Of a DNA stretch of 64,000 nucleotides, positions 1 through 64,000 are shown in pieces (positions within the stretch are counted from its first letter, which is position 1; each line of letters opens with the position of its first letter). The notes beneath the pieces are model-generated. The model saw nothing but the letters and a program-made list of their open reading frames with translations, was not told the origin of the DNA and did not search any database. The position numbers were made by a program, and so were the translations under genes. This stretch comes from Palleronia aestuarii (lineage in GTDB: Bacteria; Pseudomonadota; Alphaproteobacteria; Rhodobacterales; Rhodobacteraceae): the NCBI RefSeq assembly GCF_003253995.1, contig NZ_QKZL01000005.1, positions 124,001 to 188,000 on the forward strand. Direction: 5' to 3'.

Positions 1-1
1 G

Positions 2-679
2 CGCCTGCGCCATCCCGGAGGGCCGCGTCCCGAAGGGCCGGTCGCGCGGCGGATGGTTCGGGCCGTCCGGCCCTTCGCGCCGCTTTTCGTCACGCCGATG
101 GCGGCGGTCGCGGGCAGCGTCGCGGATCATGTCCTTGCGGCGATGCTCGTACCCGGCCACGGTCTCAGGCGGGCCATCGTCAACAATGGCGGCGACATCG
201 CGATCTGGCTTGCCAGCGGCACGCTCCGCGTGGGCCTCTGCGACGATCCCGTTGCGCGGACGCTGCCGGGGCGGATCGCGATCGGCGCGGGCGACGGGAT
301 CGGCGGGATTGCCACCAGCGGCTGGCGCGGGCGGTCGCACTCGCTCGGGATCGCCGATGCGGTGACGGTGCTCGCGCGCGATGCCGCGGCGGCGGATGCG
401 GCGGCGACGCTTATTGCCAATGCCGTTGATCTGCCTGGTCATCCCACCATCGAGCGCCGCCCCGCGGTCGCGCTTGCCCCCGACAGCGATCTGGGGGAGC
501 GTCCCGTCACCACGGGCGTCGGCACGCTCTCCGCCGCGGAGATCGGCGCGGCGCTTGATGCGGGGGCGGCCTGCGCGGCGGTGTTCCGCGCGCGCGGATG
601 GATCGCGGCAGCCTGCCTGTCGCTTTGCGGGGAGATCCGTATCCTCGGCACGAAACTGGAGTTGCCCGCCCATGCCTGA
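2..679 (+). CDS. UPF0280 family protein, 5' end cut by window edge
   Basis: The frame is open from base 2 with no stop, so the N-terminus lies outside the window. What remains is about 225 residues. It contains the conserved AGSVAD and NNGGDIA segments of the UPF0280 family, whose fold resembles the ApbE flavin transferases. The biochemical role of the family is unknown. An in-frame ATG at 53 exists, but the family is normally near 290 residues, so truncation by the window is more likely than a short gene. It overlaps the next gene by 8 bases and appears to be part of the same operon as the PF06684 and Rieske genes. Family assignment is fairly sure; function is not. Confidence 0.75.
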   Translation, partial: RLRHPGGPRPEGPVARRMVRAVRPFAPLFVTPMAAVAGSVADHVLAAMLVPGHGLRRAIVNNGGDIAIWLASGTLRVGLCDDPVARTLPGRIAIGAGDGIGGIATSGWRGRSHSLGIADAVTVLARDAAAADAAATLIANAVDLPGHPTIERRPAVALAPDSDLGERPVTTGVGTLSAAEIGAALDAGAACAAVFRARGWIAAACLSLCGEIRILGTKLELPAHA

Positions 680-1256
680 CCCGCAGATCCGCAAGACCCA
701 GGTGATCGTGGAGACGATCCACCACGAATTCGGCCCGCCTCCGGACGCACCCGTCAAGCGCGGCGCGAGCCTCGCGGTGATCGCCAACCCGTTCGCCGGG
801 CGGTTCGAGGCCGAGCTCACCCCCTTCATGGACGATCTCAAGCCCCTCGGGCTCAGGATGGCGCAGGACCTCATCGATGCGCTCGGCGGCGATGCGGGTG
901 CGATCACGAGCTATGGCAAGGGCGCGATCGTGGGCACGGACGGAGAACTCGAACACGGCGCGCTCTGGCACGTGCCGGGCGGCTATGCGATGCGGGAGCT
1001 CATCGCGAAGAGCCATGCCATCGTACCGTCCTCCAAGAAGGTCGGGGTCATGGGCGCCCGGCTCGACGTGCCGATCAGCCATGCCGATGCGTCCTATGTC
1101 CGCTCGCATTTCGACGCGATGGAGGTGGGCATCCCCGACGCGCCGCGGCCGGGCGAGATCCTGCTCGCGCTCGTGATGACGACGGGGGGACGGATCCACG
1201 CCCGGATGGGCGGGCTCGCGGCGGAGGACGTCAAGGGCGAGGACGGGCTGAGATAG
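672..1256 (+). CDS. Amino acid synthesis family protein (PF06684)
   Basis: This 194-residue soluble protein matches the small 'amino acid synthesis' family (PF06684). Recognisable segments include ANPFAGRFE near residue 40, SYGKGAIVG near residue 80, SSKKVGVMGARLDVP near residue 120, and a C-terminal MTTGGRIHARMGGL. The family name is historical and no reaction is established that I can rely on. The ATG at 672 overlaps the end of the UPF0280 gene by 8 bases, indicating translational coupling. The Rieske oxygenase starts 10 bases after its stop. The pairing with UPF0280 and an oxygenase suggests a role in catabolism of a ring compound rather than amino acid synthesis, which is inference. Confidence 0.75.
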   Translation: MPDPQIRKTQVIVETIHHEFGPPPDAPVKRGASLAVIANPFAGRFEAELTPFMDDLKPLGLRMAQDLIDALGGDAGAITSYGKGAIVGTDGELEHGALWHVPGGYAMRELIAKSHAIVPSSKKVGVMGARLDVPISHADASYVRSHFDAMEVGIPDAPRPGEILLALVMTTGGRIHARMGGLAAEDVKGEDGLR

Positions 1257-1266
1257 GAGAGCGAAC

Positions 1267-2340
1267 ATGACGAGCTTCGTGAGGAATGCCTGGTACGTGG
1301 CCGCCTGGTCGCGGGAGATCGACGCGGAGCTCCGACGCTTCACGATCCTGGGCGAGCATGTGGTGATCTTCCGCCGCAGGGATGGCGGCATCTCCGCACT
1401 CGAGGATCGCTGTCCGCACCGCCATCTGCCGCTCTCGATGGGCAAGCGGATCGGCGACGACGTGCAATGCGGCTATCACGGGCTGACTTTCGACGGGATC
1501 ACGGGGCAATGCACCCGCGTGCCCGGGCAGACGAACCTGCCCGCTGCCGCCTGCGTCACCGCCTACGAGGTCGAGGAGCGCCACGACATTGTCTGGATCT
1601 GGATGGGCGATCCGGGCCGCGCGGACCGGGGCGCGATCTTCGACATGCCGGAGCTTTCCGACCCCAACTGGGCGGTTCACCAGGGAGACGCCTTGCACCT
1701 CGACGCGAACTACCTGAACGTCGCGGAGAACCTCGTGGATCCCGCGCATGTCAGCTTCGTCCATCCCACCACGCTCGGCAATTCCGCGTCGGAGAACGTG
1801 CCCGTCCACGTCCGCACCGACGGAGAGGCGATCGTCGCGTGGCGCTGGATCCGCGATGCGGAGCCCGTGGGCTTCTTCAAGGCTTTCGGCGGGTTCGACG
1901 GCAACGTGGACCGCTGGCACTACTACTATCTCCACACGCCCTGCACCGCGGTCATCGATTTCGGTTCCGCGCCCACCGAGGACGCGATCGGGGAGGACGA
2001 GCGCGATCGCGGCGTGCGGATCTTCGCGCTGCATTTCATGACGCCGATCACCGAGGGGCAGACCGTCGATCGCTGGATGCATGTCCGCAATACCGCGCAG
2101 GACGACCCGGAGGCCGCGGAGCGGATGGACGTTCTCCTCCGGAAAGCTTTCGCGGAGGACAAGGCGATCCTCGAGGCGGTGGAGAAGGAGGAGGCGCGGC
2201 CGTCGAAGCGACGTCCGATCCGGCTCGCCATCGACAAGGGACCGCTCGTCTACCGCAAGCGCATCGCGCAGATGATCGAGATGGAGCGGCACGAGGATCT
2301 GGCCGCCGACCCTTCGCCCGCTTTCGTCTATCACGATTGA
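1267..2340 (+). CDS. Rieske non-haem iron oxygenase, vanillate O-demethylase-like alpha subunit
   Basis: The 357-residue protein has a Rieske [2Fe-2S] domain with ligands C49-H51 (CPHRH) and C68-H71 (CGYHG). The catalytic domain has the mononuclear iron motif D158-P-A-H161 and H166. Length and the start MTSFVRNAWYVAAW resemble VanA-type demethylases and related Rieske oxygenases, which O- or N-demethylate or hydroxylate aromatic or heterocyclic acids using electrons from a separate reductase. No reductase is encoded in the window, so a partner must lie elsewhere. It follows the PF06684 gene by 10 bases and precedes an ABC importer and a TRAP transporter that probably bring in its substrate. 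The exact substrate cannot be read from sequence. Confidence 0.88.
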   Translation: MTSFVRNAWYVAAWSREIDAELRRFTILGEHVVIFRRRDGGISALEDRCPHRHLPLSMGKRIGDDVQCGYHGLTFDGITGQCTRVPGQTNLPAAACVTAYEVEERHDIVWIWMGDPGRADRGAIFDMPELSDPNWAVHQGDALHLDANYLNVAENLVDPAHVSFVHPTTLGNSASENVPVHVRTDGEAIVAWRWIRDAEPVGFFKAFGGFDGNVDRWHYYYLHTPCTAVIDFGSAPTEDAIGEDERDRGVRIFALHFMTPITEGQTVDRWMHVRNTAQDDPEAAERMDVLLRKAFAEDKAILEAVEKEEARPSKRRPIRLAIDKGPLVYRKRIAQMIEMERHEDLAADPSPAFVYHD

Positions 2341-2342
2341 GA

Positions 2343-2356
2343 CGCGCTTCGGCGCG
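2343..2356 (+). other. Short UUCG stem-loop between oxygenase and binding-protein genes
   Basis: Just after the Rieske stop codon, five perfect base pairs (CGCGC/GCGCG) close a TTCG tetraloop. No T-run follows, so it is more likely an mRNA processing or stabilising hairpin than a terminator. Such a hairpin could set different message levels for the enzyme genes and the transporter genes downstream. Confidence 0.4.
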
Positions 2357-2407
2357 AGACCCGGCCCCGCCCGTCAAGAGGCGGACCCGCAACAGGAGAC
2401 TACGAGA

Positions 2408-3619
2408 ATGAACCTTCACCGCCGCGCGATCCTCGCGTTCGCCGCGTTCACGGCCATCGCCCCCGCCGCCGTCGCGCAGGAGGGCGATCCGATCGTCATC
2501 GGAGAAATCAACCACTACACCCGCATGGCCGCCTTCGCCGAACCCTACCGCAAGGGGATCGAGCTTGCGCTGGACGAGATCAATTCGGACGGTGGCGTGC
2601 TCGGACGGCCGCTCGAGTTCGTCTTCCGCGACGACCAGGGCGACCCGGCGGAGGCGGTCCGGATCGCCGGGGAGCTGATGACGCGGGAGGGCGCGGTGAT
2701 GCTGACGGGCTCGATCCTGTCGAACGTGGGCCTCGCGCTCAGTTCGTTCGCCGCGGAGCGGGGCTACGTCTACCTCGCCGCGGAGCCCTTGGCCGACAGC
2801 CTCGTCTGGACCTCCGGCAATCCCTACACGTTCCGCCTGCGGGCCTCCACTTGGGTGCAGGCCGCGATGCTCGCCGAGCGCGCGGCCGAGACGGATGCCA
2901 CCCGGTTCGCCACGATCGCGCCCAACTACGCCTACGGGACCGATGCGGTGGAGGCGTTCAAGGAGAACCTCACGCGGCTGAAGCCCGACGTCGAGTTCGT
3001 GGGCGAGCAATGGCCCGCGCTCTTCAACATCGACGCGGGTTCCGAGGTGCAGGCTCTCGAACGCGCGAAGCCCGACGCGATCTTCAACGTGACCTTCGGG
3101 ACCGACCTTGCTCGCTTCGTGCGGGAGGGGGGCGATCGCGGCCTCTTTGACGGGCGTGACGTCTATTCGCTCCTTTCGGGCGAGCCCGAATATCTCGAAC
3201 CGCTGGGCGACGAGGCGCCCGAAGGCTGGACCGTGACGGGCTATCCCTGGTACGCGCTCGAGGACGGCGATCCGGGCAAGCCCTTCGTCGACGCCTACGA
3301 GGAGTTCACGGGCGAGACGCCGATGATCGGCTCGCTCGTCGGCTACCTTACCGCGGTCTCCATCGCCGGGGCGATCGAGAAGGCCGGCAGCACCGAGACG
3401 GAGGCGATCCGGGAGGCGTTCGAGGGCCTGACCGTTGCGGACACGCCCATCGGCGAGCTCAATTATCGCGAGATCGACAACCAGTCGAACATGGGCGCCT
3501 ATATCGGCACGCTCGCGGTCGAGGACGGGCAGGGGGTCATGGTCGATTGGGAATACAAGGAGCCCGGACCCTACATGCCGTCGGACGAGGAAATCACCGC
3601 GATGCGCCCCGCGGAGTGA
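2408..3619 (+). CDS. ABC transporter substrate-binding protein, branched-chain amino acid type (LivK family)
   Basis: The 403-residue protein starts with a classical signal peptide (MNLHRRAILAF... ending AVAQ around residue 24), then a type 1 periplasmic-binding fold beginning IVIGEINHYTRMAAFAEPYRKGIELALDEIN. An AGGAG motif sits about 10 bases before the ATG. It is the periplasmic receptor for the fused permease and two ATPases that follow. Despite the family name, many members bind aromatic acids, amides or other organic acids, and the oxygenase upstream makes such a ligand plausible here (inference). Confidence 0.88.
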   Translation: MNLHRRAILAFAAFTAIAPAAVAQEGDPIVIGEINHYTRMAAFAEPYRKGIELALDEINSDGGVLGRPLEFVFRDDQGDPAEAVRIAGELMTREGAVMLTGSILSNVGLALSSFAAERGYVYLAAEPLADSLVWTSGNPYTFRLRASTWVQAAMLAERAAETDATRFATIAPNYAYGTDAVEAFKENLTRLKPDVEFVGEQWPALFNIDAGSEVQALERAKPDAIFNVTFGTDLARFVREGGDRGLFDGRDVYSLLSGEPEYLEPLGDEAPEGWTVTGYPWYALEDGDPGKPFVDAYEEFTGETPMIGSLVGYLTAVSIAGAIEKAGSTETEAIREAFEGLTVADTPIGELNYREIDNQSNMGAYIGTLAVEDGQGVMVDWEYKEPGPYMPSDEEITAMRPAE

Positions 3620-3628
3620 GCCTGACCG

Positions 3629-3649
3629 CGCCGTTCCACGCGGACGGCG
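3629..3649 (+). other. Stem-loop between binding-protein and permease genes
   Basis: An 8-pair stem (one G-T pair) with a 5-base loop lies in the 68-base gap between the binding protein and permease genes. No T-tract follows. Hairpins here are common in importer operons and usually leave more binding-protein message than permease message; that role is inferred. Confidence 0.35.
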
Positions 3650-3687
3650 TTCCTCCCTTTCGATCCACGGGCTGACGGGAGCCGGAC

Positions 3688-5565
3688 ATGGCCTTTTTCC
3701 TGGCGCAGATCCTGAACGGACTGGCCAATGCCTCGGCGCTGTTTCTCGTGGCGTCGGGCCTATCGCTGATCTTTGGGGTCACGCGGGTGGTGAACTTCGC
3801 CCACGGTTCGTTCTACATGCTGGGCGCCTTCATCGGCGTCACGCTGATGGAGATGCTGCCGGGCCATGTCGGGTTCTGGGGCGCGATCCTGCTCACCGGG
3901 CTCGCCGTGGGCCTAATCGGCGCGATCGTGGAGATGATCGTGCTGCGCCCCATCTACCGCGCGCCGGAACTCTTTCAACTCGTCGCGACCTTCGGAGTGA
4001 TCCTCGTCATCCAGGATCTGGCGCTGATGATCTGGGGCGCGGCCGACCGGATGGGGCCGCGCGCGCCGGGGCTCAGGGGCGTCGTGCGCCTCTGGGGGGA
4101 GCCGATCCCGAAATACGACCTCGCGCTGATCGCGATCACGCCGCTCGTCCTTCTCGGACTCTGGTATCTCATCACCCGCACGCGCGTGGGCATCCTCATC
4201 CGCGCGGCGACGCAGGACCGGGAGATGGTGGGCGCGCTCGGCGTCAATCAGGCGTGGCTCTTCACCGGGGTCTTCGCACTGGGCTCCGCGCTTGCGGGGC
4301 TCGGGGGCGCGCTGCAACTCCCGAAGGGCGGCGCGGATCTCCTGATGGACTTCAACATCCTCGGGCCGGCCTTCGTCGTCGTGGTGATCGGCGGAATGGG
4401 CAGCCTGCCGGGCGCCTTCCTCGCCGCGATCCTGATCTCCGTCCTGGGCGTCTTCGGCGTGACCTACCTGCCGCAATCGACGCTCGTCCTGATGTTCGTG
4501 GTGATGGCGATCGTGCTCATCGTACGGCCCTACGGGCTTCTGGGCCGGGAGGAGGTCGCGGGAGAGCACGGGCAGGTCGGACGGCCGGAGCCGCCGATCC
4601 GCCCCTATGGTCAGACGGCGCGCCTGGTGGTCATGGCGCTCGTGGGCGCACTTCTCCTCCTCCCGCTCGTGGCGGAGACCTTCGTGCAGATCCTCGTCAT
4701 CGACATCGTGATCTTCGCGCTCTTCGCCGCGTCGCTGCATTTCATCCTTGGCTCGGGCGGGCTCGTGAGTTTCGGCCACGCCGCGTTCTTCGGCGGCGGC
4801 GCCTATGCGGCCGCGCTGCTCGTGCGGCACGCAAGCGCGCCGATGGAGGTGGCGTTCCTGCTCGCGCCGCTCCTCGCGGGGGTGCTGGCGCTCGGCATCG
4901 GGTGGTTCTGCATCCGCCTCTCCGGCGTCTACTTCGCCATGCTGACGCTCGCGTTCAGCCAGCTCGTCTGGTCGGTCGCGTTCCAGTGGCGCTCCGTGAC
5001 GGGGGGCGATGACGGGATGATCAGCATCTGGCCGGCGGCCTGGTTGTCGGACACGACGTCCTACTACTATTTCACGCTCCTCTTCGGGATCGGCGGCATC
5101 CTCCTGCTCCGCCACGCGATTCACGCGCCCTTCGGATATGCGTTGAGGGCAGGCCGCGACAGTCCGCGTCAGGCGGAGGCGATGGGGATCGACGTGAAGC
5201 GGATCCAGCTCGCGGCCTTCACCCTCGCGGGGGCCATGGCGGGTCTCGCGGGCGGGCTCTTCGTCTTCGCCAAGGGCTCCGTCTTTCCGACCGAACTCGA
5301 GATCGCTCGGAGCTTCGACGCGCTCATCGTCGTGTTCCTCGGGGGCGTCAAGACGCTCGCGGGCGGCGTCGTCGGCGCGACGTTCCTCACCGGCGTGGAG
5401 GATTGGCTGTCGCGACTGCAATACTGGCGTCTCCTTCTCGGGCTTCTCATCATCGGGGTCGTCATTGTCGCGCCCGAAGGGATCGTGGGCGCGGTCCGGG
5501 GCGCTTGGATGCGCTGGCGGGGCAGCGCGCCGGGGCTGAAATCGAAGGGCGGCGCCGCGACATGA
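3688..5565 (+). CDS. Fused branched-chain-type ABC permease (LivH-LivM fusion)
   Basis: At 625 residues this is about twice the size of one permease. Residues 1 to about 290 read as LivH (FLAQILNGLANASALFLVASGLSLIFGVTRVVNFAHG). After a hydrophilic linker near 295-310 (EEVAGEHGQVGRPEPP), residues to about 610 read as LivM, with FILGSGGLVSFGHAAFFGGGAYAAAL. The fusion supplies both membrane subunits of the importer in one chain. It overlaps the next gene by the 4-base ATGA. Fused LivHM proteins are known but are the minority form. Confidence 0.9.
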   Translation: MAFFLAQILNGLANASALFLVASGLSLIFGVTRVVNFAHGSFYMLGAFIGVTLMEMLPGHVGFWGAILLTGLAVGLIGAIVEMIVLRPIYRAPELFQLVATFGVILVIQDLALMIWGAADRMGPRAPGLRGVVRLWGEPIPKYDLALIAITPLVLLGLWYLITRTRVGILIRAATQDREMVGALGVNQAWLFTGVFALGSALAGLGGALQLPKGGADLLMDFNILGPAFVVVVIGGMGSLPGAFLAAILISVLGVFGVTYLPQSTLVLMFVVMAIVLIVRPYGLLGREEVAGEHGQVGRPEPPIRPYGQTARLVVMALVGALLLLPLVAETFVQILVIDIVIFALFAASLHFILGSGGLVSFGHAAFFGGGAYAAALLVRHASAPMEVAFLLAPLLAGVLALGIGWFCIRLSGVYFAMLTLAFSQLVWSVAFQWRSVTGGDDGMISIWPAAWLSDTTSYYYFTLLFGIGGILLLRHAIHAPFGYALRAGRDSPRQAEAMGIDVKRIQLAAFTLAGAMAGLAGGLFVFAKGSVFPTELEIARSFDALIVVFLGGVKTLAGGVVGATFLTGVEDWLSRLQYWRLLLGLLIIGVVIVAPEGIVGAVRGAWMRWRGSAPGLKSKGGAAT

Positions 5566-6335
5566 CGGAGATCCTGCGGGTCGAGAGACTGGTGAAATCC
5601 TACGACGGCTTTCTCGCCGTCAACGGCGTGAGCTTTTCGGTGGCCGAGGGCGAGCTGAAGGCGCTGATCGGGCCGAACGGGGCGGGCAAGACGACCTGCT
5701 TCAATATGCTCATGGGTCAGATCCGCCCGACCTCCGGCGACGTCTTCCTCGGGGCCGAGCGGATCACGGGGATGCGGCCACGGCGGGTCTGGCGCAAGGG
5801 GGTGGGGCGGACCTTCCAGATCACCGGCACCTACCAGACGATGACGGTGATCGAGAACGTCCAGATGGCGCTCCTGAGCCATCATCGCCGCCTCTTCGAC
5901 CTGCGCAGCCGCGCCTGGAAACTCTTCCGCGGAGAGGCGTTCGAGTTCCTGCGCATCGTCGGCATGGCCGAGCAGGCCGACCGACCCTGCTCCGAGCTCG
6001 CCTATGGCGATCTGAAGCGGCTCGACCTCGCCATCGCGCTCACCCACCGGCCGAGGCTTCTCCTGATGGACGAGCCGACCGCGGGGATGGCGCCATCGGC
6101 GCGGGTGGAGCTCATGCGCCTCGTGGCCGAGATCGTGGCGGAGCAGGGGGTAAGCGTCCTCTTCACCGAGCACGACATGGACGTGGTCTTCGCCCATGCC
6201 CACCACATCATGGTGCTCAATCGCGGCGAGCTCATCGCCGACGGCGATGCGGCCGCCGTGCGGCGGAATCCGAAGGTGCAGGAGGTCTATTTGGGCGGCG
6301 GGACGCTCTTCGCGGCGGAGGACGCGAATGCTTGA
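5562..6335 (+). CDS. ABC transporter ATP-binding protein (LivG family)
   Basis: This 257-residue ATPase has Walker A GPNGAGKT near residue 37, a Q-loop region, Walker B LLLMDEPTAGM near residue 170 and a switch histidine in TEHDMDVV. The signature position reads ELAYGDLKRLDLA rather than the usual LSGG, as is typical of LivG proteins. The start ATG overlaps the permease stop by four bases. It energises the fused permease together with the LivF-type partner downstream, in the cytoplasm at the inner membrane. Confidence 0.9.
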   Translation: MTEILRVERLVKSYDGFLAVNGVSFSVAEGELKALIGPNGAGKTTCFNMLMGQIRPTSGDVFLGAERITGMRPRRVWRKGVGRTFQITGTYQTMTVIENVQMALLSHHRRLFDLRSRAWKLFRGEAFEFLRIVGMAEQADRPCSELAYGDLKRLDLAIALTHRPRLLLMDEPTAGMAPSARVELMRLVAEIVAEQGVSVLFTEHDMDVVFAHAHHIMVLNRGELIADGDAAAVRRNPKVQEVYLGGGTLFAAEDANA

Positions 6336-7029
6336 GCTCGAGAACGTGCACGCCTTCTATGGCAAGGCGCATATCCTGGGCGGGCTCTCCTTCACCGTCG
6401 GCCGGGGCGAGGTCGTGGCGCTTCTCGGTCGCAACGGCGCGGGCAAGACCACGACGATGAAGTCGGTGATGCAGCTAGTCCGTCCGCGGGAGGGGCGCGT
6501 CGTCTTCCAGGGCGCGGATCTCGTCGGCCGCCCGGCCTTCCGGGTCGCCAAGGCGGGCCTCGGCTACGTGCCGGAGGAGCGGCGCATCTTCACGGACCTC
6601 ACCGTGCTCGAGAACCTCGAGGTTGGACGCCAGCCCACGCGGGAGGGTGCGCCAAGCTGGTCCGTCGAGCGACTCTTCGAACTCTTTCCGAACCTCGCGG
6701 AGCGGCGCGGCAATCGCGGCAAGGCGATGTCGGGGGGCGAGCAGCAGATGCTAACCATCGCCCGCACGCTCATGGGCAATCCGCTGCTCCTCCTGCTCGA
6801 CGAGCCGTCGGAGGGAATCGCGCCGATCATCGTGGAGCAGATGGCCGCGACTATCCTGGAGCTGAAGGCGGAGGGGCTCACCGTCGTCATCTCCGAGCAG
6901 AACCTTCATTTCGCCCGCGCCGTGGCCGATCGCGCCATCATCATCGAAGGCGGCGAGAAGAAGTTCGACGGCCCTTTCGCGGAACTCGACGCCCGTCCCG
7001 AGGTGAGCGATGCCTATCTCGCGGTCTGA
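6328..7029 (+). CDS. ABC transporter ATP-binding protein (LivF family)
   Basis: The 233-residue protein is the second ATPase of the importer. It carries Walker A GRNGAGKTTT, signature MSGGEQQMLTIARTLM, Walker B LLLLDEPSEGIAP and the LivF hallmark GYVPEERRIF. It starts 8 bases inside the end of the LivG gene. Together with the upstream genes it completes a full LivKHMGF-type set, so the transporter should be functional on its own. Confidence 0.9.
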   Translation: MLELENVHAFYGKAHILGGLSFTVGRGEVVALLGRNGAGKTTTMKSVMQLVRPREGRVVFQGADLVGRPAFRVAKAGLGYVPEERRIFTDLTVLENLEVGRQPTREGAPSWSVERLFELFPNLAERRGNRGKAMSGGEQQMLTIARTLMGNPLLLLLDEPSEGIAPIIVEQMAATILELKAEGLTVVISEQNLHFARAVADRAIIIEGGEKKFDGPFAELDARPEVSDAYLAV

Positions 7030-7483
7030 CCCCGAGACCGCGGTCGCGGCAGCGGAGGCGGACGATGCGGGGCGTGGCTACGTCCTCGACGAGCAGATCG
7101 GGTTCGTCCTCCGACGCGCCTACCAGCGCAATTCCATGATCTTCGCGGAGCGGGTCCCGGGCCCGCTCACGCCCACGCAGTTCTCGGTCATGTGCCGTCT
7201 CGACGAGGCCGGGCCGCTGTCGCAGAATCGGCTTGGCCGGTCGGTGGCGATGGATGCGGCGACAACGAAGGGCGTGGTCGACCGGCTGATCGGGCGCGGG
7301 CTTCTGGCCACGCGGCGCGATCCCGAAGACGGCCGCCGTCATCTCGTCTATCTCACTGCGGCCGGGGCGGAGCTGATCGATGCGGCGCGGCCCGCCGCCG
7401 CGGAGGTCACGGAAGAGACGCTGGCCCCCCTCACCGCGCCGGAACGCCGCAGGCTCCTGCACCTTCTTTCCAAGCTAGCCTGA
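7010..7483 (+). CDS. MarR family transcriptional regulator
   Basis: The 157-residue protein has the MarR winged helix: LTPTQFSVMCRLDE, then LGRSVAMDAATTKGVVDRLIGRGLLATRRDPEDGRRHLVYLTAAG with the conserved wing motif DGRRHLVYLT. It starts 20 bases inside the LivF gene, so it is co-transcribed with the importer. MarR proteins commonly respond to phenolic or aromatic acids, which fits a locus with a Rieske oxygenase. It probably represses this operon and perhaps the TRAP operon downstream (inference). No clear operator palindrome was found. Confidence 0.88.
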   Translation: MPISRSDPETAVAAAEADDAGRGYVLDEQIGFVLRRAYQRNSMIFAERVPGPLTPTQFSVMCRLDEAGPLSQNRLGRSVAMDAATTKGVVDRLIGRGLLATRRDPEDGRRHLVYLTAAGAELIDAARPAAAEVTEETLAPLTAPERRRLLHLLSKLA

Positions 7484-7576
7484 TCGCGCTCTGCATTCCG
7501 GCGTCAACCGGCTGGCACGCGAGGGCGGAACGCGGTACCCGGTAGACGCATCTGGAAAACGGGAGAGGAGGACGAG

Positions 7577-8614
7577 ATGGCACATGATCCGGTACGCCGG
7601 GCCCTGATCGGAACTGGCCTCGGCCTTCTTGTTGCAGGCTCGGCCGCGGCGCAGGAATACAGCTTCACGCTGCACCATTTCCTCGGACCGCAAAGCGCTA
7701 CCCATACGGAGACGATCATGCCTTGGGCGGAGCGGGTCGAGGCCGCGTCGGAAGGCCGGATCTCAATCGAGATCTACCCATCCATGACGCTCGGGGGCAC
7801 GCCGCCCGAACTGATCCGTCAGGTCCGCGACGGGGTCGTCGACATGGTCTGGACGCTCAACGGCTACACGCCCGGCCTCTTCCCGCGCACGGAGGTGTTC
7901 GAGCTGCCCTCGGTCTACCGCAACGACCCGGCGGCGGCGAACCTCGCCATGGCCGAACTCTTCGACACGTATCTCGCCGAGGAGCATGTGGGGGTGGAGG
8001 TGCTCTTCCAGCACGTCCACGCAGGACAGGCGATCGTGATGCGTGACCGGGAGGTCCGCGCGCCGGCCGATCTGGAGGGTGCGACGCTGCGCATCCCGAC
8101 CCGGACCGGAGCCTGGATGCTGGAGGCGCTCGATGCCAATCCCGTCTCCATGCCCGTCCCGGACCTTCCCCAGGCGCTTTCGCGTGGGGTGGTCGACGGC
8201 GCGCTCATCCCGTTCGAGATCATCCCGGCGCTGCAATTGCAGGATCTGACCGAGTACGACATCGAGCTTGCCGATGGGGTCCGGTTCGGCACCTCCGTCT
8301 TTCAGCTCTCGATGAACCTCGATCGCTGGAGCGCGCTGCCGGAGGATATCCAGCAGATCTTTCTCGACCAGTCCGACGACGACTGGCTCCGGGAACTCGG
8401 CGGCATTTGGGAAGAGACCGAGCGGGAGGGGCTTCGGGTCGCGACGGAGGCCGGCAGCACCCACGTGATGCTCGGGTCCGACGAGAGCGCGGCCTTCGAC
8501 GCGCCGATGCAGACGGTCGTCGATCGCTGGATCGCGGAGGCGGAGGCCGACGGGCGCGCGGGCGCGGAGCTGGTGGAGGCGGCGCGGCGCGCCATCGCGG
8601 ACAACGCGGAGTAG
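7577..8614 (+). CDS. dctP: TRAP transporter substrate-binding protein (DctP family)
   Basis: The 345-residue protein has a signal peptide (ALIGTGLGLLVAGSAAAQ) and the DctP fold: FTLHHFLGPQSATHTETIMPWAERVEAASEGRI at the start, then IEIYPSMTLGGTPPELIRQVRDGVVDMVWT. The conserved arginine region that grips a carboxylate is visible in LEGATLRIPTRTG near residue 175. A purine-rich Shine-Dalgarno sequence (gagaggaggacgag) precedes the ATG. It captures an organic acid in the periplasm for the DctQM membrane pair directly downstream. Confidence 0.9.
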   Translation: MAHDPVRRALIGTGLGLLVAGSAAAQEYSFTLHHFLGPQSATHTETIMPWAERVEAASEGRISIEIYPSMTLGGTPPELIRQVRDGVVDMVWTLNGYTPGLFPRTEVFELPSVYRNDPAAANLAMAELFDTYLAEEHVGVEVLFQHVHAGQAIVMRDREVRAPADLEGATLRIPTRTGAWMLEALDANPVSMPVPDLPQALSRGVVDGALIPFEIIPALQLQDLTEYDIELADGVRFGTSVFQLSMNLDRWSALPEDIQQIFLDQSDDDWLRELGGIWEETEREGLRVATEAGSTHVMLGSDESAAFDAPMQTVVDRWIAEAEADGRAGAELVEAARRAIADNAE

Positions 8615-8620
8615 GGGGCG

Positions 8621-9151
8621 ATGGCCACGGGGCGCCATCGGGCGATCGCCGTCATCCGCGCCTGTGTCACGATCTGGGCGCTTCTCGGGGGCGCGGTGCT
8701 CCTCGGCATCGTGGGCGTCAACGTGGCGAGCGTCGTGGGCGCGGCGTTTCTCGGCCGCCCACTGCCCGGTGTCTACGAGATCGTGCAGATGGGCGCGGCC
8801 ATCGCCATGTTCATGGCGCTGCCCTATTGCCAGATCACTGGCTCGAACGTGACGGCCGACATCTTCACCTCCCGCCTGCCGAGACGGGGCATCGTGACGC
8901 TCGCGGCGCTCGGCGCGGCCTTGGCGCTCGCCTTCGCGTCGTTCCTGCTCTGGCGGATGTGGTACGGGCTCGATGATGCCCGCGCCTACGGGGAGGTGAC
9001 GGCGATCTACCAGATCCCCGTCTGGTTCGCCTATGTCCCGATCCTCCTCTCGCTCGCCCTGATGGCGCTGGCCGCGCTTGCCAATCTCCTGCAGACGAGC
9101 GGCGGCATCCTTCCCGAAGAGGTCGATGCCTCGCGCGACCGGCATGTCTGA
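8621..9151 (+). CDS. dctQ: TRAP transporter small permease subunit (DctQ family)
   Basis: A 176-residue protein with four hydrophobic segments and the DctQ hallmark PLPGVYEIVQMGAAIAMFMALPYCQITGSNVTADIF in the middle. It begins 6 bases after the dctP stop. DctQ-type subunits form the small membrane partner of DctM in the sodium-driven TRAP system. Confidence 0.88.
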   Translation: MATGRHRAIAVIRACVTIWALLGGAVLLGIVGVNVASVVGAAFLGRPLPGVYEIVQMGAAIAMFMALPYCQITGSNVTADIFTSRLPRRGIVTLAALGAALALAFASFLLWRMWYGLDDARAYGEVTAIYQIPVWFAYVPILLSLALMALAALANLLQTSGGILPEEVDASRDRHV

Positions 9152-9169
9152 TCGAGGGTCTGCCCCTCG

Positions 9170-10492
9170 ATGAGCGATCCGTTCGTCCTGGGTGCGACGG
9201 GGCTCGCGGTCCTCGTCGGGTTGATCGCGCTGCGCATGCCCGTCGCCTATGCGATGGCCGCGGTCGGGCTCGGCGGGATCTGGGCGCTCTCCGGACCGCT
9301 GATCCTGATGTCGCAGATGAAGACGCTCGCCTACGGGGTGTTCTCGAACTACGACCTCTCCGTCGTGCCGCTTTTCCTGCTGATGGGGCATCTGGCGACG
9401 CGGGCGCGGCTGTCCCACGCGCTCTTCCGGGCGGCCAATGCCTGGCTCGGGCGGTTCCGGGGCGGCGTGGCGATGGCGGCGATCGCGGCCTGCGCGGGGT
9501 TCGGGGCGATCTGCGGCTCCTCTCTCGCGACCGCCTCGACCATGGGCCGCGTCGCCTTGCCGGAACTCAGGCGGTATCGCTATTCCCCCGCGCTGGCGAC
9601 CGGCACGCTCGCGGCGGGCGGCACGCTCGGCATCCTGATCCCCCCCTCGATCGTGCTCGTCGTCTACTCGGTGATCGTGGAGGCCAGCATCGTGCAGATG
9701 TTCTCCGCCGCGATGCTGCCCTCCGCGCTGGCCGTCCTGTTCTTTTTCGGTGCGATCCTCGTCTATACTTGGATCGTCCCCGAGGCCGGCCCGGCGGGTG
9801 GCAGGGTCGATCGGCGCGAGTTCCTCGAGGCGACGACGGGCGCGATCCCGGTCGTGCTGGTCTTCGGGATCGTTCTCGGGGGGATGTATGCGGGGCTCTA
9901 TACCGCGACTCCGGCGGCCTCGATCGGCGTGGCGCTCGTCTTGCTCTACGGCGTCCTGCGGCGGCGCCTGTCGATCCGGGATCTGGGCGACGCGCTTCTT
10001 GATACTGCGAAGAATGCCGGGATGATCTATCTGATCGTGCTGGGCGCGGAGCTTCTGAAGATCTTCATGTCGCGGGGCGGCGTGCCGCAGGCGGCGGCGG
10101 AAATGATGCTCGCGTCGGGCCTGCCGCCCTACCTGATGCTGGCCCTCGTCCTTCTCGCGCTCGTCGCGATGGGGATGTTCATGGATTCGCTCTCCATCAT
10201 CCTCCTGACGCTGCCCTTCTTCTGGCCGGTGATCGCCGCGCTGGATTTCGGGCTGGGCCCGAACGAGACGAAGCTCTGGTTCGGGATCCTCGCGCTCATC
10301 GTGGTCGAGCTCGGCCTCATCACGCCGCCCGTGGGCATGAACGTCTTCGTCATCAACGCCCTGGCCCGGAACGTCCCGATGATCGAGACGTTCCGGGGCG
10401 CGATGCCGTTCGTCCTCGTCGAACTCCTCCGCGTCGGAGTGCTGCTGGCCTTCCCGGGCATCGTGCTCGCCTTCCCGCTCTGGATCGGGTGA
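9170..10492 (+). CDS. dctM: TRAP transporter large permease subunit (DctM family)
   Basis: At 440 residues it has the usual DctM length and about 12 membrane segments. Hallmarks include PLFLLMGHLATRARLSHALFRAANAWLGRFRGG near residue 65, GTLAAGGTLGILIPPSIVLVVYSVI near 145, and a C-terminal ITPPVGMNVFVINALA. It is the sodium-coupled translocation channel. It follows dctQ by 18 bases and ends the rightward operon, 7 bases short of the convergent cytochrome c gene. Confidence 0.92.
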   Translation: MSDPFVLGATGLAVLVGLIALRMPVAYAMAAVGLGGIWALSGPLILMSQMKTLAYGVFSNYDLSVVPLFLLMGHLATRARLSHALFRAANAWLGRFRGGVAMAAIAACAGFGAICGSSLATASTMGRVALPELRRYRYSPALATGTLAAGGTLGILIPPSIVLVVYSVIVEASIVQMFSAAMLPSALAVLFFFGAILVYTWIVPEAGPAGGRVDRREFLEATTGAIPVVLVFGIVLGGMYAGLYTATPAASIGVALVLLYGVLRRRLSIRDLGDALLDTAKNAGMIYLIVLGAELLKIFMSRGGVPQAAAEMMLASGLPPYLMLALVLLALVAMGMFMDSLSIILLTLPFFWPVIAALDFGLGPNETKLWFGILALIVVELGLITPPVGMNVFVINALARNVPMIETFRGAMPFVLVELLRVGVLLAFPGIVLAFPLWIG

Positions 10493-10499
10493 GGTCCGC

Positions 10500-11126
10500 T
10501 CAGCCGGGCAGATGCGCGAAGTAGTAGGCCAGCGTCGCCATGTCGTCGTCCGAGAGCGGGGTGGCGATCTCCACCATCGCGGCGCGGGCGCCGATCCGGC
10601 GTTCCGCCTTGTAATCCTGCAGGGATTTCAGGATGTAATCCTCGTGCTGGTTGCGCAGGGGCGGCATCTGGCTGCCTCCGAGATACTCGGCGCCGTGGCA
10701 CGAGCCGCATCGGTTGGCATCGGCCAGCTTCGCGCCCGCCTCCATCCGCGCGGCGTCGGGCTCTTCCTCGGGCGGAGTGGGCCGGTCGAGCCCCGCGATC
10801 CAGTCCGAGGCGGCGCGCAGGTCGTCGTCGGACATGTCCGCGACCATGGAGTTCATGATCTCGTTCTCGCGGTCGCCCTCCCGGAAGGCCACGAGTTGCA
10901 GGAGCGCGTAATAGGCGTCGATCCCGCCCAAAGCCGGTGCGCCCTCGAGCGCCACCATGTCGCCGACCCCGTGACAGCCGGCGCATTGCTCCTTCGTCTC
11001 CTCGAAGAGATCCTGCGCCGCGATGGGGCCCGCCGCGAGGGCGAGGCCCACCATCGCCGCCAGCCCGAACGGGTGCGGCCCGGAACGTGTCCCGGGCCGC
11101 GAAGGACGGTCAGTTCCCGCCATCAT
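10500..11126 (-). CDS. Secreted dihaem cytochrome c
   Basis: The 208-residue protein has an N-terminal signal region (FGLAAMVGLALAAGPIAAQ) and two haem c sites, CAGCH at residues 48-52 and CGSCH at 140-144. The methionines in NSMVADMSDDD and SQMPPL are likely axial ligands. The layout resembles cytochrome c4-like proteins, joined by an acidic proline-rich linker (RPTPPEEEPDAARME). Its start overlaps the end of the PQQ-dehydrogenase gene by 17 bases, so it is most likely the electron acceptor of that enzyme in the periplasm. The initiation site within the first 25 residues is uncertain. Confidence 0.85.
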   Translation of the reverse strand: MMAGTDRPSRPGTRSGPHPFGLAAMVGLALAAGPIAAQDLFEETKEQCAGCHGVGDMVALEGAPALGGIDAYYALLQLVAFREGDRENEIMNSMVADMSDDDLRAASDWIAGLDRPTPPEEEPDAARMEAGAKLADANRCGSCHGAEYLGGSQMPPLRNQHEDYILKSLQDYKAERRIGARAAMVEIATPLSDDDMATLAYYFAHLPG

Positions 11127-12312
11127 AGCTCACGCGGTAGATCGCCCCGTTCCAGTCGTCGGAGACGAGCATGGAGCCGTCGGGCATCACCGCGACGTCG
11201 ACCGGGCGTCCGACATACTGATTGTCCTGGATGAAGCCCGTGAGGAACGGCTCCGTCCGCTCGATCCCCGTCTCCCCGTCGAGATAGGCGATCGCGACCT
11301 CCGCGCCTTCCTTCTCGGTGCGGTTCCAGGGGCCGTGCTTGGCGATGAAGATCTGGCCCTGGTACTCTTCGGGGAACATGTCGCCCTGGTAGAAGCGCAT
11401 GCCCAAGGGCGCGGTATGCGGCCCGAGAAGCGCGACCGGGTCGGTGAACTCGCTGCACTCGTGGCCCCAGCCGAATTCGGGGTCGGTGAAGAGCCCGTTG
11501 TGGCAATAGGGGAAGCCGAAATCCTGGCCCTCCTCGGTCAGGACGTTCAGCTCGTCCTCCGGGATGTCCTCCGACAGCCAGTCGCGCTGGTTGTCAGTGA
11601 ACCAGAGGTTGCCGGTTTCGGGGTGGAAGTCGAAGCCCACCGTGTTGCGCATTCCCGTCAGGATCGGTTCCGCGCCAGACCCGTCGAGGCCCATGCGCCG
11701 GATCTCCCCGAACCCCTCCTCGCGCGCGCAGATGTTGCAGGGCGAGGAATTGGAGACATAGAGCATGTCGTCGGGACCGATATCGACGAACCGCCAGCCA
11801 TGCGGGCGCGGCTCGCCCAGCTCGGAATAGATCTCCTTCAGCTCCGGCGGGTTGTCGAGATTCTCCATGATGTTCTCGGCCACGGAGATCTTCGTGTGCT
11901 CGGCGATGTAGAGATCGCCGTCGTGCAGCACGATGCCGTTCGGCCAGTCGAGATCCTCGTAGATCGTCCGGGGCTCCCCGCCTTCCTCGATCACGTAGAC
12001 GTCGTTGCCTTCCCAGTTGCCCACGAAGACCGTGCCGTCATCGGCCACCCGCAGCGTCCGGGCATTGTTCACGCCGGCCGCGAAGACCTCGACGGAAAAG
12101 CCCTCCGGCGCCTCGAGCATGTCGATGGGCAGCTGGTCTTCCGGCGTCGGCAGCGGCGGCGGCGTCTGGGGCGCCAGTTGCTGGGCCGCTTCCGTCTCGG
12201 GCCGACCTTCGAGCGGTCCGCCCGGTTCGTCGTCCTGCGCCCAACCGGCCTGACCGGCCATCGCGACGGGCGCGGCAAGCGCCAGGATCAGCGCGCCTCT
12301 GAAATCTCTCAT
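11110..12312 (-). CDS. PQQ-dependent sugar dehydrogenase family protein (sorbosone/glucose dehydrogenase-like)
   Basis: The 400-residue secreted protein has a signal peptide ending near AGWAQ, then an acidic, proline-rich stretch (residues 27-60). The following beta-propeller domain matches PQQ-dependent soluble sugar dehydrogenases: PEGFSVEVFAAGVNNARTLRVADDGTVFVGNW, PNGIVLHDGDLYIAEHTKI, PHGWRFVDIGPDDMLYVSNSSPCNIC, and a C-terminal MPDGSMLVSDDWNGAIYRVSY. Conserved histidines in LGEPRPHGWRF and AKHGPWNR fit cofactor or base roles in the family. It would oxidise a sugar or polyol in the periplasm and pass electrons to the cytochrome c encoded directly downstream. No PQQ biosynthesis genes are in the window. 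Confidence 0.82.
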   Translation of the reverse strand: MRDFRGALILALAAPVAMAGQAGWAQDDEPGGPLEGRPETEAAQQLAPQTPPPLPTPEDQLPIDMLEAPEGFSVEVFAAGVNNARTLRVADDGTVFVGNWEGNDVYVIEEGGEPRTIYEDLDWPNGIVLHDGDLYIAEHTKISVAENIMENLDNPPELKEIYSELGEPRPHGWRFVDIGPDDMLYVSNSSPCNICAREEGFGEIRRMGLDGSGAEPILTGMRNTVGFDFHPETGNLWFTDNQRDWLSEDIPEDELNVLTEEGQDFGFPYCHNGLFTDPEFGWGHECSEFTDPVALLGPHTAPLGMRFYQGDMFPEEYQGQIFIAKHGPWNRTEKEGAEVAIAYLDGETGIERTEPFLTGFIQDNQYVGRPVDVAVMPDGSMLVSDDWNGAIYRVSYDGGN

Positions 12313-12384
12313 GATGTCTACCTCCCAGGAATCGATCCGCCTTGGGCGTTCGATACGTCACTCTCGCGCCCTGCGGGACACAAC

Positions 12385-12424
12385 ACAACCACGATGCGGC
12401 AGGAACAACCATGATGCGGCAAGA
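12385..12424 (+). repeat. Two head-to-tail 20-base repeats in a divergent promoter region
   Basis: Bases 12385-12404 and 12405-12424 are direct repeats identical at 18 of 20 positions, each carrying a GATGCGGCA core. They lie in the 245-base gap between the leftward PQQ-dehydrogenase gene and the rightward DUF4212/symporter pair. A period of about two helical turns would place two protein monomers on the same DNA face, as with tandem sites of response regulators. No regulator gene is adjacent. The rest of the gap holds no convincing gene. Confidence 0.55.
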
Positions 12425-12557
12425 GAGCGCCATTTGGTTCACGGATGACCGTATCGCTTATCCCGGGCTGGATTTCCGCGCCGTCTTGGGGCGTGATACC
12501 GGCGAGCCTCTGCCGCGAAGGACGGGCGGCGGAGGTCGGAATGCCTGGGAGGAACCA

Positions 12558-12845
12558 ATGGCGCAAAGACCAACTACCGGCCGAACCCGTGCCACGCGCG
12601 ACAGCGCGGGCTACTGGAAGGCCAATATCAGGACAATCATCGGATGCCTCGTCGTATGGGCGATCGTGAGCTTCGGCTTCGGCATCCTTCTGCGACCGAT
12701 CCTGTCGGGGATCGGCGTGGGCGGCACCGATCTCGGATTCTGGTTCGCCCAGCAGGGATCGATCCTGGTCTTCCTGATCCTCATCTTCTTCTACGCCTGG
12801 CGGATGAACCGCCTCGACCGGCAGTACGGCGTCGAGGAGGATTGA
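12558..12845 (+). CDS. DUF4212 small subunit of sodium:solute symporter
   Basis: The 95-residue protein has two membrane helices, IIGCLVVWAIVSFGFGILL and FWFAQQGSILVFLILIFFYAWRMNRLDRQYGV, matching DUF4212. This small family is encoded directly before VC_2705-type sodium:solute symporters. A GGGAGG motif lies about 7 bases before the ATG at 12558. The upstream extension of the frame lacks coding character. It probably forms a complex with the symporter that begins 4 bases after its stop. Confidence 0.88.
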   Translation: MAQRPTTGRTRATRDSAGYWKANIRTIIGCLVVWAIVSFGFGILLRPILSGIGVGGTDLGFWFAQQGSILVFLILIFFYAWRMNRLDRQYGVEED

Positions 12846-12849
12846 GCCG

Positions 12850-14631
12850 ATGGATCAGTATTACCTCAATCTGCTCGTCATCGGGGGATCCTTCGTCCTC
12901 TACATCGCCATCGCGCTCTGGGCGCGGGCGGGATCGACCTCCGAGTTCTACACCGCCGGTCGCGGCGTCCATCCGGTGATGAACGGCATGGCGACGGCCG
13001 CCGACTGGATGTCGGCCGCGTCCTTCATCTCTATGGCGGGCATCATCGCCTTCTCTGGCTATACCGCCTCGGCCTATCTCATGGGCTGGACCGGCGGCTA
13101 TGTGCTCCTCGCGCTCTGCCTCGCGCCCTACCTGCGCAAGTTCGGCAGCTTCACGGTGCCCGAATTCATCGGCGACAGGTATTACAGCCGGTCCGCGCGA
13201 CTCGTCGCGGTGCTCTGCCTCATCATCGCCTCGATCACCTACGTCATCGGGCAGATGACGGGCGTGGGCGTCGCCTTCTCCCGCTTCCTGCAGGTCTCGA
13301 ACTCCACCGGCCTCTTCATCGGGGCGGCGGTCGTGTTCTTCTACGCTGTTCTGGGCGGCATGAAGGGGATCACCTACACGCAGGTGGCGCAGTACATCGT
13401 GCTGGTCTTCGCCTACACGGTGCCCGCGATCTTCATCTCGTTGCAGCTCACCGGCAATCCGATCCCGGGCCTCGGCCTCTTCTCGACCTACGAGGGATCG
13501 GGTGAGCCGCTTCTTGCCACGCTGAACCAGGTGCTCGCCGATCTGGGCTTTGCCTCCTACACGGACCAGAACACCGATCCGTCGGCGATCATCAACATGA
13601 CGCTTTTCACGCTGACGCTGATGATCGGCACGGCGGGCCTGCCGCACGTGATCATCCGCTTCTTCACCGTGCCCAAGGTGTCGGACGCGCGGCTCTCGGC
13701 GGGATGGGCGCTCGTGTTCATCGCCATCGTCTATCTGACCGCCCCCGCGGTGGGCGCGATGGCGCGGCTCAACATCATGGACACGATCTGGCCCGGCGGC
13801 ACCCAGAACGCGGAGGCCATCGAGATCGACGAACTGCCCGTCTGGTTCGACAATTGGGAGACCACGGGACTTCTCGGGATCGAGGACAAGAACGGCGACG
13901 GACGGCTGCAATACTACAACGACGCGGGCGAGCCACCCGCGGGCCTCGGTGTCTCGCCGCTCGAGGGCAACGAGCTCGTGCTCTTCGATCGCGACATCCT
14001 CGTCCTCGCCAATCCCGAGATCGCGCAGCTTCCGGGCTGGGTCATCGCGCTCGTGGCCGCGGGCGGCATGGCCGCGGCGCTCTCGACCGCGGCGGGCCTC
14101 CTGCTCGCGATCTCGTCCGCGGTGAGCCACGACCTCGTGAAGCGCTCGATCAACCCGAACATCTCGGAGAAGGCTGAGCTCTGGTGGGCGCGCGGCGCGA
14201 TGGCCGCGGCGATCGCTGTGGCGACGTGGCTCGGCCTCAACCCGCCGGGCTTCGCGGCGCAGACCGTGGCGCTTGCCTTCGGGATCGCGGCGGCGACGAT
14301 CTTCCCCGCGCTGATGATGGGAATCTTCTCCCGCAGCATCAACAACGTGGGCGCCGTCTCGGGGATGCTGGTCGGCCTGATCTTCACCGTCGTCTACATC
14401 TTCCTGCACAAGGGGTGGTTCTTCATCCCCGGCACGGAGAGCTTCCCCGACACGATCCAGGGCTCCCTCTTCGGTATCGAATCGACGGCCATCGGCTGCA
14501 TCGGCGCGGCGCTGAACTTCGCGGTGGCCTTCCTCGTCTCGGGCGCGACCGCCGATACGCCCGACGAGGTGAAGGCGATGGTCGAACGGGTGCGCGTGCC
14601 GCATGACGGCGTCGGTACGCCCGCCGAATGA
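12850..14631 (+). CDS. Sodium:solute symporter, VC_2705/ActP-like
   Basis: At 593 residues with about 13 membrane helices, this matches the SSS-family acetate/solute symporters that pair with DUF4212. Landmarks are DWMSAASFISMAGIIAFSG near residue 55, GGMKGITYTQVAQYIVLVFAYTVP near 170, and GLPHVIIRFFTVPKVSDARLSAGWA near 260. A large extramembrane insert (residues about 315-385) carries DKNGDGRLQYYND at 346-358, an EF-hand-like loop. It probably imports acetate or another short carboxylate with Na+; the substrate is not certain. The hairpin terminator follows immediately. Confidence 0.9.
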   Translation: MDQYYLNLLVIGGSFVLYIAIALWARAGSTSEFYTAGRGVHPVMNGMATAADWMSAASFISMAGIIAFSGYTASAYLMGWTGGYVLLALCLAPYLRKFGSFTVPEFIGDRYYSRSARLVAVLCLIIASITYVIGQMTGVGVAFSRFLQVSNSTGLFIGAAVVFFYAVLGGMKGITYTQVAQYIVLVFAYTVPAIFISLQLTGNPIPGLGLFSTYEGSGEPLLATLNQVLADLGFASYTDQNTDPSAIINMTLFTLTLMIGTAGLPHVIIRFFTVPKVSDARLSAGWALVFIAIVYLTAPAVGAMARLNIMDTIWPGGTQNAEAIEIDELPVWFDNWETTGLLGIEDKNGDGRLQYYNDAGEPPAGLGVSPLEGNELVLFDRDILVLANPEIAQLPGWVIALVAAGGMAAALSTAAGLLLAISSAVSHDLVKRSINPNISEKAELWWARGAMAAAIAVATWLGLNPPGFAAQTVALAFGIAAATIFPALMMGIFSRSINNVGAVSGMLVGLIFTVVYIFLHKGWFFIPGTESFPDTIQGSLFGIESTAIGCIGAALNFAVAFLVSGATADTPDEVKAMVERVRVPHDGVGTPAE

Positions 14632-14636
14632 CGCAG

Positions 14637-14663
14637 GGCCCGCCCCTAAGGGGGCGGGCCTTT
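14637..14663 (+). terminator. Rho-independent-type terminator after the symporter
   Basis: A perfect 10-pair GC stem (GGCCCGCCCC / GGGGCGGGCC) closes a TAAG loop and is followed by TTT. It starts 6 bases after the symporter stop. It also lies 19 bases past the end of the convergent MFS gene, so it may serve both directions. Confidence 0.85.
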
Positions 14664-14681
14664 CGCGGCCCCGGCCGCGCC

Positions 14682-16109
14682 TCAGCTCTCGTCGGCCAGC
14701 CGCATCGGGGTGAAGAACGGCGCGAGGATCAGGATCGCGGAGACGAGCCCCGCGTAGCCGATCGCGCCCAGCATCGCGAGACGGTAGGCCTCCCGGTCGC
14801 CGGTCTCCGCACCGCCGAGCAGGCCGAAGAATATCCCGCCCATGATCGCCACGCCGAAGGCGATGCCGACCTGCCGGATCGCCTGCACCGCGCCCGAGGC
14901 GGAGCCGGTGTCGTTGTCGTCCGCCGCCGAGAGCGCGACCTGGTAGAGCGGCGAAACGGTATTGCCGAGCCCGATGCCGCCCAGCAGGAACCACGGCGCC
15001 ATGCGCAGCCAGACGATCTCCCCGTCCATCCCGGCGATGGCCCAGGCCTGGCCCGCGAAACCCAATCCCAGGAGCAGCGCGCCACCGACCACCCGCCGCG
15101 CGATCCAGCGCGAGCCGAACCAGCCCGTCATCGCGGAGGCGATGAGCACGCCGATCGGAAAGGGGGTCGTCGCAAGGCCCGACTGAAGCGCCGTGAGCCC
15201 GTAGCCCGATTGCAGGTAGAGCGCGATCGTGAGGAAATAGCTCGGCACCGCGGAGAAGAGCACCGCGTTGAGAAGCCCGCCGGTGAGGAACCCGCCCGAC
15301 CGGGCGAGCCGGAGCGGCAGGAGCTCCGGCGCCCCGCGCGCGGCTTGCCGCCGCTGCCAGGCAACGAAGCTCCAAGCAAGCGGTCCCGCGGCGAGAACGA
15401 GCGGCCACATCCAGGTTCGCCAGCCGATCGAGGGCGCCTCGACGAGCGGAACCAGCACCGCGAGCATCGCGAGCGCCGCGAGGATCATGCCTACCACGTC
15501 GATCCCGAGGGCCCGGTCGCCATCGGCCCGCGGCACGAGAAAGCAGGCGGCGACGAAGGCCCCGACGCCCACGGGAATGTTGACGAGGAAGATCGGCCGC
15601 CAGGTCAGGCCGTAGATGTCCGCGCCGATGAGCAGACCGCCCAGGATCGGCCCGGTGACGGAGGCGAGCCCGGCGGTCAGCGCGAAGAGACCGAAGGCCG
15701 CACCGCGCTGCTCGCGCGGAAAGAGCGTGGGGACGAGCGCGAGGGTCTGCGGCGTCATGATGGCCGCGCCTACGCCCTGCGCCACCCGCGCCGCGACGAG
15801 CGTGTCGATCCCCGGCGCGAGGCCACAGGCGAGCGAGGCCAGGGTGAAGATCGCGATGCCGGTGAGGAACATCCTTCGCCGCCCGAAGAGGTCGCCCATC
15901 CGTCCCGCGGGCAGCAGAAGGAGCGCGAAGGAGAACGTGTAGCCCGCGACGATCCACTCGACGAGGTTCGGGGCCGCGTCGAGTTCGGACTGGAGAGAGG
16001 GCATCGCGACGTTGACGATCGTGATGTCGATGAGATTCATGAAATTGGCCAGCAACAACACGGCCACGGCCGCCCACTTGTTCACTGGCGCGGACGGGTC
16101 TTCTGACAT
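14682..16109 (-). CDS. MFS transporter, DHA2 (EmrB/QacA-like) family
   Basis: From the ATG at 16109 the protein is 475 residues, with about 14 hydrophobic segments. It shows the DHA2 motifs NLIDITIVNVAMPSLQ in helix 1 and PAGRMGDLFGRRRMFLTG (motif A) after helix 2. A longer upstream frame (to 16259) is proline/arginine-rich and unlikely to be coding. Such proteins export drugs or amphipathic compounds by proton exchange. It lies 79 bases downstream of hpnE on the same strand. It could be read with the hpnCDE operon, but a small hairpin (16143-16157) lies between them. Substrate unknown. Confidence 0.85.
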   Translation of the reverse strand: MSEDPSAPVNKWAAVAVLLLANFMNLIDITIVNVAMPSLQSELDAAPNLVEWIVAGYTFSFALLLLPAGRMGDLFGRRRMFLTGIAIFTLASLACGLAPGIDTLVAARVAQGVGAAIMTPQTLALVPTLFPREQRGAAFGLFALTAGLASVTGPILGGLLIGADIYGLTWRPIFLVNIPVGVGAFVAACFLVPRADGDRALGIDVVGMILAALAMLAVLVPLVEAPSIGWRTWMWPLVLAAGPLAWSFVAWQRRQAARGAPELLPLRLARSGGFLTGGLLNAVLFSAVPSYFLTIALYLQSGYGLTALQSGLATTPFPIGVLIASAMTGWFGSRWIARRVVGGALLLGLGFAGQAWAIAGMDGEIVWLRMAPWFLLGGIGLGNTVSPLYQVALSAADDNDTGSASGAVQAIRQVGIAFGVAIMGGIFFGLLGGAETGDREAYRLAMLGAIGYAGLVSAILILAPFFTPMRLADES

Positions 16110-16188
16110 GACGGGCTCCGGCTGCTCGTGCCGGACGTAGAGGGCACCGGCGGTGCCGTCCAGTCTCGCCCGCGCCTTTCCGCCCCCC

Positions 16189-17508
16189 TCAGTGCAAGGC
16201 GGGCCGGGCGCGGCCGGACCGTGCGCCCGACCGCTCGGCCCTTGACGCAAATGATCCACCGGGCTGCAGGACCTCGCGCGCCGCCGTGTCCCCCGACCGG
16301 ATCGCGGCCTCGATGGAGGAGGGCAGGGGGCCTGCCACGTGGTCCCCGGCGAGAACGAGGTTCGCGATCCCCGTTCGCATGGAGGGACGCGCCGCGACCC
16401 CTGCGGGGGACTGATCCCAAGTCGCCGCGGGCGCGCGGACGAGGCGGCGCGCGTGGCAGGCGATCCGGCCGCCGCCGGCGCTCAGCTCGACATCTTCGAA
16501 GAGGCGGTCGAGCGCCGCGTCCCGCGACAGGGCCGAAAGGCCCACCGCCTCCGCGGCGGACACAGTGACGGAAAGCACGTCGCCGCGCCGGAAGATCCAG
16601 TGCGCGGCACCCGAGACGAGGCCCAGGAGTGGCGGGAATCGCTCGGCCTCGGCTTCCCCGACGCGGAAATGTGCGTTGAGAATGGTCTGTCCCGGCGCGG
16701 GCGGCGTGCTGCCGGTTGCCCGGGCGCCGGCGCTCGCACCGGCCGCGACGACGACATCGCCCTGGCCGAGGACCGCCGTCTCCCCGTTCGAGAAGCGCAG
16801 CCTGCGGAGGACGTCGCGGTCACGCTTCACCCCCTCAAGCGCCGCGCGCCAGACGATCCGCACGCCACGCGCCTTCAGTGCGGCGACCGCCGGATCCACG
16901 AGCGCCGGGCCGAGGCCGCCTTGTGCGAGGACTGGGCGGCTCGCCTTGGCGCCGCGCATCACCGTCCGCCGGATCACCGCGGCGAGGAGGCGTGCGGACC
17001 CCCGCTCCGCCGGCTCGTTCAGGACGGCGAGGCACATCGGCTCCCAGAAGCCATGCCAGAGCGTCCCGCGCCCGCCGATCGCCTCGGCGACCGTGGCACC
17101 GGGCCCCGCGCGCAGCAATCGGGAGAGATCGCGGGAGAGCGTCACGAGGGAGCCCGGGAGCCCGACCCGGCCCCGCAGCACGTCGCCGAGCCCGCCCGGG
17201 ACGCGCACCGTCCAGTCGGCACCGGTGGCGAGATCGACGAAGGGCAGCGCTGCGTCCTCGATGCGCAGGTGGTGCTCCGATCCGATCCTGCGGACGTAGT
17301 CGAGCACGGCGTGGTTGCCCGAGAGCATGAGGTGATTACCGTTGTCGATCACCCGGTCGAGCGTGCGGTCGTGAAAGCTCCAGCACCGCCCCCCCGCGCG
17401 GCCCGTCGCCTCCCAAAGGGTGATCGCCAGCCCCGGTTCAGCGCTCAGACGAAGCGCGGCGGCGAGCCCGGCGAGCCCGGCGCCCACGACATGGACGTGC
17501 CGCGTCAT
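16189..17508 (-). CDS. hpnE: Hydroxysqualene dehydroxylase (FAD-dependent)
   Basis: The 439-residue protein begins with an FAD-binding motif (VHVVGAGLAGLAAALRLS) and continues ITLWEATGRAGGRCWSF and DNGNHLMLSGNHAVLDYV, typical of HpnE. HpnE reduces hydroxysqualene to squalene using FADH2, the last step of the HpnC/HpnD/HpnE route. The ATG at 17508 overlaps the hpnD stop by ATGA, so the enzymes are translationally coupled. The region C-terminal to residue 430 is arginine-rich. No squalene-hopene cyclase gene is in the window, and the divergent operon encodes squalene-type carotenoid enzymes, so squalene probably feeds C30 pigment here. Confidence 0.88.
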   Translation of the reverse strand: MTRHVHVVGAGLAGLAAALRLSAEPGLAITLWEATGRAGGRCWSFHDRTLDRVIDNGNHLMLSGNHAVLDYVRRIGSEHHLRIEDAALPFVDLATGADWTVRVPGGLGDVLRGRVGLPGSLVTLSRDLSRLLRAGPGATVAEAIGGRGTLWHGFWEPMCLAVLNEPAERGSARLLAAVIRRTVMRGAKASRPVLAQGGLGPALVDPAVAALKARGVRIVWRAALEGVKRDRDVLRRLRFSNGETAVLGQGDVVVAAGASAGARATGSTPPAPGQTILNAHFRVGEAEAERFPPLLGLVSGAAHWIFRRGDVLSVTVSAAEAVGLSALSRDAALDRLFEDVELSAGGGRIACHARRLVRAPAATWDQSPAGVAARPSMRTGIANLVLAGDHVAGPLPSSIEAAIRSGDTAAREVLQPGGSFASRAERSGARSGRARPALH

Positions 17509-18362
17509 GCCGTGCGGCCGCCGCGCGCCATGCAATAGAGCCCGTCCACCGCCTTGCGCCAGCCGGGCCTTGGGGAGGGCACGCGCCAATCCCGCTCCAT
17601 CTGCCGCAGGAGACGCTCGTAAGGGCCCATCATCAGAAGCGCCGGGGCGAGGCGGACCCGACCGTGCGGCGCCACGTCGCGTGCCGCCTCGCGGAAGGCG
17701 GCCCTGGCACGGCGGCCGAGCTCGGCGCGGGCCAGGGGAAGGTTCGGCGCGGCGGCGATCCGCGCGGGATCGGCCGGAACGCCGGTCAGCACGAGGACCT
17801 CGCGCGGAATGTAGATGCGGCCCATCCCGGCATCCTCCTCCACGTCGCGCAGGATGTTGGTAAGCTGCATCGCTTCGGCGAGGGCGAGGGCGAACCGCTC
17901 GGAGGGTGCGCCGCGCCAGGCGCCGAAAATGCGCATGCTGAGAAGCCCGACCGCACCCGCGACCCGCCGGATATACCGGTCGAGCACCTCGCCCGTGGGT
18001 GCCACGATCGGCTCGATGTCCATCCGCATCCCGTCGAGGACCAGATGGAACTCCGCCTCCGGCAGGTCGAAGCGCTGCGCCGCGATCTCGAGCTTGGCGC
18101 CGAGAGGCGTCTCGGGGCGGCCGGCGAAGACGGCGGTGATCTCGTCCTCCCAGAAGGCCAAGCGCGCGGCCTTAAGGTCGGGCGTGCCCGCGCCGTCGAC
18201 GATGTCGTCGACGATGCGGCAGAATGCGTAGGTGGCGTAGATCGCCTCCCGCCGTGCGGCGGGCAGCACGCGCATGCCGTAGCGGAAGGAGGAGCCGGAC
18301 CCGGCGACGATCTCCTCGAGGCTCCGCTGCCGCCAGATTTCCGGGAGCGATCCGTCCTTCAC
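17505..18362 (-). CDS. hpnD: Presqualene diphosphate synthase
   Basis: The 285-residue protein belongs to the squalene/phytoene synthase family and has both Mg-diphosphate motifs: DDIVD at residues 52-56 and DVEED at 173-177 (NILRDVEEDAGMGRIYIP). The sequence SSFRYGMRVLPAARREAIYATYAFCR is HpnD-like. HpnD condenses two farnesyl diphosphates to presqualene diphosphate. The start is GTG at 18362, overlapping the hpnC stop as GTGA; a longer upstream frame would lie inside hpnC and is not coding. It is the middle gene of hpnC-hpnD-hpnE. Confidence 0.88.
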   Translation of the reverse strand: MKDGSLPEIWRQRSLEEIVAGSGSSFRYGMRVLPAARREAIYATYAFCRIVDDIVDGAGTPDLKAARLAFWEDEITAVFAGRPETPLGAKLEIAAQRFDLPEAEFHLVLDGMRMDIEPIVAPTGEVLDRYIRRVAGAVGLLSMRIFGAWRGAPSERFALALAEAMQLTNILRDVEEDAGMGRIYIPREVLVLTGVPADPARIAAAPNLPLARAELGRRARAAFREAARDVAPHGRVRLAPALLMMGPYERLLRQMERDWRVPSPRPGWRKAVDGLYCMARGGRTA

Positions 18363-19225
18363 GGCAAACCGCCGATCATCGCCCGCGGCTGCGGTCGGCG
18401 CAGGCAGGCGGCCGCTCCGCGGATCGCGGCCCCGGCGAAATCCGTTCGCCCCGGCGCGACCCGACCCGCCATCGGATCGGCGCGGCACAGCCGGTCGTGA
18501 AGCCGCGTGGCCAAAAAGTGGATCGCCCGTACCTCGCCCGAGAGGCGGCGCGAGGCGAGGAGTGCCGGGAGTTCGGCCGCGCGGTGCAGCAGCCCGGCGG
18601 CCCGGCACAGGGCGTCGTCGATCGCCGCTCGCAATGCGGGCGACGCGTGGTTCTCGCGCAACGCTGCTTCAGAGTGCGGGAGAAGGTCTTCGGGCATGTA
18701 GATGCGGTCGAGCTCCCGGAAGTCCCGGCCGAGGTCCTGCAGGTGGTTGAGGATCTGCAATGCCGTGCAGAGCGCGTCGGACGGGGCATGCGTACTCGGC
18801 GCCTCGCCATGGAGATCGAGCAGGAACCGTCCGACCGGATCGGCCGACATCCGGCAATAGGCCAGCAGCTCCTCCCAGGTGGCGTAGCGGGTCTTGATCG
18901 CATCTTGCCGAAAGGCCCCGAGAAGCGCGCGGGCATGCCGCACGCCCTCTGCATGGCCCGTCGTCTCGAGTGTTTCCCGAAGCGTACGGGCCACCGGTTC
19001 GCCGGCTGGAGTGCCGTCCAGACCCCGATCGAACTCCCCGAGCCGCGCGAGCTTCGCGTCCGCTGTGAGGTTCGGGTCGTCGGCGACATTGTCGGCGCGC
19101 CGTGCGAATCCGTAGAACGCGTGGACGATCGGCCGCAAGTCGCGGCGAAGGAGCAACGATCCCACCGGGAAATTTTCGGATTTCATCGCGGTCGTTTCGA
19201 TCACGGCTGTACCATTTCGTCGCAT
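18359..19225 (-). CDS. hpnC: Hydroxysqualene synthase
   Basis: The protein is up to 288 residues and belongs to the squalene/phytoene synthase family. HpnC features are ENFPVGSLLLRRDLRPIVHAFYGFARRADNVADD near the N-terminus, with DNVAD at 45-49, and DLGRD at 164-168 followed by IYMP. HpnC converts presqualene diphosphate to hydroxysqualene. The start could be ATG 19225, a GTG at 19204, or ATG 19186 just before KSENFPV; homologues begin about 10 residues before ENFP, so a downstream start is possible. It heads the leftward operon opposite the carotenoid operon. Confidence 0.87.
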   Translation of the reverse strand: MRRNGTAVIETTAMKSENFPVGSLLLRRDLRPIVHAFYGFARRADNVADDPNLTADAKLARLGEFDRGLDGTPAGEPVARTLRETLETTGHAEGVRHARALLGAFRQDAIKTRYATWEELLAYCRMSADPVGRFLLDLHGEAPSTHAPSDALCTALQILNHLQDLGRDFRELDRIYMPEDLLPHSEAALRENHASPALRAAIDDALCRAAGLLHRAAELPALLASRRLSGEVRAIHFLATRLHDRLCRADPMAGRVAPGRTDFAGAAIRGAAACLRRPQPRAMIGGLP

Positions 19226-19288
19226 GCTTTCATTGCCGGTCGTATTAAGTCTTCTTTTAACAGATCACGACGCCAAGGTTAGCAGACA
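19226..19288. promoter_or_regulatory. Divergent promoter region between hpnCDE and the carotenoid operon
   Basis: Only 63 bases separate hpnC from the DUF2141 gene. This stretch is clearly richer in A and T than its surroundings (TATTAAGTCTTCTTTTAAC). It must hold promoters for both operons, which suggests joint control of squalene supply and pigment formation. I could not assign a confident -35/-10 pair or a known operator such as the TGT-N12-ACA box of photosynthesis genes. Confidence 0.5.
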
Positions 19289-19741
19289 ATGGAGAAGCGA
19301 CCATTCCCCGTGCTCAGAGAACGTGGCCAGTCCCTTCTTCTGGCACTTTTTGCGACCTTATGTCTCGGAAGTGCCGCGTCGGCGGCCGACGTCTCGGTCC
19401 TCGTAGACGGGCTGCGGGGCGAGGTGGGGCTGTTGCGCGTGGCGATCTGTACGCAGGGCGACTTCCTGACGGCCAAGTGCGCGATCACGGCTTCGGCACC
19501 CGCGCCGCAGGGAAAGGTGCGGCTTTCCGACGTCCCCGCGGGACAATACGCGATTCAGGCCTACCATGACGAGAATTCCAATGGGCGGCTGGACCGTAAT
19601 ATGCTGGGACGGCCGATGGAGGGGATGGCATTCAGCCGCGACGCGCCGATGCGCTTCGGCCCGCCGCGCTACGCGGATGCGGTTGTGACGATCCCCGAGA
19701 CCGGCGGTACGACGACGATGACCATGAGGTACTTCCGATGA
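19289..19741 (+). CDS. Secreted DUF2141 domain protein
   Basis: The 150-residue protein has a signal peptide (LLLALFATLCLGSAASAA, cleavage near residue 33). A single DUF2141 domain follows: GEVGLLRVAICTQGDF, VPAGQYAIQAYHDENSNGRLDRNMLG, then a glycine/threonine-rich C-terminus. The DENSNGRLD segment resembles a calcium-binding loop and is characteristic of the family. Function is unknown. It is the first gene of the carotenoid operon and its stop overlaps crtN as ATGA. A periplasmic protein tied to a pigment operon could handle or anchor the pigment at the envelope, which is speculation. Confidence 0.85.
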   Translation: MEKRPFPVLRERGQSLLLALFATLCLGSAASAADVSVLVDGLRGEVGLLRVAICTQGDFLTAKCAITASAPAPQGKVRLSDVPAGQYAIQAYHDENSNGRLDRNMLGRPMEGMAFSRDAPMRFGPPRYADAVVTIPETGGTTTMTMRYFR

Positions 19742-21294
19742 ACATGTCCATGTCCACCCGATCGCGTGATGTCGTCGTCATCGGCGCGGGGCCGGGCGGG
19801 CTCGCGTCCGCCATGCTCCTGCGGGCCGCTGGCGCCAAGGTCACCGTGCTCGAGCGCGGGGACCAGGTCGGCGGGCGAACCGGCGTCATCCGCCAGGACG
19901 GTTACACGTTCGACGTGGGGCCGACCTTCTTCCTCTATCCCGAGGTCCTGCGCGAGATCTTCTCTGCCTGCGGTCGCTCCTTCGATGCGGAAGTCGAGAT
20001 GACGCGGCTCGAGCCGATGTACCGCCTGCAATTCGACGACGGCACCATCGTGGAGGCGACCGCGGACGTGGAGCGCCTGACCGAGCAGGTGGCGCGGATC
20101 GATCCCGAGGACGCGAAGAACGTCGCGCCCTATCTTGCGGAGAACAAGGCGAAGTTCGACGTCTTCCGGCCGATCCTGCAACGGCCCTTCCACAATCTCG
20201 GCTCGCTGATGAAGCCAGACATGGCGCGCGCCATGCCGCTCTTCCGCCCGTGGCTCACCGTCGATCAGGATCTGCGCCGCTGGTTCAAGAACCCCGATGT
20301 GCGGCTCGCCTTCTCGTTCCAGTCGAAATACCTGGGGATGTCCCCCTTCAAGTGTCCCTCGCTCTTCACGATCGTGGCCCATGTGGAATACGGCTTCGGC
20401 GTCTTCCACCCCACGGGCGGCGTGAACGCGATCCCGCGCGCCATGGCACGGGTCGCGCGGGAGATGGGCGTGGACATCCGCCTGTCGGAGCCGGTCGAGC
20501 GGCTGACCTTCGAGGGGCGGCGCGCGACGGGCGCGATCACCAAGGGGGGCACCTATCCGGCCGACGCGGTGGTGGTGAACGGCGATTTCGCGAGCACGAT
20601 CCAGCAGATCGTCCCCGACAAGCTGCGCCGACGCTGGACCGACAAGAAGATCGCGTCGAAGAAATATTCCTGTTCGACCTTCATGCTCTATCTCGGGCTC
20701 GAGGGGCAGTTCCCGGACATGCACCACCACACGATCTTCCTTTCGAATGACTACCTCACGAACATCCGGGAGATCGACGCGGGCGATGCCCCGAAGGAGC
20801 CCACGATCTACGTGCAGAACGCCTCCGTCACCGATCCGACGCTGGCCCCCGAAGGGCATTCGGCGCTCTACGTCCTCGTCCCCGTGGGCAATCTCAACGG
20901 CAACACGGACTGGAAGACGCTGGCGCCGCTCTATCGCGAGAAGATCCTGACCCGGCTCGAGCGGCTCTGCGGCCACGATATCCGACCGAAAATCAGAACG
21001 GAGCTGATGTTCACGCCCGAAGATTGGCAGGCGCAGCAAGGCGTCTATCGCGGCGCCACCTTCAACCTCGCGCATAATCTCGGGCAGATGCTGCACTGGC
21101 GGCCGCGCAACCGGTTCGAGGACGTGGACGGCGTCTATCTCACGGGCGGCGGCACCCATCCCGGATCGGGCCTGCCCACGATCTTCGAGAGTGCCAAGAT
21201 CGCGAGCAAGCTTGCCGCGGATGATCTGGGCCTCGACCGCGCCGGCACGATCCCCGACATTCGCCCCGCACAGGAAGAGGAGATCGCGGAATGA
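19738..21294 (+). CDS. crtN: CrtN-like diapophytoene/squalene desaturase
   Basis: The 518-residue protein belongs to the CrtI/CrtN amine-oxidase-like desaturases. It has the FAD motif DVVVIGAGPGGLASAMLLRAAGAKVTVLE at the N-terminus, DVGPTFFLYPEVLREIFSACG near residue 60, KYSCSTFMLYLGLEG near 308, and the C-terminal GGTHPGSGLPTIFESAKIAS. Those C-terminal and mid-protein segments resemble staphylococcal CrtN, which desaturates C30 diapophytoene. With HpnCDE upstream the substrate here is probably squalene or hydroxysqualene (inference). Start and stop overlap the neighbouring genes by four bases each. Confidence 0.82.
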   Translation: MNMSMSTRSRDVVVIGAGPGGLASAMLLRAAGAKVTVLERGDQVGGRTGVIRQDGYTFDVGPTFFLYPEVLREIFSACGRSFDAEVEMTRLEPMYRLQFDDGTIVEATADVERLTEQVARIDPEDAKNVAPYLAENKAKFDVFRPILQRPFHNLGSLMKPDMARAMPLFRPWLTVDQDLRRWFKNPDVRLAFSFQSKYLGMSPFKCPSLFTIVAHVEYGFGVFHPTGGVNAIPRAMARVAREMGVDIRLSEPVERLTFEGRRATGAITKGGTYPADAVVVNGDFASTIQQIVPDKLRRRWTDKKIASKKYSCSTFMLYLGLEGQFPDMHHHTIFLSNDYLTNIREIDAGDAPKEPTIYVQNASVTDPTLAPEGHSALYVLVPVGNLNGNTDWKTLAPLYREKILTRLERLCGHDIRPKIRTELMFTPEDWQAQQGVYRGATFNLAHNLGQMLHWRPRNRFEDVDGVYLTGGGTHPGSGLPTIFESAKIASKLAADDLGLDRAGTIPDIRPAQEEEIAE

Positions 21295-22820
21295 GCACGA
21301 CCGGCATCATCGGCGGTGGATTGGGCGGACTGGCCGCAGCCTGCACGCTGGCCGCCCGCGGCCATGACGTCACGCTTCTGGAGCGCAATTCCTGGCTCGG
21401 CGGCAAGGCGGCCGTGCTCGAACGCGACGGATTCCGCTTCGACATGGGGCCGACGATCCTGACCATGCCGCGGGTGCTCGAGCGCATCTTCGCCGAGGCA
21501 GGACGCGAGCTGTCGGATTATCTCGACCTGCGCCGGCTCGACCCGCAATGGCGCTGCTTCTACGATGACGGCTCGGTGCTCGACCTCGCCGACGACCGGG
21601 AGACGATGCGCAGGACGTTGCAGGATTTCGCGCCGGGCGACGTGCAGGGATACGAGGATTTCCTGAAAGTCGCGAACCGCCTGTCGGAGGTGTCCGACCG
21701 CTTCTTCTTCTGGAAGTCGGTCGAGGATCTGCGCGACACGATGAACATGAAGACGTCGATGTCGCTCGCGACTCTCTCGGACGTCCTGTCGCTCCGGATG
21801 CACCGGACGGTCGCCGACCAGGTCAAGCGCAACGTGAAGGACAAGCGTCTCGCGCAGATGCTGGAACACTTCATCCAGTACGTGGGGTCGTCGCCGCTCG
21901 CGTCCCCTGCCGTGCTCTGCGGGATCGCGCAGATGCAGGTGGGCGAAGGGGTCTGGTACCCAATGGGCGGCACCCGCGCGGTGCCCCGCGCGCTGACGCG
22001 TCTCGCCGAGGATCTGGGCGTCACGTTCCGCACCGGCATCGAGGTCGAACGGATCGAGACCGAAGGCGGGCGTGCCACGGCTGTAATGGCCGCGGGCGGG
22101 GAGCGGATGGCCTTCGACCGGATCGTGTCGAACATGGACAGCGTGCGCACCTACCGCGAGCTTGTGGGCGGCACGGCCTGGGAGAACTTCCAGAAGGGCC
22201 GCAAGCGCGAGCCCGCCTGCTCGGGCGTCGTCCTCTATCTCGGGCTTGACCGTGCCTACGAGCATCTCGCGCACCACAATTTCGTCTTCTCGAACAACCC
22301 CGAGGACGAGTTCCGCGAGATCTATGACGAGGGCCAGCCCGCCGCCGATCCTACCGCCTATATCGCGGCACCCGCCCGGACGGAGCCCGGCGTGGCGCCC
22401 GAGGGGGGCGAGGCGCTCTACATCCTCGTCCATACGCCCTACCTGCGCGAGGGCCATGACTGGTCGAAGATGCTGCCCGAGTACCGCCGCACGATCCTCG
22501 ACAAGCTCAAGCGCACCGCGGGGATGGAAGATATCGAGGAGCGGATCGTCACCGAGGACGTACTGACGCCGCAGGATATCAACGACCGCTACAAGGTGCT
22601 CGACGGGGCGATCTACGGGCTCGTGAGCCACGGCAAGGTCAACGGCGCGTTCAAGCCCGGCAACCGCTCGCGGCAGGTGCCGGGCCTCTATCTCGCGGGC
22701 GGCTCCGCGCATCCGGGACCGGGCATGCCGATGGCGCTGATGTCGGGCTGGATCGCGGCCGACAGCCTGCACCAGGACGCGACTCGGAACACCGCGCCCC
22801 GCGATGTCGCGGCCGAGTGA
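21291..22820 (+). CDS. crtP: CrtP-like diapocarotenoid terminal oxidase
   Basis: The 509-residue protein is homologous to CrtN but closer to staphylococcal CrtP. Shared segments include GGGLGGLAAACTLAARGHDVTLLE, DMGPTILTMPRVLERIF, RRLDPQWRCFYDDGS, MLEHFIQYVGSSPLASPAVL, LAHHNFVFSN and GGSAHPGPGMPMALMSG. CrtP oxidises the terminal methyl of 4,4'-diaponeurosporene to the aldehyde, which an aldehyde dehydrogenase then converts to the acid. An aldehyde dehydrogenase gene is present at the end of this block. It overlaps crtN by ATGA and the acyltransferase gene by 17 bases. Confidence 0.83.
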   Translation: MSTTGIIGGGLGGLAAACTLAARGHDVTLLERNSWLGGKAAVLERDGFRFDMGPTILTMPRVLERIFAEAGRELSDYLDLRRLDPQWRCFYDDGSVLDLADDRETMRRTLQDFAPGDVQGYEDFLKVANRLSEVSDRFFFWKSVEDLRDTMNMKTSMSLATLSDVLSLRMHRTVADQVKRNVKDKRLAQMLEHFIQYVGSSPLASPAVLCGIAQMQVGEGVWYPMGGTRAVPRALTRLAEDLGVTFRTGIEVERIETEGGRATAVMAAGGERMAFDRIVSNMDSVRTYRELVGGTAWENFQKGRKREPACSGVVLYLGLDRAYEHLAHHNFVFSNNPEDEFREIYDEGQPAADPTAYIAAPARTEPGVAPEGGEALYILVHTPYLREGHDWSKMLPEYRRTILDKLKRTAGMEDIEERIVTEDVLTPQDINDRYKVLDGAIYGLVSHGKVNGAFKPGNRSRQVPGLYLAGGSAHPGPGMPMALMSGWIAADSLHQDATRNTAPRDVAAE

Positions 22821-23604
22821 GGCGCGGCGGGGCGACCCCATCGGCCTTCGATCGGAGGCGCTCGCGCAGTTCTTCGCGGGCGTGATGCGGCGGCAGATGC
22901 GCCGGTCCTTCCGGGCCGTGCGCCTCGCCCGTCCGGGTCTGCCGGATCTGCCGGAGGGACGTCCGCTCGTCGTCTACGCCAACCATCCGTCCTGGTGGGA
23001 CCCGGCGTTCTTCATCGTCCTCGCCGCGGGTCCCCTCGCCGCCCGGCAGAGCTATGGCGTCATCGACGCGGAGATGCTGGAGAAGTACCGCTTCATGGGC
23101 CGCATCGGCCTTTTCGGGGTGGAACGCGATGCGCGACGGGGCGGCGTGGAGTTCCTGCGCGTGGCGGGTCGGGTCCTTTCCGATCCGGCACGGATGCTCT
23201 GGATCACTGCGCAGGGAGAGTTCAACGATCCGCGTCAGCGGCCCGTCACGCTCAGGACCGGGCTCGCGCGCCTGATGATCCGCCATCCCGACATCGTCGC
23301 ATTGCCGCTGGCCGTCGAATACCCGTTCTGGACCGAAAAGCGGCCAGAGGCGCTCGCGCGGTTTGGCGAACCGGTTCTGCTGCGTGACGGGGAAAGCGCG
23401 GAGGCATTGAACGATCGCCTCGCCGCGGGTCTCGAAGCCAGCATGGACGCGCTTTCCGCGATGGCACGGAACCGGTCTCCCGCGGAGTTCGAGCGGATCC
23501 TGTCTGGAACCGCGGGCGTCGGTGGGGTCTATGGTGTATGGGGTCGCCTGAAGGCCGCCGCGACCGGCCGGCGCTACGTCGCCGAGCACATGGAGGAGAA
23601 CTGA
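22804..23604 (+). CDS. Lysophospholipid-type acyltransferase (LPLAT/PlsC family)
   Basis: The 266-residue protein has the acyltransferase catalytic motif H61-PSWW-D66 (HX4D) in VYANHPSWWDPAFF. The downstream substrate motif is ITAQGEFNDPRQRP in place of the usual PEGTR. The ATG at 22804 lies 17 bases inside crtP. Position suggests it acylates the glycosyl group of the C30 pigment, the role CrtO plays for staphyloxanthin, although S. aureus CrtO belongs to a different, smaller membrane family. General phospholipid acylation cannot be excluded. Confidence 0.75.
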   Translation: MSRPSEARRGDPIGLRSEALAQFFAGVMRRQMRRSFRAVRLARPGLPDLPEGRPLVVYANHPSWWDPAFFIVLAAGPLAARQSYGVIDAEMLEKYRFMGRIGLFGVERDARRGGVEFLRVAGRVLSDPARMLWITAQGEFNDPRQRPVTLRTGLARLMIRHPDIVALPLAVEYPFWTEKRPEALARFGEPVLLRDGESAEALNDRLAAGLEASMDALSAMARNRSPAEFERILSGTAGVGGVYGVWGRLKAAATGRRYVAEHMEEN

Positions 23605-23607
23605 GCC

Positions 23608-24729
23608 CTGACCGTCCTCGCGATCGTCTGCTTCGCCCTCGCCGCGCTCTATGCGGGCGTGACCTTCTGCAATCTCGCGATCTTCCGGGCGCCGCCCGCG
23701 TTGCGGCACGGCGATGCGCCACCCGTCTCGATCCTGATCCCCGCCCGTAACGAGGCAGCGAACATCGGCCCCGCGATCGATCATGCGCTCGCGGGCGGCG
23801 GAGAGATCGAGGTCGTGGTGCTCGACGACGGGTCGGACGACGGGACCGGTCGGATCGTGGAAGAGCGTGCCGCCTCCGATCCCCGCGTGCGGCTTCTTTC
23901 CGGAAAGGGCCTGCCCAAGGGCTGGAACGGCAAGCAGCATGCCTGCTTCACGCTCGCGCGCGCGGCGCGTCACGACGTGCTGCTCTTCGTCGATGCGGAC
24001 GTGCGCATCGCGCCCGGCGGCGCCGCGCGGATGGCGGCCCATCTCGCCGCGCGCGGGCTCGATCTCGTCAGCGGCTTTCCCCGACAGCGGACCGAAACCC
24101 TCGCGGAAAAGCTCGTGATCCCGCAGATCTTCGTCCTTCTCCTGGGCTATCTGCCCCTTCCGATGGCGCGCGCTTTCCCGAGCGAGGGGTTCGCGGCCGG
24201 GTGCGGGCAGCTCATGATGGTGCGCAAGGACGCCTATGTCCGGTCCGGCGGACATGCGGAGATCCGCACGACGATGCATGACGGGCTGATGTTGCCACGC
24301 CTGATGCGCCGGACGGGAGGACGGACCGACCTCGTCGACGCGACGCCGCTCGCCACCTGCCGGATGTACGAGACCTGGCCCGAGATATGGTCCGGTTTCT
24401 CGAAGAATGCGACCGAGGGAATGGCCAAGCCCGTGGCCTTGCCGGTCTGGACGATCCTGCTCCTCGGCGGTCACGTCCTGCCCTATCTGCTCGTCGTCTC
24501 GATCCTCCTGTCGGGAGGGACAGGACCGCTCGGCTGGTCGCTCGCGGCCCTCGTCCTCGTTCTGGCCGCGCGGCTCGCGACGGCGCTGGTGGTCCGTCAA
24601 TCCATGCTCTCCGTCCTGCTCCATCCCGTGGCGATCTGCATCGTCCTCGCCATCCAATGGAACGCGCTCGTCGGCGCGGGCCGAGGCCGAGGGCGGAGCT
24701 GGCGCGGCCGGACCTATGACGCGAGCTGA
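23608..24729 (+). CDS. Membrane glycosyltransferase family 2, CrtQ/HpnB-like
   Basis: The protein has the GT2 fold: VSILIPARNEAANIG, VVVLDDGSDDGTG, and the metal-binding FVDADVRI (DxD), then MHDGLMLPRLMRRTGG and MYETWPEIWSGFSKNATEGM. The C-terminal 120 residues form about four membrane helices. The reading frame fits a CTG start at 23608, which adds an N-terminal hydrophobic helix (LTVLAIVCFALAALYAGV) usual in this family; a GTG at 23659 is the alternative. In staphyloxanthin synthesis CrtQ glucosylates diaponeurosporenoic acid, and the same step is likely here. It overlaps the sulfotransferase gene by 14 bases. Confidence 0.8.
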   Translation: MTVLAIVCFALAALYAGVTFCNLAIFRAPPALRHGDAPPVSILIPARNEAANIGPAIDHALAGGGEIEVVVLDDGSDDGTGRIVEERAASDPRVRLLSGKGLPKGWNGKQHACFTLARAARHDVLLFVDADVRIAPGGAARMAAHLAARGLDLVSGFPRQRTETLAEKLVIPQIFVLLLGYLPLPMARAFPSEGFAAGCGQLMMVRKDAYVRSGGHAEIRTTMHDGLMLPRLMRRTGGRTDLVDATPLATCRMYETWPEIWSGFSKNATEGMAKPVALPVWTILLLGGHVLPYLLVVSILLSGGTGPLGWSLAALVLVLAARLATALVVRQSMLSVLLHPVAICIVLAIQWNALVGAGRGRGRSWRGRTYDAS

Positions 24730-25834
24730 CCGTCCGTTTCCCTGGCACCGCGCCTTCCATCCGCTCTGCGGGGCCGATCCGGTCACGCTCCTCGAGCTCG
24801 CGGCACGGCGGGGCGGGCCGTCTTTCTCCGCGTGGCCGACCTTCGCGGTCGCGGTCGCCTGCTCGCTCGTTCGCGCGCCCTTCACCCTCATCGAGGCGGG
24901 GCTCGACCGGTTCGCCCGTGCGCCGTCCCATCCGCCGGTCTTCGTCGTGGGTCATCCCCGGAGCGGCACGACGCATCTGCACAACGTCCTCGCCGCGTCG
25001 GGCGCCTTCGCGGTCGTGCCGCCGGTCATCGCGACCCTGCCCTGGGAGCGGCGGACGATCGGGCCCATCATGCGGCCCTTCGTCAACGCGCGGCTGCCCC
25101 GGACCCGGCTCATCGACGGGGTCGCGATGCATCCCGACGATCCGACCGAGGACGAGATCGGCCTCGCCAATGCCGGGCCGCTTTCCTATTTCCACGCGCT
25201 CTACTTTCCTCGCCGTTTCGCCGAGGATTACCGTGCCGGGCTTCTCCATCGCGGCACGCCCCGGCAGCGGGCGCGCCGCGAACGGGCGATGGCTTGGTAC
25301 GTGCGGACCATGGGCCGCCGCCGCGCCGCGCCGCTCCTTCTGAAGAACCCCGCCTATACCGCGCATGTCGATCTGCTCGTGCGGCTCTTCCCGGGCGCGA
25401 AGGTGATCCACATCCACCGCGACCCGGCGGAAGTCTTCGCCTCCGCGCGCCGGGCGCTCAGGATCGCGCTCGACGAGATGGCGTTGCAGGATCCGCGCGG
25501 TGTCGATCTCGACGCGGCGATCCTTGCGACCTATCCCGAACTCATGGCGGGCCTGCGCCGATCGAGCGCGGGGCTCGGCCCCGATACTTTTAGGGAGGTG
25601 GCGTTCGCGGACCTCGTCTCCGATCCCGCGCGGGTTATCGGTCGGCTCTGGGACGATCTGGGCCTGCCGGGCGGCGCGGAGGCGCGGACCCGCGCCGAGG
25701 CCTATTGCGACGCGCAGGCAGGCTACCGCTCGCGTGCGGGGGTGCTCGAGGCGCGCGAGCTTGCCGCGCTGCGCCGACGCTGGCCGGAGGAGTTCGCCGT
25801 CTACGGACGGCTCAGCGCAGCAGGAACCGGATGA
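24716..25834 (+). CDS. PAPS-dependent sulfotransferase family protein
   Basis: The 372-residue protein belongs to the Sulfotransfer_3-like group. The 5'-phosphosulfate loop is VFVVGHPRSGTTHLHNVL (PRSGTT at 81-86), and the 3'-phosphate site is IHIHRDPAEVFASARRA (R235, S243). A hydrophobic stretch at residues 42-60 may attach it to the membrane. It starts 14 bases inside the glycosyltransferase gene, so it is tightly tied to the C30 pigment operon. Sulfated C40 carotenoids are known from marine alphaproteobacteria; a sulfated C30 product is inferred and would be unusual. Its end overlaps the convergent aldehyde dehydrogenase by 23 bases. Confidence 0.82.
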   Translation: MTRADRPFPWHRAFHPLCGADPVTLLELAARRGGPSFSAWPTFAVAVACSLVRAPFTLIEAGLDRFARAPSHPPVFVVGHPRSGTTHLHNVLAASGAFAVVPPVIATLPWERRTIGPIMRPFVNARLPRTRLIDGVAMHPDDPTEDEIGLANAGPLSYFHALYFPRRFAEDYRAGLLHRGTPRQRARRERAMAWYVRTMGRRRAAPLLLKNPAYTAHVDLLVRLFPGAKVIHIHRDPAEVFASARRALRIALDEMALQDPRGVDLDAAILATYPELMAGLRRSSAGLGPDTFREVAFADLVSDPARVIGRLWDDLGLPGGAEARTRAEAYCDAQAGYRSRAGVLEARELAALRRRWPEEFAVYGRLSAAGTG

Positions 25835-27194
25835 TCCGTTGGATCGCGGGGCCGTAGGGCGGACGGGCGAGCCCGATCGGGGCGAAACGCGAGCGGATGA
25901 CGACGCTGCGCGGCCGGGTGAAGCTGCGGAACCCTTCCTCGCCGTGATAGGCGCCCATCCCGCTTGCGCCGGCGCCGCCGAAGGGCAGGGAATGCACCGC
26001 CACGTGCAGGACGCTCTCGTTGACCATCGCCCCACCCGACCGGATCCGGCCCACCATCCGGTCGCAGGCCGCTTCGTCCTCGCCGTAGACATAGAGCGCG
26101 AGCGGGGTCGGCCGAGCGTTCACGAAGCCCGCCGCCGCTTCCGGCGTGTCGTAGGGCAGGATCGGCAGGATCGGTCCGAAGATCTCCTCCTGCATGAGCG
26201 GGCTCTCCGGATCGGGATCGACGACGGCCCAGGCGCCGAGGCGCGGGGGGTCTGGCATCTGCGCCATCAACGGAACCGCCTCGACCGCGTCCAGAAGCGC
26301 CTCGAGCCGGTCGCGGTCGGCGGGACGCGCGATAGCGGCGTAATCGGGGGATTCGGGATCGGGATAGAGCGTCGTCGCGGCGTCCTTGAGCGCCAAGACG
26401 TAGCGCGGGATCTCGGCCCGCGGCACCATGAGGTAATCGGGCGCCACGCAGGTCTGCCCTGCATTGAGAAGCTTGCCCGCCATGATCGAGACTGCCACAC
26501 GGTCGGGGTCGCTTTCGGGCAACGCGATGGCGGGCGACTTGCCGCCGAGTTCCAGGATCGTGGGCGTCAGGTTCTCCGCCGCTGCGGCGAGCACCTTGCG
26601 GCCGGTCTGGGTCGAGCCGGTGTAGAAGAGGCCGTCGAGCGGCATCCGCGCGAGCGCCGCCGCCACCTTCGTCCCGCCGGTCACGACGCGGACCCGCGCA
26701 CCCACCGCGCGGTGGACGACCTCCGCGAGAAGCTCCGCCGTGCGCGGCACGTGCTCGGAGGGGTGCAGGATCACGCGGTTGCCCCCCGCGAGCGCCGCGA
26801 CGAGCGGGACGAGGGCAAGCTGGACCGGGTAATTCCAAGGTGCGAGGATCCCCACCAGACCCAGCGGCACCCGTTCGACGCGCGCGCGCGACGGCAGGAA
26901 CTCGAGGGGCAGGACGACCCGCTTGGCCCGTGTCCAGCGCTTGAGCCGCCGCCGCGTCCAGCGGATGTTCTCGAGGACCATGGCGATCTCGGCAAGCATC
27001 GTCTCGACCCGCGGGCGGCCGCCGAAATCCGCGTCGATCGCCGCGGCGAAATCCTCGGCCGACGCGCGCAACTCTCGCGCGAGGGCATCGAGATGCCGCC
27101 GCCGGGCTGCGAGATCGAGCGGCGTTTCGTCCGGCGGTAGCCGGGATGCGGCGTCACGAAGAATATCGGGCAGATCGTGTTCCAAGTGGGACAA
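25812..27194 (-). CDS. Aldehyde dehydrogenase, coniferyl-aldehyde/diaponeurosporenal dehydrogenase-like
   Basis: The 460-residue protein has the ALDH catalytic set: N121 in PWNYP, E215 in LELGGKSP, C249 in NAGQTCVAP, and QEEIFGPILP near residue 330. The short length and C-terminal PFGGAGASGMGAYHGEEGFRSFTRPRSV place it in the coniferyl-aldehyde dehydrogenase-type branch, which includes CrtNc/AldH of staphyloxanthin-like pathways. The cofactor lysine of the usual KPSE motif is histidine here (HPSE, H144). The predicted start is TTG at 27194, with another TTG at 27185. It is convergent with and overlaps the sulfotransferase gene. It would oxidise the CrtP aldehyde to the C30 carboxylic acid. Confidence 0.82.
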   Translation of the reverse strand: MSHLEHDLPDILRDAASRLPPDETPLDLAARRRHLDALARELRASAEDFAAAIDADFGGRPRVETMLAEIAMVLENIRWTRRRLKRWTRAKRVVLPLEFLPSRARVERVPLGLVGILAPWNYPVQLALVPLVAALAGGNRVILHPSEHVPRTAELLAEVVHRAVGARVRVVTGGTKVAAALARMPLDGLFYTGSTQTGRKVLAAAAENLTPTILELGGKSPAIALPESDPDRVAVSIMAGKLLNAGQTCVAPDYLMVPRAEIPRYVLALKDAATTLYPDPESPDYAAIARPADRDRLEALLDAVEAVPLMAQMPDPPRLGAWAVVDPDPESPLMQEEIFGPILPILPYDTPEAAAGFVNARPTPLALYVYGEDEAACDRMVGRIRSGGAMVNESVLHVAVHSLPFGGAGASGMGAYHGEEGFRSFTRPRSVVIRSRFAPIGLARPPYGPAIQRIIRFLLR

Positions 27195-27269
27195 GCCTTT
27201 GCGACGGGGTTCTCCACCACGGGATATAGTGGGAATGGCGGTTGCGGCGATGACGGTCTGCTGCGGCGT

Positions 27270-28169
27270 TCAGAAGCGATTGACCGGGATCTTAAGGTAG
27301 GCACGGCCATCGGCCTCCGCATCCGGCAGGCGGCCGCCGCGGAGGTTGACCTGCAGCGCATGGAGCATTTGCGTCGGCAGGCCGAGGGTGGCGTCGCGGG
27401 CCTCGCGGGTCCGTATGTACTCCTCCTCCGAGGTACCATCGCCCAGGTGTTTGTTCGACGCCCGCTGCTCTCCGACCGTGCTTTCCCATTCCGGATCGTC
27501 CCGGTCGTCGGTTCCGTAATCGTGGCCGATGAAGATGCGGGTGTCGTCGGGGTGAGACAGGATCGTCATCAGCGACCCGTAGAGATCCCGCGCCGATCCG
27601 CCCGGAAAATCGCAGCGCGCGGTGCCCGCGTCGGGTTGCATGAAGGTGTCATGGGCAAAGATCGCATCGCCGATGACGTAGGTGACGGAGCCGAGCGTAT
27701 GGCCGGGGGAGAGGATGACCCGCGCGTCCAGTTCGCCGAGGGAGAACGTGTCGCCATCCGCCCAGAGGCGGTCGAAATCGGCACCGGGATCGAAGGCGTC
27801 CGGCAGATTGTAGAGATCGCGCCAGAGCGCCGCGATGTCGTGGACCTTCTCTCCGATGCCCATCGGCGCTCCGGTCTGCTCCTTCAGCCACGCCGCCGCC
27901 ATCAGGTGATCGGCATGTGGATGCGTGTCGAGGATCCAGGTGAGCTCCAGACCCTCCCGGTCGAGGAAATCGAGCATCCATAGACCGTGTTCCGTGGAGG
28001 TTCGCGCCGCCGCCGCGTCGAAGTTCAGCACCACGTCGATCAGTGCCGCCTGCTTCGTCGCCTCGCAGATGCAGATGTATTGGATCGAGCCCGTGACCGG
28101 CTCGTAGACGCCCACGACCCGGGGGCTCGCGGGGCCACGCGACGGGCTTTCCCTCGACAGGATGCTCAT
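27270..28169 (-). CDS. Metallo-beta-lactamase fold hydrolase, persulfide dioxygenase-like
   Basis: The 299-residue protein has the metal-binding motif H83-P-H85-A-D87-H88 in LDTHPHADHLMAA, SPGHTLGSVTYVIGD near residue 155, and IFIGHDYGTDDRDDPEWESTVGEQRASN near 215. The latter is characteristic of the ETHE1/BLH-like branch that includes persulfide dioxygenases and related hydrolases. No rhodanese domain is fused to it. It sits 75 bases upstream of the aldehyde dehydrogenase on the same strand but need not share its function. Sulfur-related function is the best guess; glyoxalase II-like activity is the alternative. Confidence 0.78.
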   Translation of the reverse strand: MSILSRESPSRGPASPRVVGVYEPVTGSIQYICICEATKQAALIDVVLNFDAAAARTSTEHGLWMLDFLDREGLELTWILDTHPHADHLMAAAWLKEQTGAPMGIGEKVHDIAALWRDLYNLPDAFDPGADFDRLWADGDTFSLGELDARVILSPGHTLGSVTYVIGDAIFAHDTFMQPDAGTARCDFPGGSARDLYGSLMTILSHPDDTRIFIGHDYGTDDRDDPEWESTVGEQRASNKHLGDGTSEEEYIRTREARDATLGLPTQMLHALQVNLRGGRLPDAEADGRAYLKIPVNRF

Positions 28170-28235
28170 GGACCGCCTCCGTTCTTTCCGGTTCGAACCT
28201 AAGGGGTTCGCGCGGATCGCGCCAGACGCCCGGCG

Positions 28236-29183
28236 CTACTTCACGCCGCTCGCGAAATCGGAGGAGACGAAGAGCCGCTGGAGCGCCAGGAAGACGACGA
28301 TCACGGGCAGGATCGAGATGGCGAGTGCGGCCTGTTGCAGCGATTTCTGCTCGAGGTTCTCGAACGCGCCCTGCAACAGGTAGATGCCCACCGGCAGCGT
28401 CTGCAACTCGGGCGCGGAGCGGGTCACGGTCATCGTCCAGATGAACTCGTTCCAGTGATAGACGAAGGAGAAGAGCGTCAGCGTCGCGATGGCGGGCTTG
28501 ACGAGGGGCAGCATGATCGAGCGAAAGATGCGGTATTCCGACGCCCCGTCGAGCCGCGCGGCCTCCATCAGGTCGTCGGGGATCCCTATGAAGAACTGCC
28601 GCATGAGGAACACCCCGTACCACGTCACGACGAAGGGCAGGCAGAGCGCCGCGTAGGTCCCGAGCAGCCCCGATCCGCCCTGTCCGGCGATGTCGTTGCC
28701 GCCCATGAGCGGCGCGAAGCGCAGGATGAAGAAGATCGGGATGATGAAGAGGAAGAAGGGAAACATCTGCGCGCCCACGACGAGACGGAAGATCGATGCC
28801 CGGCCCGCGAAGTCGTACTTGGCCAGCGCATAGCCCGCCGTGACGGAGGTCGCGACCTGCGCCGCGGTGATGAGCCCCGTGACGATCACCGAATTGGCGA
28901 ACCATGTCCGCATCGGCAGTTCCGCGAAGACACGGGCATAGACGCCCCATTGCGGCTCCGCCGGGAAATAGCGCGGCGGGCTCGCGTAGACGTCCGCGGG
29001 GCCACGGAGTGCGCCGACGAACATGTCCGCGAAGGGCAGGATCATGACGAGCGCGCCCAGGGCGAGGGCCACGTATTTGAGTACGCCACCCGCTCGCCGG
29101 CCCATGCCGCGCGGGGCCACGACGCGCGCCTCCGCCGCGACCTCGGCGCGCTCGCCCGCGACGAGGGGATCGGAGGCGGTCAT
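28236..29183 (-). CDS. Carbohydrate ABC transporter permease (MalG/UgpE family)
   Basis: From the ATG at 29183 the protein is 315 residues with six membrane helices and a 35-residue cytoplasmic N-terminus. The EAA loop reads GIPDDLMEAARLDGASEYRIFRSIMLPLVKPAIATL. It overlaps the partner permease gene by four bases (ATGA). A longer upstream frame to 29687 lies inside that gene and is not coding. With the other permease and the binding protein it forms a sugar importer, but no ATPase gene accompanies the set. Confidence 0.9.
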   Translation of the reverse strand: MTASDPLVAGERAEVAAEARVVAPRGMGRRAGGVLKYVALALGALVMILPFADMFVGALRGPADVYASPPRYFPAEPQWGVYARVFAELPMRTWFANSVIVTGLITAAQVATSVTAGYALAKYDFAGRASIFRLVVGAQMFPFFLFIIPIFFILRFAPLMGGNDIAGQGGSGLLGTYAALCLPFVVTWYGVFLMRQFFIGIPDDLMEAARLDGASEYRIFRSIMLPLVKPAIATLTLFSFVYHWNEFIWTMTVTRSAPELQTLPVGIYLLQGAFENLEQKSLQQAALAISILPVIVVFLALQRLFVSSDFASGVK

Positions 29184-30067
29184 GTCGCCCGCTCCTTCAG
29201 TGCGCGGAATTGCAGCAGCGAGATCACCCCGATTATGACGAAAAGGATCAGGGCGCCCGCCGACGCGCGCCCCATCCTCAGATCCTCGAACGCCATGCGG
29301 TAGGTGTAGAGCGCCGTGACTTCGGTCGCACCGCGCGGCCCGCCGCCGGTCATGGCGAGGATGAGGGCGAAGAAGCCCATGCCGGTAATGAAACTCGTGA
29401 TCGTGACGAAGATGAAGGCGGGCCGGATCATCGGCAGCGTGACGCTCCAGAGCGTCCTCGTCGCGCCCGCCCCGTCGAGCGTCGCGGCGTCGTAGATCTC
29501 CTGGTCCACCGCCTCGAGCGCGGCGGAGAAGACGAGCATGTTCTTGCCCGCGTCGTACCAGACCATGACCATCACGACGGAGATCATCGCCATCACCGGA
29601 TCGGTGAGCCAGTCGGGCCCCCGCAGCCCCGCCATCCCGAGGAGGCGGTTGACGAGACCGTAGCGGTCGTCGAGCACGAACTGCCACAGATAGGCGATCG
29701 CTACGATGTTGGTGAGTTGCGGCAGGTAGTAGACCGAGCGCCAGACGGCCTTGCCCCGCGCCCGGCTGAACACGAAGGCGAGGCCGAGCGCGAGCGGCAC
29801 GCCCGCGACGACGAACCCGAAGGCGAAGACGAAGGTGTTGAGGATCGTCGCCCAGAAGGTCGTGTCCCGCGTCAGCAGGTACTCGAACTGCCTCAGGCCG
29901 ACCCAGTCGGGCGTGCCGAGCGGGTTCCAGCGCGTGAAGGACAGATAAACCGAGAACCCCAGCGGCAGGACGAAGAAGAGGGCCGCGAAGACGAGAAGCG
30001 GCGACAGGAACAGCCAGGGCGCCCAGCCGCCCCCGGCCGGATCGAATTCCTTCGGGCGGCGCTCCAT
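29180..30067 (-). CDS. Carbohydrate ABC transporter permease (MalF/UgpA family)
   Basis: The 295-residue permease starts MERRPKEFDPAGGGWAPWLFLSPLLVFAALFFVLPLGFSVYLSFTRW. Its EAA loop is LEAVDQEIYDAATLDGAGATRTLWSVTLPMIRPAF. The ATG at 30067 lies 4 bases after the binding-protein stop. It pairs with the downstream MalG-type permease to form the channel. Confidence 0.9.
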   Translation of the reverse strand: MERRPKEFDPAGGGWAPWLFLSPLLVFAALFFVLPLGFSVYLSFTRWNPLGTPDWVGLRQFEYLLTRDTTFWATILNTFVFAFGFVVAGVPLALGLAFVFSRARGKAVWRSVYYLPQLTNIVAIAYLWQFVLDDRYGLVNRLLGMAGLRGPDWLTDPVMAMISVVMVMVWYDAGKNMLVFSAALEAVDQEIYDAATLDGAGATRTLWSVTLPMIRPAFIFVTITSFITGMGFFALILAMTGGGPRGATEVTALYTYRMAFEDLRMGRASAGALILFVIIGVISLLQFRALKERAT

Positions 30068-30071
30068 CGGG

Positions 30072-31322
30072 TCAGTAGAACTCGAAGAGGATATCCTCGA
30101 CCTCGACATCAAGCCCGGAAAGCGCCGGCTCCGGTTCCGCCTCGCCGGCCATCACGCGCTCGATCGTCTGCGCCATCATTCCCTCGATCTCCGCCGATTG
30201 CATGACGTTGGGCTGGCTGATCGCGCGTCCCTCGGCCAGGGCCGCGACGAAGGGCGCGGTAAAGGCGTCGGGCTCGGGCAGGGCGGCGTTGTCGGCCTCG
30301 TTCGCCGTCAGGGCGCCGAGGCCCGCGAGCATTTCCCCCATGCAGGACGGCCCGCCGTCACGCGGTTCGTTGAGATGGCGGACGAGCGCCCATGCCTCCT
30401 CCGGTCGGTCGCTGTTGCTGTCCACGCCCATGAAGAAGGCGTATTGGAGCGTGCGCCATTCCTCTCCCATCGGGATGGCGCTCGCCACCACGTCCTGTGC
30501 AAAGGCGTCGCCGAACCCCGCCGCGATCTCGCTCTTGAACCAGTTCGCCATGATCATCATGCCGATCCCGCCCGCAGGGAAATCGTAGGCGTCGACGGAA
30601 AGATCGGTGATGTCGTCCTGCGTCAGGCCGGCCATGAGCGAAAGCGCATCCACGGCTTCGGGACTTTCGAAGTTCGCCTCGGCGAAATCCTCGGAATAGG
30701 GCGTCCCGCCTTCGGAATAGAGCAGTGCGTAGAACGGATGGACGAAGCCCGCGCCCGAGGAGCTGTCGGCTATCGCGAATCCCGCATTCTCGATCCGGCC
30801 TTGCGCATTGCGCGTCGTGACGGCCTCGGCCACTTCCCTGAGCTCGTCCCAGGTCGCGGGCGGCGCGTCGTAGCCCGCCTCGCGCAGGAGAGCCATGTTG
30901 GAGACGAGGAGATACGCGCTCACCTCCGTCGGCACGCCCCAGAGCGTGCCGTCGATCGTCGCCGCATCGACCGTGCCCTCCGCGTAGCTGTCGGTGACGA
31001 AGGAGACGAGATCGTCGGGCGGCGTGTCGAGCACGCCGTTATCGACCATCTGCGCGGCCCATATCGAGTAGAGGTTGTAGATGTCGGGAGATTGCCCGCC
31101 GAGCCGTCCGGTCAGCACGGTCTGGAGATAGTCGCGATAGCTGATCTGCTGGTACTGCGCCGTCACCCCGTCGGCATCGTATTCTTCGAGGCAGGCCAGG
31201 AGCGGTGCGGCCTGTTCCTGCGTGTAGTGCATCGCGACGGTGAGCGGGGCGTCCTGCGCCACGGCGGCGAGCGATGTACCCGCCGTCACGAGCGTGGCGG
31301 CGATGATGGTCCGATGCGGCAT
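30072..31322 (-). CDS. Extracellular solute-binding protein, sugar ABC type (family 1)
   Basis: The 416-residue protein has a signal peptide (TIIAATLVTAGTSLAAVAQ) and a family 1 sugar-binding fold: LTVAMHYTQEQAAPLLACLEEY, then YQQISYRDYLQTVLTGRLGGQSPDIYNLYSIWAAQMV and GTLWGVPTEVSAYLLVSN. The ATG at 31322 is preceded at about 7 bases by GGGGGAA, which favours it over an ATG seven codons upstream. It is the first gene of the binding protein-permease-permease operon. The 249 bases upstream, to the FAD oxidase gene, show no gene. The sugar is unknown. Confidence 0.88.
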   Translation of the reverse strand: MPHRTIIAATLVTAGTSLAAVAQDAPLTVAMHYTQEQAAPLLACLEEYDADGVTAQYQQISYRDYLQTVLTGRLGGQSPDIYNLYSIWAAQMVDNGVLDTPPDDLVSFVTDSYAEGTVDAATIDGTLWGVPTEVSAYLLVSNMALLREAGYDAPPATWDELREVAEAVTTRNAQGRIENAGFAIADSSSGAGFVHPFYALLYSEGGTPYSEDFAEANFESPEAVDALSLMAGLTQDDITDLSVDAYDFPAGGIGMMIMANWFKSEIAAGFGDAFAQDVVASAIPMGEEWRTLQYAFFMGVDSNSDRPEEAWALVRHLNEPRDGGPSCMGEMLAGLGALTANEADNAALPEPDAFTAPFVAALAEGRAISQPNVMQSAEIEGMMAQTIERVMAGEAEPEPALSGLDVEVEDILFEFY

Positions 31323-31571
31323 GGTCTGTTCCCCCGAATGCAACCGGGCGGCCTGACGGGCCCGTGAAGCATTGTCAGGCTAGGAGGTGTTCACCGGCCG
31401 GTCGACATAAATCCTGCGCGCGGGATTGTCGCAGGCAGCGTGGGACACGCGCCGATGCGAAGGCGTCGATCGGCCCGGACCTTCGTTTGGCAACCGTCAC
31501 ATTCCGGATTGGCTCATGATCGAGATATCACGAAGGGATCAACCAGCTGCCGAAGATGCCGGTCGGCGATC

Positions 31572-32738
31572 CTATTGCTGGGCGGGCCGGCGCGGTGAGT
31601 GGGGGGTGCCATAGCTCGTCTCGTCGAGGAACCGCTCGATCCGGAAATCGTCGAGCTCGGCCTGCCTCTCGCCCAGAAGTTCCGCGGCGACCGCCTCCCC
31701 GAGGTAAGGGGCGAGCGTCACGCCCGAATGCGTTGCGACGATGTAGAGCCACGAGAGGTTCGGCGCGGGCCCCGCGATCGTCCGCCCGTCGCGGGGCATC
31801 ACGCGCTGTCCCACGACAAGCTCGTCGATCCGCGCGGCTTCGGCGTTGCGCACCAGGCGCTGGAGCCGCGCGACGAAGGTGGCCGCGAGGTCGGATCGCG
31901 TGTCAGGGACCGCTCCCGGATCGGCGGTCGCGTCGAGGTCGAGCGCCTGCAGGAGGAGCCGCCCACCGCCCGCCGGACGGATATGGAGCGAGGGCGCGGT
32001 CACGAGCCGCGTCAGGCGCACGGGCAGCGGATTGGTCGTCGCGAGATAGCCCACGGTGATGTCGCCCGGCTCGGCAAAGGCATGGAGCGGCACGTCGATG
32101 CCTGCGAGCGCGGCCAGGGCGGGCGTCCACCGCCCGGCGGCCGAGACGACCTTGTCGGCCCGAATGGCGGTCCCGTCGGCGAGCGTCACCTCGCTACCCC
32201 CTTCGCTCGCGCGCAAACCGACGACGTTTTGCCCGGGCCCGGTCCGGATCTCGGCGCCCGCCTCGCGCGCCTGCCCGAGAAGAGCGGCGAGATAGGCGGC
32301 CGGATAGGCATGCGCCTCGCGCGGGTAGTGGACGATGAGACGCGCCTCGTCCGGAACGATCACGTCGGGCAGCAGGGTACGGGCCTTTTCCGCGTCGATC
32401 TCTTCCGCCGGATAGCCGCGTTCGCGATGCATCTCCATCCGCCGGGCGAGATCGGTGCGATGGGGCTCCTCCACGGCGATCTCGACATGGCCGCCGCGAT
32501 GGAGCCACCCCGCGTCGCCCTCGGGCGAGAGCCGGTGATGCGCCTCGAGCCCGGCGCGGTTCAGATCGAAATAGGCGCGCGGCTCCTTCCCGTTGGCATT
32601 CACCCAGGCATAGGACGTCGCCGTCGTGCCGGTGCCGGGTGCCGATCGGTCGACGAGGACGACCTCCGCTCCCTTCCGCGCGAGCCCGGCCGCGATCGAG
32701 ACCCCGATCATGCCCGCCCCGATAACGACGATCTTCAT
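31572..32738 (-). CDS. FAD-dependent oxidoreductase, DadA-like
   Basis: The 388-residue protein has an N-terminal FAD motif (MKIVVIGAGMIGVSIAAGLARKGAEVVLVDRSAPGTGTTATSYAW), a mid-region KVVSAAGRWTPALAALAG, and a C-terminal VGQRVMPRDGRTIAGPAPNLSWLYIVATHSGVTLAPYLGEAVA. These are typical of DAO-fold D-amino acid dehydrogenases and related amine or imino-acid oxidases. The start at 32738 is chosen because the FAD motif begins there. It stands alone between the sugar ABC operon and the TetR gene on the same strand. Substrate unknown. Confidence 0.82.
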   Translation of the reverse strand: MKIVVIGAGMIGVSIAAGLARKGAEVVLVDRSAPGTGTTATSYAWVNANGKEPRAYFDLNRAGLEAHHRLSPEGDAGWLHRGGHVEIAVEEPHRTDLARRMEMHRERGYPAEEIDAEKARTLLPDVIVPDEARLIVHYPREAHAYPAAYLAALLGQAREAGAEIRTGPGQNVVGLRASEGGSEVTLADGTAIRADKVVSAAGRWTPALAALAGIDVPLHAFAEPGDITVGYLATTNPLPVRLTRLVTAPSLHIRPAGGGRLLLQALDLDATADPGAVPDTRSDLAATFVARLQRLVRNAEAARIDELVVGQRVMPRDGRTIAGPAPNLSWLYIVATHSGVTLAPYLGEAVAAELLGERQAELDDFRIERFLDETSYGTPHSPRRPAQQ

Positions 32739-32837
32739 CCGACTGCTCCCGCTGCACCGATCCAGGGCCATCTGTACCGCCCACGACGGCATTGTCGAAC
32801 CCTCTCCGTTCCCGGCGCGGTGACGGCTATCTCCACC

Positions 32838-33491
32838 TTACGTGCGAGGTCTGAGCCAGAGCAGGATCATGTCCGACGCTTCCTCGGCCTGGCGGTCGAG
32901 CCAGTCGTCGTCGATCGGCAGCTGGAACACCGCGCGAAGCGTGTGCACGTTCGAGACCGGAAACCAGCACAGCGACGCGATGAAGACATAGACCTCCCGC
33001 GGGTCGAGGCCGTCGCGGAACGAGCCCGCGGCCACGCCCCGGCGCAGCAGCACGTCGAGTTGCTTGACCAGCACCGATTGCACCCCGGCCGCATCGTGGA
33101 TGCGACGGATGGTTTCGCCGCCGCGCAGGTTCTCGGTGTTCAGCATGGTGATGAACCACGGTTTCTCGCGGAAATGGTGCGTCGTGAACCGCACCAGCGC
33201 CCGGATCGCGTCGTCGGGCGCGAGGGCGTCGAGCGCCAGATGCTGCTCTCCCTCGCGGATCTGGACATAGGCCTCGGTCAACGCGGCGGCATAGACCGCG
33301 TCCTTGTCCCCGAAATAATCGTAGATCATCGGCTTGCTGATCCCGGCCGCCTGCGCGATGCGGTCGATCCGGGCGCCGGAATGCCCGTGCGTCGAGAATT
33401 CCTCGAGCGCGGCCTGCAGGATCAGCTTGCGCGAGCGCTCGGCATCGCGGCGCCGGGTCTTCGGTGAGCGCTTCGCGTTTCCGTCCTTCAT
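32838..33491 (-). CDS. TetR family transcriptional regulator
   Basis: From the ATG at 33491 the protein is 217 residues. The DNA-binding domain reads RKLILQAALEEFSTHGHSGARIDRIAQAAGISKPMIYDYFGDKDAVYAAAL, a typical TetR helix-turn-helix. The C-terminal half (HHFREKPWFITMLNTENLRGGETIRRIHDAAG) resembles TetR proteins that control catabolic operons. It lies 165 bases downstream of the sugar isomerase gene on the same strand and is the nearest regulator to two operons that share a palindromic site at 36812-36836 and 42069-42105. It is the best candidate to bind those sites, but this is inference. Confidence 0.88.
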   Translation of the reverse strand: MKDGNAKRSPKTRRRDAERSRKLILQAALEEFSTHGHSGARIDRIAQAAGISKPMIYDYFGDKDAVYAAALTEAYVQIREGEQHLALDALAPDDAIRALVRFTTHHFREKPWFITMLNTENLRGGETIRRIHDAAGVQSVLVKQLDVLLRRGVAAGSFRDGLDPREVYVFIASLCWFPVSNVHTLRAVFQLPIDDDWLDRQAEEASDMILLWLRPRT

Positions 33492-33656
33492 GATCTGTCT
33501 CCGCACGAGGCAATGGCGGACAAGGTACCGGGAGTCTCGGCCAAGCGCAAAGACTAGCGGGCCCGGCGAAGCGGGGCGAAAGCCCCACCTGCCGCCCCTG
33601 ATCGGGATCCAGGGCAGTCCGAGGGCGGCGCCCCGCCCCGGCTCTAGGCACGGCGT

Positions 33657-34484
33657 CTAGCAGGCGGTCGCGCCGCGCTCCACGATCGTCGCGAGAACCT
33701 CGTCCGCGTCCCGCCGCCACCAATCGTGCTCCGAGAAGATCTCGACCTCGTTCAGCCCGTCGAACCCCTGCGCCTCCACCAGACCGCGCAGGCGGGCGAT
33801 GTCGATCACCCCGTCCCCCATCATGCCGCGATCGGTCAGAAGGTCGCGCGTGGGCACCAGCCAATCGCAGATATGGAAGGCCATCAGGCGTTCCTTCCCG
33901 GCGCGGGCGATCTGCGCCTCGACATCGGGATCCCACCATACGTGATAGACGTCGAGCGCGCAGCCGATCCCGGGCCCGAGGCGGTCGCAGATATCGAGCG
34001 CCTGGCCCATCGTGCTGATCGCCGCGCGGTCGGCGGCGTACATCGGATGCAGCGGCTCGATGGCCACGGGGACATTGGCCGCGCGCGCGTGGTCGAGCGT
34101 GGAGGCGAGACCCTCCTCGATCAGGGACCGGGCGGCGGGAAGGTCCCGCGATCCCGCGGGCAATCCGCCCACGACCATGACGAGGCAATCGGCGCCCAAG
34201 GCCGCCGCCTCGTCCACCGCGCGGCGATTGTCGTCGATCACCGCCTGATCGAGGCGGCCCGAAGCGGTGTACCATCCTCCCCGGCAAAGGCCGGAGACGC
34301 GCAGTCCGGCGTCGCGGATCGCCGTCGCCGCGGCCTCCACGCCCATCTCGTGCAGCTTGTCGCGCCAGGGCGAGATCCCGGCGATGCCGTGCCGCGCGCA
34401 TCCCTCGATGCATTGCGCAAGCGACCATTGCGCGCGCACCGTCGCGGTGTTGAGCGACAGCCGCTCCGGCCCGATACCGCTCAT
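33657..34484 (-). CDS. Sugar phosphate isomerase/epimerase family protein (xylose isomerase-like TIM barrel)
   Basis: The 275-residue protein belongs to the AP-endonuclease-2-like TIM barrel family. Metal-site segments include VAIEPLHPMYAADRAAISTMGQAL, GCALDVYHVWWDP, MAFHICDWLVPTRDLLTDRGMMGDGVIDI, and NEVEIFSEHDWW near the C-terminus. Such enzymes isomerise, epimerise or dehydrate sugar derivatives. The start ATG overlaps the DUF993 stop as ATGA, so it is the last gene of the Gfo/Idh-DUF993-isomerase operon. A gap of 165 bases follows, with only a small GGGGC-GAAA-GCCCC hairpin (33573-33586). Confidence 0.85.
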   Translation of the reverse strand: MSGIGPERLSLNTATVRAQWSLAQCIEGCARHGIAGISPWRDKLHEMGVEAAATAIRDAGLRVSGLCRGGWYTASGRLDQAVIDDNRRAVDEAAALGADCLVMVVGGLPAGSRDLPAARSLIEEGLASTLDHARAANVPVAIEPLHPMYAADRAAISTMGQALDICDRLGPGIGCALDVYHVWWDPDVEAQIARAGKERLMAFHICDWLVPTRDLLTDRGMMGDGVIDIARLRGLVEAQGFDGLNEVEIFSEHDWWRRDADEVLATIVERGATAC

Positions 34485-35626
34485 GCGTCCACCCCGCGCG
34501 CGGCGAGGACGCGGCGGGCGCGCTCCGCGGCGCGCTCCGGGTCGGGAAAGAGACGGGCCGCCTCGGCGAGCCGGACGATCTCGGCTAGGTGGATCGTCGA
34601 GCGCGCGCTCTCCTGTCCGCCGACCATCGTGAAGTGATCCTGGTGGCCGTTGAGATAGGAGAGGAACACCACGCCCGTCTTGTAGAACCGCGTGGGCGCG
34701 CGGAAGATGTGCCGCGACAGCGGAACGGTCGGCGCGAAGGTGTCGTGATAGGTGTCCGTCTCGCCGCGAGCGAGCTCCGACAGGGCTTTCGCCGCGATGC
34801 CCGCGATCGGGTCGAAGATGCCGAGGAGCGCGTGGGAATGGCCCTGCTCGTCGCCGGCGATGAGGTGGGGATAGTTGAAATCGTCGCCCGTATACATGGC
34901 CACCCCATCGGGAAGGCGCCGCCGCATGGCGATTTCCTTCTCCGCCGACAGGAGGCTGATCTTGATGCCGTCGACCTTGCCGGCATTCGTCTCGATCACG
35001 CCGAGGCAGGTCTCCATCGCCGCCATGTGGTCGGCCGACCCCCAGTAGCCCGCGAGGGCGGGATCGAACATCTCTCCCAGCCAATGCAGGATCGCGGGGC
35101 GCTCCAGCCCCGACAGGATGCGGCCGTAGACGCGGGCGTAATCCTCGGGCCCGGTGGCCGCGACGGCCAGCGCGCGCGACGCCATGAGGATCACGCGCGA
35201 TCCCGCGGCCTCCACCGCCTCGCATTGCTCCTCGTAGGCGCGGATCACGTCGTCGACGGTCACGTTTGGGCCGGGCGCCAGATGGTCGGTGCCCGCGCCG
35301 CTGGCGATCAGGTGCCCGCCCTCCTTCGCGAGCGCGGTGGAGCGGCGGATCAGCTCGAGGGAGGTTCCCCAGTCGAGGCCCATGCCGCGTTGCGCGGTGT
35401 CCATTGCCTCGGCCACGCCGAAGCCGAGGCTCCAGAGATGCTGGCGAAAGGCGAGCGTGCGGTCCCAGTCGAGGTCGACCTCGCTCGACGGATCGATCTC
35501 GGCCAGGGGATCGGCGACCACGTGGGCCGCGGCATAGGCGGTCCGCGACCAGTCCGCGCCGCCTTCGGGCGCGGGACCGGCGGTCAGCGTAACGTCGCCG
35601 CCGGGCAGGGCGAGGGTGGTGCTCAT
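34481..35626 (-). CDS. DUF993 protein, dihydrodipicolinate synthase-like aldolase family
   Basis: The 381-residue protein matches DUF993, a poorly studied branch of the DHDPS/N-acetylneuraminate lyase superfamily. The expected Schiff-base lysine is K222 in NAGKVDGIKISLLSAEKE. The usual catalytic tyrosine region is replaced by AILHWLGEMFDPALAGYWGS (residues 178-197). Conserved features such as YTGDDFNYPHLIAGDEQGHSHALLGIFDPIAG follow. By analogy it would cleave or form a 2-keto acid aldol. It overlaps both neighbours by 4 bases. The substrate is unknown; context points to a sugar acid derivative. Confidence 0.83.
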   Translation of the reverse strand: MSTTLALPGGDVTLTAGPAPEGGADWSRTAYAAAHVVADPLAEIDPSSEVDLDWDRTLAFRQHLWSLGFGVAEAMDTAQRGMGLDWGTSLELIRRSTALAKEGGHLIASGAGTDHLAPGPNVTVDDVIRAYEEQCEAVEAAGSRVILMASRALAVAATGPEDYARVYGRILSGLERPAILHWLGEMFDPALAGYWGSADHMAAMETCLGVIETNAGKVDGIKISLLSAEKEIAMRRRLPDGVAMYTGDDFNYPHLIAGDEQGHSHALLGIFDPIAGIAAKALSELARGETDTYHDTFAPTVPLSRHIFRAPTRFYKTGVVFLSYLNGHQDHFTMVGGQESARSTIHLAEIVRLAEAARLFPDPERAAERARRVLAARGVDA

Positions 35627-36783
35627 AGGCCAAGGTCCTCCAGATCGACCCAGCGTCGTTCCTTGGAGGAAAGATAGCCGGCCCGCGCGAGTTGCACGCC
35701 CTTGGCGCCTTCGGCGAGCGTATAGGACCAGGGCGCATCCTCGGCCACGTGGCGCAGGAAACCTTCCCACTGCACCTTGAAGCCGTTGTCGAAGACCTGA
35801 TTGTCCGGCACCTCTTCCCAGGTGTCGAAGAAGTCGAGTGTCTGCGGCTCGTCGGGGTTCCAGACCGGCTTCGGCGTGTTGACCCGGTGTTGCGACCAGC
35901 ACCGATGGAGCCCCGCGACGGCAGATCCGTGTGTGCCGTCGATCTGGAAGGTCACGAGATCGTCGCGGCGCACGCGGGTGCACCAGCTCGAATTGATATG
36001 CGCCACGATTTCCCCGTCCGGCCCGTCGAGGAGGAACGTGGCATAGGCCGCGTCGTCGGCTGTGGCGTCGTAGCGCGCACCGGCCTCGTCGAGCCGCGAG
36101 GGGATGTGGGTGAAGCCGAGGCAAGAGACCGACTTCACCGGGGCGATTACGTTGTCGAGGACGTAGCGCCAATGGCAGAGCATGTCGGAGATCATGCCGC
36201 CGCCATCCTCCGCGCGGTAATTCCAGGAGGGCCGCTGCGGCGTCAGGTCGTCACCGGTGAAGACCCAGTACCCGAATTCGCCCTTCACGCTGAGCATCCG
36301 GCCGAAGAAGCCCAGGTCGCGCAGGCGCTTCAGCTTGGCCAGGCCCGGCAGGTCGAGCTTGTCGTGGACGATGCCGTTCTTGACGCCCCTGGACTTCGCA
36401 TGGCGTGCGAGATCGACCGCCTCCTCGAGGCTCTCGCTGACCGGCTTCTCGCAATAGACGTGCTTGCCCGCGTCGATCGCCCGCTTCAGCAGACCCGGCC
36501 GCATCTGCGTGGAGGCCGCGTCAAAGAAGATCGCGTCGTCGGGATTGGCGAGCGCGGCGTCGAGGTCGGTCGTGTGGCGCGTGACGCCATGCGCCTCGGC
36601 GAGGGCCGCGATCTTCTCGGCATTGCGCCCGACGATGATCGGATCGGGCACCAGACGCCGCCCGTCCGACAGCGCGAGCCCGCCCTGGTCCCGGATCGCG
36701 AGGACGGAACGTATGAGATGCTGGTTCATCCCCATCCGTCCCGTCACCCCGTGCATGATGATGCCGATGCGTTCGCGTCTCAC
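35623..36783 (-). CDS. Gfo/Idh/MocA family oxidoreductase
   Basis: The 386-residue NAD(P)-dependent enzyme starts RRERIGIIMHGVTGRMGMNQHLIRSVLAIRDQGG, a Rossmann start with GVTGRMG in place of the usual GxGxxG. The conserved EKP motif is HVYCEKPVSESLEEA near residue 120. A GGGMISDMLCHWRYVLDN segment near 215 carries the catalytic histidine of the family. These enzymes oxidise or reduce hydroxyls of sugars and inositols. It is the first gene of the three-gene operon, preceded at 34 bases by a perfect 8-base inverted repeat. Confidence 0.87.
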   Translation of the reverse strand: MRRERIGIIMHGVTGRMGMNQHLIRSVLAIRDQGGLALSDGRRLVPDPIIVGRNAEKIAALAEAHGVTRHTTDLDAALANPDDAIFFDAASTQMRPGLLKRAIDAGKHVYCEKPVSESLEEAVDLARHAKSRGVKNGIVHDKLDLPGLAKLKRLRDLGFFGRMLSVKGEFGYWVFTGDDLTPQRPSWNYRAEDGGGMISDMLCHWRYVLDNVIAPVKSVSCLGFTHIPSRLDEAGARYDATADDAAYATFLLDGPDGEIVAHINSSWCTRVRRDDLVTFQIDGTHGSAVAGLHRCWSQHRVNTPKPVWNPDEPQTLDFFDTWEEVPDNQVFDNGFKVQWEGFLRHVAEDAPWSYTLAEGAKGVQLARAGYLSSKERRWVDLEDLGL

Positions 36784-36811
36784 TCACCGATCCTCCTGAC
36801 TGTCCTACTTT

Positions 36812-36836
36812 CCGGTAACCTACTAAACAGTAGGTT
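36812..36836. promoter_or_regulatory. Palindromic operator upstream of the Gfo/Idh-DUF993 operon
   Basis: AACCTACT (36817-36824) and AGTAGGTT (36829-36836) form a perfect inverted repeat around AAAC. It is preceded by CCGGT, so that CCGGTAACCT matches the start of the second site at 42068. The site lies in the 77-base gap before the Gfo/Idh gene, where a repressor would block its promoter. The TetR protein at 32838-33491 is the likely binder. Sequence match is seen; binding is inferred. Confidence 0.65.
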
Positions 36837-36860
36837 CAAGCGCAATAGCCCGGTATCGCC

Positions 36861-38192
36861 TCAAATTCCCCCGAAACCAGGTTGGTCGAGGGAGCGGATC
36901 GTGACGCGACCCTCGGAAATTCCGAGCGCCGGACGGTCTTCGACCCATTTGTAGATGTCGTCGTGGACGGCGAGCCGAGCCGTCACCTCGTCGTCCGGAG
37001 CCCCCTGCATGCCGCCTGCGAAATGATGGCCGTTGCGCTCCATGTCCGGCACGCCGCAAGCCGACGCCATCGCCGTGTCCTGCTGCCAGGCGAGACCCGG
37101 CTGGCAGGTCAGATCCTCCGCCGACAGTATGGCCTCGGCCTCCCGTGCCCGCGCCGCGTTCAGGAGTGCGCGGAGGACGCCCTTGCAGCTCTTGATCGAC
37201 GTCCCGGCCCAGCCCCGGTCGAGCGCCTCGGCGAAGGCGTCGTCGTGGTCGTCGCTCTCGTCGATCACGAGGGGAACGCCGATGCCGTCCGGGACCGGAC
37301 CGGAGAGCGCCGTCGTACGGTCGAAGGGCTGTTCGACGAAGCGCAGGGCGTCGCGGATCGGGGCGAGGGCTCGGTCCTTCGCCAGAGCCGCGAGGAACTC
37401 GTCGAAGGCCTCGGGAGCGTATTGCTCGTTCGCGTCGAGCGTGACGGTCCGATCCGTGACCGGCGCGAGGAGGGTGGCGATCCGACGCAGGCGGTTCAGG
37501 TCTTCGGCCGGATCCCCTTTCAGCTTGATCTTGAACGCGGTTATCCCGTGCGCCGCGATGACCTCCGCGAGGCAGACCGGCAATCCGTCGCGTGGCGCGT
37601 CGGCCGCGACATCGTCCGGGACGAGGGGGGCGTCGAAGCCGATCGTGTGGCGCAGACGCGCGCTGCGGGGCGGCCCGATCCTCTGTAGCGAAGCGGCAAG
37701 CGCCTGTCTCGACAGATCGGCGGGAAGATGCGCCGCGAGATCGAAGAGATCGTCGCGGGCCGCGCGCCAGAACGGAACTTCGGCGGCGCGGCAAACCGCG
37801 TCGATCAGGGCCATCTCGACGAGCGCGGGACCGAACCCCGCCGCGAGAGGCGGCGTGCCGGCCGGCATCCGGTCCGACGCCACGACCCGAAGCTCGCGCG
37901 CGAGGGCAGGGAGCGGTCCCTCCTGTCCGGCGATCGCTTGGGTGGCGACGCGCACGCTCTCCCTCGACGTGCCGATCGTGTCCTCGGCGGAGAGCTCAAG
38001 GCGCTTGTCGAACCAGCGAGGCACCATCAGCTGCGCCGAACGGCCCGTGATCTCCCGGCCATCCACCAGTGCCGTCACGCGGCACCACGCCTCGCCGGTA
38101 CGGTGCATGACCGCCGTGCCGAACTGGAAGGGCAGGCGCATGGTGACGGTCCGCTTTTCCCATTCCGCGGCCAGGATACGAAGCCGGGTCAT
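36861..38192 (-). CDS. Enolase superfamily protein (mandelate racemase/muconate lactonising enzyme-like)
   Basis: The 443-residue protein has the enolase-superfamily active-site set: K221-I-K223 in FKIKLKGD, D253 in LDANEQY, E287 in FVEQPF, D311-E312 in VIDESDD, and lysines in TSIKSCKG (334/337). The KxK plus C-terminal lysine arrangement is that of the muconate lactonising subgroup, not of the mandelate racemase subgroup with its His-Asp pair. It is longer than usual (about 370). In an operon with a carboxylate importer it may epimerise, dehydrate or cycloisomerise a carboxylic acid. Start overlaps the isomerase stop by ATGA. It is the last gene of this operon. Confidence 0.8.
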   Translation of the reverse strand: MTRLRILAAEWEKRTVTMRLPFQFGTAVMHRTGEAWCRVTALVDGREITGRSAQLMVPRWFDKRLELSAEDTIGTSRESVRVATQAIAGQEGPLPALARELRVVASDRMPAGTPPLAAGFGPALVEMALIDAVCRAAEVPFWRAARDDLFDLAAHLPADLSRQALAASLQRIGPPRSARLRHTIGFDAPLVPDDVAADAPRDGLPVCLAEVIAAHGITAFKIKLKGDPAEDLNRLRRIATLLAPVTDRTVTLDANEQYAPEAFDEFLAALAKDRALAPIRDALRFVEQPFDRTTALSGPVPDGIGVPLVIDESDDHDDAFAEALDRGWAGTSIKSCKGVLRALLNAARAREAEAILSAEDLTCQPGLAWQQDTAMASACGVPDMERNGHHFAGGMQGAPDDEVTARLAVHDDIYKWVEDRPALGISEGRVTIRSLDQPGFGGI

Positions 38193-39004
38193 CGCAGCGC
38201 ACCCTCGCAGGCCCTGAGCGTCGCGATCCCGGTCGCGGCGGTCACGCGCGCGTCGACGAGCGTCCGGAACGGCTCGATCCCGATCGGACGGGACCATCCG
38301 GTCTCGATCAGGGCCGCGACGGTGTTGTGGAACGGATCCGTGCCCATGCCCGGCGCGCCGCGGTTCGTGTCGTTGGCGTGAATATGGCCGATCACCCCTT
38401 CGGGGACCCATCGCCGGATCAGGTCGGCCACCGGCGGTTCCACCTGACCGGCCGCAGAGCAATCGATCATTGTCCTGAAGGCAGGATGGCCGACCGCGCG
38501 GACGAGCGCCGCGCCTTCGCCCACGTCGCCGATCGTCTCGGCTTCCGCGAGCGGCTCGATACAGTAGCTCAGACCGAGTTCGCCTGCCCGCGCGGCCAGC
38601 GGGGCGAAGAATTCGGCGAGTGACGCGACAAGGTCGGCATCGGACATTCCGGGCGGCCGACGACGGTTCGCAGGCGAGCCATGCACGATCACCTCCCCGC
38701 CGAGCGCGGCGCAGAGGTCGAGGAGACGAAGCAGGCGCGACCGGGTTGCTGCCTGCCGCGCCGGATCGGTGATCGACGCGTCCGGGTAATGTGAGAGCAG
38801 CCAGTGCAGCCCCGTGATCCGCATCCCGGCATCCTCGACCGTCTTGCGGATCGCTCGCGCGTCTGCCTCTTCGGGGGCGGGGCCGAGGGTATAGGGCGCG
38901 AGTTCGAGCCCGACATAGCCGAGGTCGCGGGCGATCCGGGCCTGCGCGCCGAGATCGGTCCCCTCCTCGGCCAGGAGTTCATTGCAGAGCGTGTATTCAA
39001 GCAT
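38189..39004 (-). CDS. Sugar phosphate isomerase/epimerase family protein (second copy)
   Basis: The 271-residue TIM-barrel protein shows LEYTLCNELLAEEGTDLGAQARIARDLGYVGLELAPYT at the start, HWLLSHYP near residue 68, IEPLAEAE near 145 and GHIHANDTNRGAPGMGTDPF near 210, the metal- and substrate-binding segments of the family. It is distinct from the isomerase at 33657-34484. It lies between tctA and the enolase gene with overlaps of 8 and 4 bases, so it is part of the tctCBA operon. Confidence 0.83.
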   Translation of the reverse strand: MLEYTLCNELLAEEGTDLGAQARIARDLGYVGLELAPYTLGPAPEEADARAIRKTVEDAGMRITGLHWLLSHYPDASITDPARQAATRSRLLRLLDLCAALGGEVIVHGSPANRRRPPGMSDADLVASLAEFFAPLAARAGELGLSYCIEPLAEAETIGDVGEGAALVRAVGHPAFRTMIDCSAAGQVEPPVADLIRRWVPEGVIGHIHANDTNRGAPGMGTDPFHNTVAALIETGWSRPIGIEPFRTLVDARVTAATGIATLRACEGALR

Positions 39005-40517
39005 CGCGCTTTTCCGCCCGCGCGAGGATGCCGGTCACCCACCGTCTCACCGACGCGAAGTTCGCGAGGATCGACAACGCGATGATCACCACGAAAACGA
39101 GCGAGACGGGCCGCGTGAAGAACGGCACGAGATCGCCGTCGCTGAGCGTCAGGCCGCGCCGCAAGCTCTTGTCGAGCAGATCGCCGAGGATGATCCCGAG
39201 GACGAGCGGCGCCATGGGATACTTCATCTGCCGCAGGACGAAGCCCACGAGGCCGAAGGCCACCATGACCCAGATGTCGAAGATCCGCTGGCTGAGCGCG
39301 TAGGTGCCGATCACGCAGAGCACGAAGACGATCGGCATCAGGTTGGCGTAGGGCACCCGCAGGACCTGCACGAAGGCCCGCGTCAGGCTCAACCCGTAGA
39401 GCCCCATGAAGAGCGTCGCGAGGATCAGCATCGCGCCGACCTGGCTGACGAATTGCGGCTGCTCGATCATGATCAGCGGTCCGGGCCGGATACCGTGGAT
39501 GAAGAGCGCCGCGATCAGAACGGCGGAGCTCGCCGAACCGGGCACCGCGAGCGTGATCGCCGGGATGAGGGAGCCCGGCACGACCGCGGAATTGCCCGTC
39601 TCCGCCGCCGTCAGCCCCTCGTGGCTGCCCTTGCCGTAGCGATCCGCTTCCTTGCTCGTGCGCCGGGCGGCGACGTAGCTCGCCCAGGCACCGATATCCT
39701 CGCCCACGCCGGGAATGATTCCTACCAGCGTGCCGATGATGCCGGACCGGATCGAGGTCACCTTGTAGCGCCAGACATCCGAGAGCGTGGGCAGGATCCG
39801 GTCGCTCTTATCTTTCGCGGTGGCGAGGATCCCGGCACGACCCCACATGGCGTTTAGGATCTCGGCGAAGCCGAAAGCACCCACCATGGCGGGGATCAGG
39901 CCGATGCCGCCTGCGAGGTCGCTGGAGCCGAAGGAGAAGCGCACATGGGCGTGGATCCCCTCCGATCCGACCATGGCGACCATCAGCCCCAGGATCCCCG
40001 CGATGTAGCCCTTGAGCGGTGTCGTGTCGGCCGTGAGCTGTCCGGAGATGACGATGCCGAAGACCGCGAGCCAGAAGAACTCGAAACTGCCGAAATTGAG
40101 CGCCGCCTCGGCCAGCGGTGGCGCGATCAGGACGAGGAGCAGGATGCCCACGAGCGTGCCGATCATGGAGCCCACCGTGGCGAGGCCCATCGCGTAGCCC
40201 GCGCGACCCGCCTTGGCGAGAGGATAGCCGTCGAGCGCCGTCGCGGCGCTCGCGGGCGTGCCGGGGATGTTGAGGAGGATCGCGCTGCGCGAGCCGCCGT
40301 AGATCGCGCCCACGTACATGCACAGGAGCACGAGGATCGCCGAGGTACTGTCGAGCGAATAGGTCAGCGTGGTCATCAGCGCGACGCCCATCGTCGCCGT
40401 CAGACCGGGCAGCGATCCGATGATGATGCCCAGAAGCGTCGACCATGCTGCATGGAACAGCATCATCGGCGTCAGGAGGAGCGCGAAGGCGGCGGCGAGG
40501 TCGGTCAGGGCGCTCAT
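38997..40517 (-). CDS. tctA: Tripartite tricarboxylate transporter large permease (TctA)
   Basis: The 506-residue membrane protein has TctA hallmarks: GIIIGSLPGLTATMGVALMTTLTYSLDSTSAILVLLCMYVGAIYGGSRSAILLNIPGTPASAATALDGYPLAKAGRAGYAM, with the repeat-related GIIPGVGEDIGAWASYVAARRTSKE near residue 265. It is the main channel of the TTT importer. The ATG at 40517 overlaps the tctB stop by ATGA. TTT systems take up citrate, tartrate, terephthalate or other carboxylates. Confidence 0.93.
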   Translation of the reverse strand: MSALTDLAAAFALLLTPMMLFHAAWSTLLGIIIGSLPGLTATMGVALMTTLTYSLDSTSAILVLLCMYVGAIYGGSRSAILLNIPGTPASAATALDGYPLAKAGRAGYAMGLATVGSMIGTLVGILLLVLIAPPLAEAALNFGSFEFFWLAVFGIVISGQLTADTTPLKGYIAGILGLMVAMVGSEGIHAHVRFSFGSSDLAGGIGLIPAMVGAFGFAEILNAMWGRAGILATAKDKSDRILPTLSDVWRYKVTSIRSGIIGTLVGIIPGVGEDIGAWASYVAARRTSKEADRYGKGSHEGLTAAETGNSAVVPGSLIPAITLAVPGSASSAVLIAALFIHGIRPGPLIMIEQPQFVSQVGAMLILATLFMGLYGLSLTRAFVQVLRVPYANLMPIVFVLCVIGTYALSQRIFDIWVMVAFGLVGFVLRQMKYPMAPLVLGIILGDLLDKSLRRGLTLSDGDLVPFFTRPVSLVFVVIIALSILANFASVRRWVTGILARAEKRDA

Positions 40518-40996
40518 GGCAGACGGACCAGGAAAACCTCGGCGAAAAGCGCCGAGGTGCCGAGGGCGACGGCGCCGCCGAGGATCGCGGAGACGGCGAG
40601 GGACCGTGCCCGCACGAACGTCGATGCCTCCGCCTGCCACGAGAAGATCGCGGAGAAGGCGGCCGTGAAGATCGCGGTCGACCAGAAGAACGGCAGCCAG
40701 CCGACGAGGACGAGCGCGTAGACGAGGCAAAGACCGGCGGTCACGGCGAGACGGAGCCACGATCCGTCATGGAAGGTCTGCGCATCCTCTTCCCGGGCTC
40801 GCGCGGCCTCGCGCCAGAGAAGGCCCGCGCATAGTGCGAGCAGGGCCCCCAGGATCATCGGTACGAGACCGGGGATCGAGGCGGGATGGATCTGTCGGAT
40901 CTCCAGACGGTCCATGGTGTAACCGCCCACGGCCATCGACAGGCCGAGCGCGCCGAGGACGATCGCGGTCAGGCGATCGGCGAGCGACATGGTCAT
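40514..40996 (-). CDS. tctB: Tripartite tricarboxylate transporter small permease (TctB)
   Basis: The 160-residue protein has four hydrophobic helices, starting MTMSLADRLTAIVLGALGLSMAVGG and containing IRQIHPASIPGLVPMILGALLALCAGLL, typical of TctB. The Shine-Dalgarno sequence GGAGGG lies 6 bases before the ATG at 40996; the open frame further upstream overlaps tctC and is not coding. It partners TctA. Confidence 0.87.
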   Translation of the reverse strand: MTMSLADRLTAIVLGALGLSMAVGGYTMDRLEIRQIHPASIPGLVPMILGALLALCAGLLWREAARAREEDAQTFHDGSWLRLAVTAGLCLVYALVLVGWLPFFWSTAIFTAAFSAIFSWQAEASTFVRARSLAVSAILGGAVALGTSALFAEVFLVRLP

Positions 40997-41049
40997 GAAC
41001 GTCCCTCCGGGAGGGTTGGGCGGGAAGGCCGGGGCCTTCCCGGCGAAGC

Positions 41050-42066
41050 TCAGGAGCCGGAGCAGTCGATGCCGATCTCGGACGGATCGACAACCGCCTC
41101 GCCCCGCTCGACCCGCGCGCAGGCCTCGGCGATGACGACGGGCATAGCGATCTCGCGCGCTTCCTCGCCATAGCTCGGTGCGAAGACCGCGCCGTGATCG
41201 TTGGCATAGCTGCGCAATTCCTCGCTCTCCATGACGTGGTCCTGCCATACCTGGTCCATGGTGTCGTAGACTTCCTGCGGGGCGCCCGTGGGAATGAAGA
41301 CACCGAAATAATCGGCCGCCACGTGGAAATCGGGCACGAACTCGGTGATCGGCGGTACCGGATCGATGCCTTCTACCTCCAGCGGCTCGTCCGACAGGAC
41401 GGTCAGCGGGCGAAGACGCCCGGCCCGCACCATCTCGGTCTGCTCGACGGCGAGTTGGGTCGTCGACTGCACCTCTCCCGACGCCGCCGCGATCACGGCC
41501 GGGTTGCCCCCGTCATACGTGATCATCCGTGCGCCGTTCAGGTCGTTCTTCGCGGCTTCGCGAATGGCGGCGAGCGCCATGCCGCCGGAACTGTTCACGC
41601 CGGCCGTGCCGACGGTCACCGAGCCGGTCTCCATCGCCTCGAGAAGAGCCGGGAAGTCCTGGAATTCCGTATCGATGTTGACGCTGACCATCGGCACGTT
41701 CGCCACGTGCAGGTAGATGTGGTAATCATCGATCGACGTATCCTCGACGAGGCCCGTCACCGCGTAGGTCGCGTTGTTGGCGATGGCGTTCGCGGTCCAG
41801 GTATAGCCGTCGCGCGGCGCGTCTAGGGCGGCGCGCGTCCCAGTGGAGCCCGACGCCCCGGGCTGGTTCACCACCACGACCTCGGTGCCGAGCGCCTCCT
41901 CGATGATCGGCGCCACGACGCGGGTCACCTGATCGGTCGATCCCCCTGCCGACCATGGCACGATGATGTTGATCGGTCGATCGGGCTGCCAGCTGTATTC
42001 CTGGGCGATCGACGCCGGCGCCACGAAGCTCGCCGTCGCCAGCACCCCTGCCATGATGGATCTCAT
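41050..42066 (-). CDS. tctC: Tripartite tricarboxylate transporter substrate-binding protein (TctC/Bug family)
   Basis: The 338-residue protein has a signal peptide (MRSIMAGVLATASFVAPASIAQ) and the Bug fold: WQPDRPINIIVPWSAGGSTDQVTRVVAPIIEEALGTEVVVVNQPGASGSTGTRAALDAPRDGYTW. The carboxylate-binding loops GGSTDQ and VGTAGVNSSGG are present. It heads the operon tctC-tctB-tctA-isomerase-enolase. Its Shine-Dalgarno (GGGAGG) lies inside the palindromic operator at 42069-42105, so repressor binding would block transcription very close to the gene. Confidence 0.9.
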   Translation of the reverse strand: MRSIMAGVLATASFVAPASIAQEYSWQPDRPINIIVPWSAGGSTDQVTRVVAPIIEEALGTEVVVVNQPGASGSTGTRAALDAPRDGYTWTANAIANNATYAVTGLVEDTSIDDYHIYLHVANVPMVSVNIDTEFQDFPALLEAMETGSVTVGTAGVNSSGGMALAAIREAAKNDLNGARMITYDGGNPAVIAAASGEVQSTTQLAVEQTEMVRAGRLRPLTVLSDEPLEVEGIDPVPPITEFVPDFHVAADYFGVFIPTGAPQEVYDTMDQVWQDHVMESEELRSYANDHGAVFAPSYGEEAREIAMPVVIAEACARVERGEAVVDPSEIGIDCSGS

Positions 42067-42068
42067 TC

Positions 42069-42105
42069 CGGTAACCTCCCTAAACTACCAATTGGTAGGT
42101 TACCG
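42069..42105. promoter_or_regulatory. Nested palindromic operator upstream of tctC
   Basis: Two inverted repeats share a centre region. The outer arms CGGTAACCT (42069-42077) and AGGTTACCG (42097-42105) match perfectly. Inside lies a perfect 14-base palindrome CTACCAATTGGTAG (42085-42098). The element begins 3 bases before the tctC start and covers its ribosome-binding site. CCGGTAACCT and the following CTAAAC also occur in the site upstream of the Gfo/Idh operon (36812-36836). This suggests one repressor for both operons. Confidence 0.7.
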
Positions 42106-42162
42106 TTTCGTCGGAACGAGTCAAGCGACGACTTTCGACGGGTTACCGCCAGCAGATAAGGC

Positions 42163-42190
42163 GCCGGGAGCGGGTCGACCCGCACCCGGC
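42163..42190 (-). terminator. Strong hairpin after the zwf-GH15 operon
   Basis: Arms GCCGGG-A-GCGGGT and ACCCGC-A-CCCGGC pair over 12 of 13 positions around a very tight centre. The hairpin starts 33 bases past the GH15 stop codon in the direction of that gene. No T-run follows it. It probably ends the leftward transcript before the tctC promoter region. Confidence 0.5.
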
Positions 42191-42222
42191 ACCCACCCGA
42201 GGACAACCCATGGTCGTTAGCT

Positions 42223-44028
42223 TCAGCCCGTGTGATGGCTTGACGATTTCCGGGCCGCGAGAATATTGTGGGCCGAGTTCACGAGGCCGACATGCGAGAA
42301 GGCCTGCGGAAAATTGCCGAGTTGGCGTGCCGCGACGGGATCGTATTCCTCCGCGAGGAGGCCCAGATCGTTGCGTAGCGAGAGGAGATGCTCGAAGAGC
42401 GTCTCCGCCTCGTCGAGCCGTCCGATCATCACGAGGGCGTCGACCAGCCAGAAGCTGCACACGAGGAACGTTCCCTCGCGCCCTTCGAGCCCGTCCGATG
42501 CCCCCTCCGAGCGGTAGCGCAGCACCAGCCCGTCCTCGACGAGGTCGCGCTGGATCGCCTCCACGGTCGCGACGATCCGGTGATCGTCGGGCGGCAGGAA
42601 TCCGACGGCGGGCAGAAGCAGGAGCGCGGCATCGAGGCCGGTGCCGCCGTAATACTGCACGAAGCTGCCGCGTTCTTCGTTCCAGCCATGTGCGAGAATA
42701 TCATCGCGTATCTCTTCGCGCGTCGCGCGCCAGCGATCGACGGGCCCGTCGAGGCCGTAATCCTCCACGGCCCGGATCCCGCGATCGAAGGCGACCCAGG
42801 CCATGACGCGGGAATGCGTGAAATGCCGCGCCTCGCCGCGAACCTCCCAGATGCCCTCGTCAGGATCGCGCCAGCGCGTGTCGAGCTCCTCGAGGAGGAG
42901 CCGCTGGAAGCTCCAACTTGCTTCGGACGGCTCGAGCATGAAGCATCGCCCGACATGAAGCGCCTCCATGAGCTCACCGTAGACGTCGATCTGAAGCTGG
43001 TCCTGCGCTGCGTTGCCGAGCCGGACCGGGGCCGAGGCCTCGTAACCCGAAAGCCAGGGCAGCTCGATCTCGGTCAGCCGCTGTTCGCCGGAGAGGCCGT
43101 ACATGATCTGCATCTGCCGTGGATGGCCCGATGTCGCGCGCAGGAGCCATTGCCGCCATTCCGCGGCTTCCGAGCGATAGCCCGAATTCAGGAGCGCCAG
43201 GAGCGTCAGCGACGCGTCGCGCACCCAGCAATAGCGGTAATCCCAGTTCCGCCCGCCGCCGATCCGCTCGGGCAGGGACGTCGTCGGGGCCGCGACGATC
43301 CCGCCCGTGGGCCGGAACGTGAGCGCTTTCAGCGTCAGGAGCGAGCGGGCGACGGCGTCCGGCCAGGGATGCGCGTCGTCCTCCCCGACGGTGCATTGGG
43401 CGGACCAGTCCCGCCACCAGGCTTCCGTCTCCGAGAGCCGCGCGCCCGGGTCCCAGATATGCCCGTCGGGACGGTGGGACGGGTGCCAGGAAAGGACGAA
43501 GGGCAGTTCCGCGCCTTCACCGATCTCGAAGGACGCGCCGGTGCGCATATCCTCGCCCTCAAGCGCCACGGGGGCCCGGAACTCGACCGCGTCCGGGCCG
43601 GCGACGGCCTGCAAGCCGGAATCGGTCTTCCTGACCCACGGGATCCTGCGGCCGTAACCGAAGCGCAGGGCCAGATCCATCTTCATCCGGACCCGTCCAC
43701 GATCGCACCGGACAATGCGGATCAGGTCGACCAGCTGCGCATCTCCGCTCAGCGGCATGAAGTCGATGATCGTCACGGCGCCCTCGGCGGTCTCGAACGT
43801 GGTCTCGAGGATGGTCGTGCCGGGGCGGTAGCGGCGGTGCGTCTTGAGGATCTCGCCCTCGGGGGCGATCTGCCAGCGCCCGTTCTCTTCGGTTCCGAGG
43901 AGCGCCGCGAAGCAGGCATCGGAATCGAAGCGGGGCAGGCACAGCCAGTCGATCGAGCCGTCGCGCGAGACGAGCGCACAGGACAGCATGTTGCCGATGA
44001 ATCCGTAATCCTCGATCTTCGCGCTCAT
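42223..44028 (-). CDS. Glycoside hydrolase family 15 protein (glucoamylase/trehalase-type)
   Basis: The 601-residue protein matches bacterial GH15-like proteins. The N-terminal beta-domain starts IEDYGFIGNMLSCALVSRDGSIDWLCLPRFDSDACFAALLG. The (alpha/alpha)6 catalytic domain has GGRNWDYRYCWVRDASLTL at residues 258-275 and FLVCSFWLVDALVMIGRLDEAE near 530. Members hydrolyse alpha-glucans or trehalose to glucose. No signal peptide is visible, so it acts in the cytoplasm. It follows zwf by 10 bases in one operon, so released glucose can enter the oxidative pentose phosphate/Entner-Doudoroff route after phosphorylation. Trehalose is a plausible substrate but is not proved by sequence. Confidence 0.85.
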   Translation of the reverse strand: MSAKIEDYGFIGNMLSCALVSRDGSIDWLCLPRFDSDACFAALLGTEENGRWQIAPEGEILKTHRRYRPGTTILETTFETAEGAVTIIDFMPLSGDAQLVDLIRIVRCDRGRVRMKMDLALRFGYGRRIPWVRKTDSGLQAVAGPDAVEFRAPVALEGEDMRTGASFEIGEGAELPFVLSWHPSHRPDGHIWDPGARLSETEAWWRDWSAQCTVGEDDAHPWPDAVARSLLTLKALTFRPTGGIVAAPTTSLPERIGGGRNWDYRYCWVRDASLTLLALLNSGYRSEAAEWRQWLLRATSGHPRQMQIMYGLSGEQRLTEIELPWLSGYEASAPVRLGNAAQDQLQIDVYGELMEALHVGRCFMLEPSEASWSFQRLLLEELDTRWRDPDEGIWEVRGEARHFTHSRVMAWVAFDRGIRAVEDYGLDGPVDRWRATREEIRDDILAHGWNEERGSFVQYYGGTGLDAALLLLPAVGFLPPDDHRIVATVEAIQRDLVEDGLVLRYRSEGASDGLEGREGTFLVCSFWLVDALVMIGRLDEAETLFEHLLSLRNDLGLLAEEYDPVAARQLGNFPQAFSHVGLVNSAHNILAARKSSSHHTG

Positions 44029-44038
44029 CCGTCCGTCC

Positions 44039-45547
44039 TTACTCGTCATGCGTCTTGCCGAGCGGCGTCCAACCCCAGTCGGCCGCCGCCTCCGGCCCCT
44101 CCGATCCCGCGTCATATGGAAGCGGCGCGGCGTTCTTGGCGTGATCCAGTACCGGATCGACGATCCGCCACGCGGCCTCGATCGTGTCGGCGCGCTGAAA
44201 GAGCGTCGCGTCGCCGGTGAGGCAATCGTAGAGCAGCGCCTCGTAGCCGACGTTGGGATTGTGCGCGAAGGCCTCGTCGAAGGAAAACTCCGTCGCGGCC
44301 TTGGCAAGTTCCATGTCGGGTCCCGGGCGCTTCACGTCGAAGGCGATCTCGATGCCGTGGCCCGGATCGACCGAGAGGGTGATGCGGTCGCTGCTGCCGG
44401 CCGGCGCCTCCATGTCGGGGAAGAGGCGGAACGGGGCGGGCTTCAGATGCACCACGATCTCCGTGCGCCGCGCGGCGAGGCACTTGCCGGTCCGGATCAG
44501 GAAGGGCGTACCGGCCCATCGCCAGTTGTGGATGCGGAACCGTGCGGCGACGAAGGTCTCGGTCCGGCTGTCGGGCGCCACGTCCGCTTCCTCCCGGTAG
44601 CCCGGCACGGCATTCCCCTCGATCTCTCCCGCTTCGTACTGGCCGAAGACGACATCGTCCGGCCCGAGCGGCGCGACGGCGGCCAAGAGCCGGGTCTTCT
44701 CGCCCCGGATCGCGTCGGCGTCGAGCGAGGAGGGGGCATCCATCGCGGCCATGCAGAGAAGCTGCATCATGTGGTTGGGGACCATGTCGCGCAGCGCGCC
44801 CGTCGGCTCGTAGAAGCGCCCGCGACTGCCCACGCCGATCGTCTCCGCCGCCGTGATCTCGACCCGCTCGACATGCTCGGCCCGCCAGATGGGTTCGAAG
44901 AGGCGGTTGGCGAAGCGCATGGCTAGGAGACTCTGGACAGGCTCCTTGCCCATGAAGTGATCGATGCGAAAGACCTGCTCCTCGCGCGCGACTTTCAGGA
45001 TGCGCGCGTTGAGCGCTTGCGCGGAGGCGAGGTCGTGGCCGAAGGGTTTTTCAATGACGAGGCGGCGGAACGCGCCTTCCGTCTCTTCCAGAAGCCCCGC
45101 CTTGCCCAATCCGTCGACGATCGGCGCGAAGAAGTGCGCGCCCACGGCGAGATAGAAGATCGCGGAACGATCGCCGAGCTGGTCCCGGAGCGCCTCGAAA
45201 CAGGCGGGATCGGTCACGTCGCCCTTCATGTAGCTCAGGCATCCGGCCAGCCGGTCCCAAGCCTCCGCGTCGATCCGGTCGGGGTGAAACTCCGCATCGG
45301 CGTCGCCCGTGAAGGAGCGCAGCGTTTCCCCAAGGCCATCGCGCCAAGCCTCGGTGCTCGTATCCGCGATGTCGACCCCCAGGACGGCGAAGTCCTCACC
45401 CAGCAGGTGCGATTCCGAGAGGTTGTAGAGCGACGGGATCAGAAGTCGCTTCGTCAGATCCCCCGCGGCGCCGAAGATGACGATCGTGGCGGGCGGCGCG
45501 GCGGACCTGCCGGGCTGGGAGGAAGGTTTCGAGCCGGTCGGGATCAT
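44039..45547 (-). CDS. zwf: Glucose-6-phosphate 1-dehydrogenase
   Basis: The 502-residue enzyme has the nucleotide motif GAAGDLTKR at residues 26-34, EKPFG at 166-170 and the catalytic RIDHFMGKE at 194-202 (family consensus RIDHYLGKE). It oxidises glucose-6-phosphate to 6-phosphogluconolactone with NADP+. The first 20 residues are a poorly conserved extension, and another start within them is possible. It is the first gene of a two-gene operon with GH15. The usual partners pgl and edd are not beside it, so this may be a second, stress- or storage-related copy (inference). Confidence 0.92.
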   Translation of the reverse strand: MIPTGSKPSSQPGRSAAPPATIVIFGAAGDLTKRLLIPSLYNLSESHLLGEDFAVLGVDIADTSTEAWRDGLGETLRSFTGDADAEFHPDRIDAEAWDRLAGCLSYMKGDVTDPACFEALRDQLGDRSAIFYLAVGAHFFAPIVDGLGKAGLLEETEGAFRRLVIEKPFGHDLASAQALNARILKVAREEQVFRIDHFMGKEPVQSLLAMRFANRLFEPIWRAEHVERVEITAAETIGVGSRGRFYEPTGALRDMVPNHMMQLLCMAAMDAPSSLDADAIRGEKTRLLAAVAPLGPDDVVFGQYEAGEIEGNAVPGYREEADVAPDSRTETFVAARFRIHNWRWAGTPFLIRTGKCLAARRTEIVVHLKPAPFRLFPDMEAPAGSSDRITLSVDPGHGIEIAFDVKRPGPDMELAKAATEFSFDEAFAHNPNVGYEALLYDCLTGDATLFQRADTIEAAWRIVDPVLDHAKNAAPLPYDAGSEGPEAAADWGWTPLGKTHDE

Positions 45548-45643
45548 GCCGCATTCTCCAGGAAGTATGGATCGGGTCCAGGACCGGGAGATATGCGGTC
45601 ACCGGGCCAAATCCAGATGTCGCCTCGCCGTTTCGCGCCAGGC

Positions 45644-47182
45644 CTAATGTCCGGCACCCGGCCGCGGTCCCGCGCCGGAGGGCTTCTGCATCAGCAACAG
45701 AAGCGGCAGCAGCACGAGCGCGAGGACGCCCAAGAGATTGAAGATATGCGAATAGGCCATCAGGGCGGCCTGGCGCGCGATCTCGGCCGATAGGATCGCC
45801 GCGCCCTCCGGCGTGTCCGGTGCGAGGCCCAGCGGGGCGAGATAGGCCTGCGCGGCGGGGTTGAAGGGCGTCACCTTCGCACTCAGGATCGCGGTGTCGG
45901 TGGCCGTCGCCCGCACGAGGAGGGCCCCCACCACCGCGATGCCGATGGAGGAGCCGAGCTGCCGCGTCACCCCGTATAGGCCGGAGGCGTCATCCTGTCG
46001 TGCCTGCTCGATCCGGTCGAAGGCGAGGGTCGAGAGCGGCACGAAGATCAGTCCCAGACCGAGCCCGGAGATGAAGCCGGGCACCGCAAGCTGGGAGAAC
46101 GAGGCCTCGAGGGTCAGCGCGCCGTACATGAAGTTGCTCACCGCCGTGACGATGAGGCCGATCGCGGCAAGGATACGTGGATCGACCCGGCCGACGAGGA
46201 GCGATCCCACAACGACCATCGAGAGGCCCCCCGCGATGCCGCGCGGCACGAAAAGGTAGCCCGCCTCGAGCACCGGATAGCCGAGGAGCCCCTGCACGAA
46301 AAGCGGCAGGATCGCGATGCCCCCGAACATGGTGACGGCGAAGCCCGCGATGATGAGGCTTGCCATCGCGAAGTTGCGTTCCCCGAGAAGGCCGAGGTCG
46401 ACCACGGGTTCGGGGTGGCGGAGACCGCGCCAGAGGAAGGCCGCGAGCCCCAGCGCGGCGGCGATAGCGGCGACCTGGATCACCGGGCTCAGGAACCAGT
46501 CCTTGCTCTCGCCTTGATCGAGGAGGAATTGCAGCGCTCCGATCCCGAGCGCCATGAGCGCGAGGCCGGTCCAGTCGATCCGGACCCGCTCCGGTTCGTC
46601 CTTCGGTAATTCGCCCGCGAGCATCAGGAGCGCGAAGAGCGCCATCGGCAGATTGACGAAGAAGACCATCCGCCAGGAGAAGTATTCGGTCAGCACCGCC
46701 CCCGCGGTGGGCCCGAGCACCGGCGCCACTACGACGCCGAGGCCGAACATCGCCATCGCCTGGCCGCGTTTCTCCCGCGGGAAGGCGTCGAAGAGGATGG
46801 ATTGCGACAGCGGGATGAGGAACGCGCCGAACACCCCCTGGCCCAGCCGGAAGAGGATCATCTCGTCGAGGCTCGTCGATATCCCGCAGAGCGCGGAGAA
46901 GAGCGCGAAACCCGTGATCGCCCCGAGGATGAGCCGCCGCCGCCCGATCAGCCGGGCCATCAGCCCGGTGAGCGGCATGACGACCACCGCGGCCACGATA
47001 TAGCTCGTGAGGATCCAGGTCGTCTGATCCGTGGTCGCACCGAAGGCAGACTTGATATGGGGCAGGGCGATGTTGACGATCGTGCTGTCGAGCACCTCGA
47101 GCACGGCGGCCAGGACCACGGCGACGACGATGGCGATGCGGACGCCGCCGCCCTTCGCCTCCGCCGCGGTCAGGTCGGTCAT
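45644..47182 (-). CDS. MFS multidrug transporter, DHA2 family (EmrB-like)
   Basis: The 512-residue protein has about 14 membrane helices and DHA2 motifs LEVLDSTIVNIALPHIKSAFGATTDQTTWILTSY in helix 1 and GLMARLIGRRRLILGA after helix 2. Motif C-like GLGVVVAPVLGPTAGAVLTEYFSWRMVFFVNLP is also present. Its start overlaps the stop of the upstream membrane-fusion gene by ATGA, forming an EmrA-EmrB-type pair. Together with an outer-membrane channel encoded elsewhere it should export toxic amphiphiles. Confidence 0.9.
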   Translation of the reverse strand: MTDLTAAEAKGGGVRIAIVVAVVLAAVLEVLDSTIVNIALPHIKSAFGATTDQTTWILTSYIVAAVVVMPLTGLMARLIGRRRLILGAITGFALFSALCGISTSLDEMILFRLGQGVFGAFLIPLSQSILFDAFPREKRGQAMAMFGLGVVVAPVLGPTAGAVLTEYFSWRMVFFVNLPMALFALLMLAGELPKDEPERVRIDWTGLALMALGIGALQFLLDQGESKDWFLSPVIQVAAIAAALGLAAFLWRGLRHPEPVVDLGLLGERNFAMASLIIAGFAVTMFGGIAILPLFVQGLLGYPVLEAGYLFVPRGIAGGLSMVVVGSLLVGRVDPRILAAIGLIVTAVSNFMYGALTLEASFSQLAVPGFISGLGLGLIFVPLSTLAFDRIEQARQDDASGLYGVTRQLGSSIGIAVVGALLVRATATDTAILSAKVTPFNPAAQAYLAPLGLAPDTPEGAAILSAEIARQAALMAYSHIFNLLGVLALVLLPLLLLMQKPSGAGPRPGAGH

Positions 47183-48162
47183 TGCCCGCTCTCCGCCCCC
47201 GTCGTGTCGACCGTCACGCTGGCGGACGCGCCGGCGCGCAGGTCGGCCCCGGTGTCGTCGAGCGTGATCCGCACCGGGAAGCGCTGCGTCACACGGACCC
47301 AGTTGCCGCTCGCGTTCTCCGCGGGAAGGAGGGAGAAGGTCGCGCCAGAGCCGCGGCCGATGGAGCCGACCGATCCGGTGAAACTCGTGCCCGGGATCAT
47401 GTCGACCTCCACCCGCGCGGGCATGCCGGGGCGCACGCGATCGAGATCGGTCTCCCGGAAATTGGCCTCCACCCACCATTCGCCGGCATCGACGATGGAA
47501 AAGAGCGGGGTGTAGGCGCTGACGACCGCGCCCTCGCGCAGCGAGAGATTGGCGATCCAGCCGTCGACCGGCGCCGTGACCTCCGCGCGTGCGAGCGTCG
47601 TCTCGGCCGTGCGGAGCTGCGCCTGCGCCGTGGCGAGGTCGTCGGCGTTCGCGGTCACCGCGGCCTCCGCCCCGGCGAGCTGCGAGCGCGCGGAGCTGAC
47701 CCCGGCGGCCGCCTGCGCCGCGGCGGAGCGGTCCTGCTCGAGAGCCGCCTGGGTGATTGTTCCGTCTTCGGCCAGGGCCTGGCTGCGGGAGAGCTGCGCA
47801 TCCGCCGTCTCCTGCGCCGATCGGGCGCTGGCGAGCGCGGCCTTGGCCGTCTCGACCTGGCTGGCGTAGCTCTCGCCCGACGCGGTCGCGGCGTCGACCG
47901 CCGCGCGGGCCTCATCGACCGCATCCTGGAACGTGGCCGGATCGACGCGGAAAAGCAGATCGCCCGCCGCCACGCGCTGGTTCTCCTGAACGGCGACCTC
48001 GGTCACCCGTCCGCTGACCTCGGGGACGATGGTGACGACGTTGGCCTGGACGTAGGCGTCGTCGGTCGAGGGATAGAGCGCCTCGTGACGCCAGTACCAC
48101 CAGAGCCCGCCCGCGATCGACACGAGCAGGAGGAAGATCAGAAGAAGCTTTGCCTTGGACAT
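47179..48162 (-). CDS. HlyD/EmrA-family membrane fusion protein
   Basis: The 327-residue protein has one N-terminal membrane helix (LLLIFLLLVSIAGGLWWYW) and the EmrA-type start STDDAYVQANVVTIVPEVSGRVTEVAVQENQRVAAGDLLFRVDP. A long alanine-rich coiled-coil hairpin (about residues 80-200) is followed by the matching lipoyl half AEVTAPVDGWIANLSLREGAVVSAYTPLFSIVD. It bridges the EmrB-like pump downstream to an outer-membrane channel. The ATG at 48162 is chosen from the membrane helix; the upstream open frame is not coding in character. Confidence 0.88.
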   Translation of the reverse strand: MSKAKLLLIFLLLVSIAGGLWWYWRHEALYPSTDDAYVQANVVTIVPEVSGRVTEVAVQENQRVAAGDLLFRVDPATFQDAVDEARAAVDAATASGESYASQVETAKAALASARSAQETADAQLSRSQALAEDGTITQAALEQDRSAAAQAAAGVSSARSQLAGAEAAVTANADDLATAQAQLRTAETTLARAEVTAPVDGWIANLSLREGAVVSAYTPLFSIVDAGEWWVEANFRETDLDRVRPGMPARVEVDMIPGTSFTGSVGSIGRGSGATFSLLPAENASGNWVRVTQRFPVRITLDDTGADLRAGASASVTVDTTGAESGQ

Positions 48163-48595
48163 GCGCGTACCCGCTCGTTCCCCCGGCGATCTATCCCGCC
48201 AAGGGAAAGACGCAAGCCCCGTTCGTATCGAACGCTGGGGCAAAAGGATTTCGCGCGGAACGGCACGGGGCGATGACGGTGGGCCGAACGGTGAAATCCA
48301 AGGGGCGCGGGATCGCGTGATCACACGGGGGAAAAGAGCGTAACCGGCGCCCGCGGATGACGCCGCGATCCACGATCGCCGCGCGGACGATTGCCCCCTT
48401 TTCGCTCTGCTTGGGGATGTGATCCGAGGTCGGATTGGTTGCTCTCCGGCAGTGGCGGATCGTCGGGACCCAGACCCCTTCCGGACACCCCGCGAGGGCT
48501 CTGGCGGGGGATGCGGACGGGTGATAGGGCGAGCGGAATCGGACGCCCGGCGCATCGCCTGCGAGGGCTGTCCGGACCTTGGGAGATTGGAAGCG
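48163..48595. other. 433-base gap between divergent efflux genes, no gene seen
   Basis: This stretch must contain promoters for the leftward EmrA-like gene and the rightward MFS gene. Open frames crossing it are arginine- and serine-rich and resemble no family. I saw no convincing operator, repeat or RNA structure. No TetR or MarR gene for the efflux pair is adjacent. Confidence 0.5.
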
Positions 48596-49843
48596 ATGCT
48601 GAAACTCGTGTCCGCGATCTGGGCGCTGCTCATCGGCGTGTTCCTGATCCAGGTCGGCAACGGGATGCAATCCACCCTGATGGGCGTCCGTGGACAGATC
48701 GAGGGGTTCTCCACGCTCGCCCTCTCTCTCGTCACCTCGGGCTACTTCATGGGTTTTCTCGTGGGCTCGCGGATCTCGCCCTCGATCATCCGCCGCGTGG
48801 GCCACGTGCGCGCCTTCGCGGCGCTCGGATCGCTGATGTCGGCGGTCCTCATCGCCTATCCGCTCATCACCGAGCCCGTGAGTTGGACGATCCTGCGTGC
48901 CGTTCTCGGCTTCTGCATGTCGGGCATCTACGTGGTCGCAGAAAGCTGGCTGAACGACCGGGCGACGAACGAGACGCGGGGCACGCTCCTGTCGGCCTAC
49001 ATGGTCTCGCAGATGGCCGGGATGGTCGCGGCGCAGGGGCTGATGAACGTGGGCGATGCGGCCGGCGCGAAACTCTTCATCCTCGCCTCTATCCTGGTCT
49101 CGCTCGCCTTCACGCCGGTCCTGCTCTCCGCCGTGCCGCTTCCGGCGGCGGAGGCGATCAAGCCGATGACACTGCGTGCGCTCTTCCGCCGCTCACCGCT
49201 CGCGACCGTCGGTACCGCGCTCCTGGGCGGGATCTTCGCGGCGCAGATGGGCATGGCCGCGATCTATGCCGCGCAGATCGGGCTCGGCGTGCGGGAGGTC
49301 TCGACCTTCGTGGCCGCGCTCTTCGCCGGCTCGTTCCTCCTGCAGGTCCCGGTCGGGCGGCTCTCCGACCTTATGGACAGGCGGTTCGTCATTTTGACCC
49401 TTGCCGTGGTAGGCGCGGTTGCCTGCGGGACGACCTTCGTCTTCCGCGACAGCTACTTGGGCCTTATCGTGGGCGCGCTTCTCGCCGGCGGCACGGCGAC
49501 CCCGCTCTACTCGCTCTTCATCGCCTACATGAACGACCACCTGGAGCGGGAGGACATGCCCGCCGCGGCGAGCGGGATCGTCTTCATCTACGGCCTCGGC
49601 GCGATCTCCGGTCCGCTCGTGATCGGACAGGCGATGGAAGTCGCGGGGCCGCATTTCTTCTGGGTTGTCCTGATGACGCTGTTCGGGGCGATCGCGGTCT
49701 ATACGGCCTACCGAATGACCCGGCGCGAGGCTCCCGCCACGGAGGATTCGGCCTATCTCGGGGTGCTGCCCACCTCGTCGGAGGTCGCGGTCAGCGCCGC
49801 CTACGAGTGGTATGCGGACGAGGTGGAGGAGCGTTCGGAGTGA
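48596..49843 (+). CDS. MFS transporter (YcaD-like)
   Basis: From the ATG at 48596 the protein is 415 residues with 12 helices: MLKLVSAIWALLIGVFLIQVGNGMQSTLMGVRGQIEGFSTLALSLVTSGYFMGFLVGS, AVLGFCMSGIYVVAESWLNDRATNETRG near residue 105, and QVPVGRLSDLMDRRFVI near 250 (the second motif A). This pattern fits the YcaD-type MFS family of unknown substrate. Purine-rich GGGAGATTGGAAG precedes the start. It is convergent with the mutarotase gene, with a small hairpin (49846-49859) in the 37-base gap. Confidence 0.85.
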   Translation: MLKLVSAIWALLIGVFLIQVGNGMQSTLMGVRGQIEGFSTLALSLVTSGYFMGFLVGSRISPSIIRRVGHVRAFAALGSLMSAVLIAYPLITEPVSWTILRAVLGFCMSGIYVVAESWLNDRATNETRGTLLSAYMVSQMAGMVAAQGLMNVGDAAGAKLFILASILVSLAFTPVLLSAVPLPAAEAIKPMTLRALFRRSPLATVGTALLGGIFAAQMGMAAIYAAQIGLGVREVSTFVAALFAGSFLLQVPVGRLSDLMDRRFVILTLAVVGAVACGTTFVFRDSYLGLIVGALLAGGTATPLYSLFIAYMNDHLEREDMPAAASGIVFIYGLGAISGPLVIGQAMEVAGPHFFWVVLMTLFGAIAVYTAYRMTRREAPATEDSAYLGVLPTSSEVAVSAAYEWYADEVEERSE

Positions 49844-49880
49844 TCCCGCGACATCGCGGTCGTGGCCACCGGGCGACGGC

Positions 49881-50213
49881 TCACTCGGTGTGGAACACCT
49901 CCTCCATCGGCGCCCACCATTCGTCCGCGCCCGCGCTATCGAGCTTCCGCTGACAGGGGGAGCAGAGCGCCCACCAGTCGCGGGTGACCGGATCGGCCGC
50001 CATGCGCGCGGCGTCGGCCTCCCAATCGCCGCCGTGATACTCGAAATGGGCGAAAAGCAGATTTTCCGGCTCGCGCAGATAGATCGTGTAGTTGCGGATG
50101 CCGCAGGTCGCGATCATCGACAGCACGTCCGGCCACACGGCGGCGTGGAGTTCGCGGTATTCCGCCACCCGGTCGGGCGCGATGCCCAGGATCCATCCCA
50201 TTCGCCGCATCAC
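49881..50213 (-). CDS. L-rhamnose mutarotase family protein (DUF718/RhaM)
   Basis: The protein of about 110 residues matches the RhaM family: MGWILGIAPDRVAEYRELHAAVWPDVLSMIATCGIRNYTIYLRE, then LLFAHFEYHG and DPVTRDWWALCSPCQRKL. The His and Tyr of ELHAAVWP and RNYTIYL are conserved catalytic positions in the family. These enzymes interconvert the anomers of L-rhamnose, and relatives act on L-fucose. Start may be GTG 50213 (GTGA overlap with the upstream stop) or ATG 50210. It is the last gene of the sugar uptake operon. Confidence 0.88.
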   Translation of the reverse strand: MMRRMGWILGIAPDRVAEYRELHAAVWPDVLSMIATCGIRNYTIYLREPENLLFAHFEYHGGDWEADAARMAADPVTRDWWALCSPCQRKLDSAGADEWWAPMEEVFHTE

Positions 50214-51328
50214 GCGCCCTCCCTGATCTCGATGGTGAATTCCGGGATCGCGCGGGCCGAGATGGCGTCGCTGTCCCAGTCGATGCCGAGCCCCGGCGTC
50301 TCGGGCGCGTGGGCCCGTCCGCCCTCGATCCTGAGACCCGTCGCGGTGATCTCGTCGAGCTGCGGGATGTACTCGACGTAGCGTCCGTTCTGCACCGCGC
50401 AGACGAGGCTCGCATGAAGCTCCATCAGGAAATGCGGGCAGATCGCGATATCGAACGCCTCCGCCATGTGCGCGACCTTGAGCCAGGGGGTGATGCCGCC
50501 GATCCGCCCCACGTCGACCTGCAGGATACTAGCGCCGCCACGCGCGGCGTAATCGGCGAAGTGACGGATCGAATAGAGGCTCTCGCCCACCGCGATCGGG
50601 ATCGGCGTCGCGCGGGCGAGCTCGACATGGCCCGCGAGGTCGTCGGCGGCGAGCGGCTCCTCGATCCAGGCGAGGTCGAAGGGCCGGAGCGCCTCCGCCC
50701 GTCGCCGCGCGGTATCGCGGGCGAAGCCCTGATTGGCATCCGTCATGATCTCGTAGCCCGGTCCCATCGCCTCGCGCATCGCCGCGATGCGCGCGACGTC
50801 CTCCGAGACGGTCGGCTTGCCGATCTTGACCTTCGAGCCGGTAAATCCCCTTTCGCGCGCCGCAAGCGCGTCCTCGACCAGCGCTTCGGGCTCGATATGG
50901 AGCCAGCCGCCCTCGGTCGTGTAGCAGGGCGCGGAGGCCCGCGCGCCGCCTGCGAGCCGCCAGAGCGGGGTGTCCGCCCTGCGGCAGCGCAGGTCCCAGA
51001 GGGCCGTGTCGATGGCCGCGAGCGCGATGGAGGTGATCGCACCGATCGTCGTCGCGTGCGTCGCGAATTCCAGATCGTGCCAGATCGCCTCGATCTCGTC
51101 GGCCTCCCGTCCGATCAGGCGCGGGCAAAGATGGTCCGCGAGCAGCCGCATGACCGAACTGCCCCCCGTGCCGATCGTGTAGGAATAGCCCGTCCCGACC
51201 GCGCCGTCGGCATCGGTGATCGTGACGAAGGGCGTCTCCTGGCGCTCGAAACTCTGGATCGCGTCCGTGCGCACCACCTTCGGCTCCAGTGCCACCATGC
51301 TGAGAGCGACGTGTTCGATCCGGGCCAT
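50210..51328 (-). CDS. Enolase superfamily sugar-acid dehydratase, mandelate racemase subgroup
   Basis: The 372-residue protein has the full mandelate-racemase-subgroup active site: K166-V-K168 in GSKVKIGK, metal ligands D197 (TDANQG), E223 (WIEEPL) and E249 (VGES), and the D272 (VDVGRIGG) plus H299 (ICPHF) acid-base pair. Such enzymes dehydrate acid sugars to 2-keto-3-deoxy acids. Gene context suggests the aldonate made from an oxidised deoxy-sugar. It is shorter than known L-fuconate dehydratases (about 430-440), so the exact substrate is open. GGAG precedes the ATG at 51328. Confidence 0.85.
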   Translation of the reverse strand: MARIEHVALSMVALEPKVVRTDAIQSFERQETPFVTITDADGAVGTGYSYTIGTGGSSVMRLLADHLCPRLIGREADEIEAIWHDLEFATHATTIGAITSIALAAIDTALWDLRCRRADTPLWRLAGGARASAPCYTTEGGWLHIEPEALVEDALAARERGFTGSKVKIGKPTVSEDVARIAAMREAMGPGYEIMTDANQGFARDTARRRAEALRPFDLAWIEEPLAADDLAGHVELARATPIPIAVGESLYSIRHFADYAARGGASILQVDVGRIGGITPWLKVAHMAEAFDIAICPHFLMELHASLVCAVQNGRYVEYIPQLDEITATGLRIEGGRAHAPETPGLGIDWDSDAISARAIPEFTIEIREGA

Positions 51329-51342
51329 GTACGTCTCCTCGT

Positions 51343-52878
51343 TCAGGCGGTCCGCGCCGCGGCGTCGGGGCCGTGGATAAGGTCCATGATCCTGCGGCTC
51401 ATCTCGGGGTAGGAGCCGGTATTCCCGACTACTCCCGTGATCGTGTAACCATCCATGACGGCGATGCGGTCGGCCAGCGCGATCATCTCCGGCATGTCGC
51501 TCGTGATGATCAGGACGGCCGTCCCTCCATCCGCGAGATCGCGCAGGAGGTCATGGAGATACGCCTTCGTCTTGATGTCGATCCCGACGGAGGGTTCGTC
51601 CACGATGAGGATCCGGACGCCCGCGGCGAGCCACTTGGCGACGCTGATCTTCTGCTGGTTGCCGCCCGAGAGGTTGCCGGCACTCTGCGCGAGGCTCGGG
51701 GTCTTGACCTCGAGCTTTTCGAGATAGGGCAGGACCGCGTCGCGCACCTTTCCGTCCCCCAGCAATCCCATCGCGCCCGCGAGACGCCGCCAGACGGGGA
51801 TGCCGGCATTCGAGAGGACCGAATGCTGCAGGATCAGCCCTTCGCTCTTCCGGTCCTCGCTGACATAGCCGATCCCGTGGCGGTGGATCGCCTCGGCGAC
51901 GGACCCGATCCGCACGGCTTCGCCCGCGACGCGGGTCTCCCCGCCGGTGATCGCGAACTTGCCGAGGATCGCCTTCGCGAGCTCCGTCCGACCGGCACCC
52001 ACGAGGCCGTAGAGCCCGACGATCTCGCCCGCGCGCACGCTCAGGTCGATGTCGCGATGCCCGAGCTCGGTCGCGACCTTTTGCAGGCCCAGCATCTCGG
52101 GCGCCCCGTCGGCCGCGCGCCTCCGCCCGCTGGCCGCGCTCTCCGCCCGGCCTATCATCATCTCGACGAGATCGCCGCGCGTGACGCCGGCCATGGCGCG
52201 GCTGTCGCAGGCATTCTCGCCATCGCGCAGGACGGTCACGCGGTCGCAGATCTCCTGCACCTCCTCGAGCTTGTGGCTGACGAAGAGGAGGCTCGTGCCC
52301 GCATCTCGGAGCCTGCGCAGGATCGCGAAGAGCCGATCGGTCTCGCTCGCGGTCAGCGACGCGGTGGGCTCGTCGAGGAGCAGGACCCGGCTCTGCAGCG
52401 ACAGCGCCTTGGCGATCTCCACGAGCTGCATCTTGGCCACCGAGAGCTCGGAAACCGGCATGGCCGGGTCGACGTCGAGCTCCAGCGGCTCCAGCCATTG
52501 CCGCGCCTTGCGGTTCAACTCGGCATAGTCGATGGGCTTGAAATAGCTCGCCCCGATCTGCTCGAGATGGATGTTCTCCGCGACGGAGAAGCGGGGGAAG
52601 AGGTTGCGCTCCTGATGGACGACACCGATGCCCCGCGCGATCGCGTCGCGCGTGCCCGCGAAACGAACCGCCTCTCCATCGACGCGCAGCGTTCCGGCCG
52701 TCGGCTGGTGGACACCCGTTATGATCTTGATGAGCGTCGACTTGCCCGCCCCGTTCTCGCCCAGAAGCGCGTGGATCGAGCCGCCCGCGAGGGTGATGTC
52801 GACCCCCTTCAGGGCGCGGACGCCGGGAAAGGCCTTCTCGATCCCCTGCGCCTCGAAAAGGGGGTGATCCGTCATCAT
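51343..52878 (-). CDS. Sugar ABC transporter ATP-binding protein (RbsA-type, two nucleotide-binding domains)
   Basis: The 511-residue protein has two ABC domains in tandem. The first has Walker A GENGAGKST near residue 39, signature VSELSVAKMQLVEIAKAL and Walker B VLLLDEPTA. The second begins GEIVGLYGLVGAGRTE near 285 with signature NLSGGNQQKISVAKWLA and LIVDEPSVGID. This is the RbsA/XylG/MglA arrangement. The ATG at 52878 overlaps the permease stop (ATGA). It drives uptake with the two permeases and the binding protein upstream. Confidence 0.92.
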   Translation of the reverse strand: MMTDHPLFEAQGIEKAFPGVRALKGVDITLAGGSIHALLGENGAGKSTLIKIITGVHQPTAGTLRVDGEAVRFAGTRDAIARGIGVVHQERNLFPRFSVAENIHLEQIGASYFKPIDYAELNRKARQWLEPLELDVDPAMPVSELSVAKMQLVEIAKALSLQSRVLLLDEPTASLTASETDRLFAILRRLRDAGTSLLFVSHKLEEVQEICDRVTVLRDGENACDSRAMAGVTRGDLVEMMIGRAESAASGRRRAADGAPEMLGLQKVATELGHRDIDLSVRAGEIVGLYGLVGAGRTELAKAILGKFAITGGETRVAGEAVRIGSVAEAIHRHGIGYVSEDRKSEGLILQHSVLSNAGIPVWRRLAGAMGLLGDGKVRDAVLPYLEKLEVKTPSLAQSAGNLSGGNQQKISVAKWLAAGVRILIVDEPSVGIDIKTKAYLHDLLRDLADGGTAVLIITSDMPEMIALADRIAVMDGYTITGVVGNTGSYPEMSRRIMDLIHGPDAAARTA

Positions 52879-53837
52879 CCGGCCCCCGAGACGGGCTGGT
52901 GCGCGCGCAGCCGGTTCAGCCCGACCGCGGCTAGGATCATGGCGCCCAGCACGACCTGCACGAGGAACGGATCGATGGAGAAGAGGACGAGCGCCTGGGT
53001 GATGACGGCCACGATCACGACACCCAGAAGCGTGGCGGACACGCTCACATGCCCTCCCGCGAGGACGGCGCCGCCGATCACCGGCGCGGCGAACGAGAGG
53101 ATCAGCCAGTCGTCCCCGATCGAGGGCTGCCCGATCTCGAGCCGTGCTACGAGCAGAATGCCCGCGATGGCCGCGATGACGCCCGAGAGGACATGGACGA
53201 TCACCACGGTCGCGGTGACGGAGATGCCCGAGAGCTCCGCCGCGTGCTCGTTGCTGCCCACGGCAAGGATGAACCGCCCGACGGGAAGGCGGCGCAGCAT
53301 GTACCAAAGTGCGATGCTGACGAGGAGGGTGGGTACGAAGATCAGCGGCACGATGCCCAGGATCGTCGCGTTACCGAAGGCCTTTACGCCCTCGGGGATG
53401 CCGTAGAAGGGCTGCGCCTCGGTCAGGCCGAGGTTGATCCCCTTGAAGATCGAGAGCGTCGCAAGCGTGATCACGAAGGCGGAGATGCCGGTGATGCGGA
53501 TGAGCGCGCCGTTCATCGCCCCGCAGGCCGCGCCGACGCCGAGCGCGAGCATCACCGCAAGGGGGGCGGGGAGACCCCAGACCTCCATCGCGCCGGCGAA
53601 AGTGATGGCCGCAAGTCCGCCGATCGCGCCCACCGACAGGTTCATCTGCCCGATCGCGATGATCACCATCTGCGAAAAGGCGATGAGCGCGTTCACCGCG
53701 ATGGCGAGGAGAAGGATCTGGATGTTGTAGGGCGACAGGAACGTCTCGCTGAAACCGCGCACGACGAGGATCGCGAGGAGGGTGGCCAGGAGCGGGCCGA
53801 ACCAGTCGGTCCGGCTCAGTTGAGATATCCGCGACAT
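52875..53837 (-). CDS. Sugar ABC transporter permease (RbsC family), second permease
   Basis: The 320-residue permease contains the RbsC hallmarks AIGQMNLSVGAIGGLAAITFAGAM near residue 60, GAACGAMNGALIRITGISAFVITLATLSIFKGINLGLTEAQPF near 100 and GNNEHAAELSG-like VGSNEHAAELSGI near 195. It is one of two different permeases in this operon, which probably form a heterodimer. It follows the first permease gene after 10 bases. Confidence 0.9.
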   Translation of the reverse strand: MSRISQLSRTDWFGPLLATLLAILVVRGFSETFLSPYNIQILLLAIAVNALIAFSQMVIIAIGQMNLSVGAIGGLAAITFAGAMEVWGLPAPLAVMLALGVGAACGAMNGALIRITGISAFVITLATLSIFKGINLGLTEAQPFYGIPEGVKAFGNATILGIVPLIFVPTLLVSIALWYMLRRLPVGRFILAVGSNEHAAELSGISVTATVVIVHVLSGVIAAIAGILLVARLEIGQPSIGDDWLILSFAAPVIGGAVLAGGHVSVSATLLGVVIVAVITQALVLFSIDPFLVQVVLGAMILAAVGLNRLRAHQPVSGAG

Positions 53838-53847
53838 CGACCCCTCC

Positions 53848-54888
53848 TCAGGCCAGGTTGCGGCGGGCGAGATACGCGCGCCGCGCCTTGTCGAGCAGGA
53901 CCGCGATCAGGAGCATGAGGCCCAGGAACGTCTGCACCCAGAACGCGCCGATCTGCAGCATCAGAAGTCCGCTCTGCAGCATCGTCACGAGGAACGCGCC
54001 GAGCACGGTCCCGAGGACCGAGACCTTGCCTCCCTGGAGAAGCGTGCCGCCCAGTACCGGCCCGAGAAACGCGAGAAGAAGCCAGTCCTGCCCGAGCTGC
54101 CCCGCCATCGACGGGATCGCCGCGCCGTTCCTCGCGACGAGCATGAGCGCCGCCATCGCCGCGAGGACGCCCGAGAGCATGTGGCAGAGGATCACCATGC
54201 GGCCCACGCGGATGCCCGACAGCTCCGCCGCTCCGGGTTGCGCGCCCGCCGCCAGCATCTCCCGCCCCGTCACCGTCCGCCGGTAGAGCCAGGCAAGAAC
54301 GAGCGCTGTGGCGAGGGTCACGAGAAGGAGGGGCGAGACGTAGCCCGCGAACTTCATCCTGCCGAAATCGGAAAAGACCGCGGGCAGGTCGCGGTAGGAT
54401 TCCGCGCGGGTGAGAAAGATCATCACGCCGAAGAAGATGCTCATTGTGGCAAGCGTGATGATGAAGCTGTGCAGTCCGCTCCTGACCACCGTGGCGCCGT
54501 TGATGAAGCCAAGGCCCGCGCCGCAGGCGAGCCCGCCCGCGAGCGCGAGCGGCCAGGGCACGCCGACCCCCTCGATCAGCCAGCCCGCGAACATCGCGGC
54601 CGAGACACCCATAGCCCCGATCGCGAGGTTGAGCCCGCCGGTCACGATCACGCTCATCATCGACAGGCCGATCATGATGTTCACCGCGGCGTTGCGGCCG
54701 AGCGTGAAGAGGTTGAAGGGCGACAGGAAACCGGTCGCCGCCAGACCGAAGATCGCCGCGAACACGGCGATCAGAAGAACGAGGCCGAACTCGTTAGATA
54801 GAAAGAAGCGCGTCCGCGACATCGGGGCGCTCGACCACCCGGCCGACGATGCTGGCCGCGCGCCGCGGTTCGCGTCTTGGAGGGTCAT
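53848..54888 (-). CDS. Sugar ABC transporter permease (RbsC family), first permease
   Basis: The protein is up to 346 residues with RbsC motifs VTGGLNLAIGAMGVSAAMFAGW, GLGFINGATVVRSGLHSFIITLATMSIFFGVMIFLTRAESYRDLP and AGAQPGAAELSGIRV. The start is uncertain: ATG 54888 gives a 22-residue hydrophilic extension, while ATG 54822 gives MSRTRFFLSNEFG, similar to the second permease. Neither has a strong Shine-Dalgarno. It pairs with the RbsC-type protein downstream. Confidence 0.88.
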   Translation of the reverse strand: MTLQDANRGARPASSAGWSSAPMSRTRFFLSNEFGLVLLIAVFAAIFGLAATGFLSPFNLFTLGRNAAVNIMIGLSMMSVIVTGGLNLAIGAMGVSAAMFAGWLIEGVGVPWPLALAGGLACGAGLGFINGATVVRSGLHSFIITLATMSIFFGVMIFLTRAESYRDLPAVFSDFGRMKFAGYVSPLLLVTLATALVLAWLYRRTVTGREMLAAGAQPGAAELSGIRVGRMVILCHMLSGVLAAMAALMLVARNGAAIPSMAGQLGQDWLLLAFLGPVLGGTLLQGGKVSVLGTVLGAFLVTMLQSGLLMLQIGAFWVQTFLGLMLLIAVLLDKARRAYLARRNLA

Positions 54889-54965
54889 GCCCGGAACGAT
54901 CCTGTCGTGGATGGGGTCATGGCGCGGCGGCGGAACTTGGCGCTCCGCCGCCCGTGGCGTTCAGA

Positions 54966-55991
54966 TCAGCTGCAATCGAGATAGGTCTCGTCGAAATCGG
55001 CAAGGATCCGGTCCGTCTCCGCCCGCATCGCGTCGAGATAGCCGTCGACGCTGTCGCGATCGACATAGGCGGTGCCGGAATCGATGAAGCGATCGGTCAG
55101 GGCGTTGGAGGCGAAGGGCGCATCGGCCTTCACCACGCAGCCCGAGCGAAGCTTGTCGATGGCATAGGCGCCGATATATCCCTGCCCATATGGGTTCTGG
55201 AGCATCGTGCCGTCGATGGAGCCGTCCCGGATCGCCTCAAGCACCACCTCGTCGTGGTCGATCCCCACCATGTGGATGCGATCCCCGCCCATCTTGGCGA
55301 GTGCCTTCGTCGCCACGACGGCCGGCACCCAGGCGGTGGTGATGATGCCGTCGACCTCCTCCGCATGGGCCGCGAGGTAGGCGTTGATCTTCTCCTCGGC
55401 GGGTTCGGGCGCGTCGATGTCGGCGATCGTCTGCACGACCGTCGCGCCCTCCTCCTCCGCGGCGCGGTTGACGGCGTCGATGCGCAGCTGCGTGTTCGGA
55501 TCGACGAGGAAGCCCGTGAAATGGGCGATGCGCTTCTCGCCGTCGGGCATCGCCGCGAGCAGCTCCTTGGTGCCGAGATAGGCGGAATTGCCGGTATCGG
55601 TGCCGAGGCAGAACGCGGCCGGAGAGGGATCCTTGTAGCATCCGCCGCCCGCGATGACCTGCGCGTCGTAGCCCGTCAGCTCCTCGGCGGTGGACACCGC
55701 CCCGACCGGATCGCCGGGGAAGATCAGAAAGCCGTTATAGCCTTGGCTCAGGAGGCTTTCGGCAAGCTGGTTCTGAGTGGCCAGCTCCCATTTCTGCGGT
55801 ACTTCGTATTCCGCGCCGGCAAGGCCGAAATCCCGCGCGGCGTCCGCGCCCGCATCGGCCCAGGCGGCGAAGTACGGATGCGGGCCGCCGGGGATCAGTG
55901 CGATCCGCGTGTCGTCCGCCGCGATGGCGGGGGCCATGCTGCCGAGGCCGACCACCCCGGCCAGGGTGATACCCAGTTTCAGGTTCGTCAC
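54966..55991 (-). CDS. Sugar ABC transporter substrate-binding protein (ribose/TorT-like family)
   Basis: The 341-residue protein has a signal peptide (LGITLAGVVGLGSMAPAIAA) and a type 1 periplasmic-binding fold: DTRIALIPGGPHPYFAAWADAGADAARDFG, DPNTQLRIDAVNRAAEEEGATVVQT, HMVGIDHDEVVLEAIRDGSIDGTMLQNPYGQGYIGAYAIDKL. The start is GTG at 55991, because GGAGGAG ends just 5 bases before it; an ATG at 56006 lies within that ribosome-binding site. It heads the leftward operon and diverges from the GntR gene. Ligand probably a deoxy-sugar (inference). Confidence 0.85.
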   Translation of the reverse strand: MTNLKLGITLAGVVGLGSMAPAIAADDTRIALIPGGPHPYFAAWADAGADAARDFGLAGAEYEVPQKWELATQNQLAESLLSQGYNGFLIFPGDPVGAVSTAEELTGYDAQVIAGGGCYKDPSPAAFCLGTDTGNSAYLGTKELLAAMPDGEKRIAHFTGFLVDPNTQLRIDAVNRAAEEEGATVVQTIADIDAPEPAEEKINAYLAAHAEEVDGIITTAWVPAVVATKALAKMGGDRIHMVGIDHDEVVLEAIRDGSIDGTMLQNPYGQGYIGAYAIDKLRSGCVVKADAPFASNALTDRFIDSGTAYVDRDSVDGYLDAMRAETDRILADFDETYLDCS

Positions 55992-56080
55992 GTAAGCTCC
56001 TCCCATGATTGCAGGAAACGGCCATGCCGCTTCCACGGAACGCGAACCCTCCACTGCCCGCTTTTCCCGCTGCTCGTTAA

Positions 56081-56100
56081 CTGGTATACATGTATCCAAG
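56081..56100. promoter_or_regulatory. Probable GntR operator in the divergent sugar promoter
   Basis: An imperfect 20-base palindrome centres on the perfect ATACATGTAT (56086-56095), with flanking CTGG/CCAAG symmetric except at two pairs. It lies between the leftward binding-protein gene and the rightward GntR gene, and overlaps the ATG at 56090 of GntR. A GntR-FCD protein is the natural binder and could repress both the transport operon and itself. Confidence 0.55.
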
Positions 56101-56881
56101 TATTGAGATCAAGTGCGATGCGGGTCCGGGGTTCGATCTGGTGAGAGCGACAGATGTTTCGGAAGAGGCCCGGCCGTTCGGGCCCGATACCGGGGGACTC
56201 GAGGCTCTGCGCTTCGATCCGGGTCGAGGCGGCTCCGTCGCCGATCGCGTCCATGGCGTGCTGCGCGCGGCGATCGTTGAGGTGCGTCTCGCGCCCGGAA
56301 CGCCGATCAGCGAGAATTCGATCTGCCGGCAATTCTCCGTCTCCCGCACCCCGGTACGCGCCGCGATCCAGCGCCTGTCCGAGGAAGGGCTGGTCGATGT
56401 CTCGCCGCAGCGGGGAAGTTTCGTCGCGCCATTGCGCATCGATGGCCTGCGCGACAGCCATTTCATCCGCCGGTCGCTGGAGCTCGCGATCCTGCGGGAG
56501 GTGGCGGGGATCTGGACGGAGGAGATGAGTGCGGAGATGCGCGCGATCATCGAGGATCAGGCCCGCGTCATCGAGGCCGGCAACCACGACGGTTTCTTTG
56601 AGGAGGACGAGCGCTTCCACCACCGGCTCGCGACTTTCTGCGGCCGCGACGGGGTCTGGGAAGCCATCCGCGGGGCAAAGGTCACGATGACGCGGTTCTA
56701 CAGGTACTGGGCCCATCCCGAGAGATTGGCCGAGGTCCTGAGAGAGCATGGCGCGGTGATCGACGCGCTCGACACGGGCGATGCCCAAGAGGCGGAGCGG
56801 GCGCTGAGCCTCCATCTCGACGTGGTCTTCAACGTTTTCGACCGGATGTCGGAGGAGGAGCGACGGAACCTGCCGGCATGA
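56090..56881 (+). CDS. GntR family regulator with FCD ligand domain
   Basis: The protein has an N-terminal winged helix VADRVHGVLRAAIVEVRLAPGTPISENSICRQFSVSRTPVRAAIQRLSEEGLVDVSPQRGSFVAPL and a C-terminal all-helical FCD domain with metal-binding histidines in DERFHHRLATFCGR and REHGAVIDALDTGD. FCD regulators sense sugar acids and similar carboxylates. From ATG 56090 it has an unusual 45-residue N-terminal extension and no Shine-Dalgarno; GTG 56141 is an alternative start. It divides the leftward transport operon from the rightward dehydrogenase/lactonase genes and likely controls both. Confidence 0.87.
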   Translation: MYPSIEIKCDAGPGFDLVRATDVSEEARPFGPDTGGLEALRFDPGRGGSVADRVHGVLRAAIVEVRLAPGTPISENSICRQFSVSRTPVRAAIQRLSEEGLVDVSPQRGSFVAPLRIDGLRDSHFIRRSLELAILREVAGIWTEEMSAEMRAIIEDQARVIEAGNHDGFFEEDERFHHRLATFCGRDGVWEAIRGAKVTMTRFYRYWAHPERLAEVLREHGAVIDALDTGDAQEAERALSLHLDVVFNVFDRMSEEERRNLPA

Positions 56882-57037
56882 CGGACGCTGGACCGGGTGT
56901 GATGGAATTCCGCGCGCACAATCTGCGGATCGCAGTCGGGTGGACCGGAATATCGGAATGGCCGGTCGCGGGGCGATCCGGTTTATGAGATCGACGGTAC
57001 TGAAGCGGTTCTGTCCCGCTCAAGAGGAGAAAGCGGC

Positions 57038-58027
57038 GTGAAGACAAGGGAACTCGGTAAGACCGGATTGCACCTGACGGAGCTTTCCTTCGGCGGGGCG
57101 GGTATCGGCAATCTGTACCACCCGGTGAGCCGACAGGACGCGATGGACGCGCTCGCGGCGGCGTGGGACGGGGGTATCCGCTACTTCGACACCGCGCCCC
57201 ATTACGGTCAGGGACTGTCGGAGCGCCGCATGGGTGACTTCCTCCAGGGCCGGGAGCGTGGCGACTTCGTCCTCTCCACCAAGGTCGGGCGGATTCTCCG
57301 GCCGATCAGGGACGGATCGACCCCCTCGAACGGGTTCGTGGACGCGCTGCCGTTCTCGATCACCTACGATTACAGCTACGACGCGATCATGCGCTCGCAC
57401 GAGGACAGCCTCGCCCGGCTTGGCCTGCCCTCCGTCGACATCCTCTACGTCCACGACCTCGAGCGCGCCTCCTTCCCCGAAGGCGGTTACGAGGATCATC
57501 TCGAGACCTTCGCGACGAGCGGGGTGAAGGCGCTCGAGGAGCTGAAGGCGTCCGGGGCAATCTCCGCCTACGGTCTCGGCGTGAACGAGGTCGGGGCCTG
57601 TCTCGACGTGCTCGACCGGGTGCCGCTCGACTGCCTGCTGATGGCCGGGCGCTATTCGCTGCTCGACCGGAGCGCGGAGGCGCGGCTCGTCGATCTCTGC
57701 GCGTCGAGCGGCACGGCGATGATCGTCGGCGGCGTCTTCAATTCGGGCATCCTCGCGACCGGGGCGAAGCCGGGCGCGACCTTCGACTACGGGGAGGCAT
57801 CCCCCGAGATCCTGGACCGTGTCTCGCGGATGGAGGAGGTCGCCACGCGTCATGACGTGCCCCTCGCCCGCGCCGCCCTTCACTTCCCGCTTCGCAACCC
57901 GATCGTTCCGAGCGTGCTGATCGGCACCGCGAAGGCCTCGAGCATGAAGCGCAACCTCGCCACGTTCGAGGGCGACGTGCCGGATGCGCTTTTCTCCGAA
58001 ATGGACGAACTGGCGATCCGGTCATGA
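57038..58027 (+). CDS. Aldo/keto reductase, aldose/L-fucose 1-dehydrogenase-like
   Basis: The 329-residue protein has the AKR tetrad: D51 and Y56 in FDTAPHYGQGLSERRMG, K82 in LSTKVGR, and H139 in ILYVHDLE. The long loop RPIRDGSTPSNGFVDALPFSITYDYSYDAIMRS is typical of D-threo-aldose/L-fucose/pyridoxal dehydrogenase-type AKRs. It would oxidise the sugar at C1 to the lactone. The start is GTG at 57038, preceded by AGGAG. The lactonase gene downstream overlaps by four bases (ATGA), supporting an oxidation-hydrolysis pair. Confidence 0.85.
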   Translation: MKTRELGKTGLHLTELSFGGAGIGNLYHPVSRQDAMDALAAAWDGGIRYFDTAPHYGQGLSERRMGDFLQGRERGDFVLSTKVGRILRPIRDGSTPSNGFVDALPFSITYDYSYDAIMRSHEDSLARLGLPSVDILYVHDLERASFPEGGYEDHLETFATSGVKALEELKASGAISAYGLGVNEVGACLDVLDRVPLDCLLMAGRYSLLDRSAEARLVDLCASSGTAMIVGGVFNSGILATGAKPGATFDYGEASPEILDRVSRMEEVATRHDVPLARAALHFPLRNPIVPSVLIGTAKASSMKRNLATFEGDVPDALFSEMDELAIRS

Positions 58028-58893
58028 GCGCGTCTTTCGATCTCATCGACACGCATCAGCATCTCTTCCTGCGCGAGCATCTGCGCTACGCCTGGACCGA
58101 GGGCGAGCCGCGGCTCGCGGGCAGCTTCACGCCCGAGGATTACGCGCGGATCGTCGAGGGAGGCGGGGTCGTCGGAACTATCTTCATGGAATCGGGCGTC
58201 GACGACGCCGATTACCGGAAGGAGGCCCGCGTCGTCTCCGCACTGATCGGCCAGGGTGAGGTCCCGCTCCTCGGTCAGATCGCGAGCTGCCGTCCGGAGA
58301 TCGATGCGGGCTTCGGCGATTGGCTCGAGGAATGCCGCGATCTCGGCGTCGTGGGATTCCGGCGCATCCTCCACGTCATGCCCGACGAGACCAGCCGAAC
58401 GGAGGGCTATCGCGCCAATGTCCGACGCATCGGCACGATGGGCTGGCCGGTGGATATCTGCATGGCTGCACGTCAGCTCGATATCGCGGCGGAGCTCGTC
58501 CGGGCCTGTCCTGAAACGGTTTTCGTGCTCGATCATTGCGGGACGAACGACATGGAGCCGGACGGGCTCGCGGCATGGTCGGCGCGGATCGCGGCGCTGG
58601 CGGAATTGCCGAACCTCTGGGTGAAGTTTTCCGGCATCACCGCCTATCTCCCGGCACCCGACGGCATGGACGCGGCCGCCCGCCCCGTCGTCGAGACCGT
58701 GCTCGAGGAATTCGGACCGAGCCGGATGATCTGGGGCGGGGACTGGCCGGTCGTCGATCTCGGTGTCGGCCTGCCGGACTGGATCGCGATAAGCCGGGCG
58801 TTCCTCGCGCCGCTCTCTGCGGACGAGCAGGAGCAGATAGGCACGCGGAACGCGCGGACCGTCTACGGCCTCGACCGCCGGCGCGAGACGTGA
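58024..58893 (+). CDS. Amidohydrolase family 2 lactonase (L-fuconolactonase/L-rhamnonolactonase-like)
   Basis: The 289-residue TIM-barrel protein has the metal motif IDTHQHLF (H11, H13), AWTEGEP near residue 26, a mid-barrel FVLDHCGTNDM histidine, and the C-terminal MIWGGDWPVVDL with the catalytic aspartate. This pattern matches COG3618 lactonases of L-fucose and L-rhamnose oxidation. It hydrolyses the lactone made by the aldo/keto reductase to the aldonate, which the enolase-family dehydratase at 50210-51328 could then dehydrate. Confidence 0.85.
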   Translation: MSASFDLIDTHQHLFLREHLRYAWTEGEPRLAGSFTPEDYARIVEGGGVVGTIFMESGVDDADYRKEARVVSALIGQGEVPLLGQIASCRPEIDAGFGDWLEECRDLGVVGFRRILHVMPDETSRTEGYRANVRRIGTMGWPVDICMAARQLDIAAELVRACPETVFVLDHCGTNDMEPDGLAAWSARIAALAELPNLWVKFSGITAYLPAPDGMDAAARPVVETVLEEFGPSRMIWGGDWPVVDLGVGLPDWIAISRAFLAPLSADEQEQIGTRNARTVYGLDRRRET

Positions 58894-59316
58894 CGCGATC
58901 CAGACGTTTGAGCTCCGATACGGGTCAGGTCGTCCTAACGCGTGTATCTGTGCCCGGAAGTCAAAAGACGCAGAGGTGCGGCATGTGAAAAGCCCCCGAC
59001 ATCAGCTACCGTCAACGTCTCGCGCGGTCAGGCGGTGCCCCTCGCTTTTGTCACATAGTCGAGTTCGTTAGCAGCCGCGAGCACCATGTCGGGATCGTTG
59101 AGAACCCGCGTTGCCGAGATGAAGCGGACACTAGCCCGTGCCGCGATCAGGATCACGTCGATCATCGAGCCGAATGATCCCTGACGCCGGGCAGGTTTCC
59201 GACCCATGTGCCGATGACCGAGGAGCGCAGGAGTTTTTCCCAGGACCGCACGAAAGCCCTTGGGCGCCTGCGATCAGTCCGCGCACCAACGGGTTCGACG
59301 CGACGCTCGACTGACC
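58894..59316. other. 423-base gap with one possible small gene
   Basis: Between the lactonase and the antiporter, base composition is less GC-biased than in the surrounding genes. The only coding candidate is the 59-codon leftward frame at 59028-59207. I saw no clear terminator, tRNA, inverted-repeat ends or transposase fragment. Confidence 0.45.
59028..59207 (-). CDS. Possible small hypothetical protein, 59 residues
   Basis: An ATG at 59207 opens a 59-residue frame reading MGRKPARRQGSFGSMIDVIL near the start and ending ELDYVTKARGTA before TGA. It has a basic N-terminus and a hydrophobic segment IDVILIAARASVRF. No Shine-Dalgarno is evident. It matches no family I recognise and may be a decayed gene end or chance frame. 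Confidence 0.3.
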   Translation of the reverse strand: MGRKPARRQGSFGSMIDVILIAARASVRFISATRVLNDPDMVLAAANELDYVTKARGTA

Positions 59317-61854
59317 TCAGGTCTTTGCCGGATCCCGGCCTTCGTCCGGCGTGTCGACCTCCGCGAACAGATCTTCGGGTGCGATCCCGCGTTTCTCGGC
59401 GCTCGCGCGGACGGCACGTTGGACAGCGGAGCTTCGGTTCAGCAGGCGGCGGAACCGGGCCTCGTCCAGCACGAGCAGCGTCGACGGCGCGATGGCCCGT
59501 ACCTCGGCGCGTCGGGCCTTGTTCATCAGGATCGCCATCTGTCCGAACATCTCGCCGCGGCCCAAGCGCCAGGTCTGGCCGGCGGTCTCGAGTTCCACCG
59601 CGCCCGAGGCGATGAAGAACACGCTCCGGGCGGCGCTGTCCTTGCGGAAGATTACCTCGCCCGCGTTGACGTAGCGCGTCTCCAGGGCGCGTCCGAGGCG
59701 CTTGAGGACGGCGTCGTCGAGGTCGGCGAAGAGCGGAAACTGCCTGACCAGTTCGGCCCGCTGCACCGCGATATCGAGGCGGGGACGCTCCTCGGCGACG
59801 GCCCGGCGCGCGTCCAGCGTTTGGATCAGCGCCGTGTAGACCTCGGCGCCGATGAGCCCGTCCTCGCGCATCGCGGCGTATTCCCGCTCTTCCAGGCGCA
59901 ACGCGGTCCGCCGGATGAAGCGCCGCTCCAGTTCCTCGGAATAGCCCGGATACTGCAGTTGCAGTCCCTCGAGCGCGGTCTCGACCATCTCGATCCGCCG
60001 GATCAGGAGTTCGTGCAGCAATTCGGCCACCCGACGACCGTGGATGCGCCGGATGCGTCCGTCGATGAAGGTTCCGAGATCCCGAAGGACCAGGCGCTGC
60101 GACAGCAAGAGCTCGAAGCGGTCCGCGGTGATGCGCGCGAGCGGACCCGAGAGACCGATCCAGCCGTTCAGAAGCACCGCGACGCGAAATCCCTTGCCAT
60201 AGGCGACGCTGCGGCGGGCCGCGCGGTTGTAGCCGTTGCGCCCCTGGCTCCGCGCACCCTCGATCAACCGGTCGGCGTCCGACAGCACCTGTTCGGCCAT
60301 CCGCGCGGAGATGGTCCGCTCGCGCACGCGGACGAGGATCATGTCGCGTTCGTGGCCGGCGAGCGCGATCAGCCCAAGCGTGATGCGGTCGCGGTCGAGG
60401 ATGTCGGCGCTGTCCTCGGCCGATTTGACCGCCGAATCGAGACGCTCGCCGAAGCGTTTGGCCTCGGAGCGTACGGTGTCACGGTTCAGGTCGTAATTCT
60501 CGGTGGTGCGCGCCACGTCCTCGCGCACCGTCTGGAGCGCCACGGCGACCACCTGCCGCGACAGCGCCTCGTCGATGGGAGAGAGCCGGTCGAGGCCCAG
60601 CCTGCCGATCACCCATCTGAGCGTGGTGCCCTGCACGATCAGCGTGAAGAGCGTGAAGCCGGTCGCGAGGATACCCACGACGCGCTGGATGCCGTCGGGG
60701 ACCCGGAAACTCTCGGTCACCGCGAGGGCCAGGGCCAGCGTCACCGCGCCCCGCAGGCCGCCCCAGAGGATCGCGGCGCGATAGGGCCGTTCCACGACCG
60801 GGGAGAGCCTGAGCGCCGAGAGCAACGGCAGGAGGCCGAACAGGATCACGGCCCGCGCGGCGATCGCGGCGAGGATCACGACGCCCACCAGGAGGAAATC
60901 CTCGAGGCGCACCTCCTCCAAGAGCCGCGGGATCAGCAGCGCCGCGAGGATGAAGATCAGCGACCCGGCCCAATGCGCCAGCACGTCCCAGAGCTCGCGG
61001 AGGTTCGTCCAGGATTGGGGCGGCAGGCGTCCGGGCCCCGTCAGGTTCAGGGTGAGGCCTGCCGCGACCACCGCGATGACGCCCGACGCGCCGATGATCT
61101 GCTCCGCGCCGATATAAGCAAGGTAGGGCAGCGCGACAGAGATCGAGATTTGCGCGAGCTCGTGCCGGCTGAAGAGCGCCATCACCCAGACGGCCAGCCG
61201 CGCGATCAGCCACCCCGCGACGACGCCCCCGCCGATGAGCACCGGGAAGCGCGCGAGCGCCTCCCCAAGCTCGGGATCCGGCAGTCCCAGCATGACGAAG
61301 CCCATGAAGAGGCCGAAAAGCGCGATTGCGGCCGCATCGTTGAGAAGGCTCTCGCCCTCGATGATCCGCGCGAGCCGTCGCGGCGCGGAGATCGACCTGA
61401 AGATCGTGACGACTGCGGACGGGTCCGTGGTGGACACGATCGCGCCGATGAGAAGGCAGGCGGCCAGTGGCAGCGTGCTGGCCCAGGACAGCGCATAGCC
61501 CACGCTCAGCGTCGCCACGACCACCGCGACAACCGCGAGCACGATGATCGGCACCCAGTCATCGAGCATCCGTCGCAGGTTCATGCCCAGCGTTGCTTGG
61601 AAGAGGAGCGTCGGCAGGAAGACGTAGAGAAAGACGTTAGACCGGATGGGCAGTCCGAGGATCGCCTCGGCGACGGGGTTCAGGGCATCGGTAAGATCGG
61701 TGCGCAGGAAGAAAATCGCGCCCGCCCCGATCAGCATTCCAAGCACGGCGAGGATCACGCTGAAGGGCAGACGCAAGCGCGCGGCGAGAGGCTCCGCCGC
61801 TCCGATGACGAGAAAGAGGCACGCGATGACCGTGGTGACGAGAACGATATCCAT
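59317..61854 (-). CDS. CPA1-type Na+/H+ antiporter with C-terminal cyclic-nucleotide-binding-like domain
   Basis: The 845-residue protein has an N-terminal transporter (about residues 1-420) with NhaP motifs STTDPSAVVTIFRSI and EGESLLNDAAAIALFGLFMGF. A long cytoplasmic helical region follows, then a cNMP-binding fold at roughly 715-830 (FPLFADLDDAVLKRLGRALETRYVNAGEVIFRKD, FFIASGAVELE). The phosphate-binding cassette reads FGQMAILMNKARRAEV: the glutamate of the usual FGE is glutamine, while an arginine is kept. It should exchange Na+ or K+ for H+ at the inner membrane, with the C-terminal domain regulating it. It is a single-gene unit. Confidence 0.88.
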   Translation of the reverse strand: MDIVLVTTVIACLFLVIGAAEPLAARLRLPFSVILAVLGMLIGAGAIFFLRTDLTDALNPVAEAILGLPIRSNVFLYVFLPTLLFQATLGMNLRRMLDDWVPIIVLAVVAVVVATLSVGYALSWASTLPLAACLLIGAIVSTTDPSAVVTIFRSISAPRRLARIIEGESLLNDAAAIALFGLFMGFVMLGLPDPELGEALARFPVLIGGGVVAGWLIARLAVWVMALFSRHELAQISISVALPYLAYIGAEQIIGASGVIAVVAAGLTLNLTGPGRLPPQSWTNLRELWDVLAHWAGSLIFILAALLIPRLLEEVRLEDFLLVGVVILAAIAARAVILFGLLPLLSALRLSPVVERPYRAAILWGGLRGAVTLALALAVTESFRVPDGIQRVVGILATGFTLFTLIVQGTTLRWVIGRLGLDRLSPIDEALSRQVVAVALQTVREDVARTTENYDLNRDTVRSEAKRFGERLDSAVKSAEDSADILDRDRITLGLIALAGHERDMILVRVRERTISARMAEQVLSDADRLIEGARSQGRNGYNRAARRSVAYGKGFRVAVLLNGWIGLSGPLARITADRFELLLSQRLVLRDLGTFIDGRIRRIHGRRVAELLHELLIRRIEMVETALEGLQLQYPGYSEELERRFIRRTALRLEEREYAAMREDGLIGAEVYTALIQTLDARRAVAEERPRLDIAVQRAELVRQFPLFADLDDAVLKRLGRALETRYVNAGEVIFRKDSAARSVFFIASGAVELETAGQTWRLGRGEMFGQMAILMNKARRAEVRAIAPSTLLVLDEARFRRLLNRSSAVQRAVRASAEKRGIAPEDLFAEVDTPDEGRDPAKT

Positions 61855-62114
61855 GTCGCTCGATTAGCCGGAATCTCGGCACGGGGGAATCGGCAGCGCG
61901 CGGCGGTTGATCACAAAAGGCAGGATTCTCCTCCCTTGTCGTTCGAAACCGTTCCGGCGGTCTTGCATCGCATCCATCCGTCCCGCCGATGACAGCGGCA
62001 TCAACCAATCGGAACCATTCCGGCCCCCGCCTTCTTTCCACCCGCGCAATGACCCATGATGCGGGCCGTGTGCCGCCCGATGCGGTTGCGCGACTTGCAG
62101 CAGAAGGAGACGTC

Positions 62115-62714
62115 ATGAAGGCTTCGAAGTCCCGCCGTTCCGATCACCCGGTCGATCCGATGTTCCTCGAACGCTGGTCGCCGCGGGCCTTCGCTCCGGA
62201 AACCATGCCCAAGGCCGACCTGCTGACCATCCTCGAGGCCGCACGGTGGTCCGCGTCGGCCTTCAACATCCAGCCATGGCGGTTCGTCTGGGCGCGGCGG
62301 GAGACGCCCGACTGGGACCGGCTGCTCGGCCTCCTCGTCGAGAAGAACCGCGATTGGGCGAAGAACGCCTCCGCGATCGTGATCGTCCTGTCGGACAGTC
62401 TTCGCAGGCGCGAGGGGAAGGAGGACGCGCCCTCGGGCACCCATGCCTTCGATACCGGTCTTGCCGCGGCGAGCCTCGTGTTGCAGGCGCAGGCGCTCGG
62501 CTGGTGGGCGCACGGGATGGAGGGGATCGACAAGGCCCGGACGCTCGAGGAGGTGAACGCGCCCGAGGGTTACGAGGTGCAGGTAGCCTTCGCGCTCGGC
62601 CGTCGCGGTGAGCCGGACGACCTGCCGGAAAACCTCCGCGAGCGCGAGGCCCCGAGCGACCGCCTCCCCCTCGGGGCGATCGCCTTCGAGGGCCGGATGG
62701 CACCCCCGTTCTGA
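62115..62714 (+). CDS. Nitroreductase family protein
   Basis: The 199-residue protein has the nitroreductase fold: FLERWSPRAFAPETMPKADLLTILEAARWSASAFNIQPWRFVWARR at the N-terminus (FMN-binding arginine and serine/asparagine residues), WAKNASAIVIVLSD in the middle, and FDTGLAAASLVLQAQALGWWAHGMEGID. Such enzymes use FMN and NAD(P)H to reduce nitro groups, quinones or similar compounds. AAGGAG lies 6 bases before the ATG at 62115. It stands alone between leftward genes. Physiological substrate unknown. Confidence 0.87.
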   Translation: MKASKSRRSDHPVDPMFLERWSPRAFAPETMPKADLLTILEAARWSASAFNIQPWRFVWARRETPDWDRLLGLLVEKNRDWAKNASAIVIVLSDSLRRREGKEDAPSGTHAFDTGLAAASLVLQAQALGWWAHGMEGIDKARTLEEVNAPEGYEVQVAFALGRRGEPDDLPENLREREAPSDRLPLGAIAFEGRMAPPF

Positions 62715-62770
62715 TCTTTCCGACCCTCCGAGAGATCACGTCGAACGGTCGAACGCCGCGCGCGTCATCA

Positions 62771-62804
62771 TCCGCGGGGGCAGGGATCGCCCCGCCCCCG
62801 CGGA
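62771..62804. terminator. GC-rich hairpin between convergent genes
   Basis: A perfect 11-pair stem (TCCGCGGGGGC / GCCCCCGCGGA) with a 12-base loop lies in the 97-base gap between the nitroreductase and the DUF2383 gene, which converge. There is no T-run on either side. It probably ends transcription from both directions or protects message ends. Confidence 0.55.
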
Positions 62805-62811
62805 GGGGCGA

Positions 62812-63234
62812 TCAGGCGAGGGCCTCGGCCTCCTTGATGGTCGCATCGACCTTGGCGCGCTGCTCGACGAGGAACTGCCAGCGCGGCGCGCCGTCCGTCG
62901 CCTCGATCGCGTCGTCATAGGCCGATTTCAGATATCCGTCGCCGCGGGCGCATTCGGCATAGGTCCCGCCGGGGCCGGAGGAAATCGCGTCGCGGAGCTT
63001 GAAGACGCCGCGATGGAGCGCCGCGGCCGTCGATCCGTCCTCGTCCACCGTGACCCCCTCGGCGGAGAGCGCCTCGTGCAGCGTCTGGTGGAAGCCCTCG
63101 CGCTCCGCGATGCAGCGGTCGACGAAATGTCCCAGATCGTCGTCGCCGAGCTGCTCGCGGGCCTGCCGGTAGCCGTCGCGGCTGTCGATCAGCCGGGTAT
63201 GGAGGGTCTGCAGGGCCTTGTCCTTGTCGCTCAT
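62812..63234 (-). CDS. DUF2383/PA2169-family four-helix-bundle protein
   Basis: The 140-residue, highly charged, all-helical protein reads ALQTLHTRLIDSRDGYRQAREQLGDDDLGHFVDRCIAEREGFHQTLHEAL, with paired carboxylate and histidine positions like ferritin-type bundles. It ends YLKSAYDDAIEATDGAPRWQFLVEQRAKVDATIKEAEAL. These match the PA2169/DUF2383 family, often stress-induced and of unknown function. GGGAG precedes the ATG at 63234. It diverges from the oxidoreductase gene at 63371. Confidence 0.85.
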   Translation of the reverse strand: MSDKDKALQTLHTRLIDSRDGYRQAREQLGDDDLGHFVDRCIAEREGFHQTLHEALSAEGVTVDEDGSTAAALHRGVFKLRDAISSGPGGTYAECARGDGYLKSAYDDAIEATDGAPRWQFLVEQRAKVDATIKEAEALA

Positions 63235-63370
63235 CTCGATGCTCCCTTGATGATGATCGTGTCACGCGCCCAACGGTGAACGCGGCGGGGCGGTCCCGGA
63301 TTTCGATGCGACCTTGCGCCACAAGCGGCATCGGTCAGGATGGCCGCGACCAGCCCTTGGGGGAACCGCC

Positions 63371-64000
63371 ATGCCGCACGACCCGCTTCTCGAACCCTAC
63401 CGCCTGAAACATCTGACGCTCCGAAATCGTCTGATGATCACCTCCCACGAGCCCGCCTATGCCGAGGACGGGATGCCGAAGGAGCGCTACCGTGCCTACC
63501 ACGCGGAACGCGCCCGGGCGGGGATCGCGCTGACGATGACGGCGGGTTCCGCCGCCGTGTCGCGCGACAGCCCGCCCGCCTTCAACAACATCCTCGCCTG
63601 GAAGGACGAGGTGGTGGGCTGGATGCGGGCGCTGGCCGACGAATGCCACGGCCACGGCGCGGCGGTGATGATCCAGCTCACCCATCTGGGCCGTCGCACC
63701 CGCTGGGACCGTGGCGACTGGCTTCCCGTCGTCTCGGCGGGCCACGCGCGGGAGCCCGCCCACCGGGCGTTTCCGAAGGTGGTCGAGGACTGGGACATCG
63801 CCCGCATCGTGGCGGATTACGCGGATGCGGCGGAGCGGATGCGGGATGCGGGTCTCGACGGGATCGAGATCGAATCCTACGGCCATTTCATGGATCAGTT
63901 CTGGTCGCCGCTCACGAACGACCTCCAGACCGAGTATGGCGGATCCCTCGAGAACCGGATGCGCTTCACCTTCGACGTGCTCCGCGCGATCCGCGAGCGG
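63371..64000 (+). CDS. Old Yellow Enzyme-family NADH:flavin oxidoreductase, cut by window end
   Basis: The first 210 residues of an FMN TIM-barrel enzyme are visible, with no stop before the window ends. Segments include PYRLKHLTLRNRLMITSHEPAYAEDGMPKERYRAYHAERARAGIALTMTAGSAAVSRDSP, VMIQLTHLGRRTRWDRGDW, DGIEIESYGHFMDQFWSP and EYGGSLENRMRF. The TSHEPAYAEDG and QLTHLGRR stretches resemble the DgcA-type demethylases (dimethylglycine, N-methylproline) and related 2,4-dienoyl-CoA reductase-like proteins. Full-length relatives are about 650 residues with a C-terminal FAD/NAD domain outside the window. Substrate is a guess. Confidence 0.83.
   Translation, partial: MPHDPLLEPYRLKHLTLRNRLMITSHEPAYAEDGMPKERYRAYHAERARAGIALTMTAGSAAVSRDSPPAFNNILAWKDEVVGWMRALADECHGHGAAVMIQLTHLGRRTRWDRGDWLPVVSAGHAREPAHRAFPKVVEDWDIARIVADYADAAERMRDAGLDGIEIESYGHFMDQFWSPLTNDLQTEYGGSLENRMRFTFDVLRAIRER

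Follow-up and report, generated by a model that had tools for sequence, protein, structure and literature searches.

A probable squalene-based C30 carotenoid block with a sulfotransferase gene in Palleronia aestuarii

The 64,000-nucleotide stretch of the Palleronia aestuarii genome analysed here (the window) carries at positions 16189-27194 a block of ten genes that, with high probability, makes a C30 carotenoid from squalene and tailors it along the lines proposed below. The system is not new as such; its unusual part is a sulfotransferase (ST) gene, which is rare among the related loci and whose product probably adds a sulfate group. The host is a marine, probably light-using bacterium that carries, in addition to the C30 block, a separate set of C40 genes serving its photosynthetic apparatus. 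With its fixed place in a short, conserved operon, the ST is a concrete gene on which to test carotenoid sulfation, and the genus emerges as a phototroph with distinct C30 and C40 pigment gene sets. Since some members carry both sets and others have the C30 block without reaction-centre genes, the role of each set is testable.

Layout of the block and the proposed pathway

The original prediction had described hpnCDE as divergent from a six-gene crt operon, on which an aldehyde dehydrogenase (AldH) gene converges, and this layout was confirmed by Pfam and NCBIfam profile matches that back every named gene. The best NCBIfam matches of the minus-strand trio are to HpnE, a hydroxysqualene dehydroxylase (16189..17508; TIGR03467, 253.4 bits, cut-off 283.05; 58% identity to the gene of Palleronia sp. 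LCG004), HpnD, a presqualene diphosphate synthase (17505..18362; TIGR03465, 253.9 bits, cut-off 278.6; PF00494), and HpnC, the second squalene-pathway synthase (18359..19225; TIGR03464, 248.0 bits, cut-off 250.45), each score lying below its curated cut-off. The plus strand begins with a gene for a DUF2141 protein, a predicted secreted β-sandwich (19289..19741; PF09912, 82 bits), followed by crtN, encoding a squalene-route desaturase (19738..21294; crtI_fam, 528 bits, cut-off 238), and crtP, encoding a diapocarotenoid terminal oxidase (21291..22820; crtI_fam, 444 bits, cut-off 238), both assigned by their clades in the tree discussed below. Next come a PlsC-type acyltransferase (AT) in the place of META1p3664 (22804..23604; PF01553, NHPSWWD stretch), a GT2 glycosyltransferase (GT) in the place of META1p3663 (23608..24729; PF00535, DAD stretch) and, overlapping the end of the GT gene, a Sulfotransfer_3 ST (24716..25834; PF13469, 111 bits, matched on the longer open reading frame 24407-25834). 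The AldH gene lies on the minus strand (25812..27194; PF00171, 249 bits, GQTC stretch).

Likely refined starts are 17508 for HpnE, 18362 (GTG) for HpnD and the ATG at 24716 for the ST, and comparison with LCG004 places the GT start perhaps at CTG 23608 instead of the listed GTG 23659. Because DUF2141 overlaps crtN, crtN overlaps crtP, crtP overlaps the AT gene and the GT gene overlaps the ST gene, the genes from DUF2141 to ST look like one operon. All ten genes are open and, measured against LCG004, are under purifying selection (dN/dS 0.13-0.39; 0.32 for the ST).

In the proposed pathway HpnC, HpnD and HpnE would convert two farnesyl diphosphates to squalene, which CrtN would desaturate and whose terminal methyl groups CrtP would oxidise to aldehydes. 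AldH would presumably take these aldehydes to carboxyl groups, giving a product close to 4,4'-diapolycopenedioate; the GT would then attach a sugar as an ester, the AT would place a fatty acid onto that sugar, and the ST might add a sulfate, most likely onto a free sugar hydroxyl, to yield an anionic pigment. Going by gene content, we infer the exact product to be a sulfated acyl-glycosyl diapocarotenoid. As for the DUF2141 protein, its predicted structure (model pLDDT 88.7) gave no Foldseek match at E 0.001 or better, VIA-align related it to common β-sandwich folds (best Z 9.0, rmsd 5.4, 90 residues) that suggest no particular function, and a sequence comparison with the PDB returned nothing up to E 1.

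Distribution of the block and its sulfotransferase

We compared 99 loci (the window, L047-L138, L162, L163, L174 and L176-L178), scoring genes within 9 kb of crtP by tblastn (E 1e-5) with the window's proteins as queries; at one search stage 578 stretches were confirmed, of which the best 80 were retained. The 99 loci reduce to 97 distinct CrtP sequences (L051/L063 and L052/L067 being identical pairs), where distinctness is by sequence and not by species, Azospirillum brasilense being counted three times (L101, L109, L174). The crtP-AT-GT arrangement with crtN nearby was found across Alphaproteobacteria, Acidobacteria and Planctomycetes, and hpnCDE and crtNP-AT-GT occur together in all 20 distinct Rhodobacterales-type loci sampled; the same gene order in other genera is therefore far beyond chance. 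AldH is present in 18 of these 20 loci, and one of the two that lack it, from Roseitranquillus, has an ST. DUF2141 lies nearby in 11 of the 20 and in 42 of the 77 other distinct loci, counts for the latter being lower bounds because several are short contigs (53 of the 77 extend at least 5.5 kb to either side).

An ST occupies the same slot in 7 of the 97 distinct CrtP loci, one of them a fragment, and always directly behind the GT gene: in 3 of the 20 Rhodobacterales-type loci and in 4 of the 77 others. The latter four comprise the fragment and three loci (L176-L178) that entered via the ST search itself, their records being also in the CrtP list; with these three removed, the ST outside Rhodobacterales-type loci is seen in 1 of 74, the fragment. 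Azospirillum oryzae, lipoferum and ramasamyi have the ST in the same slot. Of the Palleronia-like strains, LCG004 carries the ST and P. marisminoris lacks it. In a tree of 13 proteins, the Rhodobacterales and Azospirillum operon copies may represent either one origin or two recruitments. Besides matching the family profile, the ST keeps in alignment the stretches GHPRSGTTH and HIHRDP, which we take to be the cofactor-binding stretches of a PAPS-dependent sulfotransferase. Solved structures include weak relatives of this protein, the best being 2zq5 (E 4.6e-8).

The absence of the ST from 17 of the 20 loci, together with the 8 Sulfotransfer_3 matches in the host genome and the presence of ST homologues in hopanoid clusters as well, means that its substrate could be another molecule, and we regard sulfation of the pigment as an evenly balanced proposition. 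Only slightly less credible is the alternative that the block makes an ordinary acyl-glycosyl C30 acid of the Methylobacterium type, with the ST as a passenger or as an enzyme acting on a glycolipid or polysaccharide. The absence of the ST from 73 of the 77 other loci also fits this alternative, as do its homologues outside carotenoid loci, which include 7 of the 10 matching Azospirillum plasmid records (one of the seven was examined). Against it stand the position of the ST directly behind the GT gene in two alphaproteobacterial orders, its start within that gene and the purifying selection on it, and these observations, with the conserved stretches, favour sulfation of the pigment. A bolder and rather doubtful extension is that this Sulfotransfer_3 group is specific to squalene-derived lipids, namely glycosylated C30 carotenoids in some Rhodobacterales and Azospirillum and hopanoids in the hopanoid clusters, in which case the sulfated acyl-glycosyl C30 carotenoid encoded by the window would be the first of its kind, made by a phototroph that has C40 pigment genes as well.

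The literature searched, in so far as its text was available, held no description of an ST in such a C30 block. Erythrobacter is known to make carotenoid sulfates, which are C40 compounds; an extract had sulfating activity, and the accessible text of that report names no sulfotransferase gene for the reaction (PMC6627997).

The desaturases and the supply of squalene

The claim of a C30 route from squalene was supported by the clades of both desaturases and by the lack of a squalene-hopene cyclase (SHC) gene in the genome. In a tree of 55 proteins, with long branches flagged for some reference rows, CrtN forms one clade with the CrtN of A. brasilense and Methylobacteriaceae (support 100/100), and CrtP forms one clade with squalene-route CrtP (100/100), which the staphylococcal CrtP joins (99/93). 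Neither groups with the C40 CrtI and CrtD that the host also has, and they are CrtN- and CrtP-clade enzymes; their placement among C40 CrtI and CrtD, which the original prediction had named as evidence against itself, was not observed. A group uniting squalene-route CrtN with C40 CrtI excludes the staphylococcal CrtN and has weak support (88/12).

The host genome contains, elsewhere, crtB, CrtI, CrtA, CrtD, bchI and reaction-centre genes (two matches), and both block desaturases belong to the CrtI family, as would be expected if they were C40 enzymes feeding photosynthetic carotenoids while hpnCDE served hopanoids. We consider this highly improbable, given the position of both proteins outside the C40 clades, the absence of SHC and the lack of a reaction-centre match in 6 of 12 family genomes carrying the cassette. 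No SHC, the mark of a hopanoid cluster, was found in the host genome or in any of 20 genomes tested from its family (12 carry the cassette), so that squalene there is without a hopanoid outlet. Outside the family, 2 of 3 cassette genomes (G102, G132) have SHC, and hence hpnCDE is not everywhere tied to pigment. The complement for squalene supply, hpnC, hpnD and hpnE, is complete in the window, all three with scores below the curated cut-offs, and the adjoining block is kept in relatives.

Among 295 family genomes, taken from a larger group, HpnC exceeds 200 bits in 10, including all 7 with CrtP and 3 others; one of these 3 has SHC adjoining its HpnC gene, and no SHC was seen beside hpnC in the 10 and 16 kb stretches of genomes G264 and G270. 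Squalene is a possible membrane lipid, and could on that account be the end product of hpnCDE next to independent carotenoid genes, but this pattern of co-occurrence, the SHC neighbour in one of the CrtP-less genomes and the adjacency of hpnCDE to crt genes in 20 of 20 loci leave that explanation very little probability.

Comparison with known systems

Palleronia sp. LCG004 matches the block gene for gene: all ten are present, in unchanged order, on a 411 kb plasmid. The cluster has been named 'crtIP and hpnCD', a carotenoid cluster, in a report whose main text does not contain the word squalene (PMC11638410).

The staphyloxanthin logic of the original prediction holds in part. The order of chemical steps equals that of the staphyloxanthin-type crtOPQMN system (reference, a Staphylococcus xylosus plasmid), with HpnCDE replacing CrtM, and the CrtP clades join as noted above; yet classing the locus chiefly as a variant of the staphyloxanthin operon is not supported. 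Neither CrtM nor a CrtO-type acyltransferase is present: HpnD and HpnC have 26% and 29% (the latter over a short match) identity to CrtM, and BLASTP finds no match (E 10) between the 130-residue CrtO and the window's AT, which is of the PlsC family. CrtQ is weakly related to the window's GT (26% identity), and the tree shows no grouping of the staphylococcal CrtN with the window's CrtN that would leave out C40 CrtI. Judged by sequence, the close relatives of the locus are the Methylobacterium and Azospirillum cassettes, not the staphyloxanthin operon.

The Methylobacterium/Methylorubrum cassette (META1p3663-3665, acyl-glucosyl-diapolycopenedioate) shares the crtP-AT-GT order; its CrtN lies within several kb, with DUF2141 near CrtN in many records. 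Unlike the window, the Methylobacteriaceae records compared gave no ST match, and the M. extorquens hpnCDE locus includes SHC. According to the available text on M. extorquens, which covers GT and AT mutants, acylation and glycosylation of a C30 carotenoid are established, no AldH was found and AldH homologues are not required (PMC10448405). The novelty suggested earlier for a block combining acyl, glycosyl and sulfo tailoring therefore narrows to the ST, the true variation, since experiments on these two cassettes have already demonstrated the first two steps or the entire unit (PMC10448405, PMC13274349) and the block itself recurs in 20 of 20 loci.

The crtNPOQ/aldH region of A. brasilense Sp7 resembles the window in its crtN-crtP-AT-GT order, with DUF2141 and AldH nearby, and in identity to CrtN (56%), CrtP (66%), AT (53%) and GT (57-58%). 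It differs in having an AldH of just 32% identity, in a crt operon without an ST, whose homologue (free of internal stops in the alignment) sits in the hopanoid region, and in hpnCDE being sited elsewhere. In that organism, as the available part of the report describes, carotenoids are lost, and squalene remains, when either the crtN-crtP-AT-GT unit or hpnCDE is deleted (PMC13274349).

Gene block and desaturase phylogeny

The ten genes of the carotenoid block (window 16189-27194) are open and are located, ordered and oriented as originally predicted: hpnEDC on the reverse strand, diverging from a forward operon of DUF2141, crtN, crtP, a PlsC-type acyltransferase, a GT2 glycosyltransferase and a Sulfotransfer_3 sulfotransferase, with a reverse-strand aldehyde dehydrogenase (AldH) gene converging. 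The hpnC and DUF2141 genes, on opposite strands, are separated by 63 bases; the DUF2141/crtN, crtN/crtP, crtP/acyltransferase and glycosyltransferase/sulfotransferase pairs overlap, and every gene is under purifying selection relative to its counterpart in the matching block of Palleronia sp. LCG004 (dN/dS 0.13 to 0.39).

The predicted C30 assignment was borne out by a phylogeny of 55 desaturases, in which CrtI and CrtD of the host's C40 pathway are placed elsewhere than the window CrtN and CrtP. The window CrtN forms one clade with CrtN of Azospirillum brasilense, Methylobacteriaceae, Acidobacteria and a planctomycete (100/100), and the window CrtP one with the matching CrtP set (100/100); this squalene-route CrtP clade is in turn united, at 99/93, with CrtP from staphylococci and a Cytobacillus protein. 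Staphylococcal CrtN, instead of pairing with the window CrtN alone, neighbours a weakly supported group (88/12) that unites squalene-route CrtN with C40 CrtI; the staphylococcal branch is one of several long ones about whose placement the tool warns.

A search for squalene-hopene cyclase (SHC) found none in the host's own genome, and SHC was absent from all 12 family genomes with the cassette, i.e. the C30 gene set around crtP (host included), and from 8 genus members without it; outside the family, two of the three genomes with the cassette had it. HpnC exceeded 200 bits in 10 of 295 family genomes, including all 7 with CrtP, and one of the 3 such genomes with no CrtP match has an SHC cluster. 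As HpnC tracks CrtP and no SHC was found in the family's cassette genomes, squalene synthesis in this family accompanies mainly the C30 pigment. The window carries a squalene-route C30 carotenoid block that is real, well explained and mostly ordinary.

Distribution of the block and its companion genes

Relatives of crtN with at least 55% identity were found in 13 of the 146 genomes searched, host included, and in 6 of 14 genomes of the genus; 7 of the 295 family genomes have a CrtP match of E 1e-120 or better. We compared the neighbourhoods of 97 CrtP loci distinct by sequence (one source contributed the best 80 of 578 stretches; the counts are lower bounds) and found the same kind of block in other loci. 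In the 20 Rhodobacterales-type loci (CrtP at least 75% identical), hpnCDE, crtN, acyltransferase and glycosyltransferase are present in 20/20, AldH in 18, DUF2141 in 11 and the sulfotransferase in 3. The other 77 have acyltransferase (75), glycosyltransferase (73), crtN (65), DUF2141 (42), AldH (31), hpnCDE (11) and sulfotransferase (4, three of them found through a sulfotransferase search). Microvirga, Salinarimonas and Pseudoroseomonas have hpnCDE adjacent as well. Because its genes recur across CrtP loci, the complete block is a regular form of a known system, and as a system it is not new. A MAG labelled Lysobacterales SP48 has CrtN (63%) and CrtP (72%) close to the Rhodobacterales type, reflecting either transfer or wrong binning.

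AldH adjoining the glycosyltransferase or sulfotransferase falls into two kinds: one converges (61-73% identical), the other is codirectional (44-47%). In Azospirillum a 32% identical relative lies upstream. These differing kinds and positions suggest repeated recruitment. Several Acidobacteria have an AldH between crtN and crtP, and in Methylobacterium crtN and crtP are a few kb apart.

DUF2141, a predicted secreted beta-sandwich (window 19289-19741), often accompanies C30 carotenoid genes, lying near crtP in 53 of the 97 loci. It occurs in 7 of the 12 family genomes with the cassette, each time singly and adjoining crtN, and is absent from the 8 genus members without it; across the 295 family genomes it is present in 4/7 CrtP-positive versus 12/288 CrtP-negative genomes (Fisher p 0.0002). 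Its alignment has two invariant cysteines and a consensus D-E-N-x-N-G-x-L-D. Our guess is that it handles carotenoids in the periplasm. Two reports link it with crtG in Sphingomonadales (PMC5989583; PMC9241875).

The sulfotransferase

The sulfotransferase is the one rare part of the block. Of the acyl, glycosyl and sulfo tailoring proposed as a new variant, only the sulfo part stands out as rare, the acyl and glycosyl parts are known, and sulfation itself we infer. As in the window, the gene comes immediately after that of the glycosyltransferase, codirectional with it, in LCG004, Roseitranquillus sediminis, A. oryzae, A. ramasamyi and A. lipoferum. In A. agricola it is a fragment (13541-14138 of locus L135), with only both ends of the gene matched behind the glycosyltransferase, so that it looks decayed there. 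Identity between the two orders (Rhodobacterales-type versus Azospirillum) is 37-39%, and the alignment retains GHPRSGTTH (GHWRSGTTH in Azospirillum) and HIHRDP, which we take to be PAPS-binding parts. The host genome has 8 Sulfotransfer_3 matches in all. In a plasmid search, 10 of 25 records matched were from Azospirillum, with the gene at the crt operon in 3 and elsewhere in 7 (one of the 7 inspected).

Homologues also occur in hopanoid clusters: in A. brasilense Sp7 (p1; L175, 7001-14304), where the neighbours are an MMPL transporter gene, SHC and a further DUF2141, and in genome G017 (L164, 767-10640) beside SHC, hpnCDE, a glycosyltransferase and an epimerase. Hopanoid sulfation by these is possible. 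Taken together, we read the crt and hopanoid contexts as those of a sulfotransferase group that would act on squalene-derived lipids. The literature covered, mostly without subscription papers, yielded no description of a carotenoid-sulfating sulfotransferase, a sulfated C30 glycosyl carotenoid, or hopanoid sulfation via a sulfotransferase beside SHC. The novelty of the block is the sulfotransferase, whose predicted chemistry is open to experiment.

Pigment systems of the host and of related bacteria

The window sits on contig 5 (330 kb) of the 4.54 Mb host genome. About a quarter of the block's flank at window 27200-52000 matches the 411 kb plasmid of LCG004 (~81%, in another part of that plasmid), and the contig may therefore be a plasmid or chromid. 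On other contigs (L013 on C2, L015 and C31:12626-14296), CrtA, CrtB, CrtD and BchI exceed NCBIfam cut-offs, the genome check for crtB thus having a positive outcome; also there are a CrtI that falls in the host-type C40 clade and two reaction-centre matches. This gene set is that of spheroidene-type C40 carotenoids and photosynthesis. Some members of the genus have both pigment systems; P. marisminoris (G012) has the C30 block and lacks reaction-centre genes; over the part of CrtP compared, the G012 locus matches the P. marisminoris record identically. Coexistence of C30 and C40 pigments in one phototroph is not new, since several Methylobacterium species are said to have both glucosyl C30 carotenoids and spirilloxanthin (PMC12093961).

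Experiments in related systems concern counterparts of these genes. In M. extorquens AM1, deletion and complementation showed that the glycosyltransferase and acyltransferase beside crtP convert diapolycopenedioate to an acyl-glucosyl pigment, and two AldH homologues were dispensable (PMC10448405). In A. brasilense Sp7, deletion of crtNPOQ or hpnCDE abolished carotenoids, the former with squalene accumulation (PMC13274349). In Sp7 the related crtN-crtP-acyltransferase-glycosyltransferase genes have AldH upstream, on the other strand, and DUF2141 after the glycosyltransferase.
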